From the NCBI GenBank assembly GCA_020342235.1, contig CP073213.1, forward strand, positions 2,119,008-2,183,007: 64,000 bases of DNA, in the 5' to 3' direction. The notes below the pieces were generated by a model. That model was not told the origin of the DNA. It made no database searches and saw nothing but the letters and a program-made list of their open reading frames with translations. The position numbers were made by a program, and so were the translations under genes. This document shows, piece by piece, positions 1 through 64,000 of this stretch. This stretch comes from Saccharomycopsis phalli. Its lineage: Eukaryota > Ascomycota > Saccharomycetes > Ascoideales > Saccharomycopsidaceae. Every line of letters begins with the position of its first letter. Position 1 is the first letter of the stretch.

Positions 1-272
1 AAGTCAATTAGAGTAAATAGCATGGCACAGTAGGAACATGTCTGGTTGCGAGAACCGATCAACACTCGCAAGACCAAGATCCACATTTGCGATTTTCAAT
101 ACACTGTGTTTGAGCCTCCTGATCCAGTCGACGATACCTCGACACGCATGTGGGTAATATCAAGACTAAATCGCGAATACATGAAAATCCCGAGGGTCAA
201 CAAGCGGTGCTGCCATGAATAAACAAGCGTACTGCCAATGAAACATTATCGCGACACCTTTACCACACCAGA

Positions 273-1343
273 CTACTCCTCTCGCCAGTTAATCCACACT
301 TGGTCTGTACGGAATCTCTGCAGACACACCGTCTCCTTCATATCTTGGACATGGTCACCTGTCCGGTAGCTCAACAACCCTGCATGGGCAATCATAATGC
401 CATTATCAATACAAAACCGTTCGTCAGTAGCATAGACCCGGCCGTCGCGATCTCTGGCCATGATTGCCATCATTTCCTGCAAGCGCTCATTACAGCCCAC
501 GCCTCCTACAATAAGAACCTGGTTCGAGTCAACATGAGCCATGGCCCGTTCGGTGATTTCCACCAACATCGAGAAGAGACACTCCTGGAGACTGAAGCAC
601 AAATCCTGGGGAGTGTACTTCCCCTGATGGTCGTTCTTGGCCACGTTCTCAATGTGCTCTAGAATGCCACTCAAACTGAGATCCATGCCCTTGACGGTGT
701 ATGGGAGCTGCAAGAACTTGTCTGGAGCCAGCAATCCCTTTCTGGCCAAGAGCTCGATGTTGTACCCCGGACTTGGGTCGTTTGGAATCTTCAACAACCG
801 CGCAAATCGGTCAAGGCAGTTTCCAATGGCAATGTCCAACGTCTCGCCAAAGATCCGGTACTTCTGCCTCGAATACGCAATCACCTGGGTGTTTCCCCCA
901 CTCACATACAACACCACCGGGTTCGAAGCCCCGGTGATCTCTCTCCCCATTTCAATGTGGCCAATGCAGTGGTTCACGCCCACCATTGGAATGTCATACA
1001 ATTGCGACAATGTCCGAGCGACTATGACAACCGCATTTAGCGGGGCGCCCATTCCCGGACCCCGAGTGAAGCAAATGACGTCAATGTCGGAAAGGGCCAA
1101 TTTAGCCTCATCGAGCGCCCGCTTGACGAGCCGCACGATCCAGTTCCGATGGTGACGGGCGGTATCCCGAGGCAAAAATCCTTCTCCAGGAGGCGTGGTG
1201 TAGGTGTCTCTGATGTTGGCTAGAACCTCTGCGTTTGTGTTCTGGCTTATATCGGAGTCTGCCTTGTGCCGCACAATGCCCACACCAAGCTTATTGGCGG
1301 AGCCTTCGAGCCCCAACGCGATGTATGGTGCGGTTCTTGTCAT
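273..1343 (-). CDS. KAE1: KEOPS complex tRNA N6-threonylcarbamoyladenosine synthase Kae1
   Basis: Kae1/TsaD/Qri7-family protein of 356 aa, the catalytic subunit of KEOPS, which transfers threonylcarbamoyl to A37 of ANN-decoding tRNAs in cytosol and nucleus. Seen: the metal-binding motif [11 protein letters not shown] (His125, His129), the ASKHA-fold segment [63 protein letters not shown], and a C-terminal [13 protein letters not shown] with the metal-binding Asp. Start: the frame stays open 52 codons further upstream, but [18 protein letters not shown] matches the family N-terminus, so the ATG at 1343 is chosen. No mitochondrial leader is visible, which favours Kae1 over Qri7. It is transcribed in the same direction as the small membrane-protein gene upstream. 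Function is confident from family conservation. Confidence 0.95.
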
Positions 1344-1545
1344 GAAGATGACAAGACGGGATGGAAAAAAGTAGAGATAAATTATCACGTGACACGCGAT
1401 GTGATCTGGAACGTGATTGATGTGGTGAAATTTCAGCATCACATGACCTCCGCCAAGTTGGCCTACACCGAGTAACAACACATGTATTAACAAATGCAAC
1501 CGCTAAACACACCCAGACCAATCTCTGGCCACAATATATGCTACA

Positions 1546-1914
1546 CTAAGGCCTTGGGGCACTTGGAGATACCGCAAAAGTGATTGGCTCAAGCGGAATA
1601 TCCATCTGGTTCGAGCCTTGATTGACAGCAGCCGAGCCGCCTGGCCGAGGTGTTTGGAGATTCTGCCCGACGGCCTCACTGTAAAACGGATTCCCGTTGT
1701 ATGACGTGTGCACTGTATTCAAGTCACCCTGGGATCCTCCATTGTGATAGTATGACACCGGATGCTGGTTGCGCTTTCTGTACGGCGTGTGGCTGTTTGA
1801 CGGATTATATATCAAGACCGCCGAGGCGATCATGCCGATAATGAAGAACGCCAACAAGATATATAGCTCTAGCGAAAAGGTTAGGTTGAATGTCTTACTA
1901 TCAAAGATGCCCAT
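1546..1914 (-). CDS. small single-pass membrane protein, hypothetical
   Basis: A 122-aa reading frame starting MGIFDSKTFN. Residues about 15-37 (LELYILLAFFIIGMIASAVL) form one clear transmembrane helix. It is followed by a basic stretch (YRKRNQ) and a polar Gly/Asn/Ser/Pro-rich tail, so a short lumenal N-terminus with a cytosolic tail is likely by the positive-inside rule. Start: the frame extends upstream through non-ATG codons, and the first ATG is at 1914. That leaves 94 bp to the SEC12 start on the other strand, a plausible divergent promoter. I do not recognise the family. An upstream extension of the SEC12 frame overlaps this gene and is judged non-coding. A real gene is likely but not certain. 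Confidence 0.6.
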   Translation of the reverse strand: MGIFDSKTFNLTFSLELYILLAFFIIGMIASAVLIYNPSNSHTPYRKRNQHPVSYYHNGGSQGDLNTVHTSYNGNPFYSEAVGQNLQTPRPGGSAAVNQGSNQMDIPLEPITFAVSPSAPRP

Positions 1915-2008
1915 TGTGTATGGCAGTGACAAAATTCAATTTCCACTGTACAGCCTCAGCGGCCGGGTAACCGCAGCATATGGCGAGAGGCTGCTGACGT
2001 TTCATGTC

Positions 2009-3184
2009 ATGTCTTTCAACTCGTTGGACCATACAGTGGAGTACCCGGTTTTCGGTGCCGGGTATGTGAGCGACGACACGTTTGTGGTGTCTGGAGGCGG
2101 CGGGGAGGGTCGCCACGGTATACCCAACGTGGTGGACTTGTTCCAGATCGTTGACAAGTCGCAAGAGGAGTCTGAGAAATTGCCCGAATTGTTGCGGACC
2201 AAGGCCCTTAAAAAGCTCGACGAGTGGACGTTTGAGAAAGGCGCCACTGACGCGCCAATGAGCTTGGGAGTTCTGGGCCAGGATGTTTTTATTGGGTGTA
2301 ATGATGCCAAGAGCATTGTCGAATCGAGCAGCCTGAACAGAAGCTTGAGGCGGTTTGCTGTGGAGGAAACGCGGCTCAGCAAAAAGTCCGAGTTGGACGT
2401 TGTTGGCGGACCTGCAGATGTGTATATAAAAAAAGTAGAAATTGCTAACGACGGCACAGTGGTATTGTTGGACTCCAGTAGCAAGAGCAAGATGCTAGGA
2501 GTGGATTTTGCAGGAAAGCTGCGGCTTCGCGTGGTGGGAGAGGGCGAAATCAAGGATTTCAGCGTGAATCCATTCAAGAAAAGCTTGGAGGTTGCATACA
2601 TTTCCAGAGAGGCGATCCATGTGACGAAGGCGGATTCCGGAAAAACGAGCGAAGAAGTGCTCAAGATCAACGCGTACAAGCCGAAAATGACAGTTCTTTC
2701 GCGATTAGTGTACCTTGACGAGTCGCACGTGTTGGTGGTTGGGTCACTTAGCAAGGAGAAAAAGGTGTTTGCGCTCGTGTACTCTGTCGCAGAAAACAAG
2801 GTGGTGCACCAGCAGATCCTTGTGAGCAACACCAAGAGCGCAAATTCGCTAGACTACAGGCAGTTTACGAGCGAAAAGGGACATGGTCTCTTGGCATTGG
2901 CGACGAGCAACGTGGCAATTGTGCTCTTTGACGTTGATTTGGCCAACTTCCGGCTTCGCCAGTTGTACCAGTTTGACAGTGTCCACACGTTTGCCATGAC
3001 CAACATCAAAATCTCGCCGGAGATGTCGTCGATTGTGAGCGTGAGTGCAGCAAACACCATCAACGTCATCGAGTTGCCGGAGTCCGAGCAGGACCTTTTG
3101 AAGTTGGGGCAGTCCAGCCAGTGGGGCATCATTGTATTTGTGATTATCCTCTTGTTGGCGTTGCTCCTTAGACAGGTGGTCTGA
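2009..3184 (+). CDS. SEC12: Sec12-like guanine nucleotide exchange factor for Sar1
   Basis: 391-aa WD40/beta-propeller protein ending in a single transmembrane helix (WGIIVFVIILLLALLLRQVV), as in the ER-resident Sec12 family, which activates the GTPase Sar1 to start COPII vesicle assembly. The diagnostic N-terminal blade is clear: EYPVFGAGYVSDDTFVVSGGGGEG followed by HGIPN, the conserved GGGG-x-GIPN loop of Sec12 that binds K+ and contacts Sar1. Start: the open frame runs back to 1769 but from a TTG. The ATG at 2009 (MSFNSLDHTVEYPVFG) puts the conserved blade at the N-terminus as in relatives and clears the divergent gene on the other strand. There is almost no lumenal domain after the membrane helix, shorter than in S. 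cerevisiae Sec12. A Sed4-type paralogue is a less likely alternative. Confidence 0.88.
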   Translation: MSFNSLDHTVEYPVFGAGYVSDDTFVVSGGGGEGRHGIPNVVDLFQIVDKSQEESEKLPELLRTKALKKLDEWTFEKGATDAPMSLGVLGQDVFIGCNDAKSIVESSSLNRSLRRFAVEETRLSKKSELDVVGGPADVYIKKVEIANDGTVVLLDSSSKSKMLGVDFAGKLRLRVVGEGEIKDFSVNPFKKSLEVAYISREAIHVTKADSGKTSEEVLKINAYKPKMTVLSRLVYLDESHVLVVGSLSKEKKVFALVYSVAENKVVHQQILVSNTKSANSLDYRQFTSEKGHGLLALATSNVAIVLFDVDLANFRLRQLYQFDSVHTFAMTNIKISPEMSSIVSVSAANTINVIELPESEQDLLKLGQSSQWGIIVFVIILLLALLLRQVV

Positions 3185-4735
3185 TGGTGCTTGTGGTTAC
3201 AGCTCAGCTGGCTAGCTCATTGCCGTTGGGAGGCCCCTGGATATTTCTCCTTATGTAATAACATCCTATACTTGACATGACAATTGCACCCTGAAGAGCG
3301 TAGCGACTTTTCCTGCAATGTCCAATGAATACTACCGGCACATATTTCAAAAACTCCTTTTCTTGCACCCTACACCGGCCATTCTGACGTTTCCACCACT
3401 GGGACATTGACTAATCATTAATCAGCAGCGTATAGCTCAACATATTGATCTACAGCCGGATATAACATGAGCAAGGCTTGGAATTAGCCTGCGGGTTTAG
3501 ATGCAGTGGCAGGTATATTGTAGGCCGATCACTGAAGATTACACAACAGCACTGTGGCCAGAACATCATTGGCGTGTGTGAGGCTGAATATTACGAGAGG
3601 AAAACTGTAAACAAGAGACTTAAACCAGGAAGATTGACGTGAAGGCGGTACCGGAGTCAAGAGGACGGTACGCTTGACTTCTGCGTTAATCGGTAATGGT
3701 GCGTTAACTTCTACGCAAGATCAAACTTTATTTATTAGATTAGCCAACCAGAAATGGTTTCAACAGAATATTTGTCGCCGTGAAAATATCAATGGAATAG
3801 TAATGAATATTAGGAAATATTAATGGAATATTAATGGGATAGCAATGGGATATCAATGGGATATCAATGGGATATCAATGGGATATCAATGGGATATCAA
3901 TGGGATATCAATGGGCTATTAATTGAATATTAATTGAATTATGGAACATCAATTGGATTCCCCAAGTATATCCAGACTCCTCTGAGAAACATAACCTACT
4001 ACCCTTGATAACGTCTGATCATTTATTTGGACATATCTATATACTTGCCGACTCATGCGGATTTCACAGTGTATAACCATTTCCAAACCAGGATACCGCA
4101 CGGTTTGACACCTTCTGATTGATAAGGAGATTTGGCGGGTACCCCAAAATATTCCAAAAGAAGTAAACCAAAGGAGAAATGGAAAATTCCTTAAATAATA
4201 CGTTCAAGTATAATGACTAGTCATTAACAGAGACGCATTGGTAGGTAGCCAGACCAATTAGATTGGCCAAGCCAGACCAATTAGCTTGAGCCAAGCCGGA
4301 TCAAGCAACCGGAGAATGTGACCAACCAAGCATCCAGAGAATGTGACCAACACAGTATTGGAACCGCCAGGGTCTTATTTTCATTGACACCTTAAAACGG
4401 ACTGGTTCCAAGCCACTGAATGCCCAATTGCATTTTCGCATCCCTATTGCATTTTCTAGGCAATCCAAACCACCTTAAAGTCCCAAACTCTAATCAAGCG
4501 ATCGGCAGCTTGTCATCATTGGCAGACAAAATGGAATGGGACAGTGCCACCATTTTGCTGTTTTTCCGAGATTACCTGGCATTGAACCACCAGTGTCCCA
4601 CCATCAAACAAAACCGTCCGTTTGATACCAGAAAATGACCGATGCGCTGGGCATTCCCAAACCTTGCCAAGTCACGCCGGCCATCGGCTGGTATATACAA
4701 AATGCATTACTGTTTCTGTATTGTAACCCTGTAGT
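3185..4735. other. intergenic region between convergent SEC12 and zinc-finger genes
   Basis: 1.55 kb between two 3' ends with no supportable gene. Open frames here are short, lack family resemblance and start at poor sites. It contains an 11-bp tandem array (listed separately) and, at about 4240-4340, imperfect duplications of short blocks (GCCAGACCAATTAG and AGAATGTGACCAAC, each seen twice). Confidence 0.6.
3849..3914. repeat. 11-bp tandem array (GATATCAATGG)n
   Basis: Six near-perfect head-to-tail copies of GATATCAATGG, flanked on both sides by degenerate ATTAATGGAAT-type variants extending to about 3780 and 3950. The period of 11 is not a multiple of 3 and lies in a gene-free stretch, so it is a non-coding minisatellite. 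Confidence 0.9.
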
Positions 4736-5473
4736 CTATAGTAGCCGCTTCTTTTTCATGCTGCGATTGAACCTGCTATCGGGGTTCTCGTGGCATAGCC
4801 GAATGTGGCGCAACAAACTGTCCTTTCTGGGAAACACCTTGGAGCAGTGCGGCTTCATCTGGTCGCACACAAACTTGCCCGAGGCACACTCGTTTTCCGA
4901 GGAAACCCCGTGGATGGCCTGTAAATGGCGTCGGAGTTCGGCCCGTCGAGGAAGCCCAACGTACTTCCAGGCACAATCGTTGAAAGAGCATTTGTGCGGT
5001 CGGGTGCTCTCCAAATTGTAGTAGTCCAAGTGCTGGACAAAGTCCATCAATGTCTTGAACGTCTCCGCGCAGTGGGAGCACTTGAACGAGCCCTTTTTCA
5101 CGTTGCTGGCCATGGCCTTGTCCCAGAGCCTAGCACGCTTCAACTGCTGCTCAATAGTGATGTCTGGTGGAGCAAACGGAAACTGCACTGTGTCCTTGGC
5201 AATGTAGTGGTTGTTGATACGGTAATTCTTGAGATCCGTGTTGTCCAAAAGAGGACGCCCGGCAAACGCCAACGACTCTGTCAGAATTTGCACCACGGGC
5301 ATTGTCTGGGGCATCAGCTGGAGCTGGTAAAAGTCCAGAAAGCCTCTCAGGAGCACGTCGTGGCAATAGTAGCTTTTGTCTTCGAGAGCAATCTGGCTGC
5401 TGTTGGGTTGGTAGTAGCTCAACTCCTCCTGGCTCGGGTGGATCATCTCGTGATCGTAAATTGGTCTCATCAT
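4736..5473 (-). CDS. C2H2 zinc-finger protein, probable transcription factor
   Basis: 245-aa protein with three C-terminal zinc fingers: FKCSHC...H (residues about 132-152), a longer HKCSFNDCAWKYVG...RRHLQAIHG finger, and KFVCDQMKPHCSKVFPRKDSLLRHIRLCH. A basic tail (SMKKKRLL) follows, usable as a nuclear signal. The first 120 residues are Tyr/Gln/Asn/Pro-rich without a recognised domain, as in many fungal activation regions. Start: the frame extends five codons upstream from a GTG, and the tandem ATG ATG at 5473 is used. I cannot assign an orthologue. The 1.9-kb gene-free upstream region fits a heavily regulated transcription-factor gene. DNA binding is inferred from the fingers; the targets are unknown. 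Confidence 0.85.
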   Translation of the reverse strand: MMRPIYDHEMIHPSQEELSYYQPNSSQIALEDKSYYCHDVLLRGFLDFYQLQLMPQTMPVVQILTESLAFAGRPLLDNTDLKNYRINNHYIAKDTVQFPFAPPDITIEQQLKRARLWDKAMASNVKKGSFKCSHCAETFKTLMDFVQHLDYYNLESTRPHKCSFNDCAWKYVGLPRRAELRRHLQAIHGVSSENECASGKFVCDQMKPHCSKVFPRKDSLLRHIRLCHENPDSRFNRSMKKKRLL

Positions 5474-7384
5474 TTGTGGTATTATCACTTGCTGGTTGTC
5501 TAGCAGATTGCAAAATAAATGTAAACCATAGCCGGGAATCCTAGAGTTTTATATGCACCACAATCATGTGCAGAGACAGGCCTCCAACCAACTTGTGTCA
5601 GACAATGCATGTCATCTCCGGCACTACCATTTACAGAAACGCCAAATCAGTGCACTAGCTTGTCGTTGAGGGCCCAAACGCCGCTCGAATATAGTGGATA
5701 AAACCTAGTCGATAACGCGACCTGTGGGACAAACGCACGATGACGCGCCGCTCAAGATTGCCCTCTGTACGTACGTTAGCACCTGGGTATTATAGCGAAT
5801 GATCCTTTAAATGCCTGCGTGTGCCAATCACTTTCAAATCCCACGGGATATCATATGATGCCCCATGCATCGCCACGCGGGGTGTCAAAACAGAGAATCT
5901 GCCCCGCCCCCAGCCACCTGGAACCCTTGCCCTGGCCCTGGCCATTTATCCATCAGCTCCAACAGAAGCATGTCTCAAGTGGTGTACATGCATCCAGCGT
6001 GTCCCAGCCAACTGTGGGACCACAAACGCATAATCGTGTATAAACATGCAGTCGGATCGACTTGGGTCCACCATCACCGGCAAATCCCTGGGCTTTTATT
6101 CCACTCACCGGCTTTTATTTCCACGCAAAAATATCCGCAGTTGATCGCTTATGCTCCCAACTCGGATGCGACCGTCATAGTGAGTGCTATTCGCCTTGTC
6201 AGTACCCTCACGCCGCACTTCTAGAATACCGCAAGGTCCAGGCGCTATGCCTCCGCGGGGGAACTACATATGATGGTTTGAACATGAGTTCGGCCGGGTA
6301 TTTAATTATGGGCACTGGCGCGCAAAAGGCGGTGACTAGCCAGTGATTTGGCCCGATTCGGCCTTGTCGCTGGGCCATTGAGAACGTACCCCGGCATCAA
6401 TTAATCATTGCTCATAATCTGGCACCAATATGCTTCTTTTCTTATAATGGCGTGCCATTCTTTTGATCTCAAGGAACGTTCCACGTAGAATGCTGTAGCC
6501 ATGTGGCCTAATGTAGGAGTTTTTTTTTTTTTTTTGCTTTTGTGTCTCTTTTTTTTTTTTTTTTTTTTTTTTGTTGTATTTGTATCTTTTGATTTCTGTT
6601 TATTGTTTGATTTCCATTTATTTTGTATTTCATTTGTATTAATTACTGATGAGCGCAGGATGAATCAGCAATGCCAGTTGCACCTCAATTAATTTGCAAA
6701 GGCAGGTTCACTGAGGATTTGTCAAAGGGACCAACTGCCACATGAAAAATAATTCTACATGCATTCGCTTAGAAATTTTCCAGAATAGTTTACACTGCGC
6801 ATTACGGAAACAATTGCAAACCATATCGGCACGCACAAACTATACTAGTCATACATGGCATCTCATCTCAGTTTAGACCATACATTTTTAATGGGATATT
6901 TGCTGCTAATTTCAAGGCAACAGATTAAAGTTTCAAACTTTATGTGCCTTGAGCATGGGCGAGTGTAAAAATCATATGATCTGGGCAAGTTTACAATGTA
7001 AAATATAACGAGACTTTTGAGCTTGAAGACGCAATCAACAACATCTCTGGTGGTAATTTCAGGTAGAGCACTTGTAAGCCGCTTACCAGCATTCTTGGAC
7101 CCCCGAGAAACCCCCAGCACCCACCAGAAAATCCCCAAACCCAACAGTTCAATCACTTGACCCTTTGGCGGGACACTGGTTCTTTTCTTTTTACTACAGT
7201 AAGATCATGCCTATACTTGGACCGCGTCTCTTCTGCGGGAGCTTGGAATAGGCCGACCTGCGCACTTGATGCCTGATTTCACATGAAAACTTTTATTTCG
7301 CCTCAAACAGTCATACAAAAATACATACTACCCACAAGAGCATCGTCATTAGAAGTGGCTCAAGTAATCAGCGTCGGGGTTCCA
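5474..7384. other. long upstream region of the zinc-finger gene / downstream of TUB1
   Basis: 1.9 kb without a supportable gene. Several overlapping short frames at 5.8-6.35 kb on the + strand and one at 6.86-7.16 kb on the - strand show no recognisable domain. A long T-tract interrupted only by a few bases lies at about 6519-6571. Most of this is probably promoter and 5' UTR of the zinc-finger gene, plus the 3' UTR of alpha-tubulin near 7.3 kb. Confidence 0.55.
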
Positions 7385-8695
7385 TTAGTACTCGTCCATC
7401 TGTTCTTCGCCCACCTCTTGATAATCGCGGATTAAAGCGGCCAAGTCCTCTCTCGCCTCACCAAACTCGCCTTCCTCCATTCCTTCGCCGACATACCAGT
7501 GTACAAACGCCCGTTTTCTAAACATCAAGTCGAACTTGTGCCCGAGTCGCTCCCAGGACTCGGCGATTGAGGTCAGGTTAGCGAGCATGCATACTGCGCG
7601 ATCGGACGCAGACAAGTCACCCTTGGGGACAAATCCCGGGGCCTTGCTGCAGATGCCGACCTTGAACCCGGTTGGGCACCAGTCCACAAGCTGGACCCTG
7701 CTTTTGATGTGCTGGATCGCAGCTTGGACGTCACGTGTCACAACGTCGCCGCGGTAAAGGAGGCAGACTGCCATGTACTTGCCCGCGGCAGCATCGCATT
7801 TGACCATTTGGCTGCTCTTTTCTAAGCAGGCGGCTGTGATTTCTGCGACGCTGTTGGAGACATGGTGCAGGTTGGCAGCGCTGACGACCGGCGCATAGCT
7901 AATGAGCGGGAAGTGCATTCTTGGAAACGGCACCAAGTTGGTCTGGAACTCGTTGAGATCGACGTTCAAGGGGCCCTGGAACCGAAGTGACGCGGTAACC
8001 GACAGCTGGACCTGGCTGATGAGGCGGTTGAGGTTGTCCATGCCCGGCCGGGCGACCCCCAAGTGCATGCGGCAGATGTCGTAGATGGCCTCGTTGTCGA
8101 CCATGAACGTGCAGTCTGCCTGGGTCGAGTGCGTAGCAAGCACCGCGTTGTACGGCTCGACCACCGACGTCAGCACCTGTGGCGCAGGGTGCACAGCAAA
8201 TTCCAATTTGGTCTTTTTGCCAAACTCCTCTGCGACGCGGTCCAACAACAACGACCCAAACCCGGACCCCGTCCCGCCGCCAATGCTGTGCGTCACCAAG
8301 AACCCCTGGAGCCCCTCGCTCTGCTCCGCCAACTTGCGCACGCGCTCCATTGTGGTTTCCAACATTGCCTGCCCCACGGTGTAGTGCCCACGTGCATAGT
8401 TGTTGGCAGCGTCCTCGCTGCCGCTGAGCAACTGGTTTGGGTGGAACAACTGCAGGAACGCGCTTGTTTGTATCTCGTCAATGACGCCAGGTTCCAAGTC
8501 CACAAACACTGCACGTGGCACGTATTTCCCTGTACCGGTTTCGGCGAAAAACGTCTCGTAGCCGTCGCTAAGCGTGGCCAGTGGCTCCAAGTATCCGTCC
8601 GGCTGGATCCCGTGCTCCAAGCAGTAGAGTTCCCAGCAGCTGCTGCCAATCTGGCAGCCTGCCTGGCCGATGTTGATGCTGACGACTTCTCTCAT
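7385..8695 (-). CDS. TUB1: alpha-tubulin
   Basis: 436-aa tubulin. It is alpha rather than beta or gamma from [56 protein letters not shown] (with the alpha-specific catalytic Glu that drives GTP hydrolysis on beta), [23 protein letters not shown] and a C-terminal Tyr (EEQMDEY). The GTP-binding signature [10 protein letters not shown] is intact. Start: the ATG at 8695 gives the canonical MREV N-terminus; a longer frame upstream is a shadow of the dynein gene. Three CTG codons are informative: codon 175 (PQV-x-TSVVEP) and codon 231 (QVQ-x-SVTASL) sit where alpha-tubulins have Ser, and codon 81 (AF-x-QLFHP) where a polar residue is usual. This indicates CTG is read as Ser. The sequence is somewhat divergent around residues 38-50. 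Confidence 0.96.
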
Positions 8696-8786
8696 GGTGC
8701 AAAAACCCCACGCCGCCCGGCTCAGCTTGGGTGCATGCCCGGGTAACCACGAGTCTTTGGTGGAGAAATGTTGATGCCATGGGCAG
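8696..8786. promoter_or_regulatory. 91-bp divergent promoter between TUB1 and dynein intermediate chain
   Basis: The start codons of alpha-tubulin (- strand, 8695) and the dynein intermediate chain (+ strand, 8787) are only 91 bp apart, head to head, so promoter elements and 5' UTRs must be shared or overlapping. It is GC-rich with no evident TATA box. Both products are microtubule components, so co-expression is plausible but inferred. Confidence 0.7.
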
Positions 8787-10727
8787 ATGCTGAGTCGACG
8801 CGAGGAGATTGAGGCGAAGCGATTGAAGCTCCAGCGGCTCCGGCAGCAGCGGCAGCAGCGCGAGTTGCGCGAAAAGAGCCACGATCCGCTTTCGAGGTCG
8901 CCGGACAGGTTTTTGTCGCCGGACAGGTTGGTGTCGCTGGATAAGTTGATGTCTCCGGACAAGTTGATTGATGAGTTGATTTCTGATACTTCGCGGCAGA
9001 GTATTGATGTGGAGAAGCAGCCGACTGAAAAGTTTGGGTTGGAAAAGTTTGGACTGGAGAAGCAGCCGACTGAAAAGTTTGGGCTGGTGGAAAAGTCTGA
9101 GTTGGTGGAGAAACCAAAGTACGTGACTGTTGGCATTCAGACGGAAGATGGGTCCAAGAGCGAGGTGCGTGAGGTGTACGACAAGTCTGTACAGACGGAT
9201 TTTCGGCTTCAGGCGGCGGAACTGAAGGCGGAAGAGGAGCGGAAGATGCTCCGTGACTTGGAACGGCGGATCCGGCTGGAGTTGGAAGTGCGTGATGAGA
9301 GAGATGAAAAGGAGAGTGGGAGTGAAGAGGAGAGTGAGGAGGAGGAGGAGGAGGAGGAGGAGAAGAAGAAGAAGGAGGAGAAGGAAGACGACACTACTGG
9401 ATTGCAGAACAAGCAGTCCGACTTCTTTGAATTACAATCCACCAACCCTCCTGACGACGCATTGGCAGGCTTTTTCCGCAACTCGTTCCGCTTGGTGAAC
9501 CGCGCGCTCCAAGAAGACGACTCCCGGCTACTAAAAAACTACGGCGCCGTGGTGAGCGAAAACACCGTCCCTGAGGACGAGCCGGCGCATTTGGCACTTG
9601 TCGACGGCCGGAGCATCTTCAACGACAACTTCTGCGACCAGCGGTCGGTGAACGGCCTTGATTGGAGCGGGATCCACCGGGAGTTGGTGGTAGGAGCATA
9701 CGGGGCCAGAGGGCAGGAGTCCGGCCGGGTGAACGAGTTCCACGATTCAGACAGCTTTGACCAGTCGGCAGTGCTAGTGTGGAACCTCAACTACACCAGC
9801 AACTTGCCCGAGTACAAGTTCAAAGCCACCACCGAGATCGTGGCGGTGGCATTCAACCAGGAAAACCCGTGCTTGATCTACGGAGGCGGATACAACGGCA
9901 AGGTGTTCTCCTGGGACACCCGAGTCGGCCGCGAAACTCCGAGCATGACCAGCGGCGAGTTCAACCACACGGGAGCAGTGTACTCGTTGAGGCACCAGCG
10001 GGAACGGCGTACGAGCCACGACGCCAGCGTGCTCATCAGCTGCTCGACCGACGGCTCGCTCTGCTCATGGCCACCTTACAACATCAAGGCGCCCATTGGC
10101 AAGCCGATCCACTTGAAGCCGCCCGCGTCGCTCCTTTCCCGCTACGACGTGCTCACGCCCACGTGCTTGGCTCACAGCGTCGCTGGGCCGTTGGTCGGCT
10201 GTGAGGACGGCCGAATATACAAGTTGCGCGACTGGAACATCTACAACCCCAATGTCTCGGGCAAGTCGGCTGCGATCCAGAGCATCTTTGAGGGCCATCG
10301 GTATAGTCCCGTGACCAGCGTCGACTACCACCCGCTTGAGGAGTACGGCAGCTTGTTTCTCACCAGCGGCTTTGACTGGTCCATCAAGTTGTGGCGGAAC
10401 GACATCGTGGCTGCCGACGACGAGCTCGTGCCGCCAGTGCTTGAAATCCCGCGCGACGACGCCGTCATGTGCGCCAAGTGGCGGCCAAACTCCATAGGCC
10501 AGTTTGCAGCAGTCGGCGGCAGCGGCAGCTTGGAGTTGTTTGATCTTACCATCAGCACAGTGTCGCCAGTGGCTTCTCAGGGCGGCTCTGGGCCGTTGTT
10601 TAATGTGGTATTTGGCGACAGCGGAGGTATGGTGGCCACTGGTGGTGCTGACGGGCACGTGAATGTGTATAGGATTGAGGATCGTGGTGAGGTCGACGAG
10701 GAGAAGATGAAGAGTTTGGTGGGGTAG
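8787..10727 (+). CDS. PAC11: cytoplasmic dynein intermediate chain (Pac11-like)
   Basis: 646-aa protein with dynein intermediate-chain architecture. The N-terminal charged helix ([17 protein letters not shown]) is the p150/dynactin- and Nudel-binding type. Two QT motifs, VGIQTE (about residue 114) and KSVQTD (about 132), match dynein light chain LC8/Dyn2 binding sites. A coiled, highly acidic segment (Glu-rich, about 178-200) precedes a C-terminal WD40 propeller from about 250 ([67 protein letters not shown]) that binds the heavy chain. Codon 2 is CTG, so the start is probably Met-Ser. It drives nuclear positioning through the dynein motor. The divergent pairing with alpha-tubulin is notable. 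Confidence 0.9.
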
Positions 10728-10789
10728 GAGTACGGGTGCGTGTAGTGTAATAGTGGATGTAATGCGACGGAGAAAGTATTTATGAATTG

Positions 10790-11280
10790 ATGTCATGTGG
10801 AACTGCTCAAATAGCGAGTATTGCATCTGAATAGTTTCATCTGGGAACCACTAAATAACTAAATATTGCATCAATTGAATGTCATGATGGAACTGCGCAG
10901 GTATTGTGTGAATTGAATGTCATGGCAGAATCATCAATAGCGAGTATTGTATCAATTGGATATTATAGCGGAACTACTCAAATAGCTAAATATTGCACCA
11001 ATTGAATATGTCATGATGGGAACTACGCAAGCAAGTATTGTATCAATGGAATTATAGTAATGAGGAAACCACTCAAATAACTAAATATTGCATCAATTGA
11101 ATGACATGATGGGACTGCACAGGCAAATATTGTATCAATTGAATGATAGTAATGAGGAAACCACTCAAATAACTAAATATTGCATCAATTGAATGACATG
11201 ATGGGACTGCACAGGCAAATATTGTATCAATTGAATGATAGTAATGAGGAAACTACTCAAACACCTAAATATTGCCAACC
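10790..11280. repeat. tandem 92-bp intergenic repeat, degenerate at its 5' end
   Basis: Two near-identical 92-bp units starting ACTCAAATAACTAAATATTG lie at 11071-11162 and 11163-11254. They are preceded by progressively more diverged copies back to about 10790, containing the same blocks (TATTGCATCAATTGAATG, TCATGATGGGAACT). The region is the 3' flank of the dynein gene and has no open frame, so it is a local tandem minisatellite. Confidence 0.85.
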
Positions 11281-11435
11281 ATGCCCGCTTCTCAGATAAG
11301 GCAAAGCTTAAACTTATGATTCTACTCGTCGGCGCTGGTTGTTTCCCTTTTGCTACAGCACGTTAGAATCGCTGCCGTGCTAGTATCCAGAGAGTGGCTC
11401 AAGACACCTCCAATATCCTAGGCAACAGCTCATTA
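11279..11435 (+). mobile_element. LINE 3'-region fragment
   Basis: This segment (CTTCTCAGATAAGGCAAAGC ... TTCTACTCGTCGG ... TTTCCCTTTTGCTACAGCACG ... GAGTGGCTCAAGACACCTCC) aligns with the reverse complement of about 36740-36900, which lies downstream of a LINE ORF2 C-terminus. It is therefore an old truncated copy of the same L1/Zorro-like element, the only mobile-element trace I found in the conserved part of the window. Confidence 0.6.
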
Positions 11436-11668
11436 ATCCTCCAACGCCCATTAGTTTACATATTTAAAAGCTCTAGTCGAAAGTATTTCTATGTCGCAGA
11501 GTCTTGTTTCGACGACTACATAGAGCACCGCCCTCAGTCATGGACGGCAAAGTATAGATCTCCTCTGGGAGCCTGCTATAACTATCGGCTTAATAAATAT
11601 TATTATTATATATATTGCATCGATTCAACATACTCATGGCACGATCCGCCCATCACTCATAACCACAA

Positions 11669-12637
11669 ATGTCAACAGAAAAATGTGTTGCGCTCGACAT
11701 CAGCATGAAGGTCACCGTCAAACCAAGATCAAAGACTATAAAACCGTACGAGCAATCCGACTTTGCAGCCGACGCCCCGCTCAAAGACTTGGTCCGCGAA
11801 ATCGCAAAGCGCAGCAGACTCAATCCCAACAGAATCAGATTGACATATGTGGACGAAAAGGCAACGTCAAAACACGTCCCGTTTGACGTCTCCAAACCGC
11901 TTTCCGCCAGTTTGCTATCCACCAGCGACGTCACATTGTACGCCAAGGACTTGGGCCCGCAGATTCCATGGAAAACCGTGTTTTCCGTCGAGTACTTTGG
12001 CCCGATTTTGACTCACACCTTGGTCTACTGGTACTACCGTGGACAGCACAATACCACCCAGACGATTTCGTTCTACCTTGTGTTGTTGCATTTCATCAAG
12101 CGGGAACTCGAAAATGAGTTTGTCCACAAATTCTCCAGCGCGACCATGCCGTTGTTCAACTTGTTCAAAAACTGCTTCCACTACTGGATATTGGCCGGCA
12201 TCAATATCGCCTACTTCACCTACGCTCCAAAGTCATTGCCTGGGACCAATGTCCTGTTTCTTGAGCGTGTGTTGTTCCACACCAATGACAATTCACAGAC
12301 CCTCAACTGCATTTTGATTGGCACGTGGGTGTTTTTCGAGGCATCCAACTTGATCACCCACTTGAACTTGAGTAGCCTAAGACCGGCAGGAAGCACAGTG
12401 AGAAAAATCCCAGTAGGCTACGGGTTTAATTGGGTCACATGCCCAAACTACTTCTTTGAGATCATGGCATGGTTGGCGTTTTGCCTCATCAACGGCAACC
12501 CGTTTTCCTGGTTGTTTATCATTGTGGGGACGGTGCAAATGATAATCTGGGCCGTTGGCAAGCAAAAGAGATACATCAAGGAGTTTGGCCAACAGTATCC
12601 AAAGAACCGCAAGATTCTCTTGCCATGTTTATTCTAG
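11669..12637 (+). CDS. TSC13: very-long-chain trans-2,3-enoyl-CoA reductase Tsc13
   Basis: 322-aa ER membrane enzyme catalysing the last reduction of the fatty-acid elongation cycle (trans-2-enoyl-CoA to acyl-CoA, NADPH), needed for sphingolipid very-long acyl chains. The N-terminal ubiquitin-like region contains VKPRSKTIKPYEQ and NPNRIRLTYVDE. A multi-spanning steroid-5-alpha-reductase domain follows, with HFIKRELENEFVHKFS, GTWVFFEASNL, VGYGFNWVTCPNYFFEIMAW (including the conserved catalytic Tyr of the PNYFFE motif) and the C-terminal KRYIKEFGQQYPKNRKILLP. Start: ATG 11669 is the first. An in-frame ATG at 11705 (MKVTVKPRSK) matches the family N-terminus better and may be the real start, giving 310 aa. 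Confidence 0.94.
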   Translation: MSTEKCVALDISMKVTVKPRSKTIKPYEQSDFAADAPLKDLVREIAKRSRLNPNRIRLTYVDEKATSKHVPFDVSKPLSASLLSTSDVTLYAKDLGPQIPWKTVFSVEYFGPILTHTLVYWYYRGQHNTTQTISFYLVLLHFIKRELENEFVHKFSSATMPLFNLFKNCFHYWILAGINIAYFTYAPKSLPGTNVLFLERVLFHTNDNSQTLNCILIGTWVFFEASNLITHLNLSSLRPAGSTVRKIPVGYGFNWVTCPNYFFEIMAWLAFCLINGNPFSWLFIIVGTVQMIIWAVGKQKRYIKEFGQQYPKNRKILLPCLF

Positions 12638-14325
12638 ATGTACGTAGCACCCTGCGTGGTTCTGGGTAAATGTATACACCTTGAGTCTATTCGTATGTCA
12701 GGAGTACCTTAAAGTAGGGTCTGGAGAAGGTACCACGTATCCCCATGCAAGCACCTTTAGGTGGTATGGTTTGTCTAATTTGACATATCCGCAAACTGCG
12801 CGGCGAAGCTCACGGAGTGCTGGAGGAATTTCTACATACTCTGGGCATCTGATCAACGCCGGCACTACTGCAATAGCATCGAAAACGATGTGCATACCAG
12901 TGTCTTAACCCACCCTATGAAAACAAGCCTGGCGTTTTGGGGCACAGCGCACGCATGTACCAGCTGTATCAATAGCATGTGCAGCTTAGTAATTGAATGT
13001 GCCCAGAAATGTGGGAAGCAGCAGTCCAGTCCCACTTGAGTCGACAGACGAGAGCTTATACTGCCGATCTTTTTCAATAATGGCCCCGATTGCTCCTCAG
13101 AAAAGCCAAGCAAATGTATCGTGATGCTATTATAACAGATTGCCACAGAAGACTAAGAGCCAATGTTTCATCATTCAATTAATGACTAGTTTTTCGTGTG
13201 CTGTTATCTGCTATGCACTAGGTCGCTTCTTTAGCAAAAAAAAAAAAAGGGTCTGATAGAAACTCTTGTCATTAATATTTTAATCTTGTATCCAGGTCCT
13301 GAGGAAAATCGTTCTTCAGCATAACCGTAACATGATCGAAACACTAGTACATTACAACAATGCGTTCCAGAAAGTTTGCTGACTTGGTGTCGGCATTTAT
13401 GAATTTCGCTCAGGCCTGAAAGGGGACTGTCAAATTTTTTGCATTTAGTTTAGAATTGATAGACCTATGTATAATCGGAACACTCATAATCACGTACGAA
13501 AAGATTCTCACGAGTAACATACAGATACGGATTATGGGTTAGTTGCGGATACCGTGAATAAAGCTACTCACCCATGGGCATAGAGTTTGTACAATTGGTT
13601 AAAGAATGGGCGAAACAATCATCTGGCGCAGTATAACGAGTTGATTATGTTTACTTTGAGTATTGTGTTGATTATGTTTACTTTGAGAATTGTGTTGATT
13701 ATGTTTACTTTGAGAATTGTGTCAAGTACGTTTACTATGGGAAATGAACAAATTACATTCACTTTGAGAAATAAGTGAATCCTGTTATACCTTCACGGCT
13801 GGCAATTGGCTGTTTTCAGCTTAATCTCAAGACGCTGTTGCCATACCATTGAAAATTCATTGAGAGTTACCACCCTCCCATATGTACCTTTTTCGTTCAT
13901 AGTAATAATCTGGTTAATCCTCGACAAATCACATCTCTTGCAAATCACCCAACCGATAATCACCAAGTGAATGTCCCGATTTTCGAGTCAAGGCGTCGCA
14001 ATGAGAAATATAAGCTGAATAACTCAATTACGGATACACTAGTATATGCAATGTTAATTATACTCGGGAAACTTTTCACTACTATTGGAATCGTACTCTT
14101 CAGGGTGATGGATTTAGAAATTTCATTGATTAAATCATTCAGGACCGATAATATCAGATAGTCTTGCATTATCTGGTGCCACCAAGTCTTTTGCAAGTCA
14201 TGCATCGGAAGTATACCAAAGATGAGTGTTTAAGATACCTTTTACAATATGCACTTTTTTTGACATAAATTCAGCTTATACAACAAGACAGTCATTTAGA
14301 CTTGATGCTATTCATAGCAAGGTGA
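12638..14325. other. gene-free AT-rich region at the core/subtelomere transition
   Basis: 1.7 kb with no supportable gene. Base composition drops visibly to AT-rich here and stays so for the rest of the window. An A-tract lies at about 13237-13248 and a small 27-bp tandem repeat at 13641-13721. Confidence 0.6.
13641..13721. repeat. 27-bp tandem repeat, three copies
   Basis: Three head-to-tail units of 27 bp beginning TTGATTATGTTTACTTTGAG and ending ATTGTG. One or two further degenerate units (TTTACTATGGGAAATGA, TTCACTTTGAGAAATAAG) follow to about 13777. A short frame runs through it only because 27 is a multiple of 3. Confidence 0.85.
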
Positions 14326-15138
14326 TTAATACAAAGCAAGCAATCCTGCAACAACGGCTGCTATTGACGCAAATGTAGCACCCGAAGTGAAAGCAATACC
14401 CTCGCCAGAGAAGACGGAAACGGCGGAGGTGGACTGGACAGTTGATTCTGGTTTGGATTCAACAGAAGGAGAAGCAGAAGGTTTAGAATTGATGTCATTA
14501 ACAGACGAGGCAGAGGCAGAAGACGAAACAGCAGACGAAGCAGCAGACGAGGCAGGAGAGGTATCAGAAGACGCAGCAGAAGAAGCAGCAGCAGGCGAAC
14601 TTTCGGCTTGAGAACTTGGTTGAGAACTTGGTTGAGAACTTGATTGGGAACTTGGTTGGGAACTTGGTTGGGACAGGGGTGCTGGTGCTGATGATGATGT
14701 TGGTACTGCTTCAGCATTGTTGGAGCTAGGCGCACCAGTAGAAGATGGTGCACACGAAGTACCCGTTGGAGCAGTTGGGTCATTGCAAGCCGCCAATGCA
14801 GCAGTCAACGACGGAAAGTAGTTGTCGTACAAACACCATCCGCAGTCCAAGCATCCAGGCAAGTATTTGTTAAAGTTGGAACCGTCAGAACACATGCAGT
14901 CTGTATCGTAAGAGCTTCCTTTGGCACAAGCTTGTGCAGCATAGATCAAGTACCCACAGTTGGCATGACATTCATATGGAACGTCGTCTCTCTTGTGGAT
15001 CCCGGCTACCGCTTCCAAGAAGACATCAGGCAACGAGTTTCGTTTAGAGAACTCAACAAGGTCCCGGCTTGGTGCGGAGACAGCTTGGGCAGCAGAAATG
15101 AGAGCAGTAAGAGACAAGACAAATTTAGCACTAAACAT
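14326..15138 (-). CDS. cysteine-rich GPI-anchored cell-surface protein
   Basis: 270-aa secreted protein. A signal peptide (MFSAKFVLSLTALISAAQAVS) and a Kex2-type KR at residues 49-50 precede a compact domain with ten cysteines (57, 61, 71, 81, 83, 96, 99, 102, 118, 129), including DTDCMCSD and GCLDCGWC. A Ser/Pro/Gln/Ala-rich stalk (repeated QPSSQPSSQ, then Ala/Ser) ends in a hydrophobic tail (FASIAAVVAGLLALY) typical of a GPI signal. The C-x-C and Cys spacing recall CFEM domains, but the count and order do not match, so I do not call CFEM. Start: the ATG at 15138 begins the signal peptide; the longer frame upstream is promoter, with TTTATATAG near 15182. It is divergent from the CFEM gene at 15856 across 717 bp. 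Location in plasma membrane or cell wall is inferred. Confidence 0.82.
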   Translation of the reverse strand: MFSAKFVLSLTALISAAQAVSAPSRDLVEFSKRNSLPDVFLEAVAGIHKRDDVPYECHANCGYLIYAAQACAKGSSYDTDCMCSDGSNFNKYLPGCLDCGWCLYDNYFPSLTAALAACNDPTAPTGTSCAPSSTGAPSSNNAEAVPTSSSAPAPLSQPSSQPSSQSSSQPSSQPSSQAESSPAAASSAASSDTSPASSAASSAVSSSASASSVNDINSKPSASPSVESKPESTVQSTSAVSVFSGEGIAFTSGATFASIAAVVAGLLALY

Positions 15139-15855
15139 TGTTTGCAGGAGAATATATTGGTCTTCTTTTTGGCAGAAACGTCTCTTTATATAGCCCAATC
15201 CGGGGTTCCAATCTCTCAAAATCCTCATGGTCAATTCCGCTTTGGGTAGCTGCATGTGGTGTCATATAAAAACTCAGGGTGTGCTTTATGCCAGAGCTGT
15301 ATTACTGTACTCGTACCGTATAGAGATTTTCTGAGACTCAATTCATCCAAGAAGATTAAGTAAACTTAATACTTTGAGAACTGATTTTTAGCATTCTCTT
15401 TCCCAGCCAGTGTGCAACGGTGTCTGGTATTGTAATGAAAACTGTTATCAAAAAGATCAGTACATGGTTATGCATGAATCAGCACCTGGGGTAAATGAAG
15501 TAGTGCTATTGAGCATAAACAATCGCTTACAATTCTAAGGATAAGAGGCTACTCAAAACACCATAATCTGAATTATATTTCCATTATATTTTCATTGATT
15601 CAATTAAACTGAGACGTGATGATACCAGGTTAGTTTCTGTTTTGACAAGCATTCAGTACAAATAGGATCAAGATTTAACTCAAACGGGGACGGATCCAAC
15701 TGCATCGGCAATTCATATCCATTAATTCACAGGGTGCGAAATAAATTATTTAGCGCAGATGTTATTCCTGATTCTTGGCATTTAAAGTATCCTCACCCCA
15801 TCACAACTAATACACATATAAAAGTGCTGACTGTGATTTTGTTGCATTTTAAACA
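15139..15855. promoter_or_regulatory. divergent promoter region between two cell-surface protein genes
   Basis: 717 bp of AT-rich sequence between the head-to-head starts of the Cys-rich GPI protein and the CFEM protein. TATA-like elements lie near each start (TTTATATAG at about 15182; CACATATAAAAG at about 15812). No gene was found within it. Confidence 0.5.
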
Positions 15856-16485
15856 ATGATTGGTTACTATTGGATTTCATCAGTCTTGCTATTGAGTTTA
15901 GTGAGTGCAGATAACTGGGCTACTTATCCTCAGGTTCCAAAAACAGCTAGTATCAATGGGTTTGCTGATCCTATTTATGACCAGCTCCCTAGTTGCGCAA
16001 AAGAATGTGTTAGGCGTGATACTGGAAATACTCCTTGTCCTTTCTGGGATACTGGATGCTTTTGCGTGATGCCTCAATGGGCCGGGCCTGTAGCAGAATG
16101 TTTTGCAAGTGCCTGTTCTGGTTCAGATGTCGACTCAGCTACTTCATTGGCAATTTCCTTGTGTGGGTCAGTGGGAGCAAAGACTTGGATGATTCCTCCT
16201 GAAGCTTCTACTGCTGTCCAAAAGGCTGAAAACAATGCTGCTAGTGCCACTACCACTGGTACAACTAGTACCGCTACAAGTTCAAATAGTGCCACCACCA
16301 CAAGTGCAACTAATGCTTCGTCATCTGGCAGTCCAAGAGCCACCAGTAGTTCGTCTAATACCGCAAGGTCGTCTTCTGAGTCGTCACCTTCTTCCAGTAG
16401 CACTGCTTCTAAAAATAATGCTAAATCAGTAGGCATTGGTATGTTTGACATGTTTTTTATAGGATTGGTTTCTCTAATGGTTTAA
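15856..16485 (+). CDS. CFEM-domain GPI-anchored haem-binding protein (Rbt5/Pga7 family)
   Basis: 209 aa. A signal peptide of about 18 residues is followed by a CFEM domain (FADPIYDQLPSCAKEC to about residue 103) with exactly eight cysteines at 47, 51, 61, 68, 70, 82, 87 and 103. Asp65 in PFWDTGCFC is at the position that ligands haem iron in characterised Candida CFEM proteins. A Ser/Thr-rich stalk and a hydrophobic C-terminus (IGMFDMFFIGLVSLMV) give a GPI-anchor signal. In the Candida family these proteins extract haem from host haemoproteins and relay it across the wall for iron supply. Family assignment is strong; a haem role here is inferred from the conserved Asp and cysteines. The exact orthologue (RBT5, PGA7, PGA10) is not resolved. 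Confidence 0.92.
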   Translation: MIGYYWISSVLLLSLVSADNWATYPQVPKTASINGFADPIYDQLPSCAKECVRRDTGNTPCPFWDTGCFCVMPQWAGPVAECFASACSGSDVDSATSLAISLCGSVGAKTWMIPPEASTAVQKAENNAASATTTGTTSTATSSNSATTTSATNASSSGSPRATSSSSNTARSSSESSPSSSSTASKNNAKSVGIGMFDMFFIGLVSLMV

Positions 16486-17045
16486 CTAATTGGTAAAATT
16501 ATTAGATTTGGGTTAGTAGCCGCGTTGTTAAGCACTGGGATATAATTATAATGTCCCAGTTATTTACATGAGTGAGCTGTATTACCTTTAGATAGTGAAT
16601 GAATAATTGTGTTTAGTTTAGAGTACAGCCCAAAAGTAAATAGAATTTAAAGAGTAATTGAATATATTGCTTAACAAAGCACTATGATCTCGCAATTGTC
16701 TCTATCAAATAGGTATTGTCGTGTTTCTTTTACTATATCGATATTCCAAATTTAAAACATTTCCTAAATTACTGACAGCAACCTGCTATATATAATATAA
16801 TAACTAATATGTGACTTAGTAAAACAAGTAGAAAGGCTATCTACTTATAATTATGTGAATAGGACGACTCGGCCGTACATTCTTTTTGGTAATAGGGATA
16901 ATACATGCGGGGCAGCCCTTATTGTCTTGGGCGGAAGATTCGGAAGGAAATAACAACGACAGGGATTTAGTGTTAGTAAGACAAATCAAATGTTACTGTA
17001 TTATACAAGATATTAATATATTATTTGCAAGTTTATTTACATAGC
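16486..17045. other. intergenic region between convergent CFEM and MFS genes
   Basis: 560 bp, AT-rich, between two convergent 3' ends. I see no gene or clear element. Confidence 0.6.
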
Positions 17046-19390
17046 TCAAGCATCCTCTTTAGCCTCAACCGATGGGTTAGCAGAAGCAACCGATTCTACC
17101 GCTGACTCTGGCTCTATAATGAAAAACATTAACAAGAACTGTAAGACAGAAGCAGCAAATGGCACGTATAATGCATGGTAGAACTTCTGATATGTATCTT
17201 CCAATTTGACTGGGTCACATCGGTCAAATTCCAACACACCCAAGAGTGTAGAAGTAATGGCACTGGCAATACAGACACCTACTTGCCCAATTGTTTGGAA
17301 CACACCTGTCACCAAGCCGTGCAAGTGCAACGGCGTGTGAGACATAATACCATTTAAATATACAAGGAAGTACAAGTTTGCGGCATATCCAGCAATGAAA
17401 AGCGGTATAAACTCAAATTTCCAGTAGCTGTTTGCACTCTTGTAATCGATTCTAGTCATCCAAATGGTGCTTCCTGTCATGAGGAAACCAGAAATAAAAA
17501 GTGTGTTCTTGACGCCGACAACCGAGACGTAACGCGAACGGAAGATAATTGAGCCAAAGACCAATGCAGTAGCATGTGGAAGAAGCTTAACGCCAGCCAT
17601 GATATAGCTATCCCCTTCAATGTACTGATGGTATTGAGTCAATGTGGCAATTATTCCGATAAAGGAAATATACAAGCTGAAAATACCAAAAAACAATGGG
17701 AAGAAATTTGGAAGCTTGAAAATGATGGTAGGAAACAACAAATCCATCTTGGTTCTCCAATCAGCCTTCTCTTCTTGGATAGGAGTTTCTGGCAATACCG
17801 TATCCGTATCATCCTTGTCGCTCATAGTAGCATTCGCAATTTGCAAAGGGTGTCTCTTCTTATAAGTAGCAATATAAACGTTCTCCCATAAGAGGACTGC
17901 AACAATTAATACAAAACCAACCGGTATTGTGACGTACACTTTTGGAGAGTTCCATTTCTGACCAGCCTCAGTCAACCCCAAGATAACAAGAAGTAAGCCT
18001 GCGATTAAAGTAACCAAGCCAGGATAGTCTATATTCTTTATACTGAGGTTTAAGTGTCCCTGTGTTTTTTCAATTGGAATTAAAAAGAAGTAGAGCATGA
18101 TTGAAAACACCATTGACGCGGAAAAGGTGAAGTAGAAAAGCCCTTTGTAGCCTATTTTGCTTTCATCAAAAGCACCTCCCAAGTCAATCCCGTAGCCAAA
18201 GCTTGCAGTCAAAACAATGTCAAAGAAACGAATAGCCTTCTCCAAAGCAGGTCCTTGAAAATAATTTCCAGTAATGGCGTACCCTGACGGAAGTAATGCT
18301 GCTCCAGAAATTCCTTGCAACGCTCTAAACACAATGATCACGTAAATGTTATCAACTGCCGCGGTGATCAAGGAAAAGATCCCCATGGTAAAAGTTCCCC
18401 AAAAAAAAACTAAGTGCACACCAAAAACATCAGCCATCTTACCAAGCATGATAATAAACGAGCCTAAGGTCAATGCGTAAGCAGAAATCACCCAACAAAC
18501 AGTAGTAGAATCGACATGAAGATGCTCAGAGATGGACACAACAGAAATCAAGGCCCCAGTAACATTAAGATTGTCCAATGTTATAGCCAACAAAACAATC
18601 CCGTACACAAATGGCTTTGGACGGTATTTAGCTGGGACCAAAGTCCTGCCCTTATCCACACCGGTGTATAAAGTATTCCACAAGGTCATTATTGAAAACT
18701 AATATGCCAAAAATAAAAGGAATAGCACCCTTAAGTATTGATTCCCCACATTATATTACTAATGTAATAATCACGGGTAGCTATGCAATACCCAAAATAC
18801 ATATATTGAGCACATTTGCCGGGTTTGCGAATACGGGCTTTGAGCTTGTATGCTAACACGAGGATCTATCAACGGGCCGCAATAATAATAATGATGAAAA
18901 ATAAGGCAGCGAATAGCAATATTTTGTCAAATAATGTATCCAATATCTTATTTTGTGTCCTTTTCTTTCAAGTAAGTCCTACATTATCTGATAATTTAAC
19001 AGATAACTCCGACATGGTGCATGTTGCTTAATAATTCGCCCTACATGATTTTGATTGATGTAGGTATACGAAACAGCCACAACAAGAATACTTGGCCTAA
19101 ATCAAAACTTTTGTACCATTCAGAACGGAGCTTAGCGCTTTTAATCGCATTCAAAACCAGAAGAAGCCAAACAAAGTTTCACGAAGCTTCTCTGATTACC
19201 CGTGTCTTGAAGTATTCAATATAATGTCCGCCGAAATTCGAACCATATATGGACATTTATATGCTTGACGGTTCCGCTTCCTGGATATGTGTTTGTAGCA
19301 CTGATCATAGGTGCCATAACAACGGGTCAATGCATGCCAGATTAGTAGTGGTATATTTCAAGAGACGGTCGGTGTTTGCCAGTGTGTTGT
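17040..19390. repeat. segmental duplication, copy 1 (partner about 33840-36310)
   Basis: The MFS gene and about 700 bp upstream of it recur at 33840-36310 in the same orientation. Homology outside the gene is seen in the promoter (AAAGGAATAGC, TTAAGTATT, AATCACGGG) and further out (TGTTTGTAGCACTG-TCATA, ATAATTCG-CCTAC). The upstream parts have diverged more than the coding part. Confidence 0.8.
17046..18689 (-). CDS. DHA2-family MFS drug:H+ antiporter-like transporter, copy 1
   Basis: 547-aa major facilitator with about 14 membrane segments, like the fungal DHA2 family (Atr1-type multidrug/boron exporters). Seen: the motif A-like GKMADVFGVH after TM2, the DNLNVTGALISVV TM1 motif, VFRALQGISGAALLPSGYAITGNYF in TM4-5, a cytosolic central loop rich in Asp/Glu/Lys, and a second half ending in GLVTGVFQTIGQVG. 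Closely related to the copy at 33849-35492 (same length, mostly identical). Unlike that copy, three acidic residues (Asp157, Asp169, Asp175) replace Ala, Val and Ala around TM5 and its antiporter motif C region. The frame is intact, so this is either changed function or early decay. Substrate unknown. Confidence 0.88.
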   Translation of the reverse strand: MTLWNTLYTGVDKGRTLVPAKYRPKPFVYGIVLLAITLDNLNVTGALISVVSISEHLHVDSTTVCWVISAYALTLGSFIIMLGKMADVFGVHLVFFWGTFTMGIFSLITAAVDNIYVIIVFRALQGISGAALLPSGYAITGNYFQGPALEKAIRFFDIVLTASFGYGIDLGGAFDESKIGYKGLFYFTFSASMVFSIMLYFFLIPIEKTQGHLNLSIKNIDYPGLVTLIAGLLLVILGLTEAGQKWNSPKVYVTIPVGFVLIVAVLLWENVYIATYKKRHPLQIANATMSDKDDTDTVLPETPIQEEKADWRTKMDLLFPTIIFKLPNFFPLFFGIFSLYISFIGIIATLTQYHQYIEGDSYIMAGVKLLPHATALVFGSIIFRSRYVSVVGVKNTLFISGFLMTGSTIWMTRIDYKSANSYWKFEFIPLFIAGYAANLYFLVYLNGIMSHTPLHLHGLVTGVFQTIGQVGVCIASAITSTLLGVLEFDRCDPVKLEDTYQKFYHALYVPFAASVLQFLLMFFIIEPESAVESVASANPSVEAKEDA

Positions 19391-21143
19391 TTTCGTGACG
19401 CTCTTTTCTATATGGTTCAGTAAGATCTTGGATAGTATTATCATATTACATGAGGTATTAACCTATCAGTTCACTTAAATGTTATAGTAACGTAAAAGTG
19501 TCTATGCTCCTTTAGGTGTTGAAACAATTGGAATAGTCAAAGCCCGGAGTTTCCGTACGGCTTCATCCTTCCCGGATGAGACATGCCAGATACTTTATCT
19601 TGACATTCCGATTTTTAGGAATGCTGCGAAGAACACGGTCTAGGACATACTCAGACGAGTAATTGGAGCTGAAAAAGTATAGCACATTGTCATCATCACC
19701 CAGTGGATCGTACAATTTGGCATTGCCAATTGATATTTTAGTGTTTCTTGGGAACTCGAAAATGCTTCAAGGCGATCCGTCAGTAGAAATCAAGGGCATT
19801 AGTACCTTTGCCTATTATTTGCTAGGCCCAAAATTCCTTTCAGCGAGAACATGCAAGGCCATTGAAGATTGAAGAATCTTCAAATCAGGAGCACTTGGGA
19901 TCGCAATTTGATCCAAATCGCGTTTTGATGGTACTTGATCTTAGAAGTCTACCAAGAAGTTAGTGGACCGAGCTTAAGATCCTTTTGGGGCAGGTCAAGG
20001 CCTCAGTGAGTAAAAGTTTGTCTTTGTTGGTGGTGTCATGAGCGTGAATCCGTTCCGTGTAGTGTCTTACAGTGGAACTGGCGAGTAATCTCTTTGGTGT
20101 CCACTAGTCTTCGCCTTCTGTCAGTTGTTGGTCTGAGCTTTGAGGACTCGGGTCTTTTATTGGAGTAATATTCAACTATGGGTCATCCGGTCGGACTGGA
20201 CTTGGATCTTCATTTCTGCTTTATGGTTTATCTCTAATGCCACTTCATTGAATGACCTTCAATATGTCAACGGTTGTCTCGAGAGCTATAAGAGTCTCGG
20301 ATAAGAGGATATGTACAAGTTTCTTGGTTTTTCACCCCTAACACTATCTAATTACTAGTGGTCTTTTCGAGTGAATTGAAGAACCATCGGATGCGCTGTT
20401 CTATCGCTATTCATTTTAGCAGCACTTGGATCGGAGCGATCCTACTTCGATATCGAGGATTCCGGTCAGAGTCGGCTTTAACATACCTAGTGCAGAGCGT
20501 AAAGAGACGTTGTAGCTTACTCGGATAGCTTCAATTTGATTTTCTGTTAACTTGCTGTGTAAAGTTTCTAGTCGATAGGCAATAGGAGGTAGCACACAGG
20601 CCCTAAAAAGTGTTAGCGTGGCACGTACTCAGATTCCATAAGTAATGCGGATTATTTCTAGATCTTCCCAGTAGCATTTGCAATAATAACTGGTTTTATG
20701 AAACCAATACTTTGTCTATTCTGGAGCTGGGACTTTGACAATACCAATGTAGATTATAACTGAACAAGCTGGTTAATTATCCAACTGATTCACAGACAAC
20801 AAAGGATTACTCAGATATGCGGACCATTACTAAAAACTTGAGCTGCTTCTAAAGTCATATGATTAATTTTGCGCTATTCTATTGCTTGGACTTTGACATT
20901 ACTACTGTTGAAGACTGCACTATCATGTGACTAAATTAACTATCACGTGATATTCTCTGAGGGGAAGTCATCTCGGTAATAACCACACATTACTGAACTA
21001 CCCACCACGTGATCACTATCACCAGAAGGTCAACGTAGCAATAACCAATCGACAAGACAAAGCATGTTACGCAAAGAAATGATTTGTAAATATTAAAATA
21101 TTAAAGATTACCTAGTGCTGTAAAAGTTCTAAATGTACTTAGC
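18690..21143. other. gene-poor region upstream of the MFS gene
   Basis: 2.45 kb. The first 700 bp are duplicated promoter sequence. The remainder (19.4-21.1 kb) has only short frames without recognisable domains. E-box-type sites occur near the distal end (ATCATGTGAC at about 20923, ATCACGTGAT at about 20942, CCACGTGATC at about 21005). No supportable gene. Confidence 0.5.
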
Positions 21144-21752
21144 TTATAACATGGCCATAAAACCAGCACCGGCCAAGAGAGAATAACCGTAAACTTGCAA
21201 ATTACCAGCACCTGCAGAGCTTCCAGAAGATTTTGCAGAAGAAGATCCTGAAGAACCTCCTGAAGAAGCGCCGGAAGAAGCGCCGGAAGAAGCACCGGAA
21301 GAAGACTTGGCAGAGCCGGAGGTAGTCTTAGAAGCACCAGAGCTACCAGAGGCAGAAGCATCAGAGGCAGTCTTGGAGGAATCAGAGCCGGACTTCTCAC
21401 CGCTCTTGCTCAATTGAGAAGAGGCACCGGAAGCAGCAGCAGAGCCAGCAGAAGAGGCACCGGAAGCAGCAGCAGATCCAGCAGAAGAAGCACCGGAAGC
21501 AGCGGACGCAGCAGCAGAGCCAGCAGCAGAAGTAGCAGCAGAAGCTTCAGATGCAGCACTAGATGCAGCAGCAGCAGAAGCTTCAGTAGACTTAGGAGTG
21601 GAGTCAGCAGAAGCCTTTCCGCCAACAGAAGTTTCGGCAGAACTACCACTAGCAACAGAAGCACCTGAAGAAGCAGAATCAGCGGCGGAAGCAGAGCTCT
21701 CAGCAGCAGCGACGTATGCAACGAAAATGGAGGCCAAGGTAAGAAATTTCAT
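21144..21752 (-). CDS. Ser/Ala-rich GPI-anchored cell-wall protein
   Basis: 202 aa, almost entirely Ser, Ala and Gly. A signal peptide (MKFLTLASIFVAYVAAAES) is followed by low-complexity repeats (ASSAGSAAASG repeated; SSGASSGASSG repeated) and a hydrophobic C-terminal segment (GYSLLAGAGFMAML) preceded by small residues fit for GPI attachment. No cysteine domain or catalytic region is visible. This is typical of heavily O-mannosylated structural wall or stalk proteins in yeasts. Start: the ATG at 21752 gives the signal peptide directly. Complementary frames are open because of the GCN/AGN codon repeats and are not genes. Confidence 0.8.
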   Translation of the reverse strand: MKFLTLASIFVAYVAAAESSASAADSASSGASVASGSSAETSVGGKASADSTPKSTEASAAAASSAASEASAATSAAGSAAASAASGASSAGSAAASGASSAGSAAASGASSQLSKSGEKSGSDSSKTASDASASGSSGASKTTSGSAKSSSGASSGASSGASSGGSSGSSSAKSSGSSAGAGNLQVYGYSLLAGAGFMAML

Positions 21753-24700
21753 GACTAGCTTATGTATTTCACGATGGTTGCTGTTCCATTTATATATCTG
21801 AGAAAATCAGACTTGGTTGGTTGTGCGTTTGCAGCCTGAGACATTTACGCGCAACTGTCAAGGTCTGGAACGTTGTATGTGTATTGACTGTGGGGGCAAT
21901 GTATTTTACCAAAAGGGCACGGATTGGTCGATAGCAGCAAAAAGGAGGCGCTGCCGAGAAACAATAGAATGGGGATGTAACTATCACACATACAGGTATT
22001 TCACATGCTCTAGAAGGGCCTGCAAATATAGATCAATGCCCAGCCATTTAGACGTGATATTTCAATCTGGTATGGCAGACACGGTGAAATCAAGAGATTG
22101 TGTTTCCAATTAGCCATATGCTGCCTACTGCTAGTCAATCCAATCAGGTGTTCTGCAGTCACCTCCACATATAACGATGTCATATTGCAGGGAGTGGTAT
22201 CAAACTACTGTGACTCTTTGGCGGAACACAAACTGCTTTCTCTGTTTATGATATACTGTTTCTCAAAACCGTCTGGCTTGTCTCAGATTTGTCGTAATTC
22301 ACCACGAATCAGTGGTCTAGCTAGCTTTCCCTATATGAGTACATAAATATACATGATGATACGTGTACAATTTGATAGCAACATGGGCAAACCTAATGAT
22401 ATTGCAAAACATAGGGGAAGGATTGAGCCTTGCTGTCCTTATCAGCTCATGTAGCACCCCTGTAGGACACAGGGGTATCCCTTTTTTTTGTCATTGGAAG
22501 TAAGCAATGCAGTCAGCTACGAATCTGCTTTGATATCGACTGCCAAGCAAACATGCACAATAACACAATCGGCTAGGCATATTTGCTGCCATAAATTACG
22601 GGAGTGTGTAGCTGTATCAAATCTAAAATTTTGAGTGCTAAAAATATTTACAGCAAATACCATAATATCTTGAGTACATATTGTTGTCGGAAGAAATAGT
22701 TGGGTAGATATTTCATGTCCAAACTAACCATAGGTAGCCCGATATCGGTACCCGTGCCCCGCTCAGACAATTTGTGCGACAAGTCGCAACAAATCAAATA
22801 TGCCCAAGAAACATAATAACGGTCCACGAAGGATATGGTGATTCTCCTATGATTGGAAAACATGATCTAACACCGACTTGGCTAGAGTGTATCTACTAGG
22901 CAAAATAAATGTAATGCAAGGTGCCATTAGATTCACTGCAGTGGGTGATTGATTGCCTGGATACCATATACATAAACAATGCAACCAATCCTTATGGCCA
23001 ATCATACGCGGTGAGCTTGTTTGGTTGCATGAGTGTATAAACTACGCGATTTACAATTCAGAGGATGCTAAAGATCCTTCCTCCTATATACAAGCAATTC
23101 TTGCAATCTCTCAACGCAAATAGCGAGGATATGCTATAGTATGCGAACCATATCGGAAACGGCACTAGCATAAAGATCAACGTCGTGGTTTAGTACGGTC
23201 AATGGCACCAAACCGAAGATCTACGTGTTTCGTCAACTACGGCAATGTGCCAGAACTTGCGTATTAAGAGGCCAATTGGGTCTATGAAAATTTTAGCTCG
23301 CTATTTAACATACGCCGGATTATTTCTCAAGCAGATCTATATCACCGGCAAGACCATGGATTAATCACTGATATATAGCTGAACTCAGCTATATTTGTTA
23401 CAAAGTACACAAATAACAGTACATGCCCTTTGGGGACTTGGAATCTCCAAAATACTCTGGGCAATTTAAGTACCGGAGATAACAACACGGTACATCAGAG
23501 TAGTCGATAGCATGAAGCTCCAAATCTTCCTTCTATCTAAGACATAAAAGCCTAAGCTAAAGTAGCATGGCTGATCAACCTACCTTTTGTGATTTATTTC
23601 TGGAAAGCCCGTGTCTTCGCTATGTCGCAGAGAATTAAGGAGTGACTTTAATTATCGTGCTGTGTATTTCATAGATTCATTGCCACAGAAAAATGACAGT
23701 AGTGGTAATGTAGAATGGAAATAAGAAGGCAATTACTAGAGCAGTAGCATTGTTACATAGAATAATCCACTCATTGAGGCACATCTTTCTTACACTTTGT
23801 TATTCGATTGATTTCTTTTTATATCTTTCGCGACGATCAAGCCCCTGTGCCATTGCCTAGCTTTTTTGTCTTAATCGCAATTCACTCAAACATTCCTCCT
23901 TGTGCGAATGAAAATATTCAGCACCATACCTCTGGATCAGCTCTATGTGCCCCAGCCACGCTGGCTAAAGCGGAATTATTTATCATGTATGGAAATCCTT
24001 GGCAGTGTCAAATTCCAGACCCGTTAGAAAAATGGGCTGCCTACTTATATGAGTACGCATATGCACACTCCACTCCATGGGCATGGCAGTGCCTCCACTA
24101 TAGAACTTAGAATACAAATTGGTTCGTCGAATACTCTAATTATTCACCATTCATCTAGTCTTGATTTCTCAGCTCAAAGTCTTGGCAGTCAAAAGTTAAC
24201 ACTCAATCGGGAAAACTGAAAATATATACCAACAACAGACACCTAGGGCTTATATTATTGAACACATTATCAAATGCTCACATCAATTCATCACACAAGG
24301 CCTAGACCACAATTAAATAGTGAAAGTGCCAGTATGTCTGAAACAAGTTGACGGAAACTTGAGAGAAACAGCCATGGCTCATAATGCATGAATATTTTCA
24401 ACTTTAGCGTCTAAGACATAAACATGGTGTCACTCAACGGTGAAAAAGACTGAAAGCAGAGCCAGATTCTTCTCTGAGAGCGCAAAAAAACACTGATTAG
24501 CTTGAAGTGACACTGAATTTAACTTTAGCCTTGCACATATCGTTGTAAGGTCCATAGTTTATTTAACGATATGCCAGTGATACATCAGCTTTGTAATCAA
24601 GCATGGAATGAAATATAAATACATTGTGCTGGACTATAAAAATAATAGCATGACGCGGTCTACTACAAAGTGATGTTGATCAAGGGTATTCGCGCAAGAA

Positions 24701-25608
24701 ATCAAGAGTTATTCATTCATCTGCTCACTAAATACAAAAGGAGCATAATAAATGCTCAAACGCTTTTTCAATCTTTCACTATGAGCTATGACAGAAGTCA
24801 CCGGTTAGGACAAAGTTCAATAGAAGCTACTAAAATGTAAAAAGGTACATCTATAGTCGCCATATAACCATATCCAACCAACTCTACATTACAAGAGGAC
24901 AGAAAGTTGATTGGTGAACAAATTCGATGTACCGCATTAGCTCTATATCTATATTTAGCACCATGACAATAGGAAAAGTCAATAAAAACTGCAATGTTAG
25001 TCGTCCTGTCAAGTCCTTCTTTGAAAAATGATACCACTATAGACTGGTACAGTCCTTCCTATTAGAATGATACTCTGTGGGTATTATTATCAGTGCTATT
25101 TATGTTTCACATGTTTTGTTGTGTGGTTAAAGAGGCATCTCATAATCAACTTACATATCTGGAGTTATCCTGGCACTAAAGCTAATTCTGGGCAATTCAA
25201 GGGTTCTGAACCAAGATCCCAGAAAGTATAACGGTTGATTATTTGAGTACTATGTATCAAATATGGTGTGTCCAATGTGCATTACTGTGTAGTGTATGCT
25301 GTTTCTGGCTCTATAGGACTGGTTCTAATATAACATAATAAATGTTTAACGATGAACTAAAGTTTATAATATACCGCATGGGTCTTGCATACTAGATATG
25401 AAATATCGTTATTATGATACACGACACGTTTCGTACGTAGTATATCGTTTCTGTTCATTGATTCCTGGGCCGGGTACAAAAAAAGTCACGTTACCAGCCG
25501 CATATCCCCTATTATTCATGTACCGTAACAAACTTGATGGTCGTCTAGGATGAAAAAATGATCCTATTACACCATTCCAGTTAATATAATTCAGAAAATA
25601 GGCAAAAA
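21753..25608. other. 3.9-kb gene-free region
   Basis: No supportable coding gene on either strand; the frames present are under 100 codons with no domain or signal. A strong GC hairpin followed by eight T lies at 22456-22489 (see findings). A short block at about 25190-25240 (GGGTTCTGAACCAAGATCCCAGAA) resembles part of the repeat at 56.9 kb. The rest looks like decayed AT-rich subtelomeric DNA. Confidence 0.55.
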
Positions 25609-25690
25609 TGATAACGGCGAGATTCGAACTCGCGCATCCGAAGATACCAGGACCTTAACCTGGCGCCTTAGACCACTCGGCCACGTTACC
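25609..25690 (-). tRNA. tRNA-Leu(AAG)
   Basis: 82-nt type II tRNA. Acceptor GGTAACG pairs with CGTTATC (one G-U); D-arm region GGCCGAGTGGTCTAAGGC; anticodon stem CCAGG/CCTGG with loop TTAAGGT, giving anticodon AAG; long variable arm (TATCTTCGGATGC); T-arm GCGAG-TTCGAAT-CTCGC. No intron. An A34 (inosine) leucine tRNA for CUN codons is usual in CUG-Ser yeasts. An LTR begins 14 bp beyond its 5' end. Confidence 0.96.
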
Positions 25691-26001
25691 ATGTGATGTC
25701 AGCGTGTAACGATAAAATATTGTTTACACTACACACGTGGGATACACGTGTTGGTCACATGGGATGACACGTGAACATCACATGCCAGCGTGAGGATAAG
25801 GGATGATGCCGATAGTGACGAGAAGGGAAATCAAAACACTGTTGAATAGAAGGACGAGTCAGGAAGAATCCCAAAAGGGATTTGAGGCAACCTTTAATTA
25901 AGGAAGTAACCCTGTCTCTGGAGTAATATAAATACAGAAGGAAATAGCTAATAAATCATCAAGTAACTTGGAGATACAGTCTGAGATAACTATACAACTT
26001 A

Positions 26002-26632
26002 TGATGTACTAACAAAAAACCTTAGATTGTGATCAATCATAAGGAAAAACTTAATACATAAATACGGCCCACAATATGACGTACATTAGTGAAATGTACT
26101 TATCCTATCAGAGTTCTTGGTCTCGTAACCACGATTATTGATGATGTGGTTGCAACCGGATGAAGCAGTATTACCCTACCTATAATGCCTTATAAGAGGG
26201 ATTTACTGCGCCAAAATATTTAGTTCAGAATTTTATATCTATTGGAACAATGTATAATTGTTGTAGTAGCTACTGATAGTTCTGTGCTCCGAACCTACAA
26301 TATTATTTATTTAATATTGTGGGCCGTATTTACGTATTAAGTTTTTCCTTATGATTGATTACAGTCTAAGGTTTTTTGTTAGTACATCACAATATTAAAT
26401 AAATAATATTGTAGGTTCGGAGTACAGAACTATCAGTAACTACTACAACAATTATACATTGTTTCAATAGATATAAAATTCTGAACTAAATATTTTGGCG
26501 CAGTAAATCCCTCTTATAAGGCATTATAGGTAGGGTAATACTGCTTCATCCGGTTGCAACCACATCATCAATAATCGTGGTTACGAGACCAAGAACTCTG
26601 ATAGGATAAGTACATTTCACCAATGTACGTCA
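26002..26632. mobile_element. 313-bp solo LTR (TGATGTAC...TACGTCA family) split by an inverted copy of itself
   Basis: Starts TGATGTACTAAC and ends AATGTACGTCA, inserted in the outer LTR with the target duplication ACTTA on both sides (25997-26001 and 26633-26637). Removing the inner insert (313 bp) and its 5-bp duplication leaves exactly 313 bp. Related diverged sequence is at about 41740-42036. Confidence 0.93.
26077..26389. mobile_element. innermost solo LTR, inverted copy of the 26002-26632 LTR
   Basis: 313 bp, TGACGTACATTAG ... GTTAGTACATCA, the reverse complement of the LTR that hosts it. It is flanked by the 5-bp target duplication CAATA (26072-26076 and 26390-26394). This accounts fully for the striking inverted repeats seen here. 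Confidence 0.93.
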
Positions 26633-26826
26633 ACTTATATCTTGTAGTTAACAATACTTCATATTGTTAATTAGCCAATTTATAAGTGATTGTAACGATA
26701 CCACCAGGATTTTATCGTTACAGTCAGGCGTCAAGTTCCGGACGTTGAGCTTCTGACCGAGGAAACATTCTAAAATTAAGAAAAATAAACCAATAATACC
26801 CATTGAAGTTCAGGCTTGGCCAAAAA

Positions 26827-26908
26827 TGATAACGACGAGATTCGAACTCGCGCATCCGGAGATACCAGGACCTTAACCTGGCGCCTTAGACCACTCGGCC
26901 ACGTTACC
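26827..26908 (-). tRNA. tRNA-Leu(AAG), second copy
   Basis: 82 nt, nearly identical to the copy at 25609-25690 (differences in the T/acceptor region and variable arm only). Anticodon loop TTAAGGT, anticodon AAG, long variable arm, no intron. An LTR starts 12 bp beyond its 5' end. Confidence 0.96.
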
Positions 26909-26920
26909 CTTCGGAAACAT

Positions 26921-27207
26921 TGTAACCAGGAAGGTACACTTCCCTGGTTAGGAGAAATGATACAGCGGTTAGAGACCCTGGTTGTATACGTGCACGTGAT
27001 GGGAGGAAGCCCGGGTTATATGTGCACGTGAAATGAATGAAGCCCTGGTAAGGGGTGAGTATAAATATACAAACGGTGGCGTGAAGGAGGTCACGCAAGG
27101 TTACGGTCATAATATTGTAAGCTTTGATATACGTGAATAAGGAATCACAGACGCCTTATTCAGCATAACCAGCGTTCTCAGAAGTAGATCGGATCTAACT
27201 GGTTACA
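26921..27207. mobile_element. solo LTR (TGTAACCAGG family), 287 bp
   Basis: Inverted ends TGTAACCAG and CTGGTTACA enclose a TATA-like GAGTATAAATATAC and two GTGCACGTGA E-boxes. It lies 12 bp upstream of the tRNA-Leu 5' end, the position preferred by Pol III-targeted retrotransposons. No perfect target duplication was found. A diverged relative is at 28777-28977. Confidence 0.8.
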
Positions 27208-28484
27208 AAACAAATTTATAATGACGAGTTGTGGATGGATAACCTCACGTGTCATAAACGTGACCCCAATTAAACATTGTGTTGTCTTTGACTGTAATCC
27301 GATCTACAGTAAAGTCGTATTGTACAAAAGGTATAAGGAGATAGAACAACTATAAAGTTGATTCAAAATGACTGTGTTAAGAATATAACGCCACGCCGAA
27401 AAAAGTATAAATAACAGAAATAATAGCAAGAAGAAAAACGTGAATGTGATTCCATGATGATATCAACATCAGAAGTCTAAAGGTATAAGAACAGCAATGC
27501 GTAATACCAAATATGAGTGACCACGTTGAATTCCATGTAGTAATGTGTTACTGAATTAATCTCAGTCCATGATCAATTTAATGGTAGTGAATGTTGCCAT
27601 CTGCTGAACCACAACACCGTAAGGTCACCATACACCAACTTTTCTTAGTGAGTGAGCATGATTAAACTGAAATATTCATGAATACTAGGGAAGGATAACT
27701 TAGCGTAAAAAAGGCCTCTCTATCACAAATAGATAGAAATTGGACCTCAATGTCTTGGCTCTGTCTAAACAGAGGGACAAAGTTTGAAATTGTACATCCA
27801 GAAAACTTCCGTGGACAGAATATTTAGCGCAAATTTCCAGATGTGCAAAGTCTGTTATTTTCTCTTAGTGATAATGTAATGATGCTTTATTACTATAATA
27901 ATGATTTATATTAATTACTTCAATAGTTATACTGGGCTTCCCCGGAAGGAGAGATTGATATTTCGCCGCCTAAAAACTAAGGACCGCGTCGCTAAATTTG
28001 GAGTCAAGAGAAAACCATTTAAACGAGGAAAAGTTTTCGATTGAATCCTAAGAAACGGTTGAAGAATGATTTGGAAGGAGCTACGGAGTCTCGCACCAGA
28101 GGCACTACCTGCCCGGCCGCCCTTCGTGTGGAACAGTGAAGAAAAAAAAGACCTACCTATTCTACACTAACAAGTAGGATCCTATAGAAGAGTGAACTGC
28201 TTTTGCGTCTGTAAAGAGGCAGCGAATTTGCGCTCTAGTTATGAGGCCTTCGCCTATTGTTTGCTGATTTCGGAATAGCTCTAACCATGGGATAGATCAT
28301 GGAAGATAGCTGGTGTGGGATCCTCGCAATGGAAAGCTTCGAATTGCAGCTTGGCCAAACTGTTTCTTAGTGGACTTGATACCATGTTTTTTTCATGCTT
28401 TATTATAGGTAGATACTCTATCTTAGTTAGGAGAGATGGTGCAACAAGGGCACGTAACGATAAGCACAGGGATATATAACTAAC
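27208..28484. other. gene-free AT-rich region
   Basis: 1.3 kb without supportable genes or clear elements on either strand. Confidence 0.55.
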
Positions 28485-28771
28485 TGTAACGAGAAAAGGT
28501 CAAGATTACTCTTCACGTGATTGTACCCTGTGATAATGTTGTGATTGTGTTCCTTAGTACTATTGTGATTGTGTTCGGAGTGTCCCACATATTACACAAG
28601 TACAAATCCATTCTTAGGAAAAGTATAAATAGCTGTTTAAGTCGCTAGTAATGGGATATCTTAAGTTCACTTTAGAACTATTTACAACTTATATTTGTAG
28701 TTACTCTTATTATCTTATTGATTAACTCGATATAAGTGTTATAGCAGAAGCGTTGAATAAATTCTGTTATA
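28485..28771. mobile_element. solo LTR (TGTAACGA...GTTATA family)
   Basis: 287 bp from TGTAACGAGAAAAGG to AATTCTGTTATA, with a perfect 5-bp target duplication CTAAC on each side. It shares the ACAACTTATAT-TTGTAGT and TATAAGTGTTATA blocks with the LTR at 41163-41455. It sits against the LTR remnant that follows. Confidence 0.85.
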
Positions 28772-28776
28772 CTAAC

Positions 28777-28977
28777 CAGGAGGGCGGGTCAGAGGGTACG
28801 TGGCAGGAGCCCTGGCTAGGGGTGACTATGAATATATACGCGGAAGGTCCTAGTAGAGGACACTCATGGTTATGTTAATAATTAGTGTAAACATTTGTAC
28901 ATTGGATTAATGAAGCATTGTCACCTTATTCAGTATAATCAACACACTAGCGAGAAGATTGGATCCACTCGGTTACA
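28777..28977. mobile_element. LTR remnant of the TGTAACCAGG family
   Basis: About 200 bp diverged from the LTR at 26921-27207: ACCAGGAGGGCGGG, GAGCCCTGGCTAGGGGTGA, TATGAATATATAC, ACCTTATTCAGTATAA, and the end CTCGGTTACA. Its 5' end is disrupted by the solo LTR at 28485-28771. Confidence 0.7.
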
Positions 28978-29164
28978 AGTTTTCATATTTTTAGTTATCT
29001 GCAACCATCTGCTATCTATACAGATTTGCACTGTAACTTGCAGTGGACTGTTATCTGTATAAAGCAAAATGGGGGTGAAAATCCATCAAAGGAAACAAAC
29101 AATTTTCTTTCCAGGGAGGTAGGATCCTTGCTGCCAATATATCTTGTTGGATTTTACATATAGT

Positions 29165-30313
29165 ATGAATAGAAATTTTGAACATGGCAAGTTAAATTTT
29201 ACTGATTACAAGACCCTAGACACTTTTGAATACTCTTCCACGCTACCAAAAGTATCGAAGGTTCAGGTAGGAAGTTTCAGTATACTAGATGGCTACTCAG
29301 TGGATCAGGACTTGAAAGCACATTTTGATGATTCTAGGAGCCTTTCTGTTTATAATCCACCCAAGATTGAAAAACCAATGAGTTTAATAGATGGATGGCA
29401 GTCATTTAAGGTGTATACATATCCACGAAACAAGCCGCGTCTTGAGAGATTCTTGAGTATGGTTAAACAATCAGAGGAAAAGAGCGGGAACATTAATTAT
29501 TGCGACTTCTATTGCAATAAAGGTATTCTAGTGAAGATTAGCTTATTATCTAGCAAGTATTTTTCGAAGGAAGATTTCAACGTCAACATCTATCGAATCG
29601 GTGATGAAATTTTCATGAGTAATAAATCATTGCGGCTGAGTACTGTGAATCAAACTAATTGTATTGGGAAGCGCTTTGAAGATATAGTCACAGGGGTATC
29701 AGAATTAAGCAAGTCGGATTTTGCAAATTACAAGCTGCTTACCAAGATTTCCTTGAAAGAAACCTCTTTGCAGAAGGAAATTAAGCTTATATACGCTGCA
29801 GAAATGGACTGCTGTAGGCTGAAAGAAGCATCAACTAAGGATCCAGAGAATTTTATAGAATTAAAGTGCCAATCTGACAAATCCAATCAAAAATTTAAGG
29901 ACCTGAAATTATTCAGAGCCTATATGCAATGCTTCCTTTCACAAATAAGTATCTTGGTGATTGGATATAGAAACAAGCATAGTCTAACTAGAATTTCTAC
30001 ATTTAATGTGAGCGATATTCCATATAAGCATATTCAGGACACTGCATTGTTCAATGCAGAGAAGGCAAAGGGGTACTTGTTTGATGTTTTGAGCTGGGTC
30101 AAGAAGACAGTTAAGGAAGACCATATGGGCACTACTTGGCGATTAAGTACAAATAAAGCCATGAATCGACTAGAGCTAATATCAATAACCAATCCCGAGA
30201 AACAAAAATACTGGAGTAAGAGGATTGTTCCTGCTCTGTTCGAGGACTACCGCAAGAAGGTGAAAAGTTATGATGTTGAGAAAATGCTTCTGTCGTTAAA
30301 TATTAATGACTAG
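29165..30313 (+). CDS. RAI1/DXO1-family decapping enzyme / pyrophosphohydrolase
   Basis: 382-aa member of the Rai1/DXO family, which removes aberrant or incomplete 5' caps. Rai1 also stabilises the nuclear 5'-exonuclease Rat1, while Dxo1 is distributive and exonucleolytic. The family motifs are all present with their metal-binding acidic residues: CIGKRFEDIVTG (Glu), YAAEMDCCRLK (Glu and Asp), FIELKCQSD (Glu and Lys), preceded by DGWQSFKVYTYPRNKPRLERF and CNKGILVKI. After the catalytic motifs come KFKDLKLFRAYMQCFLSQI and LTRISTFNVSDIP. Start: the open frame begins at TTG codons, and the first ATG, 29165, is used. Whether it is RAI1 itself or a subtelomeric DXO1-like paralogue cannot be decided here. 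The frame is intact and the active site complete. Confidence 0.9.
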   Translation: MNRNFEHGKLNFTDYKTLDTFEYSSTLPKVSKVQVGSFSILDGYSVDQDLKAHFDDSRSLSVYNPPKIEKPMSLIDGWQSFKVYTYPRNKPRLERFLSMVKQSEEKSGNINYCDFYCNKGILVKISLLSSKYFSKEDFNVNIYRIGDEIFMSNKSLRLSTVNQTNCIGKRFEDIVTGVSELSKSDFANYKLLTKISLKETSLQKEIKLIYAAEMDCCRLKEASTKDPENFIELKCQSDKSNQKFKDLKLFRAYMQCFLSQISILVIGYRNKHSLTRISTFNVSDIPYKHIQDTALFNAEKAKGYLFDVLSWVKKTVKEDHMGTTWRLSTNKAMNRLELISITNPEKQKYWSKRIVPALFEDYRKKVKSYDVEKMLLSLNIND

Positions 30314-32035
30314 ACATTTACTATTAATCGTCTTGAAGCGAACTGAACGTCGAATGCGAACCGTGTGTAATATAAAAAGTAGGATACGAGTTGCTAAAAT
30401 TGCTGAAAATACATTTGCTTGATAATTCAAAAGAACCACTTGCTAGTTATAATTGGAAAAATAGGGAAGATTAATCTTGGTAGTGACTAAGGTACGAGTT
30501 TATAAAATGGCTAGAATAAATTTGCTTGACTATTCAGAAAAAAGTCTGACTATTTATACTTGGAAAGGAAAAGTTTAATCTTGGTAGATACGAGATAAGA
30601 ATTGTACTAGAATGGATGAAAATAGCTATGGGACTTTATTAAATGTCGTGATGTACATGCGTAAACGTACAAAACGACAAGTAAATAGTATTCTTAGCAT
30701 CACTACTGCTACACTGAAGTTATGCGATAGATGATGTGTTTACCAAGTAACGTATAGTTCTTGTCTTGGTTATATTGAAGCACACTATTATTAAGATCAA
30801 AATGTTAGACACAGAGGAATATTAAAGGGAATAAACACTAAGAATAGTGAGAAGTTACAAAAACTGTCAGTACCTACGAATCAGGGCAAATGATCACTTT
30901 ATCCAGTTATTAAGTTCCAAAAAACTTTATTTTATGATAAAATAAGAGAATCTTATGATATCATAGATGCACTCCAGCCATGGGAAACTTGGCTTCGGGT
31001 AAGTAGAAGCCACGGATTTAAAACTTTGTTACCACTGTGGTACTCTGTTTCCGGTTTGCTAGGCAGGTCTAGTAAAAGTATTTACCTCCCCATCTCTGTG
31101 TGTCCCTTGTTTGAGAATCAATCCTAATATCAGGATGCACTTACTTACAGAAATGCATTGTGGATAGATACAATTTGGCTGCAAAATACATTTTCCTTTT
31201 GTGGTTTGTTCTAAGTGCCCTAGTCGATGAGGCGCATGAGGTACATTAATTTACAGTAGCATTTAGAGTCTATGACTGGTTTGCTATGTTTGACGAGTAA
31301 GACACTAAGTAAGAAAGCACAAGAAACAACATGACTAAATCACGGAAAGATTTCAAATACGTTAAGAGCCATCTTTTATTAGCTAGGGTAATCGTCTGCA
31401 TAAGCGATCAAACGAAATGTAAGCACCTTTACGGTACAATATTCAGTGGTCTTGTTAAATACGAAATTGTCATGAGGAGAGACAATACAAATATACTTTA
31501 ATAAACTTGTGAATGCCGATTGTCGCTTTTTACGATAGTAACAGTTGTGAAATGTTATTTGCGCAAGAATATCGAGGACCAATGAATATTTCATGAGCAG
31601 GACCTTTTTTCTACATTGGGACAAGTTTGTCAATCTTGCATATCAATAGATCTCTTGGTGAAACTTGGCTACTGCAGATCAAAACATGCCTTTGATGTAA
31701 CAGGTTAGAAATTTCAAATAGAAGAGCAGTTTTTCGTTCTTTATGATTGTACCCCTTGCTTATTAGTACAGCTATGCCATGACAGAATAAAGAGTCATCA
31801 AGTGACAATATTAATGAGACTCATAAGGTTTTCATATCAGATACAAAAATTAGAAGTAGGCTATTCTCCCACATTCCATTATTATGTGGATACCATAAGA
31901 CTGATACAATGTAACAAATCAGATGGAACTTGCATACAAGAATGTTACAAAACATACACTAATTCGAAGAAGAAGCAAATAGATCAACTGTATAAATATG
32001 AAGGCAATTTCTTTATTTTCTTCATCAATATAACA
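30314..32035. other. gene-free region between the RAI1-like and DUF1996 genes
   Basis: 1.7 kb. Two short inverted-strand frames (31.38-31.81 kb) have no recognisable features. The end forms the promoter of the DUF1996 gene; the open frame running into it from 31802 is judged to be 5' leader, not coding. Confidence 0.55.
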
Positions 32036-33220
32036 ATGAAGACCAGTTTGGTAATATGTCTTGCAATCTTAACCTCTCTTAGTTCTGCCTTTTGGAGAAT
32101 GCCGGTTCAGGCTCCAATTGTCTATGGACGTCTTGACTCTATTGTTAACCCGGGAGGAATTGGATCACATAACCATATGATCGCAGGTGGTACTGGATTC
32201 AACGTTGGTGAAACATATGAGGATACCCAAAACGCCAAGGATACGACATCTGTTGTCACTGCCGATAAATCGAACTATTGGGTTCCAACTTTACACTTTT
32301 GGGACTCATCTAAAGAAGAGGGCCAATTTACCTCGGTTGAACCAGTTGGTGGTCTTTTGGCGTACTACTTACAACGGTACAACTCTCCTACTGATACCAA
32401 GTTGACTGCCTTCCCACCAGGATTCAGAATGCTTGCTGGTAGCCCAGAACGCCGAAGCTTTGACGAAAACTCTCTTGAAGACAAGGCCATCAACTATGTG
32501 TGCTTGGGACCAAACTATGAGTACAATGTCGCCAACTTCTCTTTCCCTGGTTTGACTTGTGACAATGGTTTCCGTCAACAAATGGTCTTTCCATCGTGCT
32601 GGGACGGTAAGAACCTCTACATGCCAGGAAACGGCCACATGGCTTACCCAGATGGTGTCGATAATGGCGTCTGTCCATCAACGCATCCTGTAAGAATGAT
32701 GACATTGTTTTACGAAGTCACTTGGAATATTGCTGCCTTTAAGGACCAATGGGAAAGTGCTACTGCCGCTAATGCAAAGTATGCTGCTGAGCACGGAGTT
32801 TCTTATCCAAATGGTGTTGCACACCCACTTGTCTGGTCCGTCGGTGACCCAACAGGTTACGGTTCTCACGGTGACTTCTTCAACGGATGGGATATTGAAA
32901 TTCTTCAAGAGGCGATTGACACATGTACAAACTTGTCAGGTCGTATCGAGGATTGTCCAGTGTTTGCTAACCATATGCAAGGATATGATGTTGCTGCTAC
33001 ATTTAAGATTCCACAACCACTTGATGAGCCAAATTTTGGAAACTTTTCTGCATTGCCAGGCAATAACCCAATTCAATTTGGACCGGCATCTGCCACTATG
33101 GGACCGGTTCCAACAGCTCATTGGAATATTCCTCCAAAGGCGGCACCAACAGGTACTATTCCATATACTGGTGGAGCAGTAGCAGGCGGGGTTGAGAAAA
33201 ACTCAACAGCAAAAGCATAG
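32036..33220 (+). CDS. secreted DUF1996-domain protein
   Basis: 394 aa. A signal peptide (MKTSLVICLAILTSLSSAFW) precedes a full DUF1996 domain filling most of the chain: APIVYGRLDSIVNPG, SHNHMIAGGTGF, YWVPTLHFWD, GFRMLAGSP, VFPSCWDGKNLYM, HMAYP, GYGSHGDFFNGWD and IDTCTNLSGRIEDCPVF are typical of this fungal extracellular family of unknown biochemical role, often found with WSC or CBM modules in filamentous fungi. No extra module here. Potential N-glycosylation sites (NFS, NLS) fit secretion. Start: ATG 32036 begins the signal peptide; the upstream frame extension lacks any secretory logic. The Gly/Ala-rich C-terminus is not hydrophobic enough for a GPI signal. Confidence 0.9.
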   Translation: MKTSLVICLAILTSLSSAFWRMPVQAPIVYGRLDSIVNPGGIGSHNHMIAGGTGFNVGETYEDTQNAKDTTSVVTADKSNYWVPTLHFWDSSKEEGQFTSVEPVGGLLAYYLQRYNSPTDTKLTAFPPGFRMLAGSPERRSFDENSLEDKAINYVCLGPNYEYNVANFSFPGLTCDNGFRQQMVFPSCWDGKNLYMPGNGHMAYPDGVDNGVCPSTHPVRMMTLFYEVTWNIAAFKDQWESATAANAKYAAEHGVSYPNGVAHPLVWSVGDPTGYGSHGDFFNGWDIEILQEAIDTCTNLSGRIEDCPVFANHMQGYDVAATFKIPQPLDEPNFGNFSALPGNNPIQFGPASATMGPVPTAHWNIPPKAAPTGTIPYTGGAVAGGVEKNSTAKA

Positions 33221-33654
33221 AAATTGTAAATTATTAGACCTTTTAAGGTATTGGTCATGTTAAGTTATTAGAGATTACCTTTTAGTTTTTAGATTACCTT
33301 TTGATTATTGGAATGTATGTTGGAAATAAGCGTAGTTAATAATTGTCTGCAATGACTTATTTTTTATATTTTATTAATGTAGATAATTTAGTTTTTGTTT
33401 AATATATCTAACTGTTTCTACAGTTAATATACACTCAATTTCCATAGAAAGGAATAAAATTGGAAATGAATCAAGCTAAATTATTGGGAATTACCCTAGA
33501 CATGCAGCCTAACTTTGGAAGCTATATTAAACAATAACCCAGACAATATGATGGTTTATGAACACGGCTAATTTCTACCACTCTTTGGAAAAAATAACCC
33601 GGAATGCAAGGAATATGGAATTGCTTCTCACATACCCACATCAAACATTATACT

Positions 33655-33710
33655 TGTCGAATCACCTCGCTTCCGGAGACCATATAGCTGAATATAAAAA
33701 TAAATGAACG
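33655..33710 (+). mobile_element. LINE 3'-terminal fragment, diverged
   Basis: GTCGAATCACCTCGCTTCCGG ... CATATAGCTGAATATAAAAATAAAT aligns with the LINE 3' ends at 61045-61196 (+) and 36497-36700 (-). Only the last 55-60 bp are recognisable. Confidence 0.55.
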
Positions 33711-33839
33711 CAAAATTAAATAGTATTACTATTAAAATATCTAAATATATACTTAATTATTATTACTAACACTGTCATTAAATGAATCCCATCATATCTT
33801 TATTATTTTTTCCACCTCTTGATCAATTGAAACGCCGAT

Positions 33840-36310
33840 TTACAAAGCTCAAGCATGTTCCTTGGTTTCAACCGATTGGTCAATTGAGGCAGCCGCTTCC
33901 GTTACAGCTTTTGGCTCTTTGATGAAAACTGTTAATAAGAGCTGCAAAACAGAAGCAGCAAATGGCACGTATAATGCATGATAAAATTTCCGATATGTAT
34001 CTTCCAATTTTGCTGAATCATTTCGATCAAATACCAACACACCCAAGAGTGTAGAAGTAATGGCACTGGCAATACAGACACCAATTTGTCCAACAGTTTG
34101 GAACACACCTGTCACCAAGCCGTGCAAGTGCAATGGCGTGTGAGACATAATACCATTTAAATATACAAGGAAGTACAAGTTTGCGGCATATCCAGCAATG
34201 AAAAGCGGCACAAACTCAAATTTCCAGTAGCTGTTTGCACTCTTGTAATCGATTCTAGTCATCCAAATGGTGCTTCCCGTCATGAGGATTCCAGACACAA
34301 AAAGTGTGTTTTTGAGTCCAACAATCGCAACAAACCGTGAGCGGAAGATAATTGAGCCAAAAACCAATCCAGTGGCATGAGGAAGAAGCTTAACACCGGT
34401 AATGATATTGCTATTCCCTTCGATGTACTGATGGTATTGAGTCAAAGTGTCAAGTATTCCAATAAAGGAAATGTACAAGCTGAAAATACCAAAAAACAAT
34501 GGAAAGAAATTTGGAAGCTTGAAAATGATGGTAGGAAACAACAAATCCATCTTGGCTCTCCAATCAGCCTTCTCTTTTTGGATAGGAGTTTCTGGCAATA
34601 CCGTATCCGTATCATCCTTGTCGCTCATAGTAGCATTCACAATTTGCAAAGGGTGTCTCTTCTTATAAGTAGCAATATAAACGTTCTCCCATAAGAGGAC
34701 TGCAACAATTAATACAAACCCAACTGGTATTGGCACGTACACTTTCGGAGAGTTCCATTTCTGACCAGCTTCAGTCAACCCCAAGATAACAAGAAGTAAG
34801 CCGGCTACCAAAATAACCACGCCAGGATAGTCCACATTCTTGATCTTGAGATCTAAGTGGCCCTGTGTCTTTTCAATAGGAATTAAAAAAAAGTAGAGCA
34901 TGATTGAAAACACCATTGATGCGGCAAAGGTAAAGTAGAAGAACCCTTTGTAGCCGATGGTGCTTTCAGCAAAGGCACCTCCCAAGACAAGCCCATAGCC
35001 AAAACTTGCAGTCAAAACAATAGCAAAAAAACGGATTGCCTTCTCCAAAGCAGGTCCTTGAAAATAATTTCCGGTAATTGCGTACCCTGACGGAATTAAC
35101 GCGGCTCCTGCAATCCCCTGCAACGCTCTAAACACAATAACCACATAAATGTTATCAACTGCCGCGGTGATCACGGAAAAGATCCCCATGATAAAAGTTC
35201 CCCAAAGAAAAACCAAGTGCACACCGACAACGTCAGCGATTTTACCAAACATGATAATAAATGAACCCAAGGTCAATGCGTAAGCAGAAATCACCCAAGA
35301 AACAACAGTAGAATCGGCACGGAGATGCGTAGAGATGGATACAATAGAAATCAAAGCCCCAGTAACATTAAGATTATCCAATGTCATAGCCATCAAAACA
35401 ATTCCGTATACGAACGGCTTCGGACGGTATTTTGCGGGGACCAAAGTCCGGCCCTTATCCACAGTAGTGTATATAGTATTCCACAAGGTCATTGTTGCAA
35501 GTTAGTATAATGTCAAAAGTTAAAGGAATAGCTCGCTTAAGTATTAATTAACTACATTGTATTACTAATATAAGAATCACGGGCAGCTTTGTAATACACA
35601 AATTACGAACATTGAGCACATCTGTCGGATTTGTCAGCACCAACTTCGGACGCTTAAATCCTTCCACCACGAGGATCTAGCAGCTAGCCATAATAATTAT
35701 AATAATAATGATAATGGTTAAAGACGGTGATTAACATTAATTTGTCAAATAATTTATTCAATATCCTCATATGTTGTGTCATTCCTATTCAAGTATGCCT
35801 TACTTTTTCGATATTTTTTAAATTGATAACTCCGCTATCGCGCATGAGGCTTAATAATTCGGCCTACTTTATTTTAATCGATGCAGCAATTTGAAACAGT
35901 GGCGGCAAAAATACCTAGTCTAGACCAGCCCTTCTACACTATTAAGACCGGAGTTTAGTTCTTTTGACCGCATCCAAAGCCAAATAACGATAAACAAGGT
36001 TTTATGGCAGTTCTCTTATTACCCGTGTCTTAAACATTGTATTGGTATTAATATCCACCAGGGTTAGAACTATGTATGCACTTTCGTATGACCGTTAATC
36101 CCTATCAAAACGAAATTACAAATCGCCTCGGCATTCAGCCGTTGACTCATATTCGGATTTCTCCAAGCCACACATGACATAGGTTAATTAATCCTTGTCG
36201 CTTGGGTTTCCTGGATTAGTGTTTGTAGCACTGGTCATATGAGCCATAGCAATGGATTAATGTGTGTCAGGTAATTAATGGGATGTTTGAAAAGATGGTG
36301 CGAGGTAGTC
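33840..36310. repeat. segmental duplication, copy 2 (partner about 17040-19390)
   Basis: Coding region plus about 800 bp of upstream sequence match the first copy in order and orientation; see that entry for shared upstream blocks. The two copies are separated by about 17 kb. Confidence 0.8.
33849..35492 (-). CDS. DHA2-family MFS drug:H+ antiporter-like transporter, copy 2
   Basis: 547 aa, duplicate of the gene at 17046-18689. Motifs are the same (DNLNVTGALISIV, GKIADVVGVHLVF, RALQGIAGAALIPSGYAITG, HGLVTGVFQTVGQIG). Here the TM5 region is orthodox (FFAIVLTASFGYGLVLGGAFAES, no acidic residues), so this copy more likely keeps the ancestral transport function. The central loop and 3' half are the most similar between copies; the C-terminal 30 residues are the most divergent. 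About 14 membrane segments; plasma-membrane export of a toxic compound is the family expectation. Substrate unknown. Confidence 0.9.
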   Translation of the reverse strand: MTLWNTIYTTVDKGRTLVPAKYRPKPFVYGIVLMAMTLDNLNVTGALISIVSISTHLRADSTVVSWVISAYALTLGSFIIMFGKIADVVGVHLVFLWGTFIMGIFSVITAAVDNIYVVIVFRALQGIAGAALIPSGYAITGNYFQGPALEKAIRFFAIVLTASFGYGLVLGGAFAESTIGYKGFFYFTFAASMVFSIMLYFFLIPIEKTQGHLDLKIKNVDYPGVVILVAGLLLVILGLTEAGQKWNSPKVYVPIPVGFVLIVAVLLWENVYIATYKKRHPLQIVNATMSDKDDTDTVLPETPIQKEKADWRAKMDLLFPTIIFKLPNFFPLFFGIFSLYISFIGILDTLTQYHQYIEGNSNIITGVKLLPHATGLVFGSIIFRSRFVAIVGLKNTLFVSGILMTGSTIWMTRIDYKSANSYWKFEFVPLFIAGYAANLYFLVYLNGIMSHTPLHLHGLVTGVFQTVGQIGVCIASAITSTLLGVLVFDRNDSAKLEDTYRKFYHALYVPFAASVLQLLLTVFIKEPKAVTEAAASIDQSVETKEHA

Positions 36311-36496
36311 TGTTGCTTTAGCTGTGATTGTAATATTGTGTCAATAACATCCACGTATATTATTCATATGAGTTGTTGAATTGTTCATCAGTCGTCTAGA
36401 GATTTAGCTGCGTCGTCCTGATCATAAAAGGCAAGCTTCAAATGCTTTGTACGCCGGGTAAAGTGATGTTGACTGGTGATTATGTGTGACCACCAC
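35493..36496. other. upstream region of MFS copy 2
   Basis: 1 kb. The first 800 bp are the duplicated promoter/upstream segment. No gene seen. It ends at an (AAT)n tract that marks the LINE tail. Confidence 0.6.
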
Positions 36497-36500
36497 CACC

Positions 36501-36537
<37 letters not shown>

Positions 36538-37221
36538 GTATTTATTTTTGTATTTAGCTATATATTGTCTCCGGCATTTTGATTATTCGACGAATATATT
36601 TTCACTTAGGAAAATCCTGAGGCAGCATTCCTGTTGAAGAAAACCCTTGGTCAGCCCGCATGCGGTTGCTTGGGATTATAGTATATGTTGGTGAATATGC
36701 AGAGTAGTGGACATTGGATGGGGCAATGTGCTTTCTCCTAGGTCATTGGAGGTGACTTGAGCCACCCCTCCTCGGGATACTGGCACGGCTGCCCTCCCTA
36801 CGTGCTGCAGCAAAAGGGAAACTGCCGGTCCAGCACAGACGAGTAGAACCCTATAAGTTGTTAAAGCTTCGCTTTATCTGTGAAGAACAAGCGGGCTGGA
36901 TCGGTCGAGGTGATACCTTATTGGATCTGTTCTTGGGCTGGAAAGGCTAATAGTGCTGGGCAGGTAAAGTCGTGGAAGGAGGACGGCTCGGCAGCCTCGC
37001 ATCAGTTGCATGATGGGCAAGTCTCTGACTGAATAAAGTCTTTGTTTTACGTGAAACTAAGATTTGGCCGCTAAGTGGTTGGCTGATTTTGCTTAATGCT
37101 CGTTTGGGCCCAACTAGGGCTTCTGAAAGTAGTAATTTTGACTTGTCAGTAGTTACTTGAATTGAGCCTTCGAGTATCGTCGTGTAATGAGTCGGTAGTC
37201 GGATCTCATTGGAGTCAATGA

Positions 37222-37500
37222 TGACGTAATCTAGCAGATCCTTATGGCATCCATATCTTCTATTATAGATAATTCATCTTCTTGTTACTATTCTAGCTAT
37301 TTTCTGTCCTATTTATATTATTCTTTAAGATGCATTCAGTTATCCTTAACTTCAGATGTCTGTACCGGTGATCTCCTTAATGTATGACCCCACTGTCCAT
37401 CTCCTTAATTTATGAGATCCCCAATAGGACGATCTCCTTAATCTCTAGGATTTTCGACATCTTCAACATTTAATCTCTCAGATCTTCGACATCTTCAACA
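37222..37500 (-). repeat. 3' LTR of the non-autonomous copia element
   Basis: 279 bp, TGACGTAATC to CTTCAACA on the + strand (element on the - strand begins TGTTGAAG). Appears identical to 39511-39789. Confidence 0.92.
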
Positions 37501-38241
37501 CCCTCCCTTAACTGAAAGCTTCTCATTCCACACAGAAATTAACTCATTGAATTTACTATCTGCTAGAATCTTTGTGAGCACGTCTGCAATATTTCTTCAG
37601 CACCAAGTTCTTCATCCTATGGTTCTAACCATCAAAGCATTTCTTTGACCCTACCGCCAATTATAGTTTCTTCAATTTCTTTGATCAATCGTTTCTGAAG
37701 CCTTCCACTTCAATTTCCTGCGCCATAGACATAGCGGAATAATAGCAGCTACCTTCATCAAAAACTAAGCATGCGTCACCGTAGCAATAATTAGTTTCGT
37801 CGGATAAAACAACCGACACCTCTCATAGTGCTTCATATTATATGTAGACTCTCATCATCAATGGAATTTCATCAAAACTTGATAACCCATCAGTCATAAC
37901 TGTTTTCCATCAGCACTTCTCCGGTTCTTTATTCGCATATATCATAACTCTTCACTTAACTGCCTTGATGCATTCATTCCTTTACCCCATTTTGCTAAGA
38001 ATATCAGGAAAATATCAACCCATGACGGGCTCCCATGAAACTGGTGAATAACTTTATTTCCAAATCTTCCACTTTAATCAGTCCTAACTATACCAACTCA
38101 GTGCAGTGATCCTTTACTCTGAAGTTGTCTCTCACTGACAATAATAAGCTTAATTAGCACTTCAATGCTTTCTGAAATACTTTCTTTTCCTTGTATTTCC
38201 TTTCATTGTATCGATGATTTCAATCATGTCAGCTGCATAAA

Positions 38242-38512
38242 TCATCACAGCTCCTTCACTAATCACAGCTCCTTCACTAATCACAGCTCCTTCACTAATC
38301 ACAGCTCCTTCACTAATCACAGCTCCTTCACTAATCACAGCTGTTTCACTAATTACCGATCTTTCACTAATTACCGATCTTTCACTAATTACCGATCTTT
38401 CATTAATCACCGATCTTTCACTAATCACCGATCTTTCATTAATCACAGCTCCTTCATTAATCACAGCTGTTTCACTAATCACAGCTGCTTCACTAATTAC
38501 AGCTGTTTCACA
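38242..38512. repeat. 18-bp tandem array inside the non-autonomous element
   Basis: About 15 copies of an 18-bp unit (CACAGCTCCTTCACTAAT, with TACCGATCTTTCACTAAT variants). Since 18 is a multiple of 3, both strands stay open through it (a Val-Ile-Ser-Glu-Gly-Ala-type repeat on the - strand). This does not make it a gene. Confidence 0.92.
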
Positions 38513-38620
38513 TCATTGTCTTTCATTTGGTCCAACTTTGCTTCTTCGCCAATGAAACTAGAACTTCCTGAGCGTCATTACTATCCTGGTCAATCATATC
38601 TATTTGCCACTTGACATCCA

Positions 38621-39110
38621 TGTCTGCTAATAAATCTCCTGACTATCCATAAGTCTCTTAATAAGTCTCCTGACTATCTATAAGTCTCTTAATAAGTCCC
38701 CTGACCTTCCATAAGTCTCTTAATAAGTCTCCTGACTATCTATAAGTCTCTTAATAAGTCCCCTGACTATCCATAAGTCTCTTAATAAATCTCCTGAGTA
38801 TCTATAAGTCTCTTAATAAGTCCCCTGACCTTCCATAAGTCTCTTAATAAGTCCCCTGACTATCCATAAGTCTCTTAATAAATCTCCTGAGTATCTATAA
38901 GTCTCTTAATAAGTCCCCTGACCTTCCATAAGTCTCTTAATAAGTCTCCTGACTATCCATAAGTCTCTTAATAAATCTCCTGAGTATCTATAAGTCTCTT
39001 AATAAATCTCCTGACTATCTATAAGTCTCCTAATAAGTCTCCTGACTTTCATAAGTCTCTTAATAAGTCTCCTGACTTTCCATAAGTCTCTTAATAAGTC
39101 TCCTAATAAT
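38621..39110. repeat. 31-bp tandem array inside the non-autonomous element
   Basis: About 15-16 copies of a 31-bp unit with blocks CTGACTATC, ATAAGTCTCTTAATAAGTC and C/T variants. Variant types alternate (GACCTTCC vs GACTATCC vs GAGTATCT), suggesting a higher-order 62/93-bp pattern. A decayed inverted trace is at about 42180-42235. Confidence 0.9.
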
Positions 39111-39510
39111 CCCAACACAGAAATCCGATACCTCTTTTCCCCCTTTGACAGCTGAACCTATACTAGGGTCAGCTTCATTCGAGGTAGAGGATCCACTATT
39201 AAGTGCTTCTCTAAAACTCCTCATAATTTGATTCACAGGATTATTAATATTCTAATAAGTATCTTTGGGCAGTCTATTTTGCAATAAAATTCCATTGAGA
39301 GCATCTAATCCATTAGTTGCTTTAGTCAATAGACCATTGGGCGAACTGTCTGGTAAACCACGACCCCCCATTAACAAGATACTGAACAAGACCAATGCCA
39401 TACGGATCAAACTTCTGAACGAACACCTTTGCCCATCTGGCATAACTGGTAGCTCTTCGCAACTTTTCTGTTGGGTGAAAAACAGCCGCGCTTCAGGGTA
39501 ACTCATAACC

Positions 39511-39789
39511 TGACGTAATCTAGCAGATCCTTATGGCATCCATATCTTCTATTATAGATAATTCATCTTCTTGTTACTATTCTAGCTATTTTCTGTCCTA
39601 TTTATATTATTCTTTAAGATGCATTCAGTTATCCTTAACTTCAGATGTCTGTACCGGTGATCTCCTTAATGTATGACCCCACTGTCCATCTCCTTAATTT
39701 ATGAGATCCCCAATAGGACGATCTCCTTAATCTCTAGGATTTTCGACATCTTCAACATTTAATCTCTCAGATCTTCGACATCTTCAACA
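39511..39789 (-). repeat. 5' LTR of the non-autonomous copia element
   Basis: 279 bp, appears identical to the LTR at 37222-37500. Followed on the right by the target duplication AATGA and the LINE fragment. Confidence 0.92.
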
Positions 39790-40115
39790 AATGAGTTCTT
39801 GCCATTCCTTGGTTGCTATTTTCCGTGTAGCTTCTTTTAAAACAGAAAATTTTCTTTGTTTCAGTGGGGCCATTTGTAGTGTGGCAGTATCCAGTTCAGT
39901 CTGATCTTGAATTAACTGCTCCGCCCTCTGATTGATTCTTGGGGAAATGTCTTCAAGGGATCGCTGGTAGAGAATGCTGATGTTGAGGGCCACGTGTGTC
40001 TCTTTGATGAGGGGGAACGTGTGGAGTTCATTGTTTGCGACGCCTGATTTAATCTGCGTGTCTAAGCTCTTTTGTATGGGGTTGCTGGGATAGTTCAGAA
40101 TTTTATCTACAGAAT
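39785..40115 (-). pseudogene. LINE ORF2 C-terminal fragment, upstream half
   Basis: About 110 codons open on the - strand (KYVNSVDKILNYPSN, LIKETHVALNIS, LKEATRKIATKEW). They are cut at 39789 by the non-autonomous copia element and continue at 37221. The open frame running further upstream to 40203 is in the adjacent LTR and is not part of it. No catalytic region remains, so it cannot encode an active protein. Confidence 0.6.
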
Positions 40116-40447
40116 TGACGTACTTAGTGTAGTCTCTTCTCTGATGGGGATTCCGCACTAGTAGTAATAAATAAGTAATAAGTAATGGTAGTAGTGAGCT
40201 CAATAAGATACGTGGTAGTAGTGGTAGTGCCAGGCTATCTTACAGACGTAAACTATATATATTTTGAATTAAAGACCCTCAAGTATAGACTACCATATTT
40301 TATACTTGCATCTCTCACATATACGTGTCCACTAGGTGATGGCGGAGTCATACTATGCATCATCATAGATCGGCGTCCATGCTCCCCATGTTGCTTATTC
40401 CGCTTATCACGTGCCAATTTTCTTATATCATACTGCGTATGATGTCA
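40116..40447. mobile_element. dispersed LTR-like repeat E, copy 1 (about 332 bp)
   Basis: TG...CA-bounded (TGACGTAC ... GTATGATGTCA) repeat containing GTGTAGTCTCTTCTCTGATG, AGTAGTGAGCTCAATAAGATAC, CTCACATATACGTGTCC and CATCATAGATCGGCGTCCATG. Other copies at about 45718-46035 and 56538-56866. The size and ends suggest a solo LTR. No matching target duplication was found at this copy. Confidence 0.75.
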
Positions 40448-40611
40448 GTTCCTATTCCGGATACTTGTCTTCATGGCCAGCTGAACCTTATTCTAGAATA
40501 ATAACTCCAATAGTGTTTGGTTAAACCTTATCCTAAAGTAGTATTCGTTAACAAATGCCACTTACAAACTAGAAATATGCCGATACTATTACTGATGACT
40601 ATGGCAAAAAA

Positions 40612-40719
40612 GGGCGGAGCAGGGAATTGAACCCTGGGCCTCTCACATGTTTGTGCTTCTACCTAAGTTTATTAGGTTCGCTACCCAAAGCGAGAATCAT
40701 ACCACTAGACCACGCCGCC
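40612..40719 (-). tRNA. tRNA-Pro(TGG) with a 36-nt intron
   Basis: GGCGGCG acceptor, D arm GGTCTAGTGGTATGATT, anticodon stem CTCGC/GTGAG with loop TTTGGG-T (anticodon TGG), T arm CAGGG-TTCAATT-CCCTG. The intron occupies 40648-40683, directly 3' of position 37, as is canonical for nuclear tRNA introns. An LTR begins 12 bp from its 5' end. Confidence 0.95.
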
Positions 40720-40731
40720 TATTACGTAAGT

Positions 40732-41113
40732 TGTAACGATAAAATATCGTTTACACTAGACACGTGGGATACACGTGTTGGTCACATGGGATGACACGTG
40801 AACATCACATGTCAGCGTGCGGATAAGGGATGATGCCGATAGTGACGAGAAGGGAAATCAAAACACTGTTGAATGGAAGGACGAGTCAGGAAGAATCCCA
40901 AAAAGGATTTGAGGCAACCTTTAATTAAGGAAGTAACCCTGTCTCTGGAGTAATATAAATACAGAAGGAAATAGCTAATAAATCATCAAGTAACTTAGAG
41001 ATATATTCTGAGATAACTTTACAACTTATATCTTGTAGTTAACAATACTTCATATTGTTAATTAGCCAATTTATAAGTGATTGTAACGATACCACCAGGA
41101 TTTTATCGTTACA
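40732..41113. mobile_element. intact solo LTR (TGTAACG family), 382 bp
   Basis: Ends TGTAACGATAAAAT and ATTTTATCGTTACA; perfect 5-bp target duplication TAAGT (40727-40731 and 41114-41118). It lies 12 bp upstream of tRNA-Pro. Near the left end are five E-box cores (CACGTG, CACGTG, CACATG, CACGTG, CACATG) starting at 40761, 40772, 40783, 40795 and 40806. A TATA-like ATATAAATAC is near 40960. Confidence 0.94.
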
Positions 41114-41124
41114 TAAGTTAAAAG

Positions 41125-41510
41125 GGGGGCAGGAGCATGGTCGAATTGGAGCACGTTCCATTTGTAACGATATAAGGTCAGGTGGACCTTTCACGTGACA
41201 ACGTGGTCATGTGAACATGGCACGTGTTAATGATCTGGTAATGGATGAATGGTTAAGGAGACATGATGATCTCACTTGGACGATAAGGTTAGGTTTACCC
41301 TACTTAAGAGAATGATAAATAGAAAAGAGAACAACATGAACGGCACTGGTATTCTGAGCTCATCTTACAACTTATACATTGTAGTCAGCAGGCCTTGGGC
41401 TGTTGGATAAGGATTATAAGTGTTATAACGATTAGCCCGGACTAATTTTGTTATATCCATCCACGACAGAAACGGGGAACGTCCGAGGTTCGACTCCCTC
41501 TGCTGCCCCC
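41125..41510 (+). pseudogene. tRNA-like Pol III gene split by a solo LTR
   Basis: The left piece has an A-box (TGGTCGAATTGG, about 41139), and the right piece a B-box (GAGGTTCGACTCC, about 41484). GGGGGCA at the left can pair with TGCCCCC at the right. Taking out the LTR and one target copy leaves about 87 nt, a tRNA size. The T-stem lacks one G and the D-stem pairs poorly, so it was probably degenerate anyway; isotype not assignable. It lies head to head with tRNA-Pro. Confidence 0.45.
41163..41455. mobile_element. solo LTR (TGTAACGA...GTTATA family) inside a tRNA-like sequence
   Basis: About 293 bp from TGTAACGATATAAGG to TTTTGTTATA, related to 28485-28771. Target duplication TCCAT at 41157-41161 and 41456-41460, with one extra T at the left end. 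Contains CACGTGACAACGTGG, TCATGTGA and GCACGTGT E-box-like sites at 41192-41226. Confidence 0.82.
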
Positions 41511-41735
41511 CTTTGGTTAGCCGGCCGGGCAGGTACTTCTGTAATGGAGGGAGACCCCATAGGCGTCCAGAGTCAAACCATGAAAGACCACACTTAAGAC
41601 CTCGTTGGAAGTTTTTCTGCCCATTTGAAGGGTTTTCTTTCAACACTCAACATAGCGGCGCTGCTCATAGTTCAAGCAGTGAAATATCAATCTCTTCGGA
41701 GCCTAGTATAGCTATAGACCACAAATAAATAATAA
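41511..41735 (+). mobile_element. possible LINE-like 3' end
   Basis: Contains AAGGGTTTTCTTTCAACA and ends AGCTATAGACCACAAATAAATAATAAT, resembling the order of blocks in the LINE 3' ends (AAGGGTTTTCTTCAACAG ... AGCTAAATACAAAAATAAAT-ATT). Strongly diverged. Confidence 0.35.
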
Positions 41736-41739
41736 TCGT

Positions 41740-42036
41740 AAGTTAAAAATAATGAGACGAGTCCACGCAGAATCCTCACGTGACCATTCCTCGTGACTGA
41801 TCACGAGAGTTGTCTCGTGACTGTGTTCAAAATGAGAAATCAAGTGAACAATCCGATTATAATGATTACGTTGCTTCCCCGGAAAACACATGGCCTCAAA
41901 GAAGCTACCTCTTTTATAAAACATTCTTGGTAGGGTAACAATTATCCATTTGGTAGCAGCCATAACATCAATTATGGTCACAATACCAAAAACTTCTGAT
42001 AGAATAAGTACATTTCACTGATCTACGTCACTAGAT
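41740..42036. mobile_element. diverged LTR related to the nested 313-bp family
   Basis: The right half (GGTAGGGTAACAATTATCC, ATCAATTATGGTCACAATACC, CTTCTGATAGAATAAGTACATTTCAC, ATCTACGTCA) is clearly homologous to 26540-26632. Closely spaced CACGTGA/CTCGTGA motifs lie at 41777-41817. Confidence 0.7.
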
Positions 42037-42169
42037 CAACCAATTACTCAGCGATCCAATGCTTGGTATCACACAAATCATGACCGTTTCAAATCCAATG
42101 GTAAACTGTTCTGCACCAGGTACAAAGATATTACGGCTTCATTATTACAACGATATTACATGCTCCAAT

Positions 42170-43270
42170 AGCCGGGAGACTCATTAAGAGATTTATGGAT
42201 AGTCAGAGAGTTATTAAGACTTATTAAGAGACACGGGTGTCAAGTGGCGAGTGGCTATGATTGACCAGGATAGTAATGACGCTCAGGAAGAGCTAGTTTG
42301 ATTGGCGAAGATGCCAAGATGGTGACAAACAAGGATGTCAATTCTAGTAGCGTTAATATTATTGAAATACAATACTGCAAGCTGACCTGCCAGTATTGAA
42401 AAGTTGATGGTGTTGAAACAGCTGAGATAATTGATGCAGCGGACACTATTGAAATATTGGACACAATGCAAGAAAACGAAAGTATTTCAGAAAGCACTGA
42501 AGTGTTGATTGAGCATATTGTTGTTACCAAGAGACAGCTTCTGAGTAAAGAAACACTGCACTGAGTTAGTATTGTTAGAATAAACCAAAGTGGAAGATTT
42601 GGGCATAAAGTTATTCCCCATTTTTACTGGAACCCGTCATGGGTTGATATTTTCTTATCATTATTAGAAGAATGGGATGAAAGAATGTACGCATCAAGAC
42701 AGTTAAATGAAGAGCTATGACACATACGATACGATTAAGGAGCCAGTGGGGGTGTTGGTGGAAAACAGCAATGACTGATAATCGGGTCATCAAAAGTTTG
42801 TAATGAAATTCTATCAATGATGAGAGTCTATATATAATATGGACCGAGTACACGCTTGCCTTGACGAGTCTTTAGCTGCTTCGCCATATAGGCCGTTGAA
42901 ATATTCCTCAAAATATTTGTCCTGAGAAATTTACAGAAAGGGGAACTTAGTATATAATATTAGAAGTTTAACTACTACGAGTGGCGTGTTGATTGTTTTA
43001 TCCGAAGAAACGAATTATTGTTACGGTGACGCATGCTTGGTTTTTTGATGAAGGTAGCTACTATTATTCTCTTGTGTGTATGGTGATAGATATTTAGGCA
43101 GAAGGCTTCAGGAATGATTGAAAAGAGAAATTGAAGAAATTATAATTGGCGATAGGGTCAAAGAAATGTTGTGGCGAATAGAACCATAGGATGAAGAACT
43201 CGATGTTGAAGAAAAATGGCAGACATGTTCACGAAGACTTAACAATATTTATACTCCAATAATATTGTCT
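42170..43270 (+). mobile_element. relic of the non-autonomous copia element, opposite orientation
   Basis: Reverse-complement homology, in order, to the interior of 37222-39789: a trace of the 31-bp array (about 42180-42235), TATGATTGACCAGGATAGTAA, TTTCAGAAAGCACTGAAGTG, CGCATCAAGACAGTTAA, GATGAGAGTCTATATATAATATG, and GAAGGTAGCTACTATTATTC. LTRs were not found. It shows this scrambled structure was already a family, not a one-off. Confidence 0.7.
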
Positions 43271-43492
43271 CCAATGCTAATTGGGGGATTTCTTCGCTAT
43301 ATCCAAAGCCGGTGGTCGACAATATTTCGCCGATGCCAACATTGCTTATCTGATTTATTTTGCGGTAGTTCAAAAACCACGACATAATCTGACGTACCTG
43401 GTATTGTCTCTTCTCTCTCGGGGACGTACCGCGTATGTTGTCATAATCAAATTTATCATGGTGATGCGTTCTGGTTAATCTAAAATTTGACT

Positions 43493-44545
43493 TTAGTAAT
43501 ATTCATAAAAGGCATAAAAGGCATCTGGTTTAATATCATTTCCAATAAATGGGGCATTGGTACCTTTAGTCAGAGTTATATAATATTTTTTGGAAAATGA
43601 TTTGAGTAATTTTTTCATCTCTATTGAAGTGATATCACCATTCATATAGGTACTTCCAGAATGCGGATCAGTTGAAATAAAGTAAGCAATGAGTCCAGCA
43701 ACCTGTGGAGCAGCATATGAGGTACCTGTAAGTGAATCAGAAAACCTGTCACCATTGTATTGTGTGTCAAACGTGATGCCTTCAATTGAAGAACCGTCAA
43801 ATAAAATTCCCTCACCAATGGCAAAGAAATCGACACATTCTCCCCAGTTAGAAAAACTGGACTCGCGGCCGTTAAAATTGGATGATCCAACTTTGAAAGC
43901 TCTTTCTGATCTTGCCAATGGGTCAGCACAAGAATTCGCATTTTCGTTACCTGCGGCAACAACGACATGAACATTTTTTTTTCTGCTAAGGATCTTATCC
44001 AAAGATTGCAGGAATTTATAAGATTCATTGTCTGTTCTAGGGTCAGTGGAAACACTGATATTGATGACGATACCTCTGGGATGAGTTTGTTGACGATTTG
44101 ACTCATAATCTTCGATTGCACGGTTAACACCCGCTATAATGTTATCCATTGTAAGCCGATCATCGAAACTAACAGGCACTATGAAAACTTGAGCCCTGGG
44201 TGCAACACCTAATTTTTTCCCTGCGGCAAGAAGTGCAACCTTTATAGCATGATAATCCCTTTGCTGAACGGAACGGTATTTATCATGGTTATTCACATGA
44301 ATTATTTTAGGCTGATTAATAAAATGATCTCTATAATTATAAATTGACTCCAGGGGAGCGGTGTCGATGATGTAGATAGCCACACCTTTACCAGCATTAT
44401 ACTGGTATAGATATTTGTAAGGGATATTGTTAGGTAAAGATAGAATAGGACTTGAGATCTGGGCCAAATACCTTGGTACTTCTCTCGAGATAAGCAGAGC
44501 AACAGCTATATGAAAGAGATAAAAGAAGAATATTTTAAAGAGCAT
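43493..44545 (-). CDS. secreted subtilisin-like serine protease (S8A, proteinase K-like), paralogue 1
   Basis: 350 aa. A signal peptide (MLFKIFFFYLFHIAVALL) leads within about 25 residues to the mature-type start RYLAQISSP...YKYLYQYNAGKGVAIYIIDT. There is no room for an I9 inhibitor propeptide, unusual for the family. Triad: Asp61 (IYIIDTAP), His99 (DYHAIKVALLAAG; the usual HGTH is HAIK), Ser276 (GTSYAAPQVAGL); oxyanion Asn200 (VVVAAGNEN). GSSNFNGRESSFSNWGECVDFFAIGEG matches proteinase K-type sequences. All catalytic residues are present, so activity is plausible. Start: first ATG, conserved with both paralogues. Upstream are a CCG-N15-CGG site and a 26-bp repeat. Frame intact in a region full of decayed elements. 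Confidence 0.88.
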   Translation of the reverse strand: MLFKIFFFYLFHIAVALLISREVPRYLAQISSPILSLPNNIPYKYLYQYNAGKGVAIYIIDTAPLESIYNYRDHFINQPKIIHVNNHDKYRSVQQRDYHAIKVALLAAGKKLGVAPRAQVFIVPVSFDDRLTMDNIIAGVNRAIEDYESNRQQTHPRGIVINISVSTDPRTDNESYKFLQSLDKILSRKKNVHVVVAAGNENANSCADPLARSERAFKVGSSNFNGRESSFSNWGECVDFFAIGEGILFDGSSIEGITFDTQYNGDRFSDSLTGTSYAAPQVAGLIAYFISTDPHSGSTYMNGDITSIEMKKLLKSFSKKYYITLTKGTNAPFIGNDIKPDAFYAFYEYY

Positions 44546-44613
44546 TGTAGAGAAGAAATGGTAGAAATACGAAAGATTAAATAGATGACATATAATGGCC
44601 TTTAAAGAGATGG

Positions 44614-44634
44614 CCGTGTATGATTGGGGAGCGG
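44614..44634. promoter_or_regulatory. CCG-N15-CGG site upstream of subtilase 1
   Basis: GGCCGTGTATGATTGGGGAG then CGGC, 69 bp upstream of the start codon. Same half-sites and spacing as at 60579 and 63153. Everted CCG/CGG triplets are the typical target of dimeric Zn2Cys6 regulators. Confidence 0.65.
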
Positions 44635-44699
44635 CATTACGGTGAATGATTGGGGAGCGGCATTACGGTGAATGATTGGGGAGCGGCATTACGGTGAAT
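44622..44699. repeat. 26-bp tandem repeat in the subtilase 1 promoter
   Basis: Three exact copies of a 26-bp unit beginning GATTGGGGAGCGGCATTACG. The repeat multiplies the right half (AGCGGC) of the CCG-N15-CGG site and adds a CGG in each unit. Confidence 0.92.
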
Positions 44700-45436
44700 G
44701 AAAAGAATGAGCTGAAGAAGGACTAAACATAATAGATGATTTCTTGAGGGAAAAAAGTTCAATGATTAGGGACAGATATTATTAATAAAATACAAGGAAG
44801 GAATTATGGGGATGTATTGAATGGAACGGGATTATGCAGTCAGTATGTAGGTTGGAAGAGAATGAGAGGCGCATGATATGCGGAAAAATCTAGATTGAGA
44901 GAGAAGAGAATGAAAGGGGAATAAAAAATTATCGAAGAGAGAATACATTAAGTATTGGAAGAGCTTAAGGGAAGAATGGGGAGCATATACAAAATAATGA
45001 TATTGGAAAAGAAAAAGGGACTGGTGGTGTCGTGGTAACCTAACACGGGTAAATGGGATACATTGTCCTATATAGATCATCAAAAGTATGCCTGACCCTG
45101 AGCCTAGTCACTGTAGTAATCTGCTGAATTAAAATAAGTGGGATAGAAGGTAGAAAGAGAGTATGTACATGAAGGGGCATGTAACGTAGATAGAAATAGA
45201 TCAAACAACTTGATTATGCACTATACTACATAAACATAAGATGGCAGATAAGGCGTTGAATATCTCAGTGCAAGGAGATCACTGGTACAAACATTTGACG
45301 TTAAGGAAAACTAATTTAATGTCGGATAAGAATATGTGACATCATACGCGGTATGATATAAAACGTTGGTCATGGAGCGCGTACCAGTCAACACAGGTAG
45401 CGTGAACGTCACTCTATACCTACGCATAGTATAGCT
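44700..45436. other. purine-rich upstream region of subtilase 1
   Basis: The + strand is strongly G/A-rich (44.7-45.0 kb), as are the equivalent regions upstream of the other two subtilases (60.64-60.86 and 63.25-63.42 kb), so the blocks duplicated with their genes. Short frames here have no support. Confidence 0.55.
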
Positions 45437-45673
45437 TGTTGAAGATGTCGAAGATCTGAGAGATTAAGTGTTGAAGATTGTTGAAGAAGTTAACTGAGGC
45501 CGTACGGACAATAGTATGAGGCCGTACGAACAACGATCTCAGAAGCCGAAGGTAACTGAAGGCATCTCAGAAAAGAATATAAACAGGAGAAGAAATAGCT
45601 AGTATAGTAACAAGAAGATGAATTATCTATAACAGTAGATATGGAAGCCATAAGGATCTGCTAGATTACGACA
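45437..45673 (+). mobile_element. solo LTR of the copia derivative family
   Basis: TGTTGAAGATGTCGAAG to TAGATTACGACA, 237 bp, with a perfect target duplication TAGCT on both sides (45432-45436, 45674-45678). It is the reverse complement of the type of LTR at 37222-37500, with an internal deletion. Confidence 0.88.
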
Positions 45674-45717
45674 TAGCTCCGCCTCCATATAGTGGACACG
45701 TATATGTGGAAGATACT

Positions 45718-46035
45718 GACGTGCCTGATGTTGTATCTACTCTCTTGGGAACGTATCACCGGTATAAATAAATAATAATAATGAGTAGTAGTGAGCTCAA
45801 TGAGATACGTGGGTAGTAGTGGTAGTGCCAGACTATCGTACTGACGTAAACTATATATATTTTGAACTAAAGATCTTCAAGTCTAAACTACTATTTTCTA
45901 TACCAGCATCTCTCACATATACGTGTCTACTAGGTGGGGGTGGAGCCATACTATCCATCGTCATGGATCGGTGTCCATGCTTCTTGTGTTGCTTAGTCAA
46001 CAAATCACATGTCGACTTTTTATATCAAACATGTT
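45718..46035. mobile_element. dispersed LTR-like repeat E, copy 2
   Basis: TGACGTGCC, AGTAGTGAGCTCAATGAGATAC, AACTATATATATTTTGAACT, CTCACATATACGTGTC, ATGGATCGGTGTCCATG. The right end is degraded (ATCAAACATGTT in place of the expected end). Confidence 0.7.
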
Positions 46036-46069
46036 AAAGGAGGCCATGCTGACAGGGTTCCCCTAAGTT

Positions 46070-46197
46070 AAAGGTAACTGAGGGCATCTCAGAAAAGAAT
46101 AAAAATAGGACAGGAAATAGCTAGAATAGTAACAAGAATAAGAATATGTACAATAGCATAATATGGAAGCCATTGAGAGGAATACCAGATTACGACA
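46070..46197 (+). mobile_element. copia-family LTR fragment
   Basis: GGTAACTGAGGGCATCTCAG, AAATAGCTAGAATAGTAACAAG, ATGGAAGCCATTGAGAGGAA, and the end CAGATTACGACA: the 3' half of a copia LTR (R-U5-like), truncated at the left. Confidence 0.7.
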
Positions 46198-47190
46198 GAG
46201 ACGTAGCGGGAAAGAGAGTCGCTGGTGAATACTTCGTAAAATGTCTTAACTACTTGGCATGTTAGTTTATCAAATTCACCTAAGGAGTAGAGGCCCATGC
46301 TTTGATGACACTCTCTATTGTCTCTGTATGCACTTTTGACTCTTGTGTGCTTTCTCAATGCGAGGTGGATGAGTGGCACGCGGTGAGATTTCATATGATG
46401 ATTCCCGTGAACCAGGCTTCAAGTGATGTAATATAGTATTGAAGTGTTTCAAGAGACGTTAATATTCGGGAGGATACCGAGCGCACTAGCGCATGTAGAT
46501 ATTAATTAGTTGAAATGCGAGTTTTCGCGATGATATTTTGAGACCCAATATGTCTCGGTTTGATAGCAAGGGGACTTAGTGATTTTGGAACTTTGGTGAC
46601 GTGGCTTGGATTATGTAGTTGCTGACAACCCCCGAGATGTAGATGGTTCGGTTCTGGCAAAGCAGAACCATCGTGTTCATTAATGGCTTAGTAGGATGCG
46701 GTGATGGATGTTGCTAGGTTAAAAATGGTGTAAGCCTCTCGAAGGGTTGTATGCCACATTCCCCATAACATAAAGATGACTCTTGGGCTATAATGGTTAC
46801 TGAAGTATACTTGTAGTGGTTTGAATTGACCTCCGATATTGTTAGTTTTCTATGGATGGTGATGCAAATAAAGACAATCTTCATAACTTCATGATCGCAG
46901 ATCTCTGCAGTCTTTGTAGTGAAAGAAGTTTGCGGTCCTCTACCTCAGGCTGAGCGTTTACTAGTACTGAAGAGGTGATTGATTGGATCCGGGTTGCAAA
47001 TTTTTCCATGAGGATCTGCCTATCCTCGTTGAAGCCTCGGATGTGTACAACGTGAGTTGGATTTGATGGACCAATATCCTCTTGTCGTGTCTTCTTCTGC
47101 GAGCAGCGGCTCGGATGCGGGTATTAGGATCGAGCATAAGCTTATTCCATCCAATTGAGACGTTGTCTTTGACATGAGGTTAGCGAATTC
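46198..47190 (-). other. decayed region, possible retroelement ORF remnant
   Basis: About 1 kb without an intact gene. On the - strand, about 65 codons ending near 46888 stay open (HVVHIRGFNEDRQILMEKFA...), which could be a remnant of a LINE ORF1 or of a gag. No defined motif, so this is weak. Confidence 0.3.
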
Positions 47191-47547
47191 TGTCGTAAGC
47201 TAGCGTTTCTCTCAATGGCTTCCATATCTTACTATTGTAGATATTCTTATTCTTGTTACTATACTAGCTATTTCCTGTCCTATTTATATTCTTTCTGAGA
47301 TGCCTTCAGTTATCTTTATCTCATGACATCATTATTAGTATGACCTCATATTATTATCAGTTCACTATTAGTATGACCTGATAACTTTATTAGATTGCTA
47401 ATACTATGACCTCATACTCTTAATATACCATAAACAGTATGATATCATGGTACTGAAGGATTGCTATTTCTCAATACCAGCTTATTTATCATGCATGATG
47501 TATTTCACCATGCATTAACTCCTTCAACACTTTCAGCACTTTCAACA
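47191..47547 (-). repeat. 3' LTR of the copia element
   Basis: 357 bp, TGTCGTAAGC to CTTTCAACA on the + strand. Appears identical or nearly so to the right-hand LTR. Confidence 0.93.
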
Positions 47548-48554
47548 CCCTCTCTTAACTGAAGACTTCTCATTCCACACATAAATCTTAGTTTCTTGAA
47601 TTGTCTCTCAGACAAAGCCTTAGTAAACATATCTGCTAGCATCTCCTCAGTTCCAAGATGCTTGAGTTCCATTTCTCCTGAAGCAATGTGACTTCTAATA
47701 AAATGATGTCTAATGTCAATATGCTTTGTTCTATTGTGTAATGCTGGATGTTTAGCAATGTTAATACAGCTAGCATTATCCTCATGAATGACTGCTCCAT
47801 TCAATTTTATGCCTAGCTCTTTAAATACCAGCTTTAACCACAACATTTCCTTAACACCATCTCCAAGAGCCATATATTCTGCCTCAGCAGTAGACATTGC
47901 AATCGTTGACTGTTTCCTTGATTTCCAAGTGACTGCACCATTACCAAATTTAAAAACGTACCCAGTAGTTGATTTTCTAGTCATCTTATCAGTTGCCCAA
48001 TCGGCATCACAGAAACCATTTAAGATCACATCTTTGTTTCTAGTATAAGTGATTCCTAGATCCTTTGTTCCTTTCAAATATTTCACTACTCTCTTTGCTG
48101 CTGTCCAGTGTATTTCTTTTGGAGTCTTAAGATATCTAGACAAAACTCCAACAATATATCCAATATCAAACCGGACAGTATTTGCCGCAAATAACAATTT
48201 TCCAACTAAAGATCGGTATTCTGTACCATTACACTGTTTTGAATTGTCTTCACAATTTGTAAGATCTTGATTTGTGGCAGCAGGAATTGTAACTGGTTTT
48301 GCGTCCTTCATCTGGAATTCTGATAACATTGATTCAATATAATCATCCAACAGTAATTTAATAGTTTTGCCATCTTGATCAATATTCATTCCAAGAAATT
48401 TCTTAGCAACCCCCAAGTCTTTCATTTTAAAGTGTTGCATTAGTTGTTCTTTGACCTTTTGAATACTGTTCTCTTGATTTCCAGCAATAAGTATATCATC
48501 CACATAAAGTGCAATCATGATGAAACTGCTGCCCTCTCTTTTGAGTACAAACAA
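47505..48554 (-). pseudogene. copia reverse transcriptase C-terminus and RNase H (frame 3)
   Basis: Carries the catalytic ALYVDDILIAG and the RNase H region (ADWATDKMTRKSTTGYVFKF, STAEAEYMAL, EDNASCINIAKHP, KHIDIRHHFI). It stops inside the 3' LTR. It overlaps frame 2 by 40 bp; the break is next to a short A-run (CAAAAGAGAGG on the - strand), a place where either slippage or a sequencing indel is plausible. Confidence 0.85.
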
Positions 48555-50713
48555 TTTTCGGCTGCATTATTCTTATATCCCAATTTTTGTAATACTCCAT
48601 TAATCTTGTTATTCCATACGAGTGGCGCCTGTTTCAAACCATATAGTGATTTTCCAAGTTTAAGCACATAATCTTCTTTTCCTTTAACCTCAAACCCTTC
48701 TGGTTGTTCCATGTAAATGTCCTCCAGTAATTCTCCATTAAGGAACGCAGTCTTCACATCCATCTGATGTATAGTAAGTCCATAGTTTCCTGCAATTGAT
48801 AACATGATTCTTATTGATTCATATCTTATAACTGGTGCAAACGTTTCAGTATAATCAATCCCTTTTACTTGTGTGAATCCCCTTGCCACTAATCTCGCTT
48901 TGTATCTCCCATCATCCTTGATAGTAAATACCCAGCGACATGAAATTGCCTTTCGTCCTTGAGGGGGAACTAAAGTAAAAGTTCCATTCTGATTATGAGC
49001 TTCTATTTCTTCCATAATTGCTTTTTCCCATTTCTTGCTGTCATTACCTCGAACTGCTTGTGTGAAAGTTATTGGTATGTCATTGCGTAATTGAGTTTCG
49101 GCCATTAAACATGTGGCCACGTGATTAATACCCTCATCACTTAATTCTTCCGATCCTGAAGATACCACAATTCTGTGCTTTAAAGATATGTAGTCATTAC
49201 TTGATTCCGAATCTCCACTGTTAATTACCAAATCTGATCCCCGATATCGCTTATCCCCCCTTGAAGCTGAACGTATCATAGGGTCAGCTTCATCAGAACT
49301 AGAGGGGCCATCATCAGATGTACTATTCAGATTTTCAAGACTATGTTTTATAACACGTTTCCGTGGTGTTCTCCCAAGACGACGATTAGTGTCACTAGAA
49401 AATTCTGATTCACTTCTTGATACTTGTGATCTTTCATCATCTGGTGTAGATGAAGTTTCACTGTCCCCAGAGTCGTTCTTTATACTCTCAATATCGTCAC
49501 CAGATATATTTTCTCCATGATCACTGATATCTGCTAAATTATCCTCATCAGCAGTAGTAGTACTTGAGATAGTATCAACACTGTCCTCAGTATCATTACT
49601 AGTTGGATCTTCTGCACCATGATCCATAATTTTCTCTGCTGTTGCATCGTCAGTCACACTATCATTTTCATTATTCACATCATCATTCTCACAGTCAACG
49701 TCATCATCTGGATCAATTCTCCCTGAAACCTTGTGTTCTCCTTTCTTCAACTTAGAACTAATTGATCGATCGCTATTAACTGGAACAGTTCCAATACCCT
49801 TGGCCGTTCCTCCAATACCCACAATTGGGTTTTCCGCAGATGCTTCTTGCGCCATAGACACAGCGGAATAATAGTAGCTACCCTCATCAAAACGAACATG
49901 CGTTGCAGTTACAATCATCCTCTTAGTCGGATCAAACAACCTATAGGCCTTTCTTAAAGGTTCATATCCTAGCATAACACACTTAATTCCTGTGGCCGCA
50001 AACTTTCCAGCTCGGATATCTATAGGAATATTGCCATAAGCAACACATCCAAATACTCGAAGAATAGATAAATCAGGTTTATTTCCAGTCCATCTAAGAT
50101 ATGGACTCTCTCCATTAATAGTTCTGGATGGACTTCTATTAATGAGATAAACTGCAGTCAATACTGCTTCTGGCCAGAGTTCTACTGGCACATTACTCGC
50201 ATGCATCATAGCTCTCGTCTTTTCTTGAATGGTCCTATGCATGCGTTCCGCCACTCCATTCTGATAGGAATGATAAGGAACTGTCAACTCATGACTAATT
50301 CCCTTTGTTATAAAGAACTGATGGAGAGCTTTATTCACAAACTCTCCTCCATTATCAGTTCTAACAATACCGGCACAAAACAGTAATCCTTTACTCTGAA
50401 ACTGTCTTTCACTGTTGACAATAAACTGAATCAATGCTTCTGTACTTTCTGATTTCTTCTTAAGGCATACCACATGAGTCCATTTAGTATAACCATCAAC
50501 CACTGTTAGAAAATACTTGGATTCATTCACGGACTTATAATTAAATGGTCCACACACATCAACATGTAATAATTGGAGTGGTTGTATCGGCTGTGTAGTT
50601 CGCAGTTTTGGAATACTTACTGTAGTTTTAGTTACGGAACATTCACCACACATAGTGATATGATCGCTACTCTTCCAAAAACCATGTTCTTTATTAATAC
50701 TTTCCATGAACAT
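48515..50713 (-). pseudogene. copia integrase-reverse transcriptase N-terminus (frame 2)
   Basis: Continues integrase (CGECSVTKTTV zinc Cys pair; HVDVCGPF, TDNGGEF and YHSYQNGVAER supply D, D, E), then an acidic Ser/Asp-rich linker with 'DDDVDCENDD' tracts. The reverse transcriptase start follows (ARLVARGFTQVKGIDYTETF, QMDVKTAFLNGEL, GLKQAP). The frame closes at 48515, just before the YVDD motif. Upstream it overlaps frame 1 by 20 bp. Confidence 0.85.
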
Positions 50714-51971
50714 TAGTACCAGGATGTCCTAATCGCCGATGCCAAGTCTCAATATTATCTTCTGATTTGGCTTTAAAAGCAACACTTCCATTATCAGAAT
50801 TCTGTATCCTGTAGAGTCCTGTATTCGGTTCTTTGACTGCAATTACTTGTTTTGTAACATAATCAATAGCCTTCTGTCCATCAAATAAAATTTTCGCCCC
50901 ATTGTCAGTTGCTCGTGAACTGACTGACACAAGATTAACTTCTCCACCTGGAGTATAATATGCATCCTTCAATTGTATAGTAGTTCCACCAAGCAAGTTC
51001 ATACTGACTTTGCCTCTTGCCGTAATTGCCAACAGACCCCCAATTCCTTTAATCCGATCATCATGGGTTTCCAAAGATTCAAATAACGCCTTGTTTGCCA
51101 TAAAGTGTCTCGATGCCCCACTATCAAGATATGTGGGATACTTTTCCGCAACCCCATGGTATGCAAGCCATGAGTGATTGTTCTTCGATAATGCATGCTT
51201 CTCATCATCATCGGTTTCCTTAAGTACCTTCTTACAATCCTTTTTCACATGTCCCTTTTTACCGCACTTAAAACAGGTCACCTGACGTCGTGCCTTCCGA
51301 TGTCCTAGAAATGCCGAATGATTATTACCAGCCTGATATTCACCATCCATTTTGCTAAAAAAATGCATAAAATTTGAAGTTTCCGCAGTAATGCCTCGAT
51401 TATCATACCGGTCAATAAAGTTTTGGATAACATGTTCCGGAACTTGCTCTTGTCGAAGAATAAAGATTCCAATAATGCATGATTGCATTTCCTGACTAAA
51501 GTTTGAAAAATAGTTCCGATGTCGTTCCATGGCATATTCAAATGGCGATAGTGTGCTTGAAGATGGCGATACAGTGGTTGTACCCTTTACTGCTTGAGCA
51601 AATGACATTGTCCCATACTCATCCTTGATTGTATGAAACCGTTCTCGTGCAGTCGAGCATTGAATTCTCTCAGTATATTGTGCAACCTTTTCAGTAACTC
51701 CCTTTCGTAATAATAACGCAATAATACCATCTAATGCTGTCGCCGCATTATTGACCACTTCATTTGGTGATCCATCTGGTAATCCAAGGTCCCCATGGAC
51801 AAGGTACTGAACAAGACCGAAGCCAATCAGATCGAGCTTGTAGATAAATAACTTTGCCCATCGAGCATAATTGGTAGCTCCTTGCAACTTTTCTGTTGGT
51901 TCAAAAGTTGCCTCGCTTCCAGGGTTACTCATAACCTGTCGTAAGCTAGCGTTTCTCTCAATGGCTTCCAT
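50694..51971 (-). pseudogene. copia gag-protease-integrase N-terminus (frame 1)
   Basis: 425 codons from ATG 51971 (MEAIERNASLRQVMSNPG), so the first codons are in the LTR and the next ones are the primer-binding site. Gag core (NYARWAKLFIYKLDLIGFG, VHGDLGLPDGSPNE), CCHC knuckle (CFKCGKKGHVKKDC), retropepsin (YLDSGASRHFM), then the pre-integrase motif WHRRLGHPGTN. There the frame closes (50694) and the integrase continues in another frame. A break inside the HHCC domain is not where programmed frameshifts are known in this class, so it is read as a disabling mutation or sequence error. Confidence 0.85.
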
Positions 51972-52293
51972 ATCTTACTATTGTAGATATTCTTATTCTT
52001 GTTACTATACTAGCTATTTCCTGTCCTATTTATATTCTTTCTGAGATGCCTTCAGTTATCTTTATCTCATGACATCATTATTAGTATGACCTCATATTAT
52101 TATCAGTTCACTATTAGTATGACCTGATAACTTTATTAGATTGCTAATACTATGACCTCATACTCTTAATATACCATAAACAGTATGATATCATGGTACT
52201 GAAGGATTGCTATTTCTCAATACCAGCTTATTTATCATGCATGATGTATTTCACCATGCATTAACTCCTTCAACACTTTCAGCACTTTCAACA
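51937..52293 (-). repeat. 5' LTR of the copia element
   Basis: 357 bp. The gag start codon (51971) lies inside this LTR, 35 bases from its inner end. The outer end abuts the pol frame of the neighbouring element. Confidence 0.93.
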
Positions 52294-55176
52294 CCAATCG
52301 CGGTAATTTGTCTTCGGGTCTTTAACAATGATGTTATTTAATTTAACTATTGCATTTTGGAAGTGTGCCAGATTGTATCTTTTGAGAGGATGATGTTTGT
52401 ACTTTTGTTTTAACCATGCTATCTTTTCAATTCGATTGCGCATCTCAAGTGACTTGTCTTTGTGTTCCTCTGTTGGCGGCACATTTTCTTGATTTTCTGA
52501 TTCTGTTGGCTCCACCCGTACAAATTTTCTGGGATTTCCTATGGATGAGTCTTCTGATGAATATGATTGTCGTTTTCTTTTTGTATTGATCGTAGGTAAT
52601 ATTACTTTGGTTGGTGTAATCACTGGTGTGTCCTTTGCTTTGTGTTGTTGTTTATTCGCTAAAGTCTCGTCAGGGGATTTCCTACTTTCCACAGATTTTA
52701 TGATTGCCTTTTGGTTCTCTTGACGCTGTGTAATTTGACCTGTTTCTTGGGGGTTTTCTAATTCTTGTTCCCGATGAGTTTCCGATTCTGGTTTCTGGTG
52801 AGTTTCCAAATCTGATGCCTGGTGGATGTCCAATTCTGGTCCCTGTATGATTTCCTTGTTGGTGTTTTGTGTTGAATCGTCTGGTGGAATAGGCTTGTCC
52901 GCGTTTTCAGATAAAACCGCAGCATCCGCTTGTTGGTTTTCACCTTTGTCTTTGTCACGTTGTAAATCCTGCAACTCGTTGTCTGATATTTGATCATTTT
53001 CTTGCATTGTTTCGTCTCCGGAGTCAATTTCTGCGTCTAGTAATGGGTCAAAACTTGGGTCCGATTCGCTATCAGATGACATGGTTTGATCGGTGATTGT
53101 CCTGTTTGTGGATGACTCCGCATAGTTTATTGGTGATCCTCGGTCCGTTTTTGGGATTACGTTGTCCAGTGCGCTACCGTATCCTTCCGCGTCGATTTTT
53201 AAGCTTTTAAGTATATTGCTCTTTTCTTCTTCGTCCGTTAGAGTAGCATTCATCGTTTGAGTCTGGTCTTCGGAATCACCTTCGTAGCTTTTTTCAGAGA
53301 TATCCAGACTGGGGTAGTATGCCCGGTCAAGTTCCTGCCGTAAGGTATGTAGATTCGAATTGTTGAAGAGTTCTTTGTGATCATTGTAGTATCTGCGAAT
53401 CATGCCATATGACGATAGCGGCTTCACATTTGGTGTAATGATTTCCTTGCCATGTCTTGTGATGACTCTGAAGCAATTTCCCCCAATATCCATTCCTATG
53501 ATGAATCCTTCAATGTTGTCTGGTAGTATCTTTGATTGTGTCAAACCAACTGATTCTTTTTGTTGTTGGTTGTGAATAGTAACGATCACGTCGATTCCAA
53601 ATGGTAAGAGGTTATGTGTCGGATCGTATGGATACAACATCTGTGTTGGTGATTTCCACTTGTTTCGTTTTGATGGTGTTTGATTAACGATGTCGATGGC
53701 ATATTGAAAAATTTCTCTGAGGAAGATAGATATTTTTTCAGGATTAAAATTGGATATAATCTTGTAGACTTGCTTTAAAATTTTCTTGTTATAATTTTCG
53801 GCAAGACCATTCTTGTAGGGTAGGTAGGCGGGTGTAGCATGTTTTGTTATTCCGATTTGACGTAATTCATGATGGGTAGGAAATTCCGGTGCATTATCAC
53901 ATCTCAAACTTCTGATATGACTATTTCGAAATTCCTCTCGAACCCCAGTAATGGTGTCCATGAATGGTTCTGTTAAATCCTTGCCAACGGTGATCGTTGG
54001 CCAACAGTAGCCCGAGTATTCGTCGATAAGGGTAGTAATGTATAGCTTCTGGTTCTCACGATCGCTGAAAGGTCCTAGTGTGTCGCTGTGTAATCTGTAT
54101 AGTGGTAACGGTGCTGGGATTCTTGTACCTCTGTGTGATACTTCTGTAGCATTACACATTACGCAAATTTGACATTTTTGGATTTGTTTCTTGTCTTCTT
54201 CGTCGTGTTGTAACTTGATGTTCATGTGCTCCAATCTTTTGATTAAGCTGTCATAACTCATGTGATTGGAAATTAAGTGAAAATCGAAAAGTGTACGTCC
54301 AACGAAATGTGGAATAGTTTTGTGGTTCTTGAGTAGTGTAAATAGATTCATTTTGAGGATTTTTTGTTGTGACAGTTGAAGTATTTTCTCAATATACGGT
54401 TTGTCCTTGCTGTGCATAATTGACGGTTTGGAAGTAAATGCGGATTTGATGAGGTATCTAAGTCCATCGGTTCGTTTCATACCGATCTTGATAATTTCTT
54501 GAGTCTTTTTGTGGTAGAGGAACGTATCATTGTCATCAAAAATAACAAAATTGCCGTCTTGAGTTAAGTCGTTTAGAGCAAGTAGATTATGATGGATGTT
54601 GTTGAAGATTAATGTGTTAATTGGTATCAGATACTTTGATTTAGGAAATAGTTGTAGAGTCCCGGTTTGAGCTCGTTGGTGAATTTTCTTTGCCCCGAAA
54701 GGTAAGTGGATTTCTACCTGAGTTGATTCGCTACTGTTGCAAAAATCTTGTGTATTGAGTACAGCTTTATCTACCAGGGTTCCGTTTGCACCTGAATCAA
54801 TAACAATATCCTTTGACAGTTTGGTCTCGTTGGTTCCTTTTTTGAAGGTAGCACGATTGGCTTGAAGCTCTTGATTTTTTGCCTTTCGTTCCATTCTGAT
54901 TTTGTTTGTCATATAAGGATCGGATGTATTTATGCCAGGTCTCTGTTTCGCTTGATTAATGATTTTGGTTAAATCCAACTGTTCCCCATTTGCAATTGTT
55001 TCCAGAATAATCGCCCCATAGATTTGACGGTTAGTTTTGCATCGACTTACCTTCAAGAAAATTGTATTATAGTCCGTGGGTTCCAATGTATTCAAAGCGC
55101 GTGTGATTGTTGGACATTCTGCTGTTAGACTAGACTTTAACAGTGTGGCGGTACAATCACCCCCTTTGATGGCCAA
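52288..55176 (-). pseudogene. copia-type protease-integrase polyprotein, truncated
   Basis: About 960 codons. Retropepsin motif DIVIDSGANGTLVD, pre-integrase His/Cys region (HLISNHMSYDSLIKRLEHM ... CQICVMC), integrase catalytic residues in HSDTLGPF, LRCDNAPEF and NGLAENYNKK, then a long hydrophilic region rich in Glu/Gln/Asp with repeats such as HQKPESETHREQE. It ends at LAHFQNAIVKLNN... just short of reverse transcriptase; its stop codon is in the adjoining LTR. The open frame begins at a TTG, directly after the gag stop, so gag-pol expression would need readthrough or frameshifting. Confidence 0.8.
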
Positions 55177-55789
55177 ATCTCTTGTTATAGTCTCATATAT
55201 CTCGATGTGTCTGCAAAACTCCTGTCATATCGCCTTGATTGTTGTGGTCAAGTTCGGCCCATATTTCCATTAGTGTCATTTTTTGTCCAAGAGTTACCTC
55301 GTTATTATCGATAATTTCATAATTGATAATATCCCACCAAGCATCTCTTGCTTCACCTTCGAATTGCTGTTTGCCCACTGTTTCGGGAATTTGACCTCCT
55401 AAATAACACTTGATCGCGTTACCGATAAGTCGATCTGGTGTAATGTTTTCAATTTCCCATCTCCATTTATTTCTGTTTTGGAACGTTGACAATCCTGGTA
55501 AGTCTTTCCACTTTTCTCGTTTTTCTTTGACAATCTCACGGGCATTGTTGATTGCTTCCTCGTTTTGATCTTTTTTCTTGTCTTTTTCCTTGGATTCAAT
55601 ATTTGGATCACGTGCGGCAATTGCTTGTGTCAACTTGACTAATTGTGCAACTAACGCGCTTTGTTGTTCTGATTGCTTGATGAATTGTTCAAAACGTTCG
55701 TCGTTTTCATCTTTATTTTTTGCTTTAATTTTTAATTCGCTGATTTGTTTGGTTAAGTCTTCAATAGTTGATTTGTCGTAGCTTGGAGT

Positions 55790-55820
<31 letters not shown>
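52294..55820 (-). mobile_element. second Ty1/copia element, truncated before reverse transcriptase
   Basis: A different copia lineage with gag (55193-55792) and protease-integrase (52288-55176), but reverse transcriptase and RNase H are missing: the frame runs straight into the outer end of the neighbouring element's LTR. Its gag start follows a run of about 28 A (- strand). It is located 0.5 kb upstream of a tRNA-Ile gene, with a candidate LTR end (TGTTATTGGGG on the - strand) 18 bp from the tRNA. Confidence 0.8.
55193..55792 (-). CDS. gag-like protein of the second copia element
   Basis: 199 aa from ATG (MTPSYDKSTIEDLTKQISEL). A coiled, Lys/Glu-rich N-terminal half (KSKEKDKKKDQNEE-type composition) is followed by NITPDRLIGNAIKCYLGG and EGEARDAWWDIINYEI, resembling the capsid region of Ty1/copia gag. 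It is shorter than typical gags, with no zinc knuckle. The stop is followed 17 bp later by the pol frame. Intact as a frame, but part of a truncated element. Confidence 0.65.
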
Positions 55821-55826
<6 letters not shown>

Positions 55827-56291
55827 CTTTAAATATAATCTGACTTCTAATCTGACGGACCTCGAATTTACGGGGCCACTTTAGGTTGTTGGTGGGTTGT
55901 TGGAGGGTTGTTGGTGGTTTGTTGGCAAAAGTATCAGTGGGTAACAGTGTTGTGTCGGTCACAATGCACGAATTACAGCCGTAATATATGTATAATAATA
56001 TATAAAAATTTGCTCCCTGATTTAGTGGACCTCCTGTCCCTTAAATATTAATTGTTGATTGCTTATTGTTCCTATTGTTCTTCCCCTCATCTTGTATCCT
56101 AGTTATTTGTTATGGTTGCTCTCTGATCAATCAGGATTATTCGGCACATACGTAGTATGTACGTCATTACTCACGACTAGTTTCAGCACTTGGCAATATC
56201 CGTTGTCAATATTCACGTGTGACATCGACCTGCAGTATTAGTAAGCGCTTACGCTAGGATTAACCCCAATAACAAAAATTTATCAAAATTC
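55793..56291. other. leader/LTR region of the second copia element
   Basis: A T-run (55793-55820) is followed by TTGTTGG-rich short repeats (55884-55925) and AT-rich sequence. An inward boundary for an LTR could not be fixed; the outer boundary is probably 56273 (CAATAACA on the + strand), 18 bp before tRNA-Ile. Confidence 0.45.
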
Positions 56292-56385
56292 GGTCCCTTG
56301 GCCCAGTTGGTTAAGGCGTGGTGCTAATAAGAGATTGCATGATCGAGTTACGCCAAGATCACCAGTTCGATCCTGGTAGGGACCA
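56292..56385 (+). tRNA. tRNA-Ile(AAT) with a 20-nt intron
   Basis: Acceptor GGTCCCT/AGGGACC, D arm TGGCCCAGTTGGTTAAGGC, anticodon arm TGGTG-CTAATA-(intron)-A-CGCCA with anticodon AAT, T arm ACCAG-TTCGATC-CTGGT, discriminator A, and a T5 Pol III terminator at 56386-56390. The intron is about 56330-56349, 3' of position 37. Confidence 0.94.
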
Positions 56386-56537
56386 TTTTTTGGATAGATT
56401 TGAATCTATTTGGTGTTATTACGAATCTCATGGGGTATCTCGTAGATCAATGGGCCTCCAACGTGGTTGATGGATCATAATATACCATTTATGTTTGTCA
56501 TACCACGTGTATCTAGAGTTACTTTTGAAGTGCTTAG

Positions 56538-56866
56538 TGACGTACCTAGTGTAGTCTCTTCTCTGATGGGGACTCTGCACGGGTAGTAATAAATAAATAA
56601 TAATCAATAGTAGTGAGCTCAGTAAGATACGAGGTATTATTGATAGTGCCGAGCTATCTTACAAACGTATTTTGTATTTATATTGAACTAAAGATCTTCA
56701 GGTCTAAACTAATATCTTTTATACCTGCATCTCTCACATATACGTGTCCCCTGTGTTGTGGCGGAGTCATACTGCGCATCATCATAGATCGGCGTCTATG
56801 CTTCCCATGTTGCTCATTCAGATTATCACGTGATTATAATCTTGTATCATACTTCGTATGACGTCA
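56538..56866. mobile_element. dispersed LTR-like repeat E, copy 3
   Basis: 329 bp from TGACGTACCTAGTG to CGTATGACGTCA with the same internal blocks as the copy at 40116-40447. About 150 bp downstream of tRNA-Ile. Confidence 0.75.
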
Positions 56867-56894
56867 ACTTTGACTACAGAAGTTAATTTTCGGT

Positions 56895-58930
56895 AATTTG
56901 AGGGTTCTAAACTAATATCCCAGAAGACTATACCTCCCAGAAGGCTATACCTCTCAGAAGACTATACCAATTATGTATTATCGTAATTTGGCATATCACG
57001 CAGTAGCTTCCATATCTACTGTTATATGGAGACCATAGAAAGAAATGCTAAATTATGACAGGTTATAATGAATCCTGGATGCATTTCTGTATTTCAGCTG
57101 ACAGACAATTTGCAAGGACCTACTAATTGTACTAGATGGGCAGAATTGTTCGTTTAGAAGCTTGACCAGTATGGCCTCGGTATTTTTGAATATCTTATCC
57201 ATGAAGATGTTGGTCTACCAGAGAGTTCTCACAGTGACGCTTTGAGTGAAGCAACAAACGCATTGGATTCTATGATTGGACTTTTATTGCGAAAAGGTGA
57301 TCACTAGCGTAGTTGTGATGTAATTGAAAGTGACACATGTTAAACTGAGTGAGAAAAGGTTTCATACCCTTAAAGCCGAGTATGAAGTTATGATATTCAA
57401 TTAGGCAATTAGTGGTTCTATTGTTTCAACAGTATCCTCTCGTATGGTGTCGTCGGTGGACTATGCTCTAAGTCGATATCAGGACTATTGGTCAAATCTT
57501 AATTGTGATATGCCCCGTTGTGTTATTGAGGTGGTTTCCCTAAATCAAGAGGGAGTCGTTGATCCACCTATTCAAGCAATAATTAATCAGTATGATAGCC
57601 CAGTCATCGTATGTGGAGAATGCCAATTTTATTCAGTTTCTTTGTGTTAGTCGATGAGGCGTTTGGACGGGTAACAACTCTTATACTTTCGTTGGACAAC
57701 GGAAAACTTGAAAGCAAGTGACCTGTTATAAATGAGGAGAGAGGATACATATTATAAATAACTGCAAAAAGGCAGATAAAGAAGATGATGGGAAGCACAC
57801 ACTATTTAAGAACAAACCATCATGATTTGCATACCATGGTGTTAGATAACGCAATCCTACATATCTTGAGAGTGGTGCATTTGGCTATTTGTGGCAGATA
57901 AAGAGCTAATCGAGCAAACTGAGGTTTTTAATGTACTGATAAAAGGTGTTGGCAGATACTTGGAGATCGATGTAAAGAGACCAGCCTGTAATGACTTTAT
58001 TGGAGGAAATAGTGTGTAGTTGAATACTGCCTTTTATACCCCAATGGTAAGGTTAATCTTGCGTCAGTGCCACAAGCAGCTGATAATGGAACTAGAATCT
58101 TATTTTATGGACATCAAGTTATTGAGTATACTACCAAGGAATCAGGAACGAGACTCTACAAGATCCGAGTGCAGATAGTGTTAAATATGACTTCAGAGCA
58201 AAATTGAAGGATGATATTGAGACTTGGCTTTGGGTATTAGGACATCCTGGTACTTTAATAACGTCACAAATACTCTATGGAATCTAGTGAGCGTCATCTT
58301 CAACTCAATCTTGCAAGTGACATTAGACATACTTATGATAACCTCTACCCCAATCGTCTGCGTCGAGTGTGGCAAGCCGCAACCTCAAATTCTAGTCAAA
58401 TTACTAACAATAGCCAAGACATTTTGATAATTTATGAGCGCATCCAACTAGAACCCGGCCCATATTGGTGTATTGCAAGTGGTATGGATCGACAGAACAT
58501 CAACAGAAATCATTCCACAACGTACCATCATCCAGGATACGCAAAGGGTGACGGCACGACAGGTTCTGGACATTAGAATCTTTGACGCCATTACAAAAAT
58601 ACTTGAGAAGTGAGCGGGTTATGTACTGGAGCAAAAGCGTGGCAGAGGGTCATCTTCCAACACAGACGCTACAGCACTTCATAATTTAGGTTCTGAAGGA
58701 AATGAGCACAAAGCAGATACTTAAAGAGTGACAGGGGGCCTTTATGTCTTAGAATGACCATCTTCAAAGACGATATGGAAGAGAACGATAATTGAAGGAC
58801 TGGTTGTTCTAGTGGGTAGAGGCAAAGCCAAACTCTTTTTATTAGAGGAGCATGAAACATCCAAGGCAATCCTCAATTCAATATCTGAGTTGCTCAGTGA
58901 TGTAATTTTTAGGGTTTGATGTCCTTCTTG
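56895..58930 (+). mobile_element. decayed copia element (gag-protease region), with stops
   Basis: A degraded LTR end (...AATTATGACA at about 57051) is followed by GGTTATAATGAATCCTGG, a mutated version of the copia primer-binding site. Then comes gag-like sequence with several stops: LQGPTN-type start, GLGIFEYLIHEDVGLPE, ALDSMIGLLLRKG, and 57444-57650 VDYALSRYQDYWSN-type, matching the gag of 47191-52293. Later LGHPGT (about 58237) marks the pre-integrase motif. Beyond 58.4 kb similarity fades. Non-functional. Confidence 0.75.
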
Positions 58931-59200
58931 GGCCATGCCGTAATCTGGTATTTCTCTCAATGACTTCCATGTCTACTGTTATAGATGATTCGTCTTCTCG
59001 TTACTATTCCATATATTTTATCCCCTATTTATATTCTTATCTGAGATGCATTCAGTTATGCTTATTCGAATGTCTGTGGCGATGATCTCGCTTATGTACA
59101 AGATCTCTGACGATCTCCTTAAGCCATGAGATGTTTGACAGATAATCTCTTTACTCTGAGATACTCATCACCGAATAGGACTGGTTTGGTAACCCGTCCC
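58931..59200 (-). mobile_element. diverged copia-family LTR
   Basis: GTAATCTGGTATTTCTCTCAATG, ATAGATGATTCGTCTTCTCGTT, TATTTATATTCTTATCTGAGATGCATTCAG, and repeated GATCTCCTTAA motifs match the LTR type at 37222-37500 in the same orientation. Confidence 0.7.
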
Positions 59201-59497
59201 TCTGTTGGCTGTTTTGATGATTAGCATGCTGAGTAATAGCTACAGAAACCACCATAATAGTCTTGTTATTATAGCAGATTCAATCGTTGCAAAGCGAATT
59301 CTAGTACAGTGATGCGTATTGAAGGATACTATTTTAGGATAAGGTTCAACAGACAAATGAAATGAGGTATACAGAATAGGTACGAACGGGTGAACTGGAT
59401 ATTAAGTATAAATAGTATATAATATGAATAGTTAGAATCACAAGAAATGACTTAATTATATTAAGTAGATATGTAAACTATATAGAGACATGCTAAG
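59201..59497. other. short repeat-derived spacer
   Basis: Contains an inverted copy (59318-59385) of a repeat also found at about 40445-40545 and 61290-61395 (GTTGAACCTTATCCT block). No gene. Confidence 0.5.
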
Positions 59498-60472
59498 TCA
59501 CGACATTGCGAATTCATTTCCGATTAGTAGAGCAGGGGTACCCTTTGACAGAGTAATAGTGTTTTTGTTGGAATAATATTTTAGCAATGATATCATCTTT
59601 TGTGAGGTGATCACACCTCTGGAATAGAATCTTGTGGGATTTGTGTTAATTGAAAGATGGTAAGCTATGAGGCCCGATACTTGCGGAGCGGCATATGAGG
59701 TACCACTGATTTTAGAATTTCTAACAATGATATTCTCACCCGTGGCAAAAAAATTGACACAACTTCCCCAGTTAGAAAAGTGGGACTCCTTGCCATCAAA
59801 ATTGGAGGAACCAACTTTGATTGCCAATTTTGAACTGGCCAATGGAATTTTAGAAGCATCGTGATTTGCGTTACCTGCAGCAAGCACGACATGAACATTA
59901 GGATTATTTTCAAGGATTTCATCTAATTCATCCAGGATTTCATGAGGTGGATCCACTGGTGCGCCTTCATAGCCAATACTGATATTGATAACAATACCTC
60001 TAGGATAGGCTTTGGCACGTTTTGTGCGATAATCATTGACTGCAAATTTAACACCTTCTATAATGTCGTCAAGGTAAAAGGGATCATTAAATCTGACAGG
60101 AAGAATGAAAAGTTGAGCTTTTGAAGCGACACCTAAATCTTTTCCAGCGGCAATAAGGGAGACATCGATGGCATGATGAGAATGAGTAAAAAGTTTACGA
60201 GAGATATCCATTGGGTCTTTGTAAAGAAGTTTTGGTTTGTTGATGAAATAGTCTTGGATGCGAGACATTGATACCAGGGGAACGGAGTCAATGACGTAGA
60301 TAGCGACACCTTCTCCAGCTTGAGACTGGTATTTATAGTTGTAAGGGCCGGATTTGGGTAGAAGTTGATCAGGACATGAAATGCGAGCCAAATAGTTTTT
60401 TGTATTTTGGCGAGTGATAATTTCAGCAAAAGCTAAATGGATGAGATGAAAGAAGAAGATTGAGATGAGCAT
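59498..60472 (-). CDS. secreted subtilisin-like serine protease, paralogue 2
   Basis: 324 aa. Signal peptide MLISIFFFHLIHLAFAEI; mature-type start NYLARISCP...YNYKYQSQAGEGVAIYVIDS; no propeptide. Triad Asp62 (YVIDSVP), His100 (SHHAIDVSLIAAG), Ser259 (ISGTSYAAPQVSGL); oxyanion Asn201 (VVLAAGNANH). It is a few residues shorter than paralogue 1 in the loop before the Ser and lacks its C-terminal tail. Start: an upstream in-frame ATG (60523) exists, but the 51 bp between it and 60472 align with the 5' leader of paralogue 1, and the signal peptide starts at 60472 in both paralogues. Upstream: a CCG-N15-CGG site. Predicted active. Confidence 0.87.
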   Translation of the reverse strand: MLISIFFFHLIHLAFAEIITRQNTKNYLARISCPDQLLPKSGPYNYKYQSQAGEGVAIYVIDSVPLVSMSRIQDYFINKPKLLYKDPMDISRKLFTHSHHAIDVSLIAAGKDLGVASKAQLFILPVRFNDPFYLDDIIEGVKFAVNDYRTKRAKAYPRGIVINISIGYEGAPVDPPHEILDELDEILENNPNVHVVLAAGNANHDASKIPLASSKLAIKVGSSNFDGKESHFSNWGSCVNFFATGENIIVRNSKISGTSYAAPQVSGLIAYHLSINTNPTRFYSRGVITSQKMISLLKYYSNKNTITLSKGTPALLIGNEFAMS

Positions 60473-60578
60473 AATGTAGAAGAAATAAGGGAAATGATGA
60501 AGATTAAATATGAGATTTAACATGAGATAGAAATATGAGATATATTAAATATAAGATAGATGATTGTAAAGGATATAG

Positions 60579-60599
60579 CCGTGCATAATTGTGGAACGG
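60579..60599. promoter_or_regulatory. CCG-N15-CGG site upstream of subtilase 2
   Basis: GCCGTGCATAATTGTGGAA then CGGC, 107 bp upstream of the chosen start. Same half-site geometry as at 44614 and 63153, with the shared core ATTGTGGAACGGC/ATTGTAAAACGGC. Confidence 0.65.
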
Positions 60600-61044
60600 C
60601 CAAGTAATTAGGGACAAAACGTAGGGCATGAGATTTATGGTATAAAGTAAAGAGTGTTAGGTAGAACTGCATAAGCGGATGATAGGCGATGGGAGGTAGA
60701 TGGGATGGAGAAAAAATTAGAGAAAGAAAATATATAAGAAGAAAGAATGAAGTGAGGAAGGAAATAGAGGGGATAGATAGAGGGGGTAGATAGAGAGGAT
60801 AAATAGAGATTTGGGAGAGGAGTGATTTAGTATTGTGAGGTGAAGGACGGGGCAGATGTGGGACATGAATAGGATATAGCTACATGATACATGAAGAGGC
60901 GGCACGGAGTTAGTGATGAGATATAATATTGTGAGGGAGTGGTGTTGTAATCTAGCTTCTCTTTGTACGGCTTGACCAGGCTTCTTACACAATCCATACA
61001 AGCACCAAGCACCAACAATATAACTGCCCCCATTGAAGTTTTTA
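60600..61044. other. purine-rich upstream region of subtilase 2
   Basis: G/A-rich + strand (60.64-60.86 kb), comparable to the blocks upstream of the other subtilases. Two overlapping frames on the - strand have no domain support. From about 60960 it passes into sequence adjoining the LINE 3' end. Confidence 0.5.
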
Positions 61045-61196
61045 ATCCCAAGCAACCAAATGAGGGTTGACAAAGGGTTTTCTTCAACAGCAATGCTGCC
61101 TCAGGATGTTCCTGAGTGAAAATATATCTGTCGAATCACCGTATTGCCGGAGACAATATATAGCTAAATACAAAAATAAATATTATTATTATTATT
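61045..61196 (+). mobile_element. LINE 3'-terminal fragment with (ATT)n tail
   Basis: CCCAAGCAACC, GGGTTTTCTTCAACAG, AATGCTGCCTCAGGAT, TTGCCGGAGACAATATATAG, CTAAATACAAAAATAAAT then ATT repeats. It is the reverse complement of 36500-36690 next to the LINE ORF2 end. A 3'-anchored truncation with a simple-repeat tail is what target-primed reverse transcription leaves. Confidence 0.7.
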
Positions 61197-61401
61197 TGTA
61201 CGGCTTCCATATTTACTTGGTGTAAATAAGTCAATTCTTGTTATTCTAACTATACGTATCCTATACTATTTATACTCACATTCTGTTTACCAGTTTGTTC
61301 CTATTCCGGATACTTGTCTTCACTGTCAGTTGAACCTTATTATGGAATGTTAACTCTAATAGTGTTTGGTTAAACCTTATCCTCAAATGGTATTCATCAA
61401 C
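61197..61401. repeat. dispersed repeat shared with 40445-40545 and 59318-59385
   Basis: TTCCTATTCCGGATACTTGTC, GAACCTTATTATGG, ATAGTGTTTGGTTAAACCTTA also occur at 40448-40545, and inverted in part at 59318-59385. Probably another LTR fragment; no boundaries defined. Confidence 0.55.
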
Positions 61402-61665
61402 AGTACCATGATATCATACTGTTTATGGTATATTAAGAGTATGAGGTCATAGTATTAGCAATCTAATAAAGTTATCAGGTCATACTAATAGTGAACTGAT
61501 AATAATATGAAGTCATACTAATAATGATGTCATGAGATAAAGATAACTGAAGGCATCTCAGAAAGAATATAAATAGAACAGGAAATAGTTAGTATAGTAA
61601 CAAGAATAAGAATATCTACAATAGTAAGATATGGAAGCCATTGAGAGAAACGCTAGCTTACGACA
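61402..61665 (+). mobile_element. truncated LTR of the copia element family
   Basis: AGTACCATGATATCATACTG through to CGCTAGCTTACGACA is the reverse complement of most of the 357-bp LTR at 47191-47547, lacking the first about 90 bp. Very little divergence, so the loss is recent. Confidence 0.88.
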
Positions 61666-61782
61666 AACCCTTCAAGTGGGTAGAAAAACTCCAAGCGGGA
61701 TTTTAGTAGTTGTGCTGGTAATTTGTGCATGGGGCAGGCTGTGAGTTTTCGCCGCGGGTACTAGCACGGTAGCCTGCCGTAG

Positions 61783-61864
61783 GGTTGTCACTAAGCATCG
61801 AATTGAACCCGTGACGGTGCCTTCCTATCAGGCGGGATGAACAACTGCGCCAAACGTGACAACC
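61783..61864 (-). pseudogene. tRNA-like sequence, probably degenerate
   Basis: 82 nt whose ends GGTTGTCAC/GTGACAACC pair over 9 bp. It has an A-box (TTTGGCGCAGTTGTTCATCC) and a B-box (GGGTTCAATTC) at tRNA spacing. The anticodon loop (GATAGGA within GCCT/AGGC) lacks the obligatory U33, and the T-stem does not pair, so it is not a working tRNA as read. Confidence 0.35.
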
Positions 61865-62105
61865 CTCTCCTTAATGTATGATATCGTTGTCGATCTCCTT
61901 AATCTCTCAGATCCTCAACACGATCTTCAACACGGATCACAAAAGTTTTAGAGTAAACCTTCTTCATTGCACATTGAAGAAAAACTAGAATACGACAACA
62001 GGGAAGTTTATCAAATATAGATAACGTATATTGAACAACTTCATAGAGTTATTTCTGGGCTAAAGTAGGGCAACGGTAATATCCAGTATTCCATTAGATA
62101 GTGTT
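61865..62105. other. LTR scrap and 3' flank of subtilase 3
   Basis: CTCCTTAATGTATGATATCG ... GATCTCCTTAATCTCTCAG ... ATCTTCAACAC is a fragment of the copia-derivative LTR (compare 37376-37500). The rest is the 3' flank of the next gene. Confidence 0.55.
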
Positions 62106-63095
62106 TCAAATGACAGTTACGACTGGTATTGGAACATCGTTTTTAATTAATTTAGCAACAGTACCTTTATGCAGCTTAATATAATAATTTTGGGCAAAAT
62201 GTTTGACTAATCTTATCATTCCTTCTGAAATGACATCATCATCCATATAGCTGCTTTGGGAGTGTTCATCAATTGAAATAAAGTAGGCAACGAGGCCAGA
62301 TACTTGCCCAGCGGCATATTCGGTACCTGTGATAGAAGCACCATTAACTGATATATTCTCACCTATGGCAAATAAATCGACACATTCTCCCCAGTTGGAA
62401 AAACCGGACTCATAATTATTGAAATTGGACGAACCAACAGTGAGTGCTTCTTTTACATTGACCAAGGGAATATAACAGGCATTTTCATCCAGGTTACCTG
62501 CAGCAACCACAAAATGAACATTTGGAAATCGTCTAATAGTGTCTTTTAGAAGAGTCAGGGCATCGCCTTGTTCGTCCTCTATTTTAGTGATATCGCCAAA
62601 ACTGATATTGATGACAATACCTTTTGGAGAAAGATTCTTTCGACTGGTTTCATAATCTTTGATTGCAAAATCAATACCATTTAAAATGTCATCAGCTTTA
62701 AGACTGCTATCAGATCTTACAGGGACAATAATAACTTGAGCATTTGGCGCGACGCCAGAATCCTTTCCTGCGGCAGTAAGAGCGACTTTGACGGAATGTT
62801 CGGTAGTAAAAGAAGTAAGAGCATCAACATCATAATAGGTGTTGTAAAGGATTTCAGGCTTCTTGTTAAACTTGTTTCGGTAACTTGACAATAGTTGTGA
62901 GGGAGTGGCACCGATGATGTAGATAGCTACTCCTTCACCAGCTTGAGACTGGTACTTATAGTTGTAAGGACCAGTAGCAGGTAGAAATTCACTATTATCT
63001 GAAAGGCGAGCCAAATACTTTGGAGCATTTTGCCGAGTGACAAGGTTAGCGAGAGTTAGACGGAGGAGATAAAAGAAGAGGATTGTAAGGAGCAT
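62106..63095 (-). CDS. subtilisin-like pseudoprotease, paralogue 3 (catalytic Asp and Ser lost)
   Basis: 329 aa, intact frame, clearly the same family: signal peptide MLLTILFFYLLRLTLANL, KYLARLSDNSEFLPATGPYN, YKYQSQAGEGVAIYII. The catalytic Asp is replaced by Gly (IIGATP, position 62) and the catalytic Ser by Glu (ITGTEYAAGQVSGL, position 259; the following Pro is also Gly). His100 (TEHSVKVALTAAG) and oxyanion Asn201 (VVAAGNLDENAC) remain. Ser to Glu (codon GAA) needs several base changes, not a single hit, and there are no stops or frameshifts. A retained non-catalytic function (binding, decoy, inhibitor) is inferred; early pseudogene decay is the alternative. It is the last gene before the telomere and carries the same upstream CCG-N15-CGG site. 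Confidence 0.87.
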   Translation of the reverse strand: MLLTILFFYLLRLTLANLVTRQNAPKYLARLSDNSEFLPATGPYNYKYQSQAGEGVAIYIIGATPSQLLSSYRNKFNKKPEILYNTYYDVDALTSFTTEHSVKVALTAAGKDSGVAPNAQVIIVPVRSDSSLKADDILNGIDFAIKDYETSRKNLSPKGIVINISFGDITKIEDEQGDALTLLKDTIRRFPNVHFVVAAGNLDENACYIPLVNVKEALTVGSSNFNNYESGFSNWGECVDLFAIGENISVNGASITGTEYAAGQVSGLVAYFISIDEHSQSSYMDDDVISEGMIRLVKHFAQNYYIKLHKGTVAKLIKNDVPIPVVTVI

Positions 63096-63152
63096 GATAA
63101 AAAGTGATGGATAGAAAAGATTAAGTAGATTATATATAATAAACGGAAATGG

Positions 63153-63173
63153 CCGTGTACAATTGTAAAACGG
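63153..63173. promoter_or_regulatory. CCG-N15-CGG site upstream of subtilase 3
   Basis: GGCCGTGTACAATTGTAAAA then CGGC, 58 bp upstream of the start codon. Contains the palindromic GTACAATTGTA core; same geometry as the other two sites. Confidence 0.65.
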
Positions 63174-63477
63174 CTAAAGGAAGAAAAACTTTTTAGAGTG
63201 AATGATTTATTGGTGAGGAATGTGTATTAGGTGGAACGGCATAAGTGCCTGAACGGCAAATGTGAGTCAGGTGAGATGGGGAATAATTTAATGGAAGTGG
63301 AAAGATAGATGAAGAGAGAAATAAGAAAAGAATAGAGTATGAGATAAGATGGAGGAAGGGAGATGTGGGTGGGATTAGAGAAGTGAGGGTATGTTAGATG
63401 AAAGATGGAGTTGGATGTGACAAAGGCATTAGACGTACGTCAAGAGGTGAGGCGGGATGGAAATATGCGGAAAGAAT
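63174..63477. other. purine-rich telomere-proximal spacer
   Basis: G/A-rich + strand with no gene, comparable to regions upstream of the other subtilases. It ends where the E-box satellite starts. Confidence 0.55.
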
Positions 63478-63703
63478 CATGTGATGAAAGATTATCATGC
63501 GCCACAAAGTTAACATGTGACGCCGACAGGTCATGTGATTGAAATAGCATGTGACATGGAATTAGCACGTGGCATAGCAAATCATGTGATATAATTTACA
63601 TGTGACATGGAATTAGCATGTGACATATCAAGTCATGTGATAAAATTAACATGTGACTTGGCATCAGCACGTGAGGGCAGTTGTCATGTGATAGAAATGA
63701 CAT
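63478..63703. repeat. 51-bp subtelomeric satellite carrying E-boxes
   Basis: Thirteen CA(T/C)GTG cores start at 63479, 63514, 63532, 63548, 63566, 63583, 63599, 63617, 63634, 63650, 63668, 63685 and 63701, plus a mutated one at 63496. Spacings are 18, 17 and 16 bp in rotation, so the basic unit is about 51 bp with three boxes (for example ATGTGACATGGAATTAGCAT then GTGACATATC...). Most have the TCATGTGA/ACATGTGA form. The last box runs directly into the telomere repeat. Confidence 0.9.
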
Positions 63704-64000
63704 GTGCGGATGTGCGGATGTGCGGATGTGCGGATGTGCGGATGTGCGGATGTGCGGATGTGCGGATGTGCGGATGTGCGGATGTGCGGATGTGCGGATG
63801 TGCGGATGTGCGGATGTGCGGATGTGCGGATGTGCGGATGTGCGGATGTGCGGATGTGCGGATGTGCGGATGTGCGGATGTGCGGATGTGCGGATGTGCG
63901 GATGTGCGGATGTGCGGATGTGCGGATGTGCGGATGTGCGGATGTGCGGATGTGCGGATGTGCGGATGTGCGGATGTGCGGATGTGCGGATGTGCGGATG
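63704..64000 (+). repeat. telomeric repeat (GTGCGGAT)37
   Basis: 297 bp of perfect 8-bp repeats to the end of the window, G-rich strand 5'->3' outward. Homogeneous non-TTAGGG repeats are typical of budding yeasts. The unit contains CGGATGT, a block also present in the 23-bp Candida albicans telomere repeat (established knowledge), fitting the CUG-Ser placement. Confidence 0.95.

Follow-up and report, generated by a model that had tools for sequence, protein, structure and literature searches.

Candidate Cbf1 sites in arrays beside the telomeres of Saccharomycopsis phalluae

At 8 of the 12 telomere-bearing contig ends of the mushroom-infecting yeast Saccharomycopsis phalluae, a row of E-boxes of the form CAYGTGAY adjoins the telomere, with its boxes facing it. 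We propose that the array serves the bHLH-zipper protein Cbf1 as a platform at the telomere border, a reading to which we give a probability of about one half; we infer both the binding and the function. The recurrence of the array beside telomeres suggests that Cbf1 helps to organise the chromosome ends of this yeast.

The window, by which we mean the whole stretch of 64,000 nucleotides analysed, is the right end of contig C2 (C2R) in a genome of 14,148,124 bases on 8 contigs. All 16 contig ends were fetched, labelled by contig and by right or left end, and turned with the telomere at the right. The telomere repeat (ATGTGCGG)n was present at 12 of them, and it is these that were counted for arrays; of the remaining four, one was unreadable, one appeared by eye to be rRNA-like, and two ended in other DNA. 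The innermost telomere repeats vary at one base, and in order, at C1L, C4L, C1R, C5L, C6R, C7R and C8L: ATGTGGGG units are innermost at the first five of these, ATGTGTGG units come second at C1L and C4L and are innermost at C7R and C8L, and ATGTGCGG units are outermost in those tracts, with a few single T units. Such ordered variants could be a record of successive changes in the telomerase template. The available part of the S. phalluae genome paper describes contig ends tested with TTAGGG/CCCTAA (PMC8468998), whereas the repeat observed here is GTGCGGAT; the count of 12 telomeric ends is the same in both, and the telomere of contig 8 lies here at the low end, unlike in that part of the paper. 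Among the literature matches listed for the letters of the 8-bp repeat, those found were, by title, chance ones (for example primers).

Table 1. Coordinates of the array and of its neighbours in the window.
Feature	Position	Strand	Remarks
Nearest gene, subtilisin-like (Peptidase_S8), 329 aa	62106..63095	-	read away from the telomere; context, outside the array
E-box (CAYGTGAY) array	63478..63706	+	13 CAYGTG boxes and 1 degenerate; 16/18/17-bp steps; 51-bp period from 63531
Three full 51-bp satellite units	63531..63683	+	three boxes per unit; period 51
Last box, CATGTG	63701..63706	+	shares letters with the first telomere repeat (ATGTGCGG); the telomeres of C3L, C7R and C8L likewise begin with a box
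Telomere repeat (ATGTGCGG)n	63702..64000	+	37.4 copies, reaching the contig end; Tandem Repeats Finder

The original prediction, made from the window alone, described thirteen CAYGTG boxes at 16/17/18-bp spacing in a 51-bp satellite, and this description is real, bar one step. The boxes start at 63478, 63514, 63532, 63548, 63566, 63583, 63599, 63617, 63634, 63650, 63668, 63685 and 63701, with spacings, in order, of 36, 18, 16, 18, 17, 16, 18, 17, 16, 18, 17 and 16 bp; the lone 36-bp step contains a degenerate box, CATGCG, at 63496, which stands 18 bp from either neighbour, and Tandem Repeats Finder returned the satellite period of 51 bp. The 240 bp before the telomere hold 11 CAYGTGA, whereas 2000 dinucleotide shuffles gave 0.32 on average and at most 3. 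The degenerate box lies within a common stretch, TCATGCGCCACAAA (window 63495-63508), that is kept though it holds no E-box, and that recurs at the same place in the arrays of C3L, C7R, C8L and C4R and, slightly altered, in that of C6R. Further inside the window, at 25734-25784 and 40761-40811, are two tandem CACGTG/CACATG clusters with 11-12-bp steps and a common consensus, 15 kb apart.

An array confined to the window's end is excluded, as the array recurs at the eight ends in a common orientation. The last 240 bp contain 11 CAYGTGA at C2R and at C3L, 10 at C7R, 8 at C8L, 7 each at C6R and C5L, 5 at C4R and 4 at C5R, and at each of these ends the observed count was reached by 0 of 2000 shuffles. 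No CAYGTGA was found in the last 240 bp at C1L, C1R, C3R and C4L, so that the array is not absolutely needed by any end, a point against the platform, and the idea that it would precede every telomere does not hold. A genome-wide search for three CAYGTGA at 14-20-bp steps gave 43 matches, against 6 for a reversed control pattern; 36 of the 43 lie in the eight array ends, all oriented to the telomere (these overlap each other and include near-copy ends), and 7 are internal. Two-box CAYGTGAY matches numbered 87, many of them internal, against 7 for the reversed control. That CAYGTGAY pairs are common inside chromosomes too counts against a telomeric platform.

The eight ends are moreover not eight independent cases. 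C2R and C3L have their last 9.7 kb in common at 99.5% identity, C7R and C8L share their array save for one deletion, and C5L and C5R are related, which leaves about five sequence families (C2R/C3L, C7R/C8L, C6R, C4R and C5L/C5R) rather than eight; this reduction to about five independent families also weighs against the platform. From the sequence that the first two pairs have in common it follows that ends exchange DNA, and this is what would be expected were the array a passive subtelomeric satellite, in which CATGTGA is kept by descent and spread between ends by recombination, with no protein partner of consequence. The variation of box number between 4 and 13 per array fits this account as well, as does the carrying along of the degenerate CATGCG with its flank in C2R, C3L, C7R, C8L and C4R, and in slightly changed form in C6R. 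We consider a passive satellite rather unlikely, for reasons that lie in the form of the site and in the comparison of boxes with spacers.

The form of the site was read from boxes pooled from C2R, C7R, C6R, C4R, C5L and C5R, with C3L, C8L and the junction boxes dropped, which gave 42 distinct boxes with their flanks. Of these, 33 are CATGTG and 9 are CACGTG; the base that follows is A in 41 and G in 1, and after CAYGTGA the next base is C or T in 35 of 41, G in 5 and A in 1. Against a local C+T content of 39% the pyrimidine excess has a binomial P of about 2e-9, a figure to be read in the light of the boxes not being independent. The resulting site, CAYGTGAY, closely resembles the Cbf1/CDEI motif, which we take to be spelled RTCACRTG, read backwards and with its asymmetric flank included, and the C/T variation within the box falls at the sole position that Cbf1 tolerates, a coincidence that a passive satellite does not lead one to expect. 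The nine-letter form RTCACRTGA, in which the original prediction had cast its Cbf1-type sites, is matched by T-preceded boxes only (18 of 42), and the eight-letter RTCACRTG fits better. The available text of a cryo-EM study gives CDEI as gtCAC[A/G]TG, read by Cbf1 through its residues His227, Glu231 and Arg235 (PMC10381965).

The boxes also point one way. Over the terminal 260 bp of the eight ends with arrays, the telomere-ward strand carries 52 CATGTGA and 1 CACATGA, and the other strand carries 0 CATGTGA; 27 T-preceded boxes read CACATGA on the opposite strand, and at 2 palindromic TCACGTGA sites CAYGTGA can be read in both directions. The background comprised 188,348 bp, made up of window 1-63400 and of inner sequence from 14 fetched ends (one being a near copy of the window's end); over both strands it held 22 CATGTGAY, 18 CACATGAY and 30 CACGTGAY. 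CpG decay of CACGTG was considered as the source of CATGTG and rejected, since it would give CATGTG and CACATG equally, and the telomere-ward counts are 52 and 1.

The box at 63701 reads CATGTGCGGATGTGCGG and therefore overlaps the first telomere repeat. The predicted fusion of the last box to the telomere thus stands for the window but fails as a general feature, this type of junction being present at 4 of the 12 ends only (C2R, C3L, C7R and C8L). The arrays at the other ends either finish short of the telomere or have another element after them: at C5L and C5R the array is separated from the telomere by a second element, one with CATGAGATGG. Among the box-less ends, C1R resembles the other three by BLAST, and each of those three has the CATGAGATGG 10-mer once in its last 1 kb.

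The four fused junctions, at which the telomere starts exactly at a box, could be taken to mean that the array is a fossil or seed telomere, the ATGTG in common being homology to the telomerase template at which a broken end was healed. We regard this as very improbable. The 9 distinct CACGTG boxes have no ATGTG, the position after the box is A in all boxes but one and C, G or T in the telomere units, and 8 of the 12 ends have their junction elsewhere than at a box; homology to the telomerase template may explain the junction, but not the array. A related candidate, that the array is degenerate telomere repeat and constrained as such, was ruled out by the A after GTG and by the CACGTG forms; these features, together with the 15-18-bp steps, are not those of a telomerase-made repeat, whose unit is the 8-bp ATGTG[C/G/T]GG.

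Further evidence on the passive satellite comes from conservation. The original prediction held that boxes are spared more than spacers, and this is borne out within the window array as well as in the pair C2R/C7R. Across the three full 51-bp units, no variation was found in 19 of 21 box columns, as against 13 of 30 spacer columns (one-sided Fisher P = 0.00056), and the box phase was the most conserved of 16 phases tried, the next being its one-base shift at 18/21. Between C2R and C7R, boxes are alike at 69 of 70 positions and spacers at 129 of 148 (P 0.0033), and the alignment is unchanged when the boxes are masked. Both comparisons speak against a satellite passed on without a partner.

Comparisons between more distant arrays are less direct. 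Plain alignments, which the boxes themselves steer, gave differences in the same direction: 39/42 for boxes versus 97/122 for spacers in C5L/C5R (P 0.034), 53/56 versus 79/111 in C2R/C6R, 65/77 versus 68/118 in C2R/C5L, and 45/54 versus 83/112 in C6R/C4R, which is not significant (P 0.13). With boxes masked, register was lost in the alignments of three pairs, and boxes then agreed less often than spacers (30/63 versus 83/105 in C6R/C4R, 31/45 versus 92/113 in C5L/C5R, 33/70 versus 75/99 in C2R/C6R). Because the masked alignments of distant pairs lose register, the distant comparison presupposes the boxes and is circular, and the figure over all pairs, 1110/1158 for boxes versus 1826/2614 for spacers, is partly so. 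The masked distant arrays, then, give no sign of extra box conservation, in keeping with a passive satellite. What tells against it is that boxes recur in the distant families, mostly at 15-18-bp steps, although the spacers of these families have diverged nearly past alignment and fall into register only when the boxes are included.

The gene nearest to the array is subtilisin-like (Table 1), and, of the 12 telomeric ends, 11 have a Peptidase_S8 paralogue in their terminal 10 kb (8.2 kb for C3R), whether an array is present or not; at nine ends the distance from match to telomere is 480-1190 bp, and the copy at C3L is divided between two matches. At C2R, C3L, C4R, C5R and C6R the gene match begins at a distance of 480-710 bp from the telomere and points away from the array, as it would if the array were upstream regulatory sequence of the adjacent gene. 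We disfavour this explanation and think it most improbable. The four ends without boxes carry the gene too, at 840-1190 bp from the telomere, arrays are present at C5L and C8L with the gene 2.6 kb and 1.8 kb off, respectively, the array of C7R has no gene match within 10 kb, and the paralogues of the window at 43493-44545 and 59498-60523 have no box array upstream. Array and gene do not go together across ends, and a promoter element of the subtilisin-like gene was rejected as a candidate.

Other sequence near the ends includes, in the window at 16-36 kb, duplicated transporter-like genes (17046-18689 and 33849-35492) and, at 47-56 kb, two LTR-retrotransposon-like gene sets (47505-51971 and 52288-55792), all assigned by eye from the list of open reading frames. 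LTR-like sequence, by eye akin to window 47328-47416 and 52074-52162, lies near the terminal elements at C7R, C8L, C5R and C1R; at C7R and C8L it adjoins the array, as though the retrotransposon favours chromosome ends. At C4R a 12-bp tandem array of the GACAAGGCATTT type was seen by eye in the last 1 kb, just inside the box array, and was not noticed elsewhere.

A six-frame search of the genome gave 12 HLH matches. One of them, on C8 (L052, 242 aa), is clearly a Cbf1 orthologue as judged from its sequence: it matches S. cerevisiae Cbf1 (PDB) at E 3e-31 along the basic region, the HLH and the zipper, shares the H, E and R residues of the basic region, has an identical HKEVERRRRENIN stretch and a matching zipper, and is 61% identical to its best named relative, the Cbf1 of S. 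crataegensis. Against the latter it scores 255 bits, and the next of the 12 bHLH loci 40. The genome also encodes a protein with a Rap1 DNA-binding domain (on C6, E 3.6e-20) and one with a TRF domain (on C4, E 1.2e-49), which we take to be Tbf1-like by family. Since genes of both types are present, the usual telomere proteins have not been lost, and Rap1 is probably bound to the telomere repeat in S. phalluae.

Other bHLH proteins of S. phalluae could read CATGTGA. With 12 HLH matches in the genome, the array might be used by another such factor (for example a Pho4-like one, L057, or L051 or L054, all labelled by eye), or it might be a TERRA promoter. Of the internal triple-box matches, which number 7, we inspected four (from three places), together with one internal pair cluster, and each lies, by eye, in front of a long open frame; such clusters may therefore act as promoter elements. 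The open frames beside the four internal stretches fetched showed by eye no likeness to MET genes and lend no support to a link with sulphur genes. The flank of the boxes argues against another bHLH factor: the C or T after CAYGTGA is of the Cbf1 type, and an A at that position, presumably the form of an Ino2/Ino4 site, occurs in only 1 of 41 distinct boxes. This alternative we consider unlikely.

Cbf1 remains the best candidate, and we judge it likely that it binds the arrays. Each CAYGTGAY box would then be a CDEI-type site, and 4 to 13 of them would place several Cbf1 dimers abreast on about 60 to 230 bp of DNA. These dimers would exclude nucleosomes, keeping the telomere border open, and would stop RNA polymerase II, such that the row would separate the telomere, probably Rap1-bound, from subtelomeric chromatin and would limit transcription into the repeats (TERRA). 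We propose a roadblock at the telomere because both Cbf1, at CDEI, and Reb1, in X-elements, have roadblock precedents in baker's yeast. According to the available part of one study, Cbf1 at CDEI keeps transcription out of the centromere, a task that a Reb1 site can in part take over (PMC9371891); in the available part of another, TERRA is lowered by Reb1 clustered in X-elements, an effect that the authors attribute to a roadblock of this kind (PMC9531808). By this analogy a border or roadblock role is plausible, at odds slightly short of even.

Regulator sites beside a yeast telomere are of a known kind. We take TTAGGG and CGGGTAA as marker letters for Tbf1- and Reb1-type sites; on both strands of the last 1 kb of the eight array ends neither occurs (0 and 0), and the last 1 kb of all 12 telomeric ends holds three TTAGGG and one CGGGTAA. 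The STR and X-elements of S. cerevisiae resemble the arrays in being clustered regulator sites immediately inside the telomere that differ between ends, as the accessible text describes them (PMC9531808). They are unlike them in that the S. phalluae site is CAYGTGAY and not of the Reb1/Tbf1 type, in that the S. phalluae sites form a tandem 51-bp satellite in the window and are fused to the repeat at some ends, and in that the X core is present at every S. cerevisiae end whereas the array is present at two thirds of the telomeric ends (8/12). The CDEI of the S. cerevisiae point centromere, in the text at hand, shares its consensus gtCAC[A/G]TG and the Cbf1 contact residues (PMC10381965), but it is one site per centromere, as against 4-13 sites at S. 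phalluae chromosome ends.

Two other yeasts offer telomere-adjoining elements. In Ogataea (Hansenula) polymorpha, Rap1A is likewise a regulator with its own telomere-adjoining site, at at least 6 of 14 ends in the portion of the paper available (PMC6510891); there, however, a Rap1-type site and a Myb-type protein take the place of the E-box array and the bHLH candidate. The TelKO element of Naumovozyma castellii also lies directly inside the telomere and is missing at 7 of 18 wild-type ends, but it is a 220- or 445-bp single-copy element bound by Rap1 in vitro, and the available text describes no E-box array (PMC12408736). A bHLH factor, BMAL1, has been placed at vertebrate telomeres; it differs in that the proposal has it read the telomere repeat itself as a non-canonical E-box, and the accessible part of the paper describes no subtelomeric array (PMC6802832). 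Among the matches listed from open-licence full-text literature we found no report of Cbf1 or of E-box arrays at yeast telomere borders, which is weak evidence of absence; as far as we have seen, a Cbf1-type array is apparently new.

With a Cbf1-type array, a bHLH protein would join the few telomere-side regulators described in the literature consulted (Reb1, Tbf1 and forms of Rap1). Such an array would link the Cbf1 roadblock of the centromere with chromosome ends, and would be a case of one border factor swapped for another. We offer, as a tentative and on balance doubtful extension, that Cbf1 is a chromosome-end protein in this Saccharomycopsis lineage, where CDEI-type arrays take the job that Reb1 and Tbf1 have in baker's yeast. 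If this is true then, together with the published swap of Reb1 for Cbf1 sites at some point centromeres, it would mean that roadblock-type regulators are interchangeable at the borders of centromeres and telomeres.
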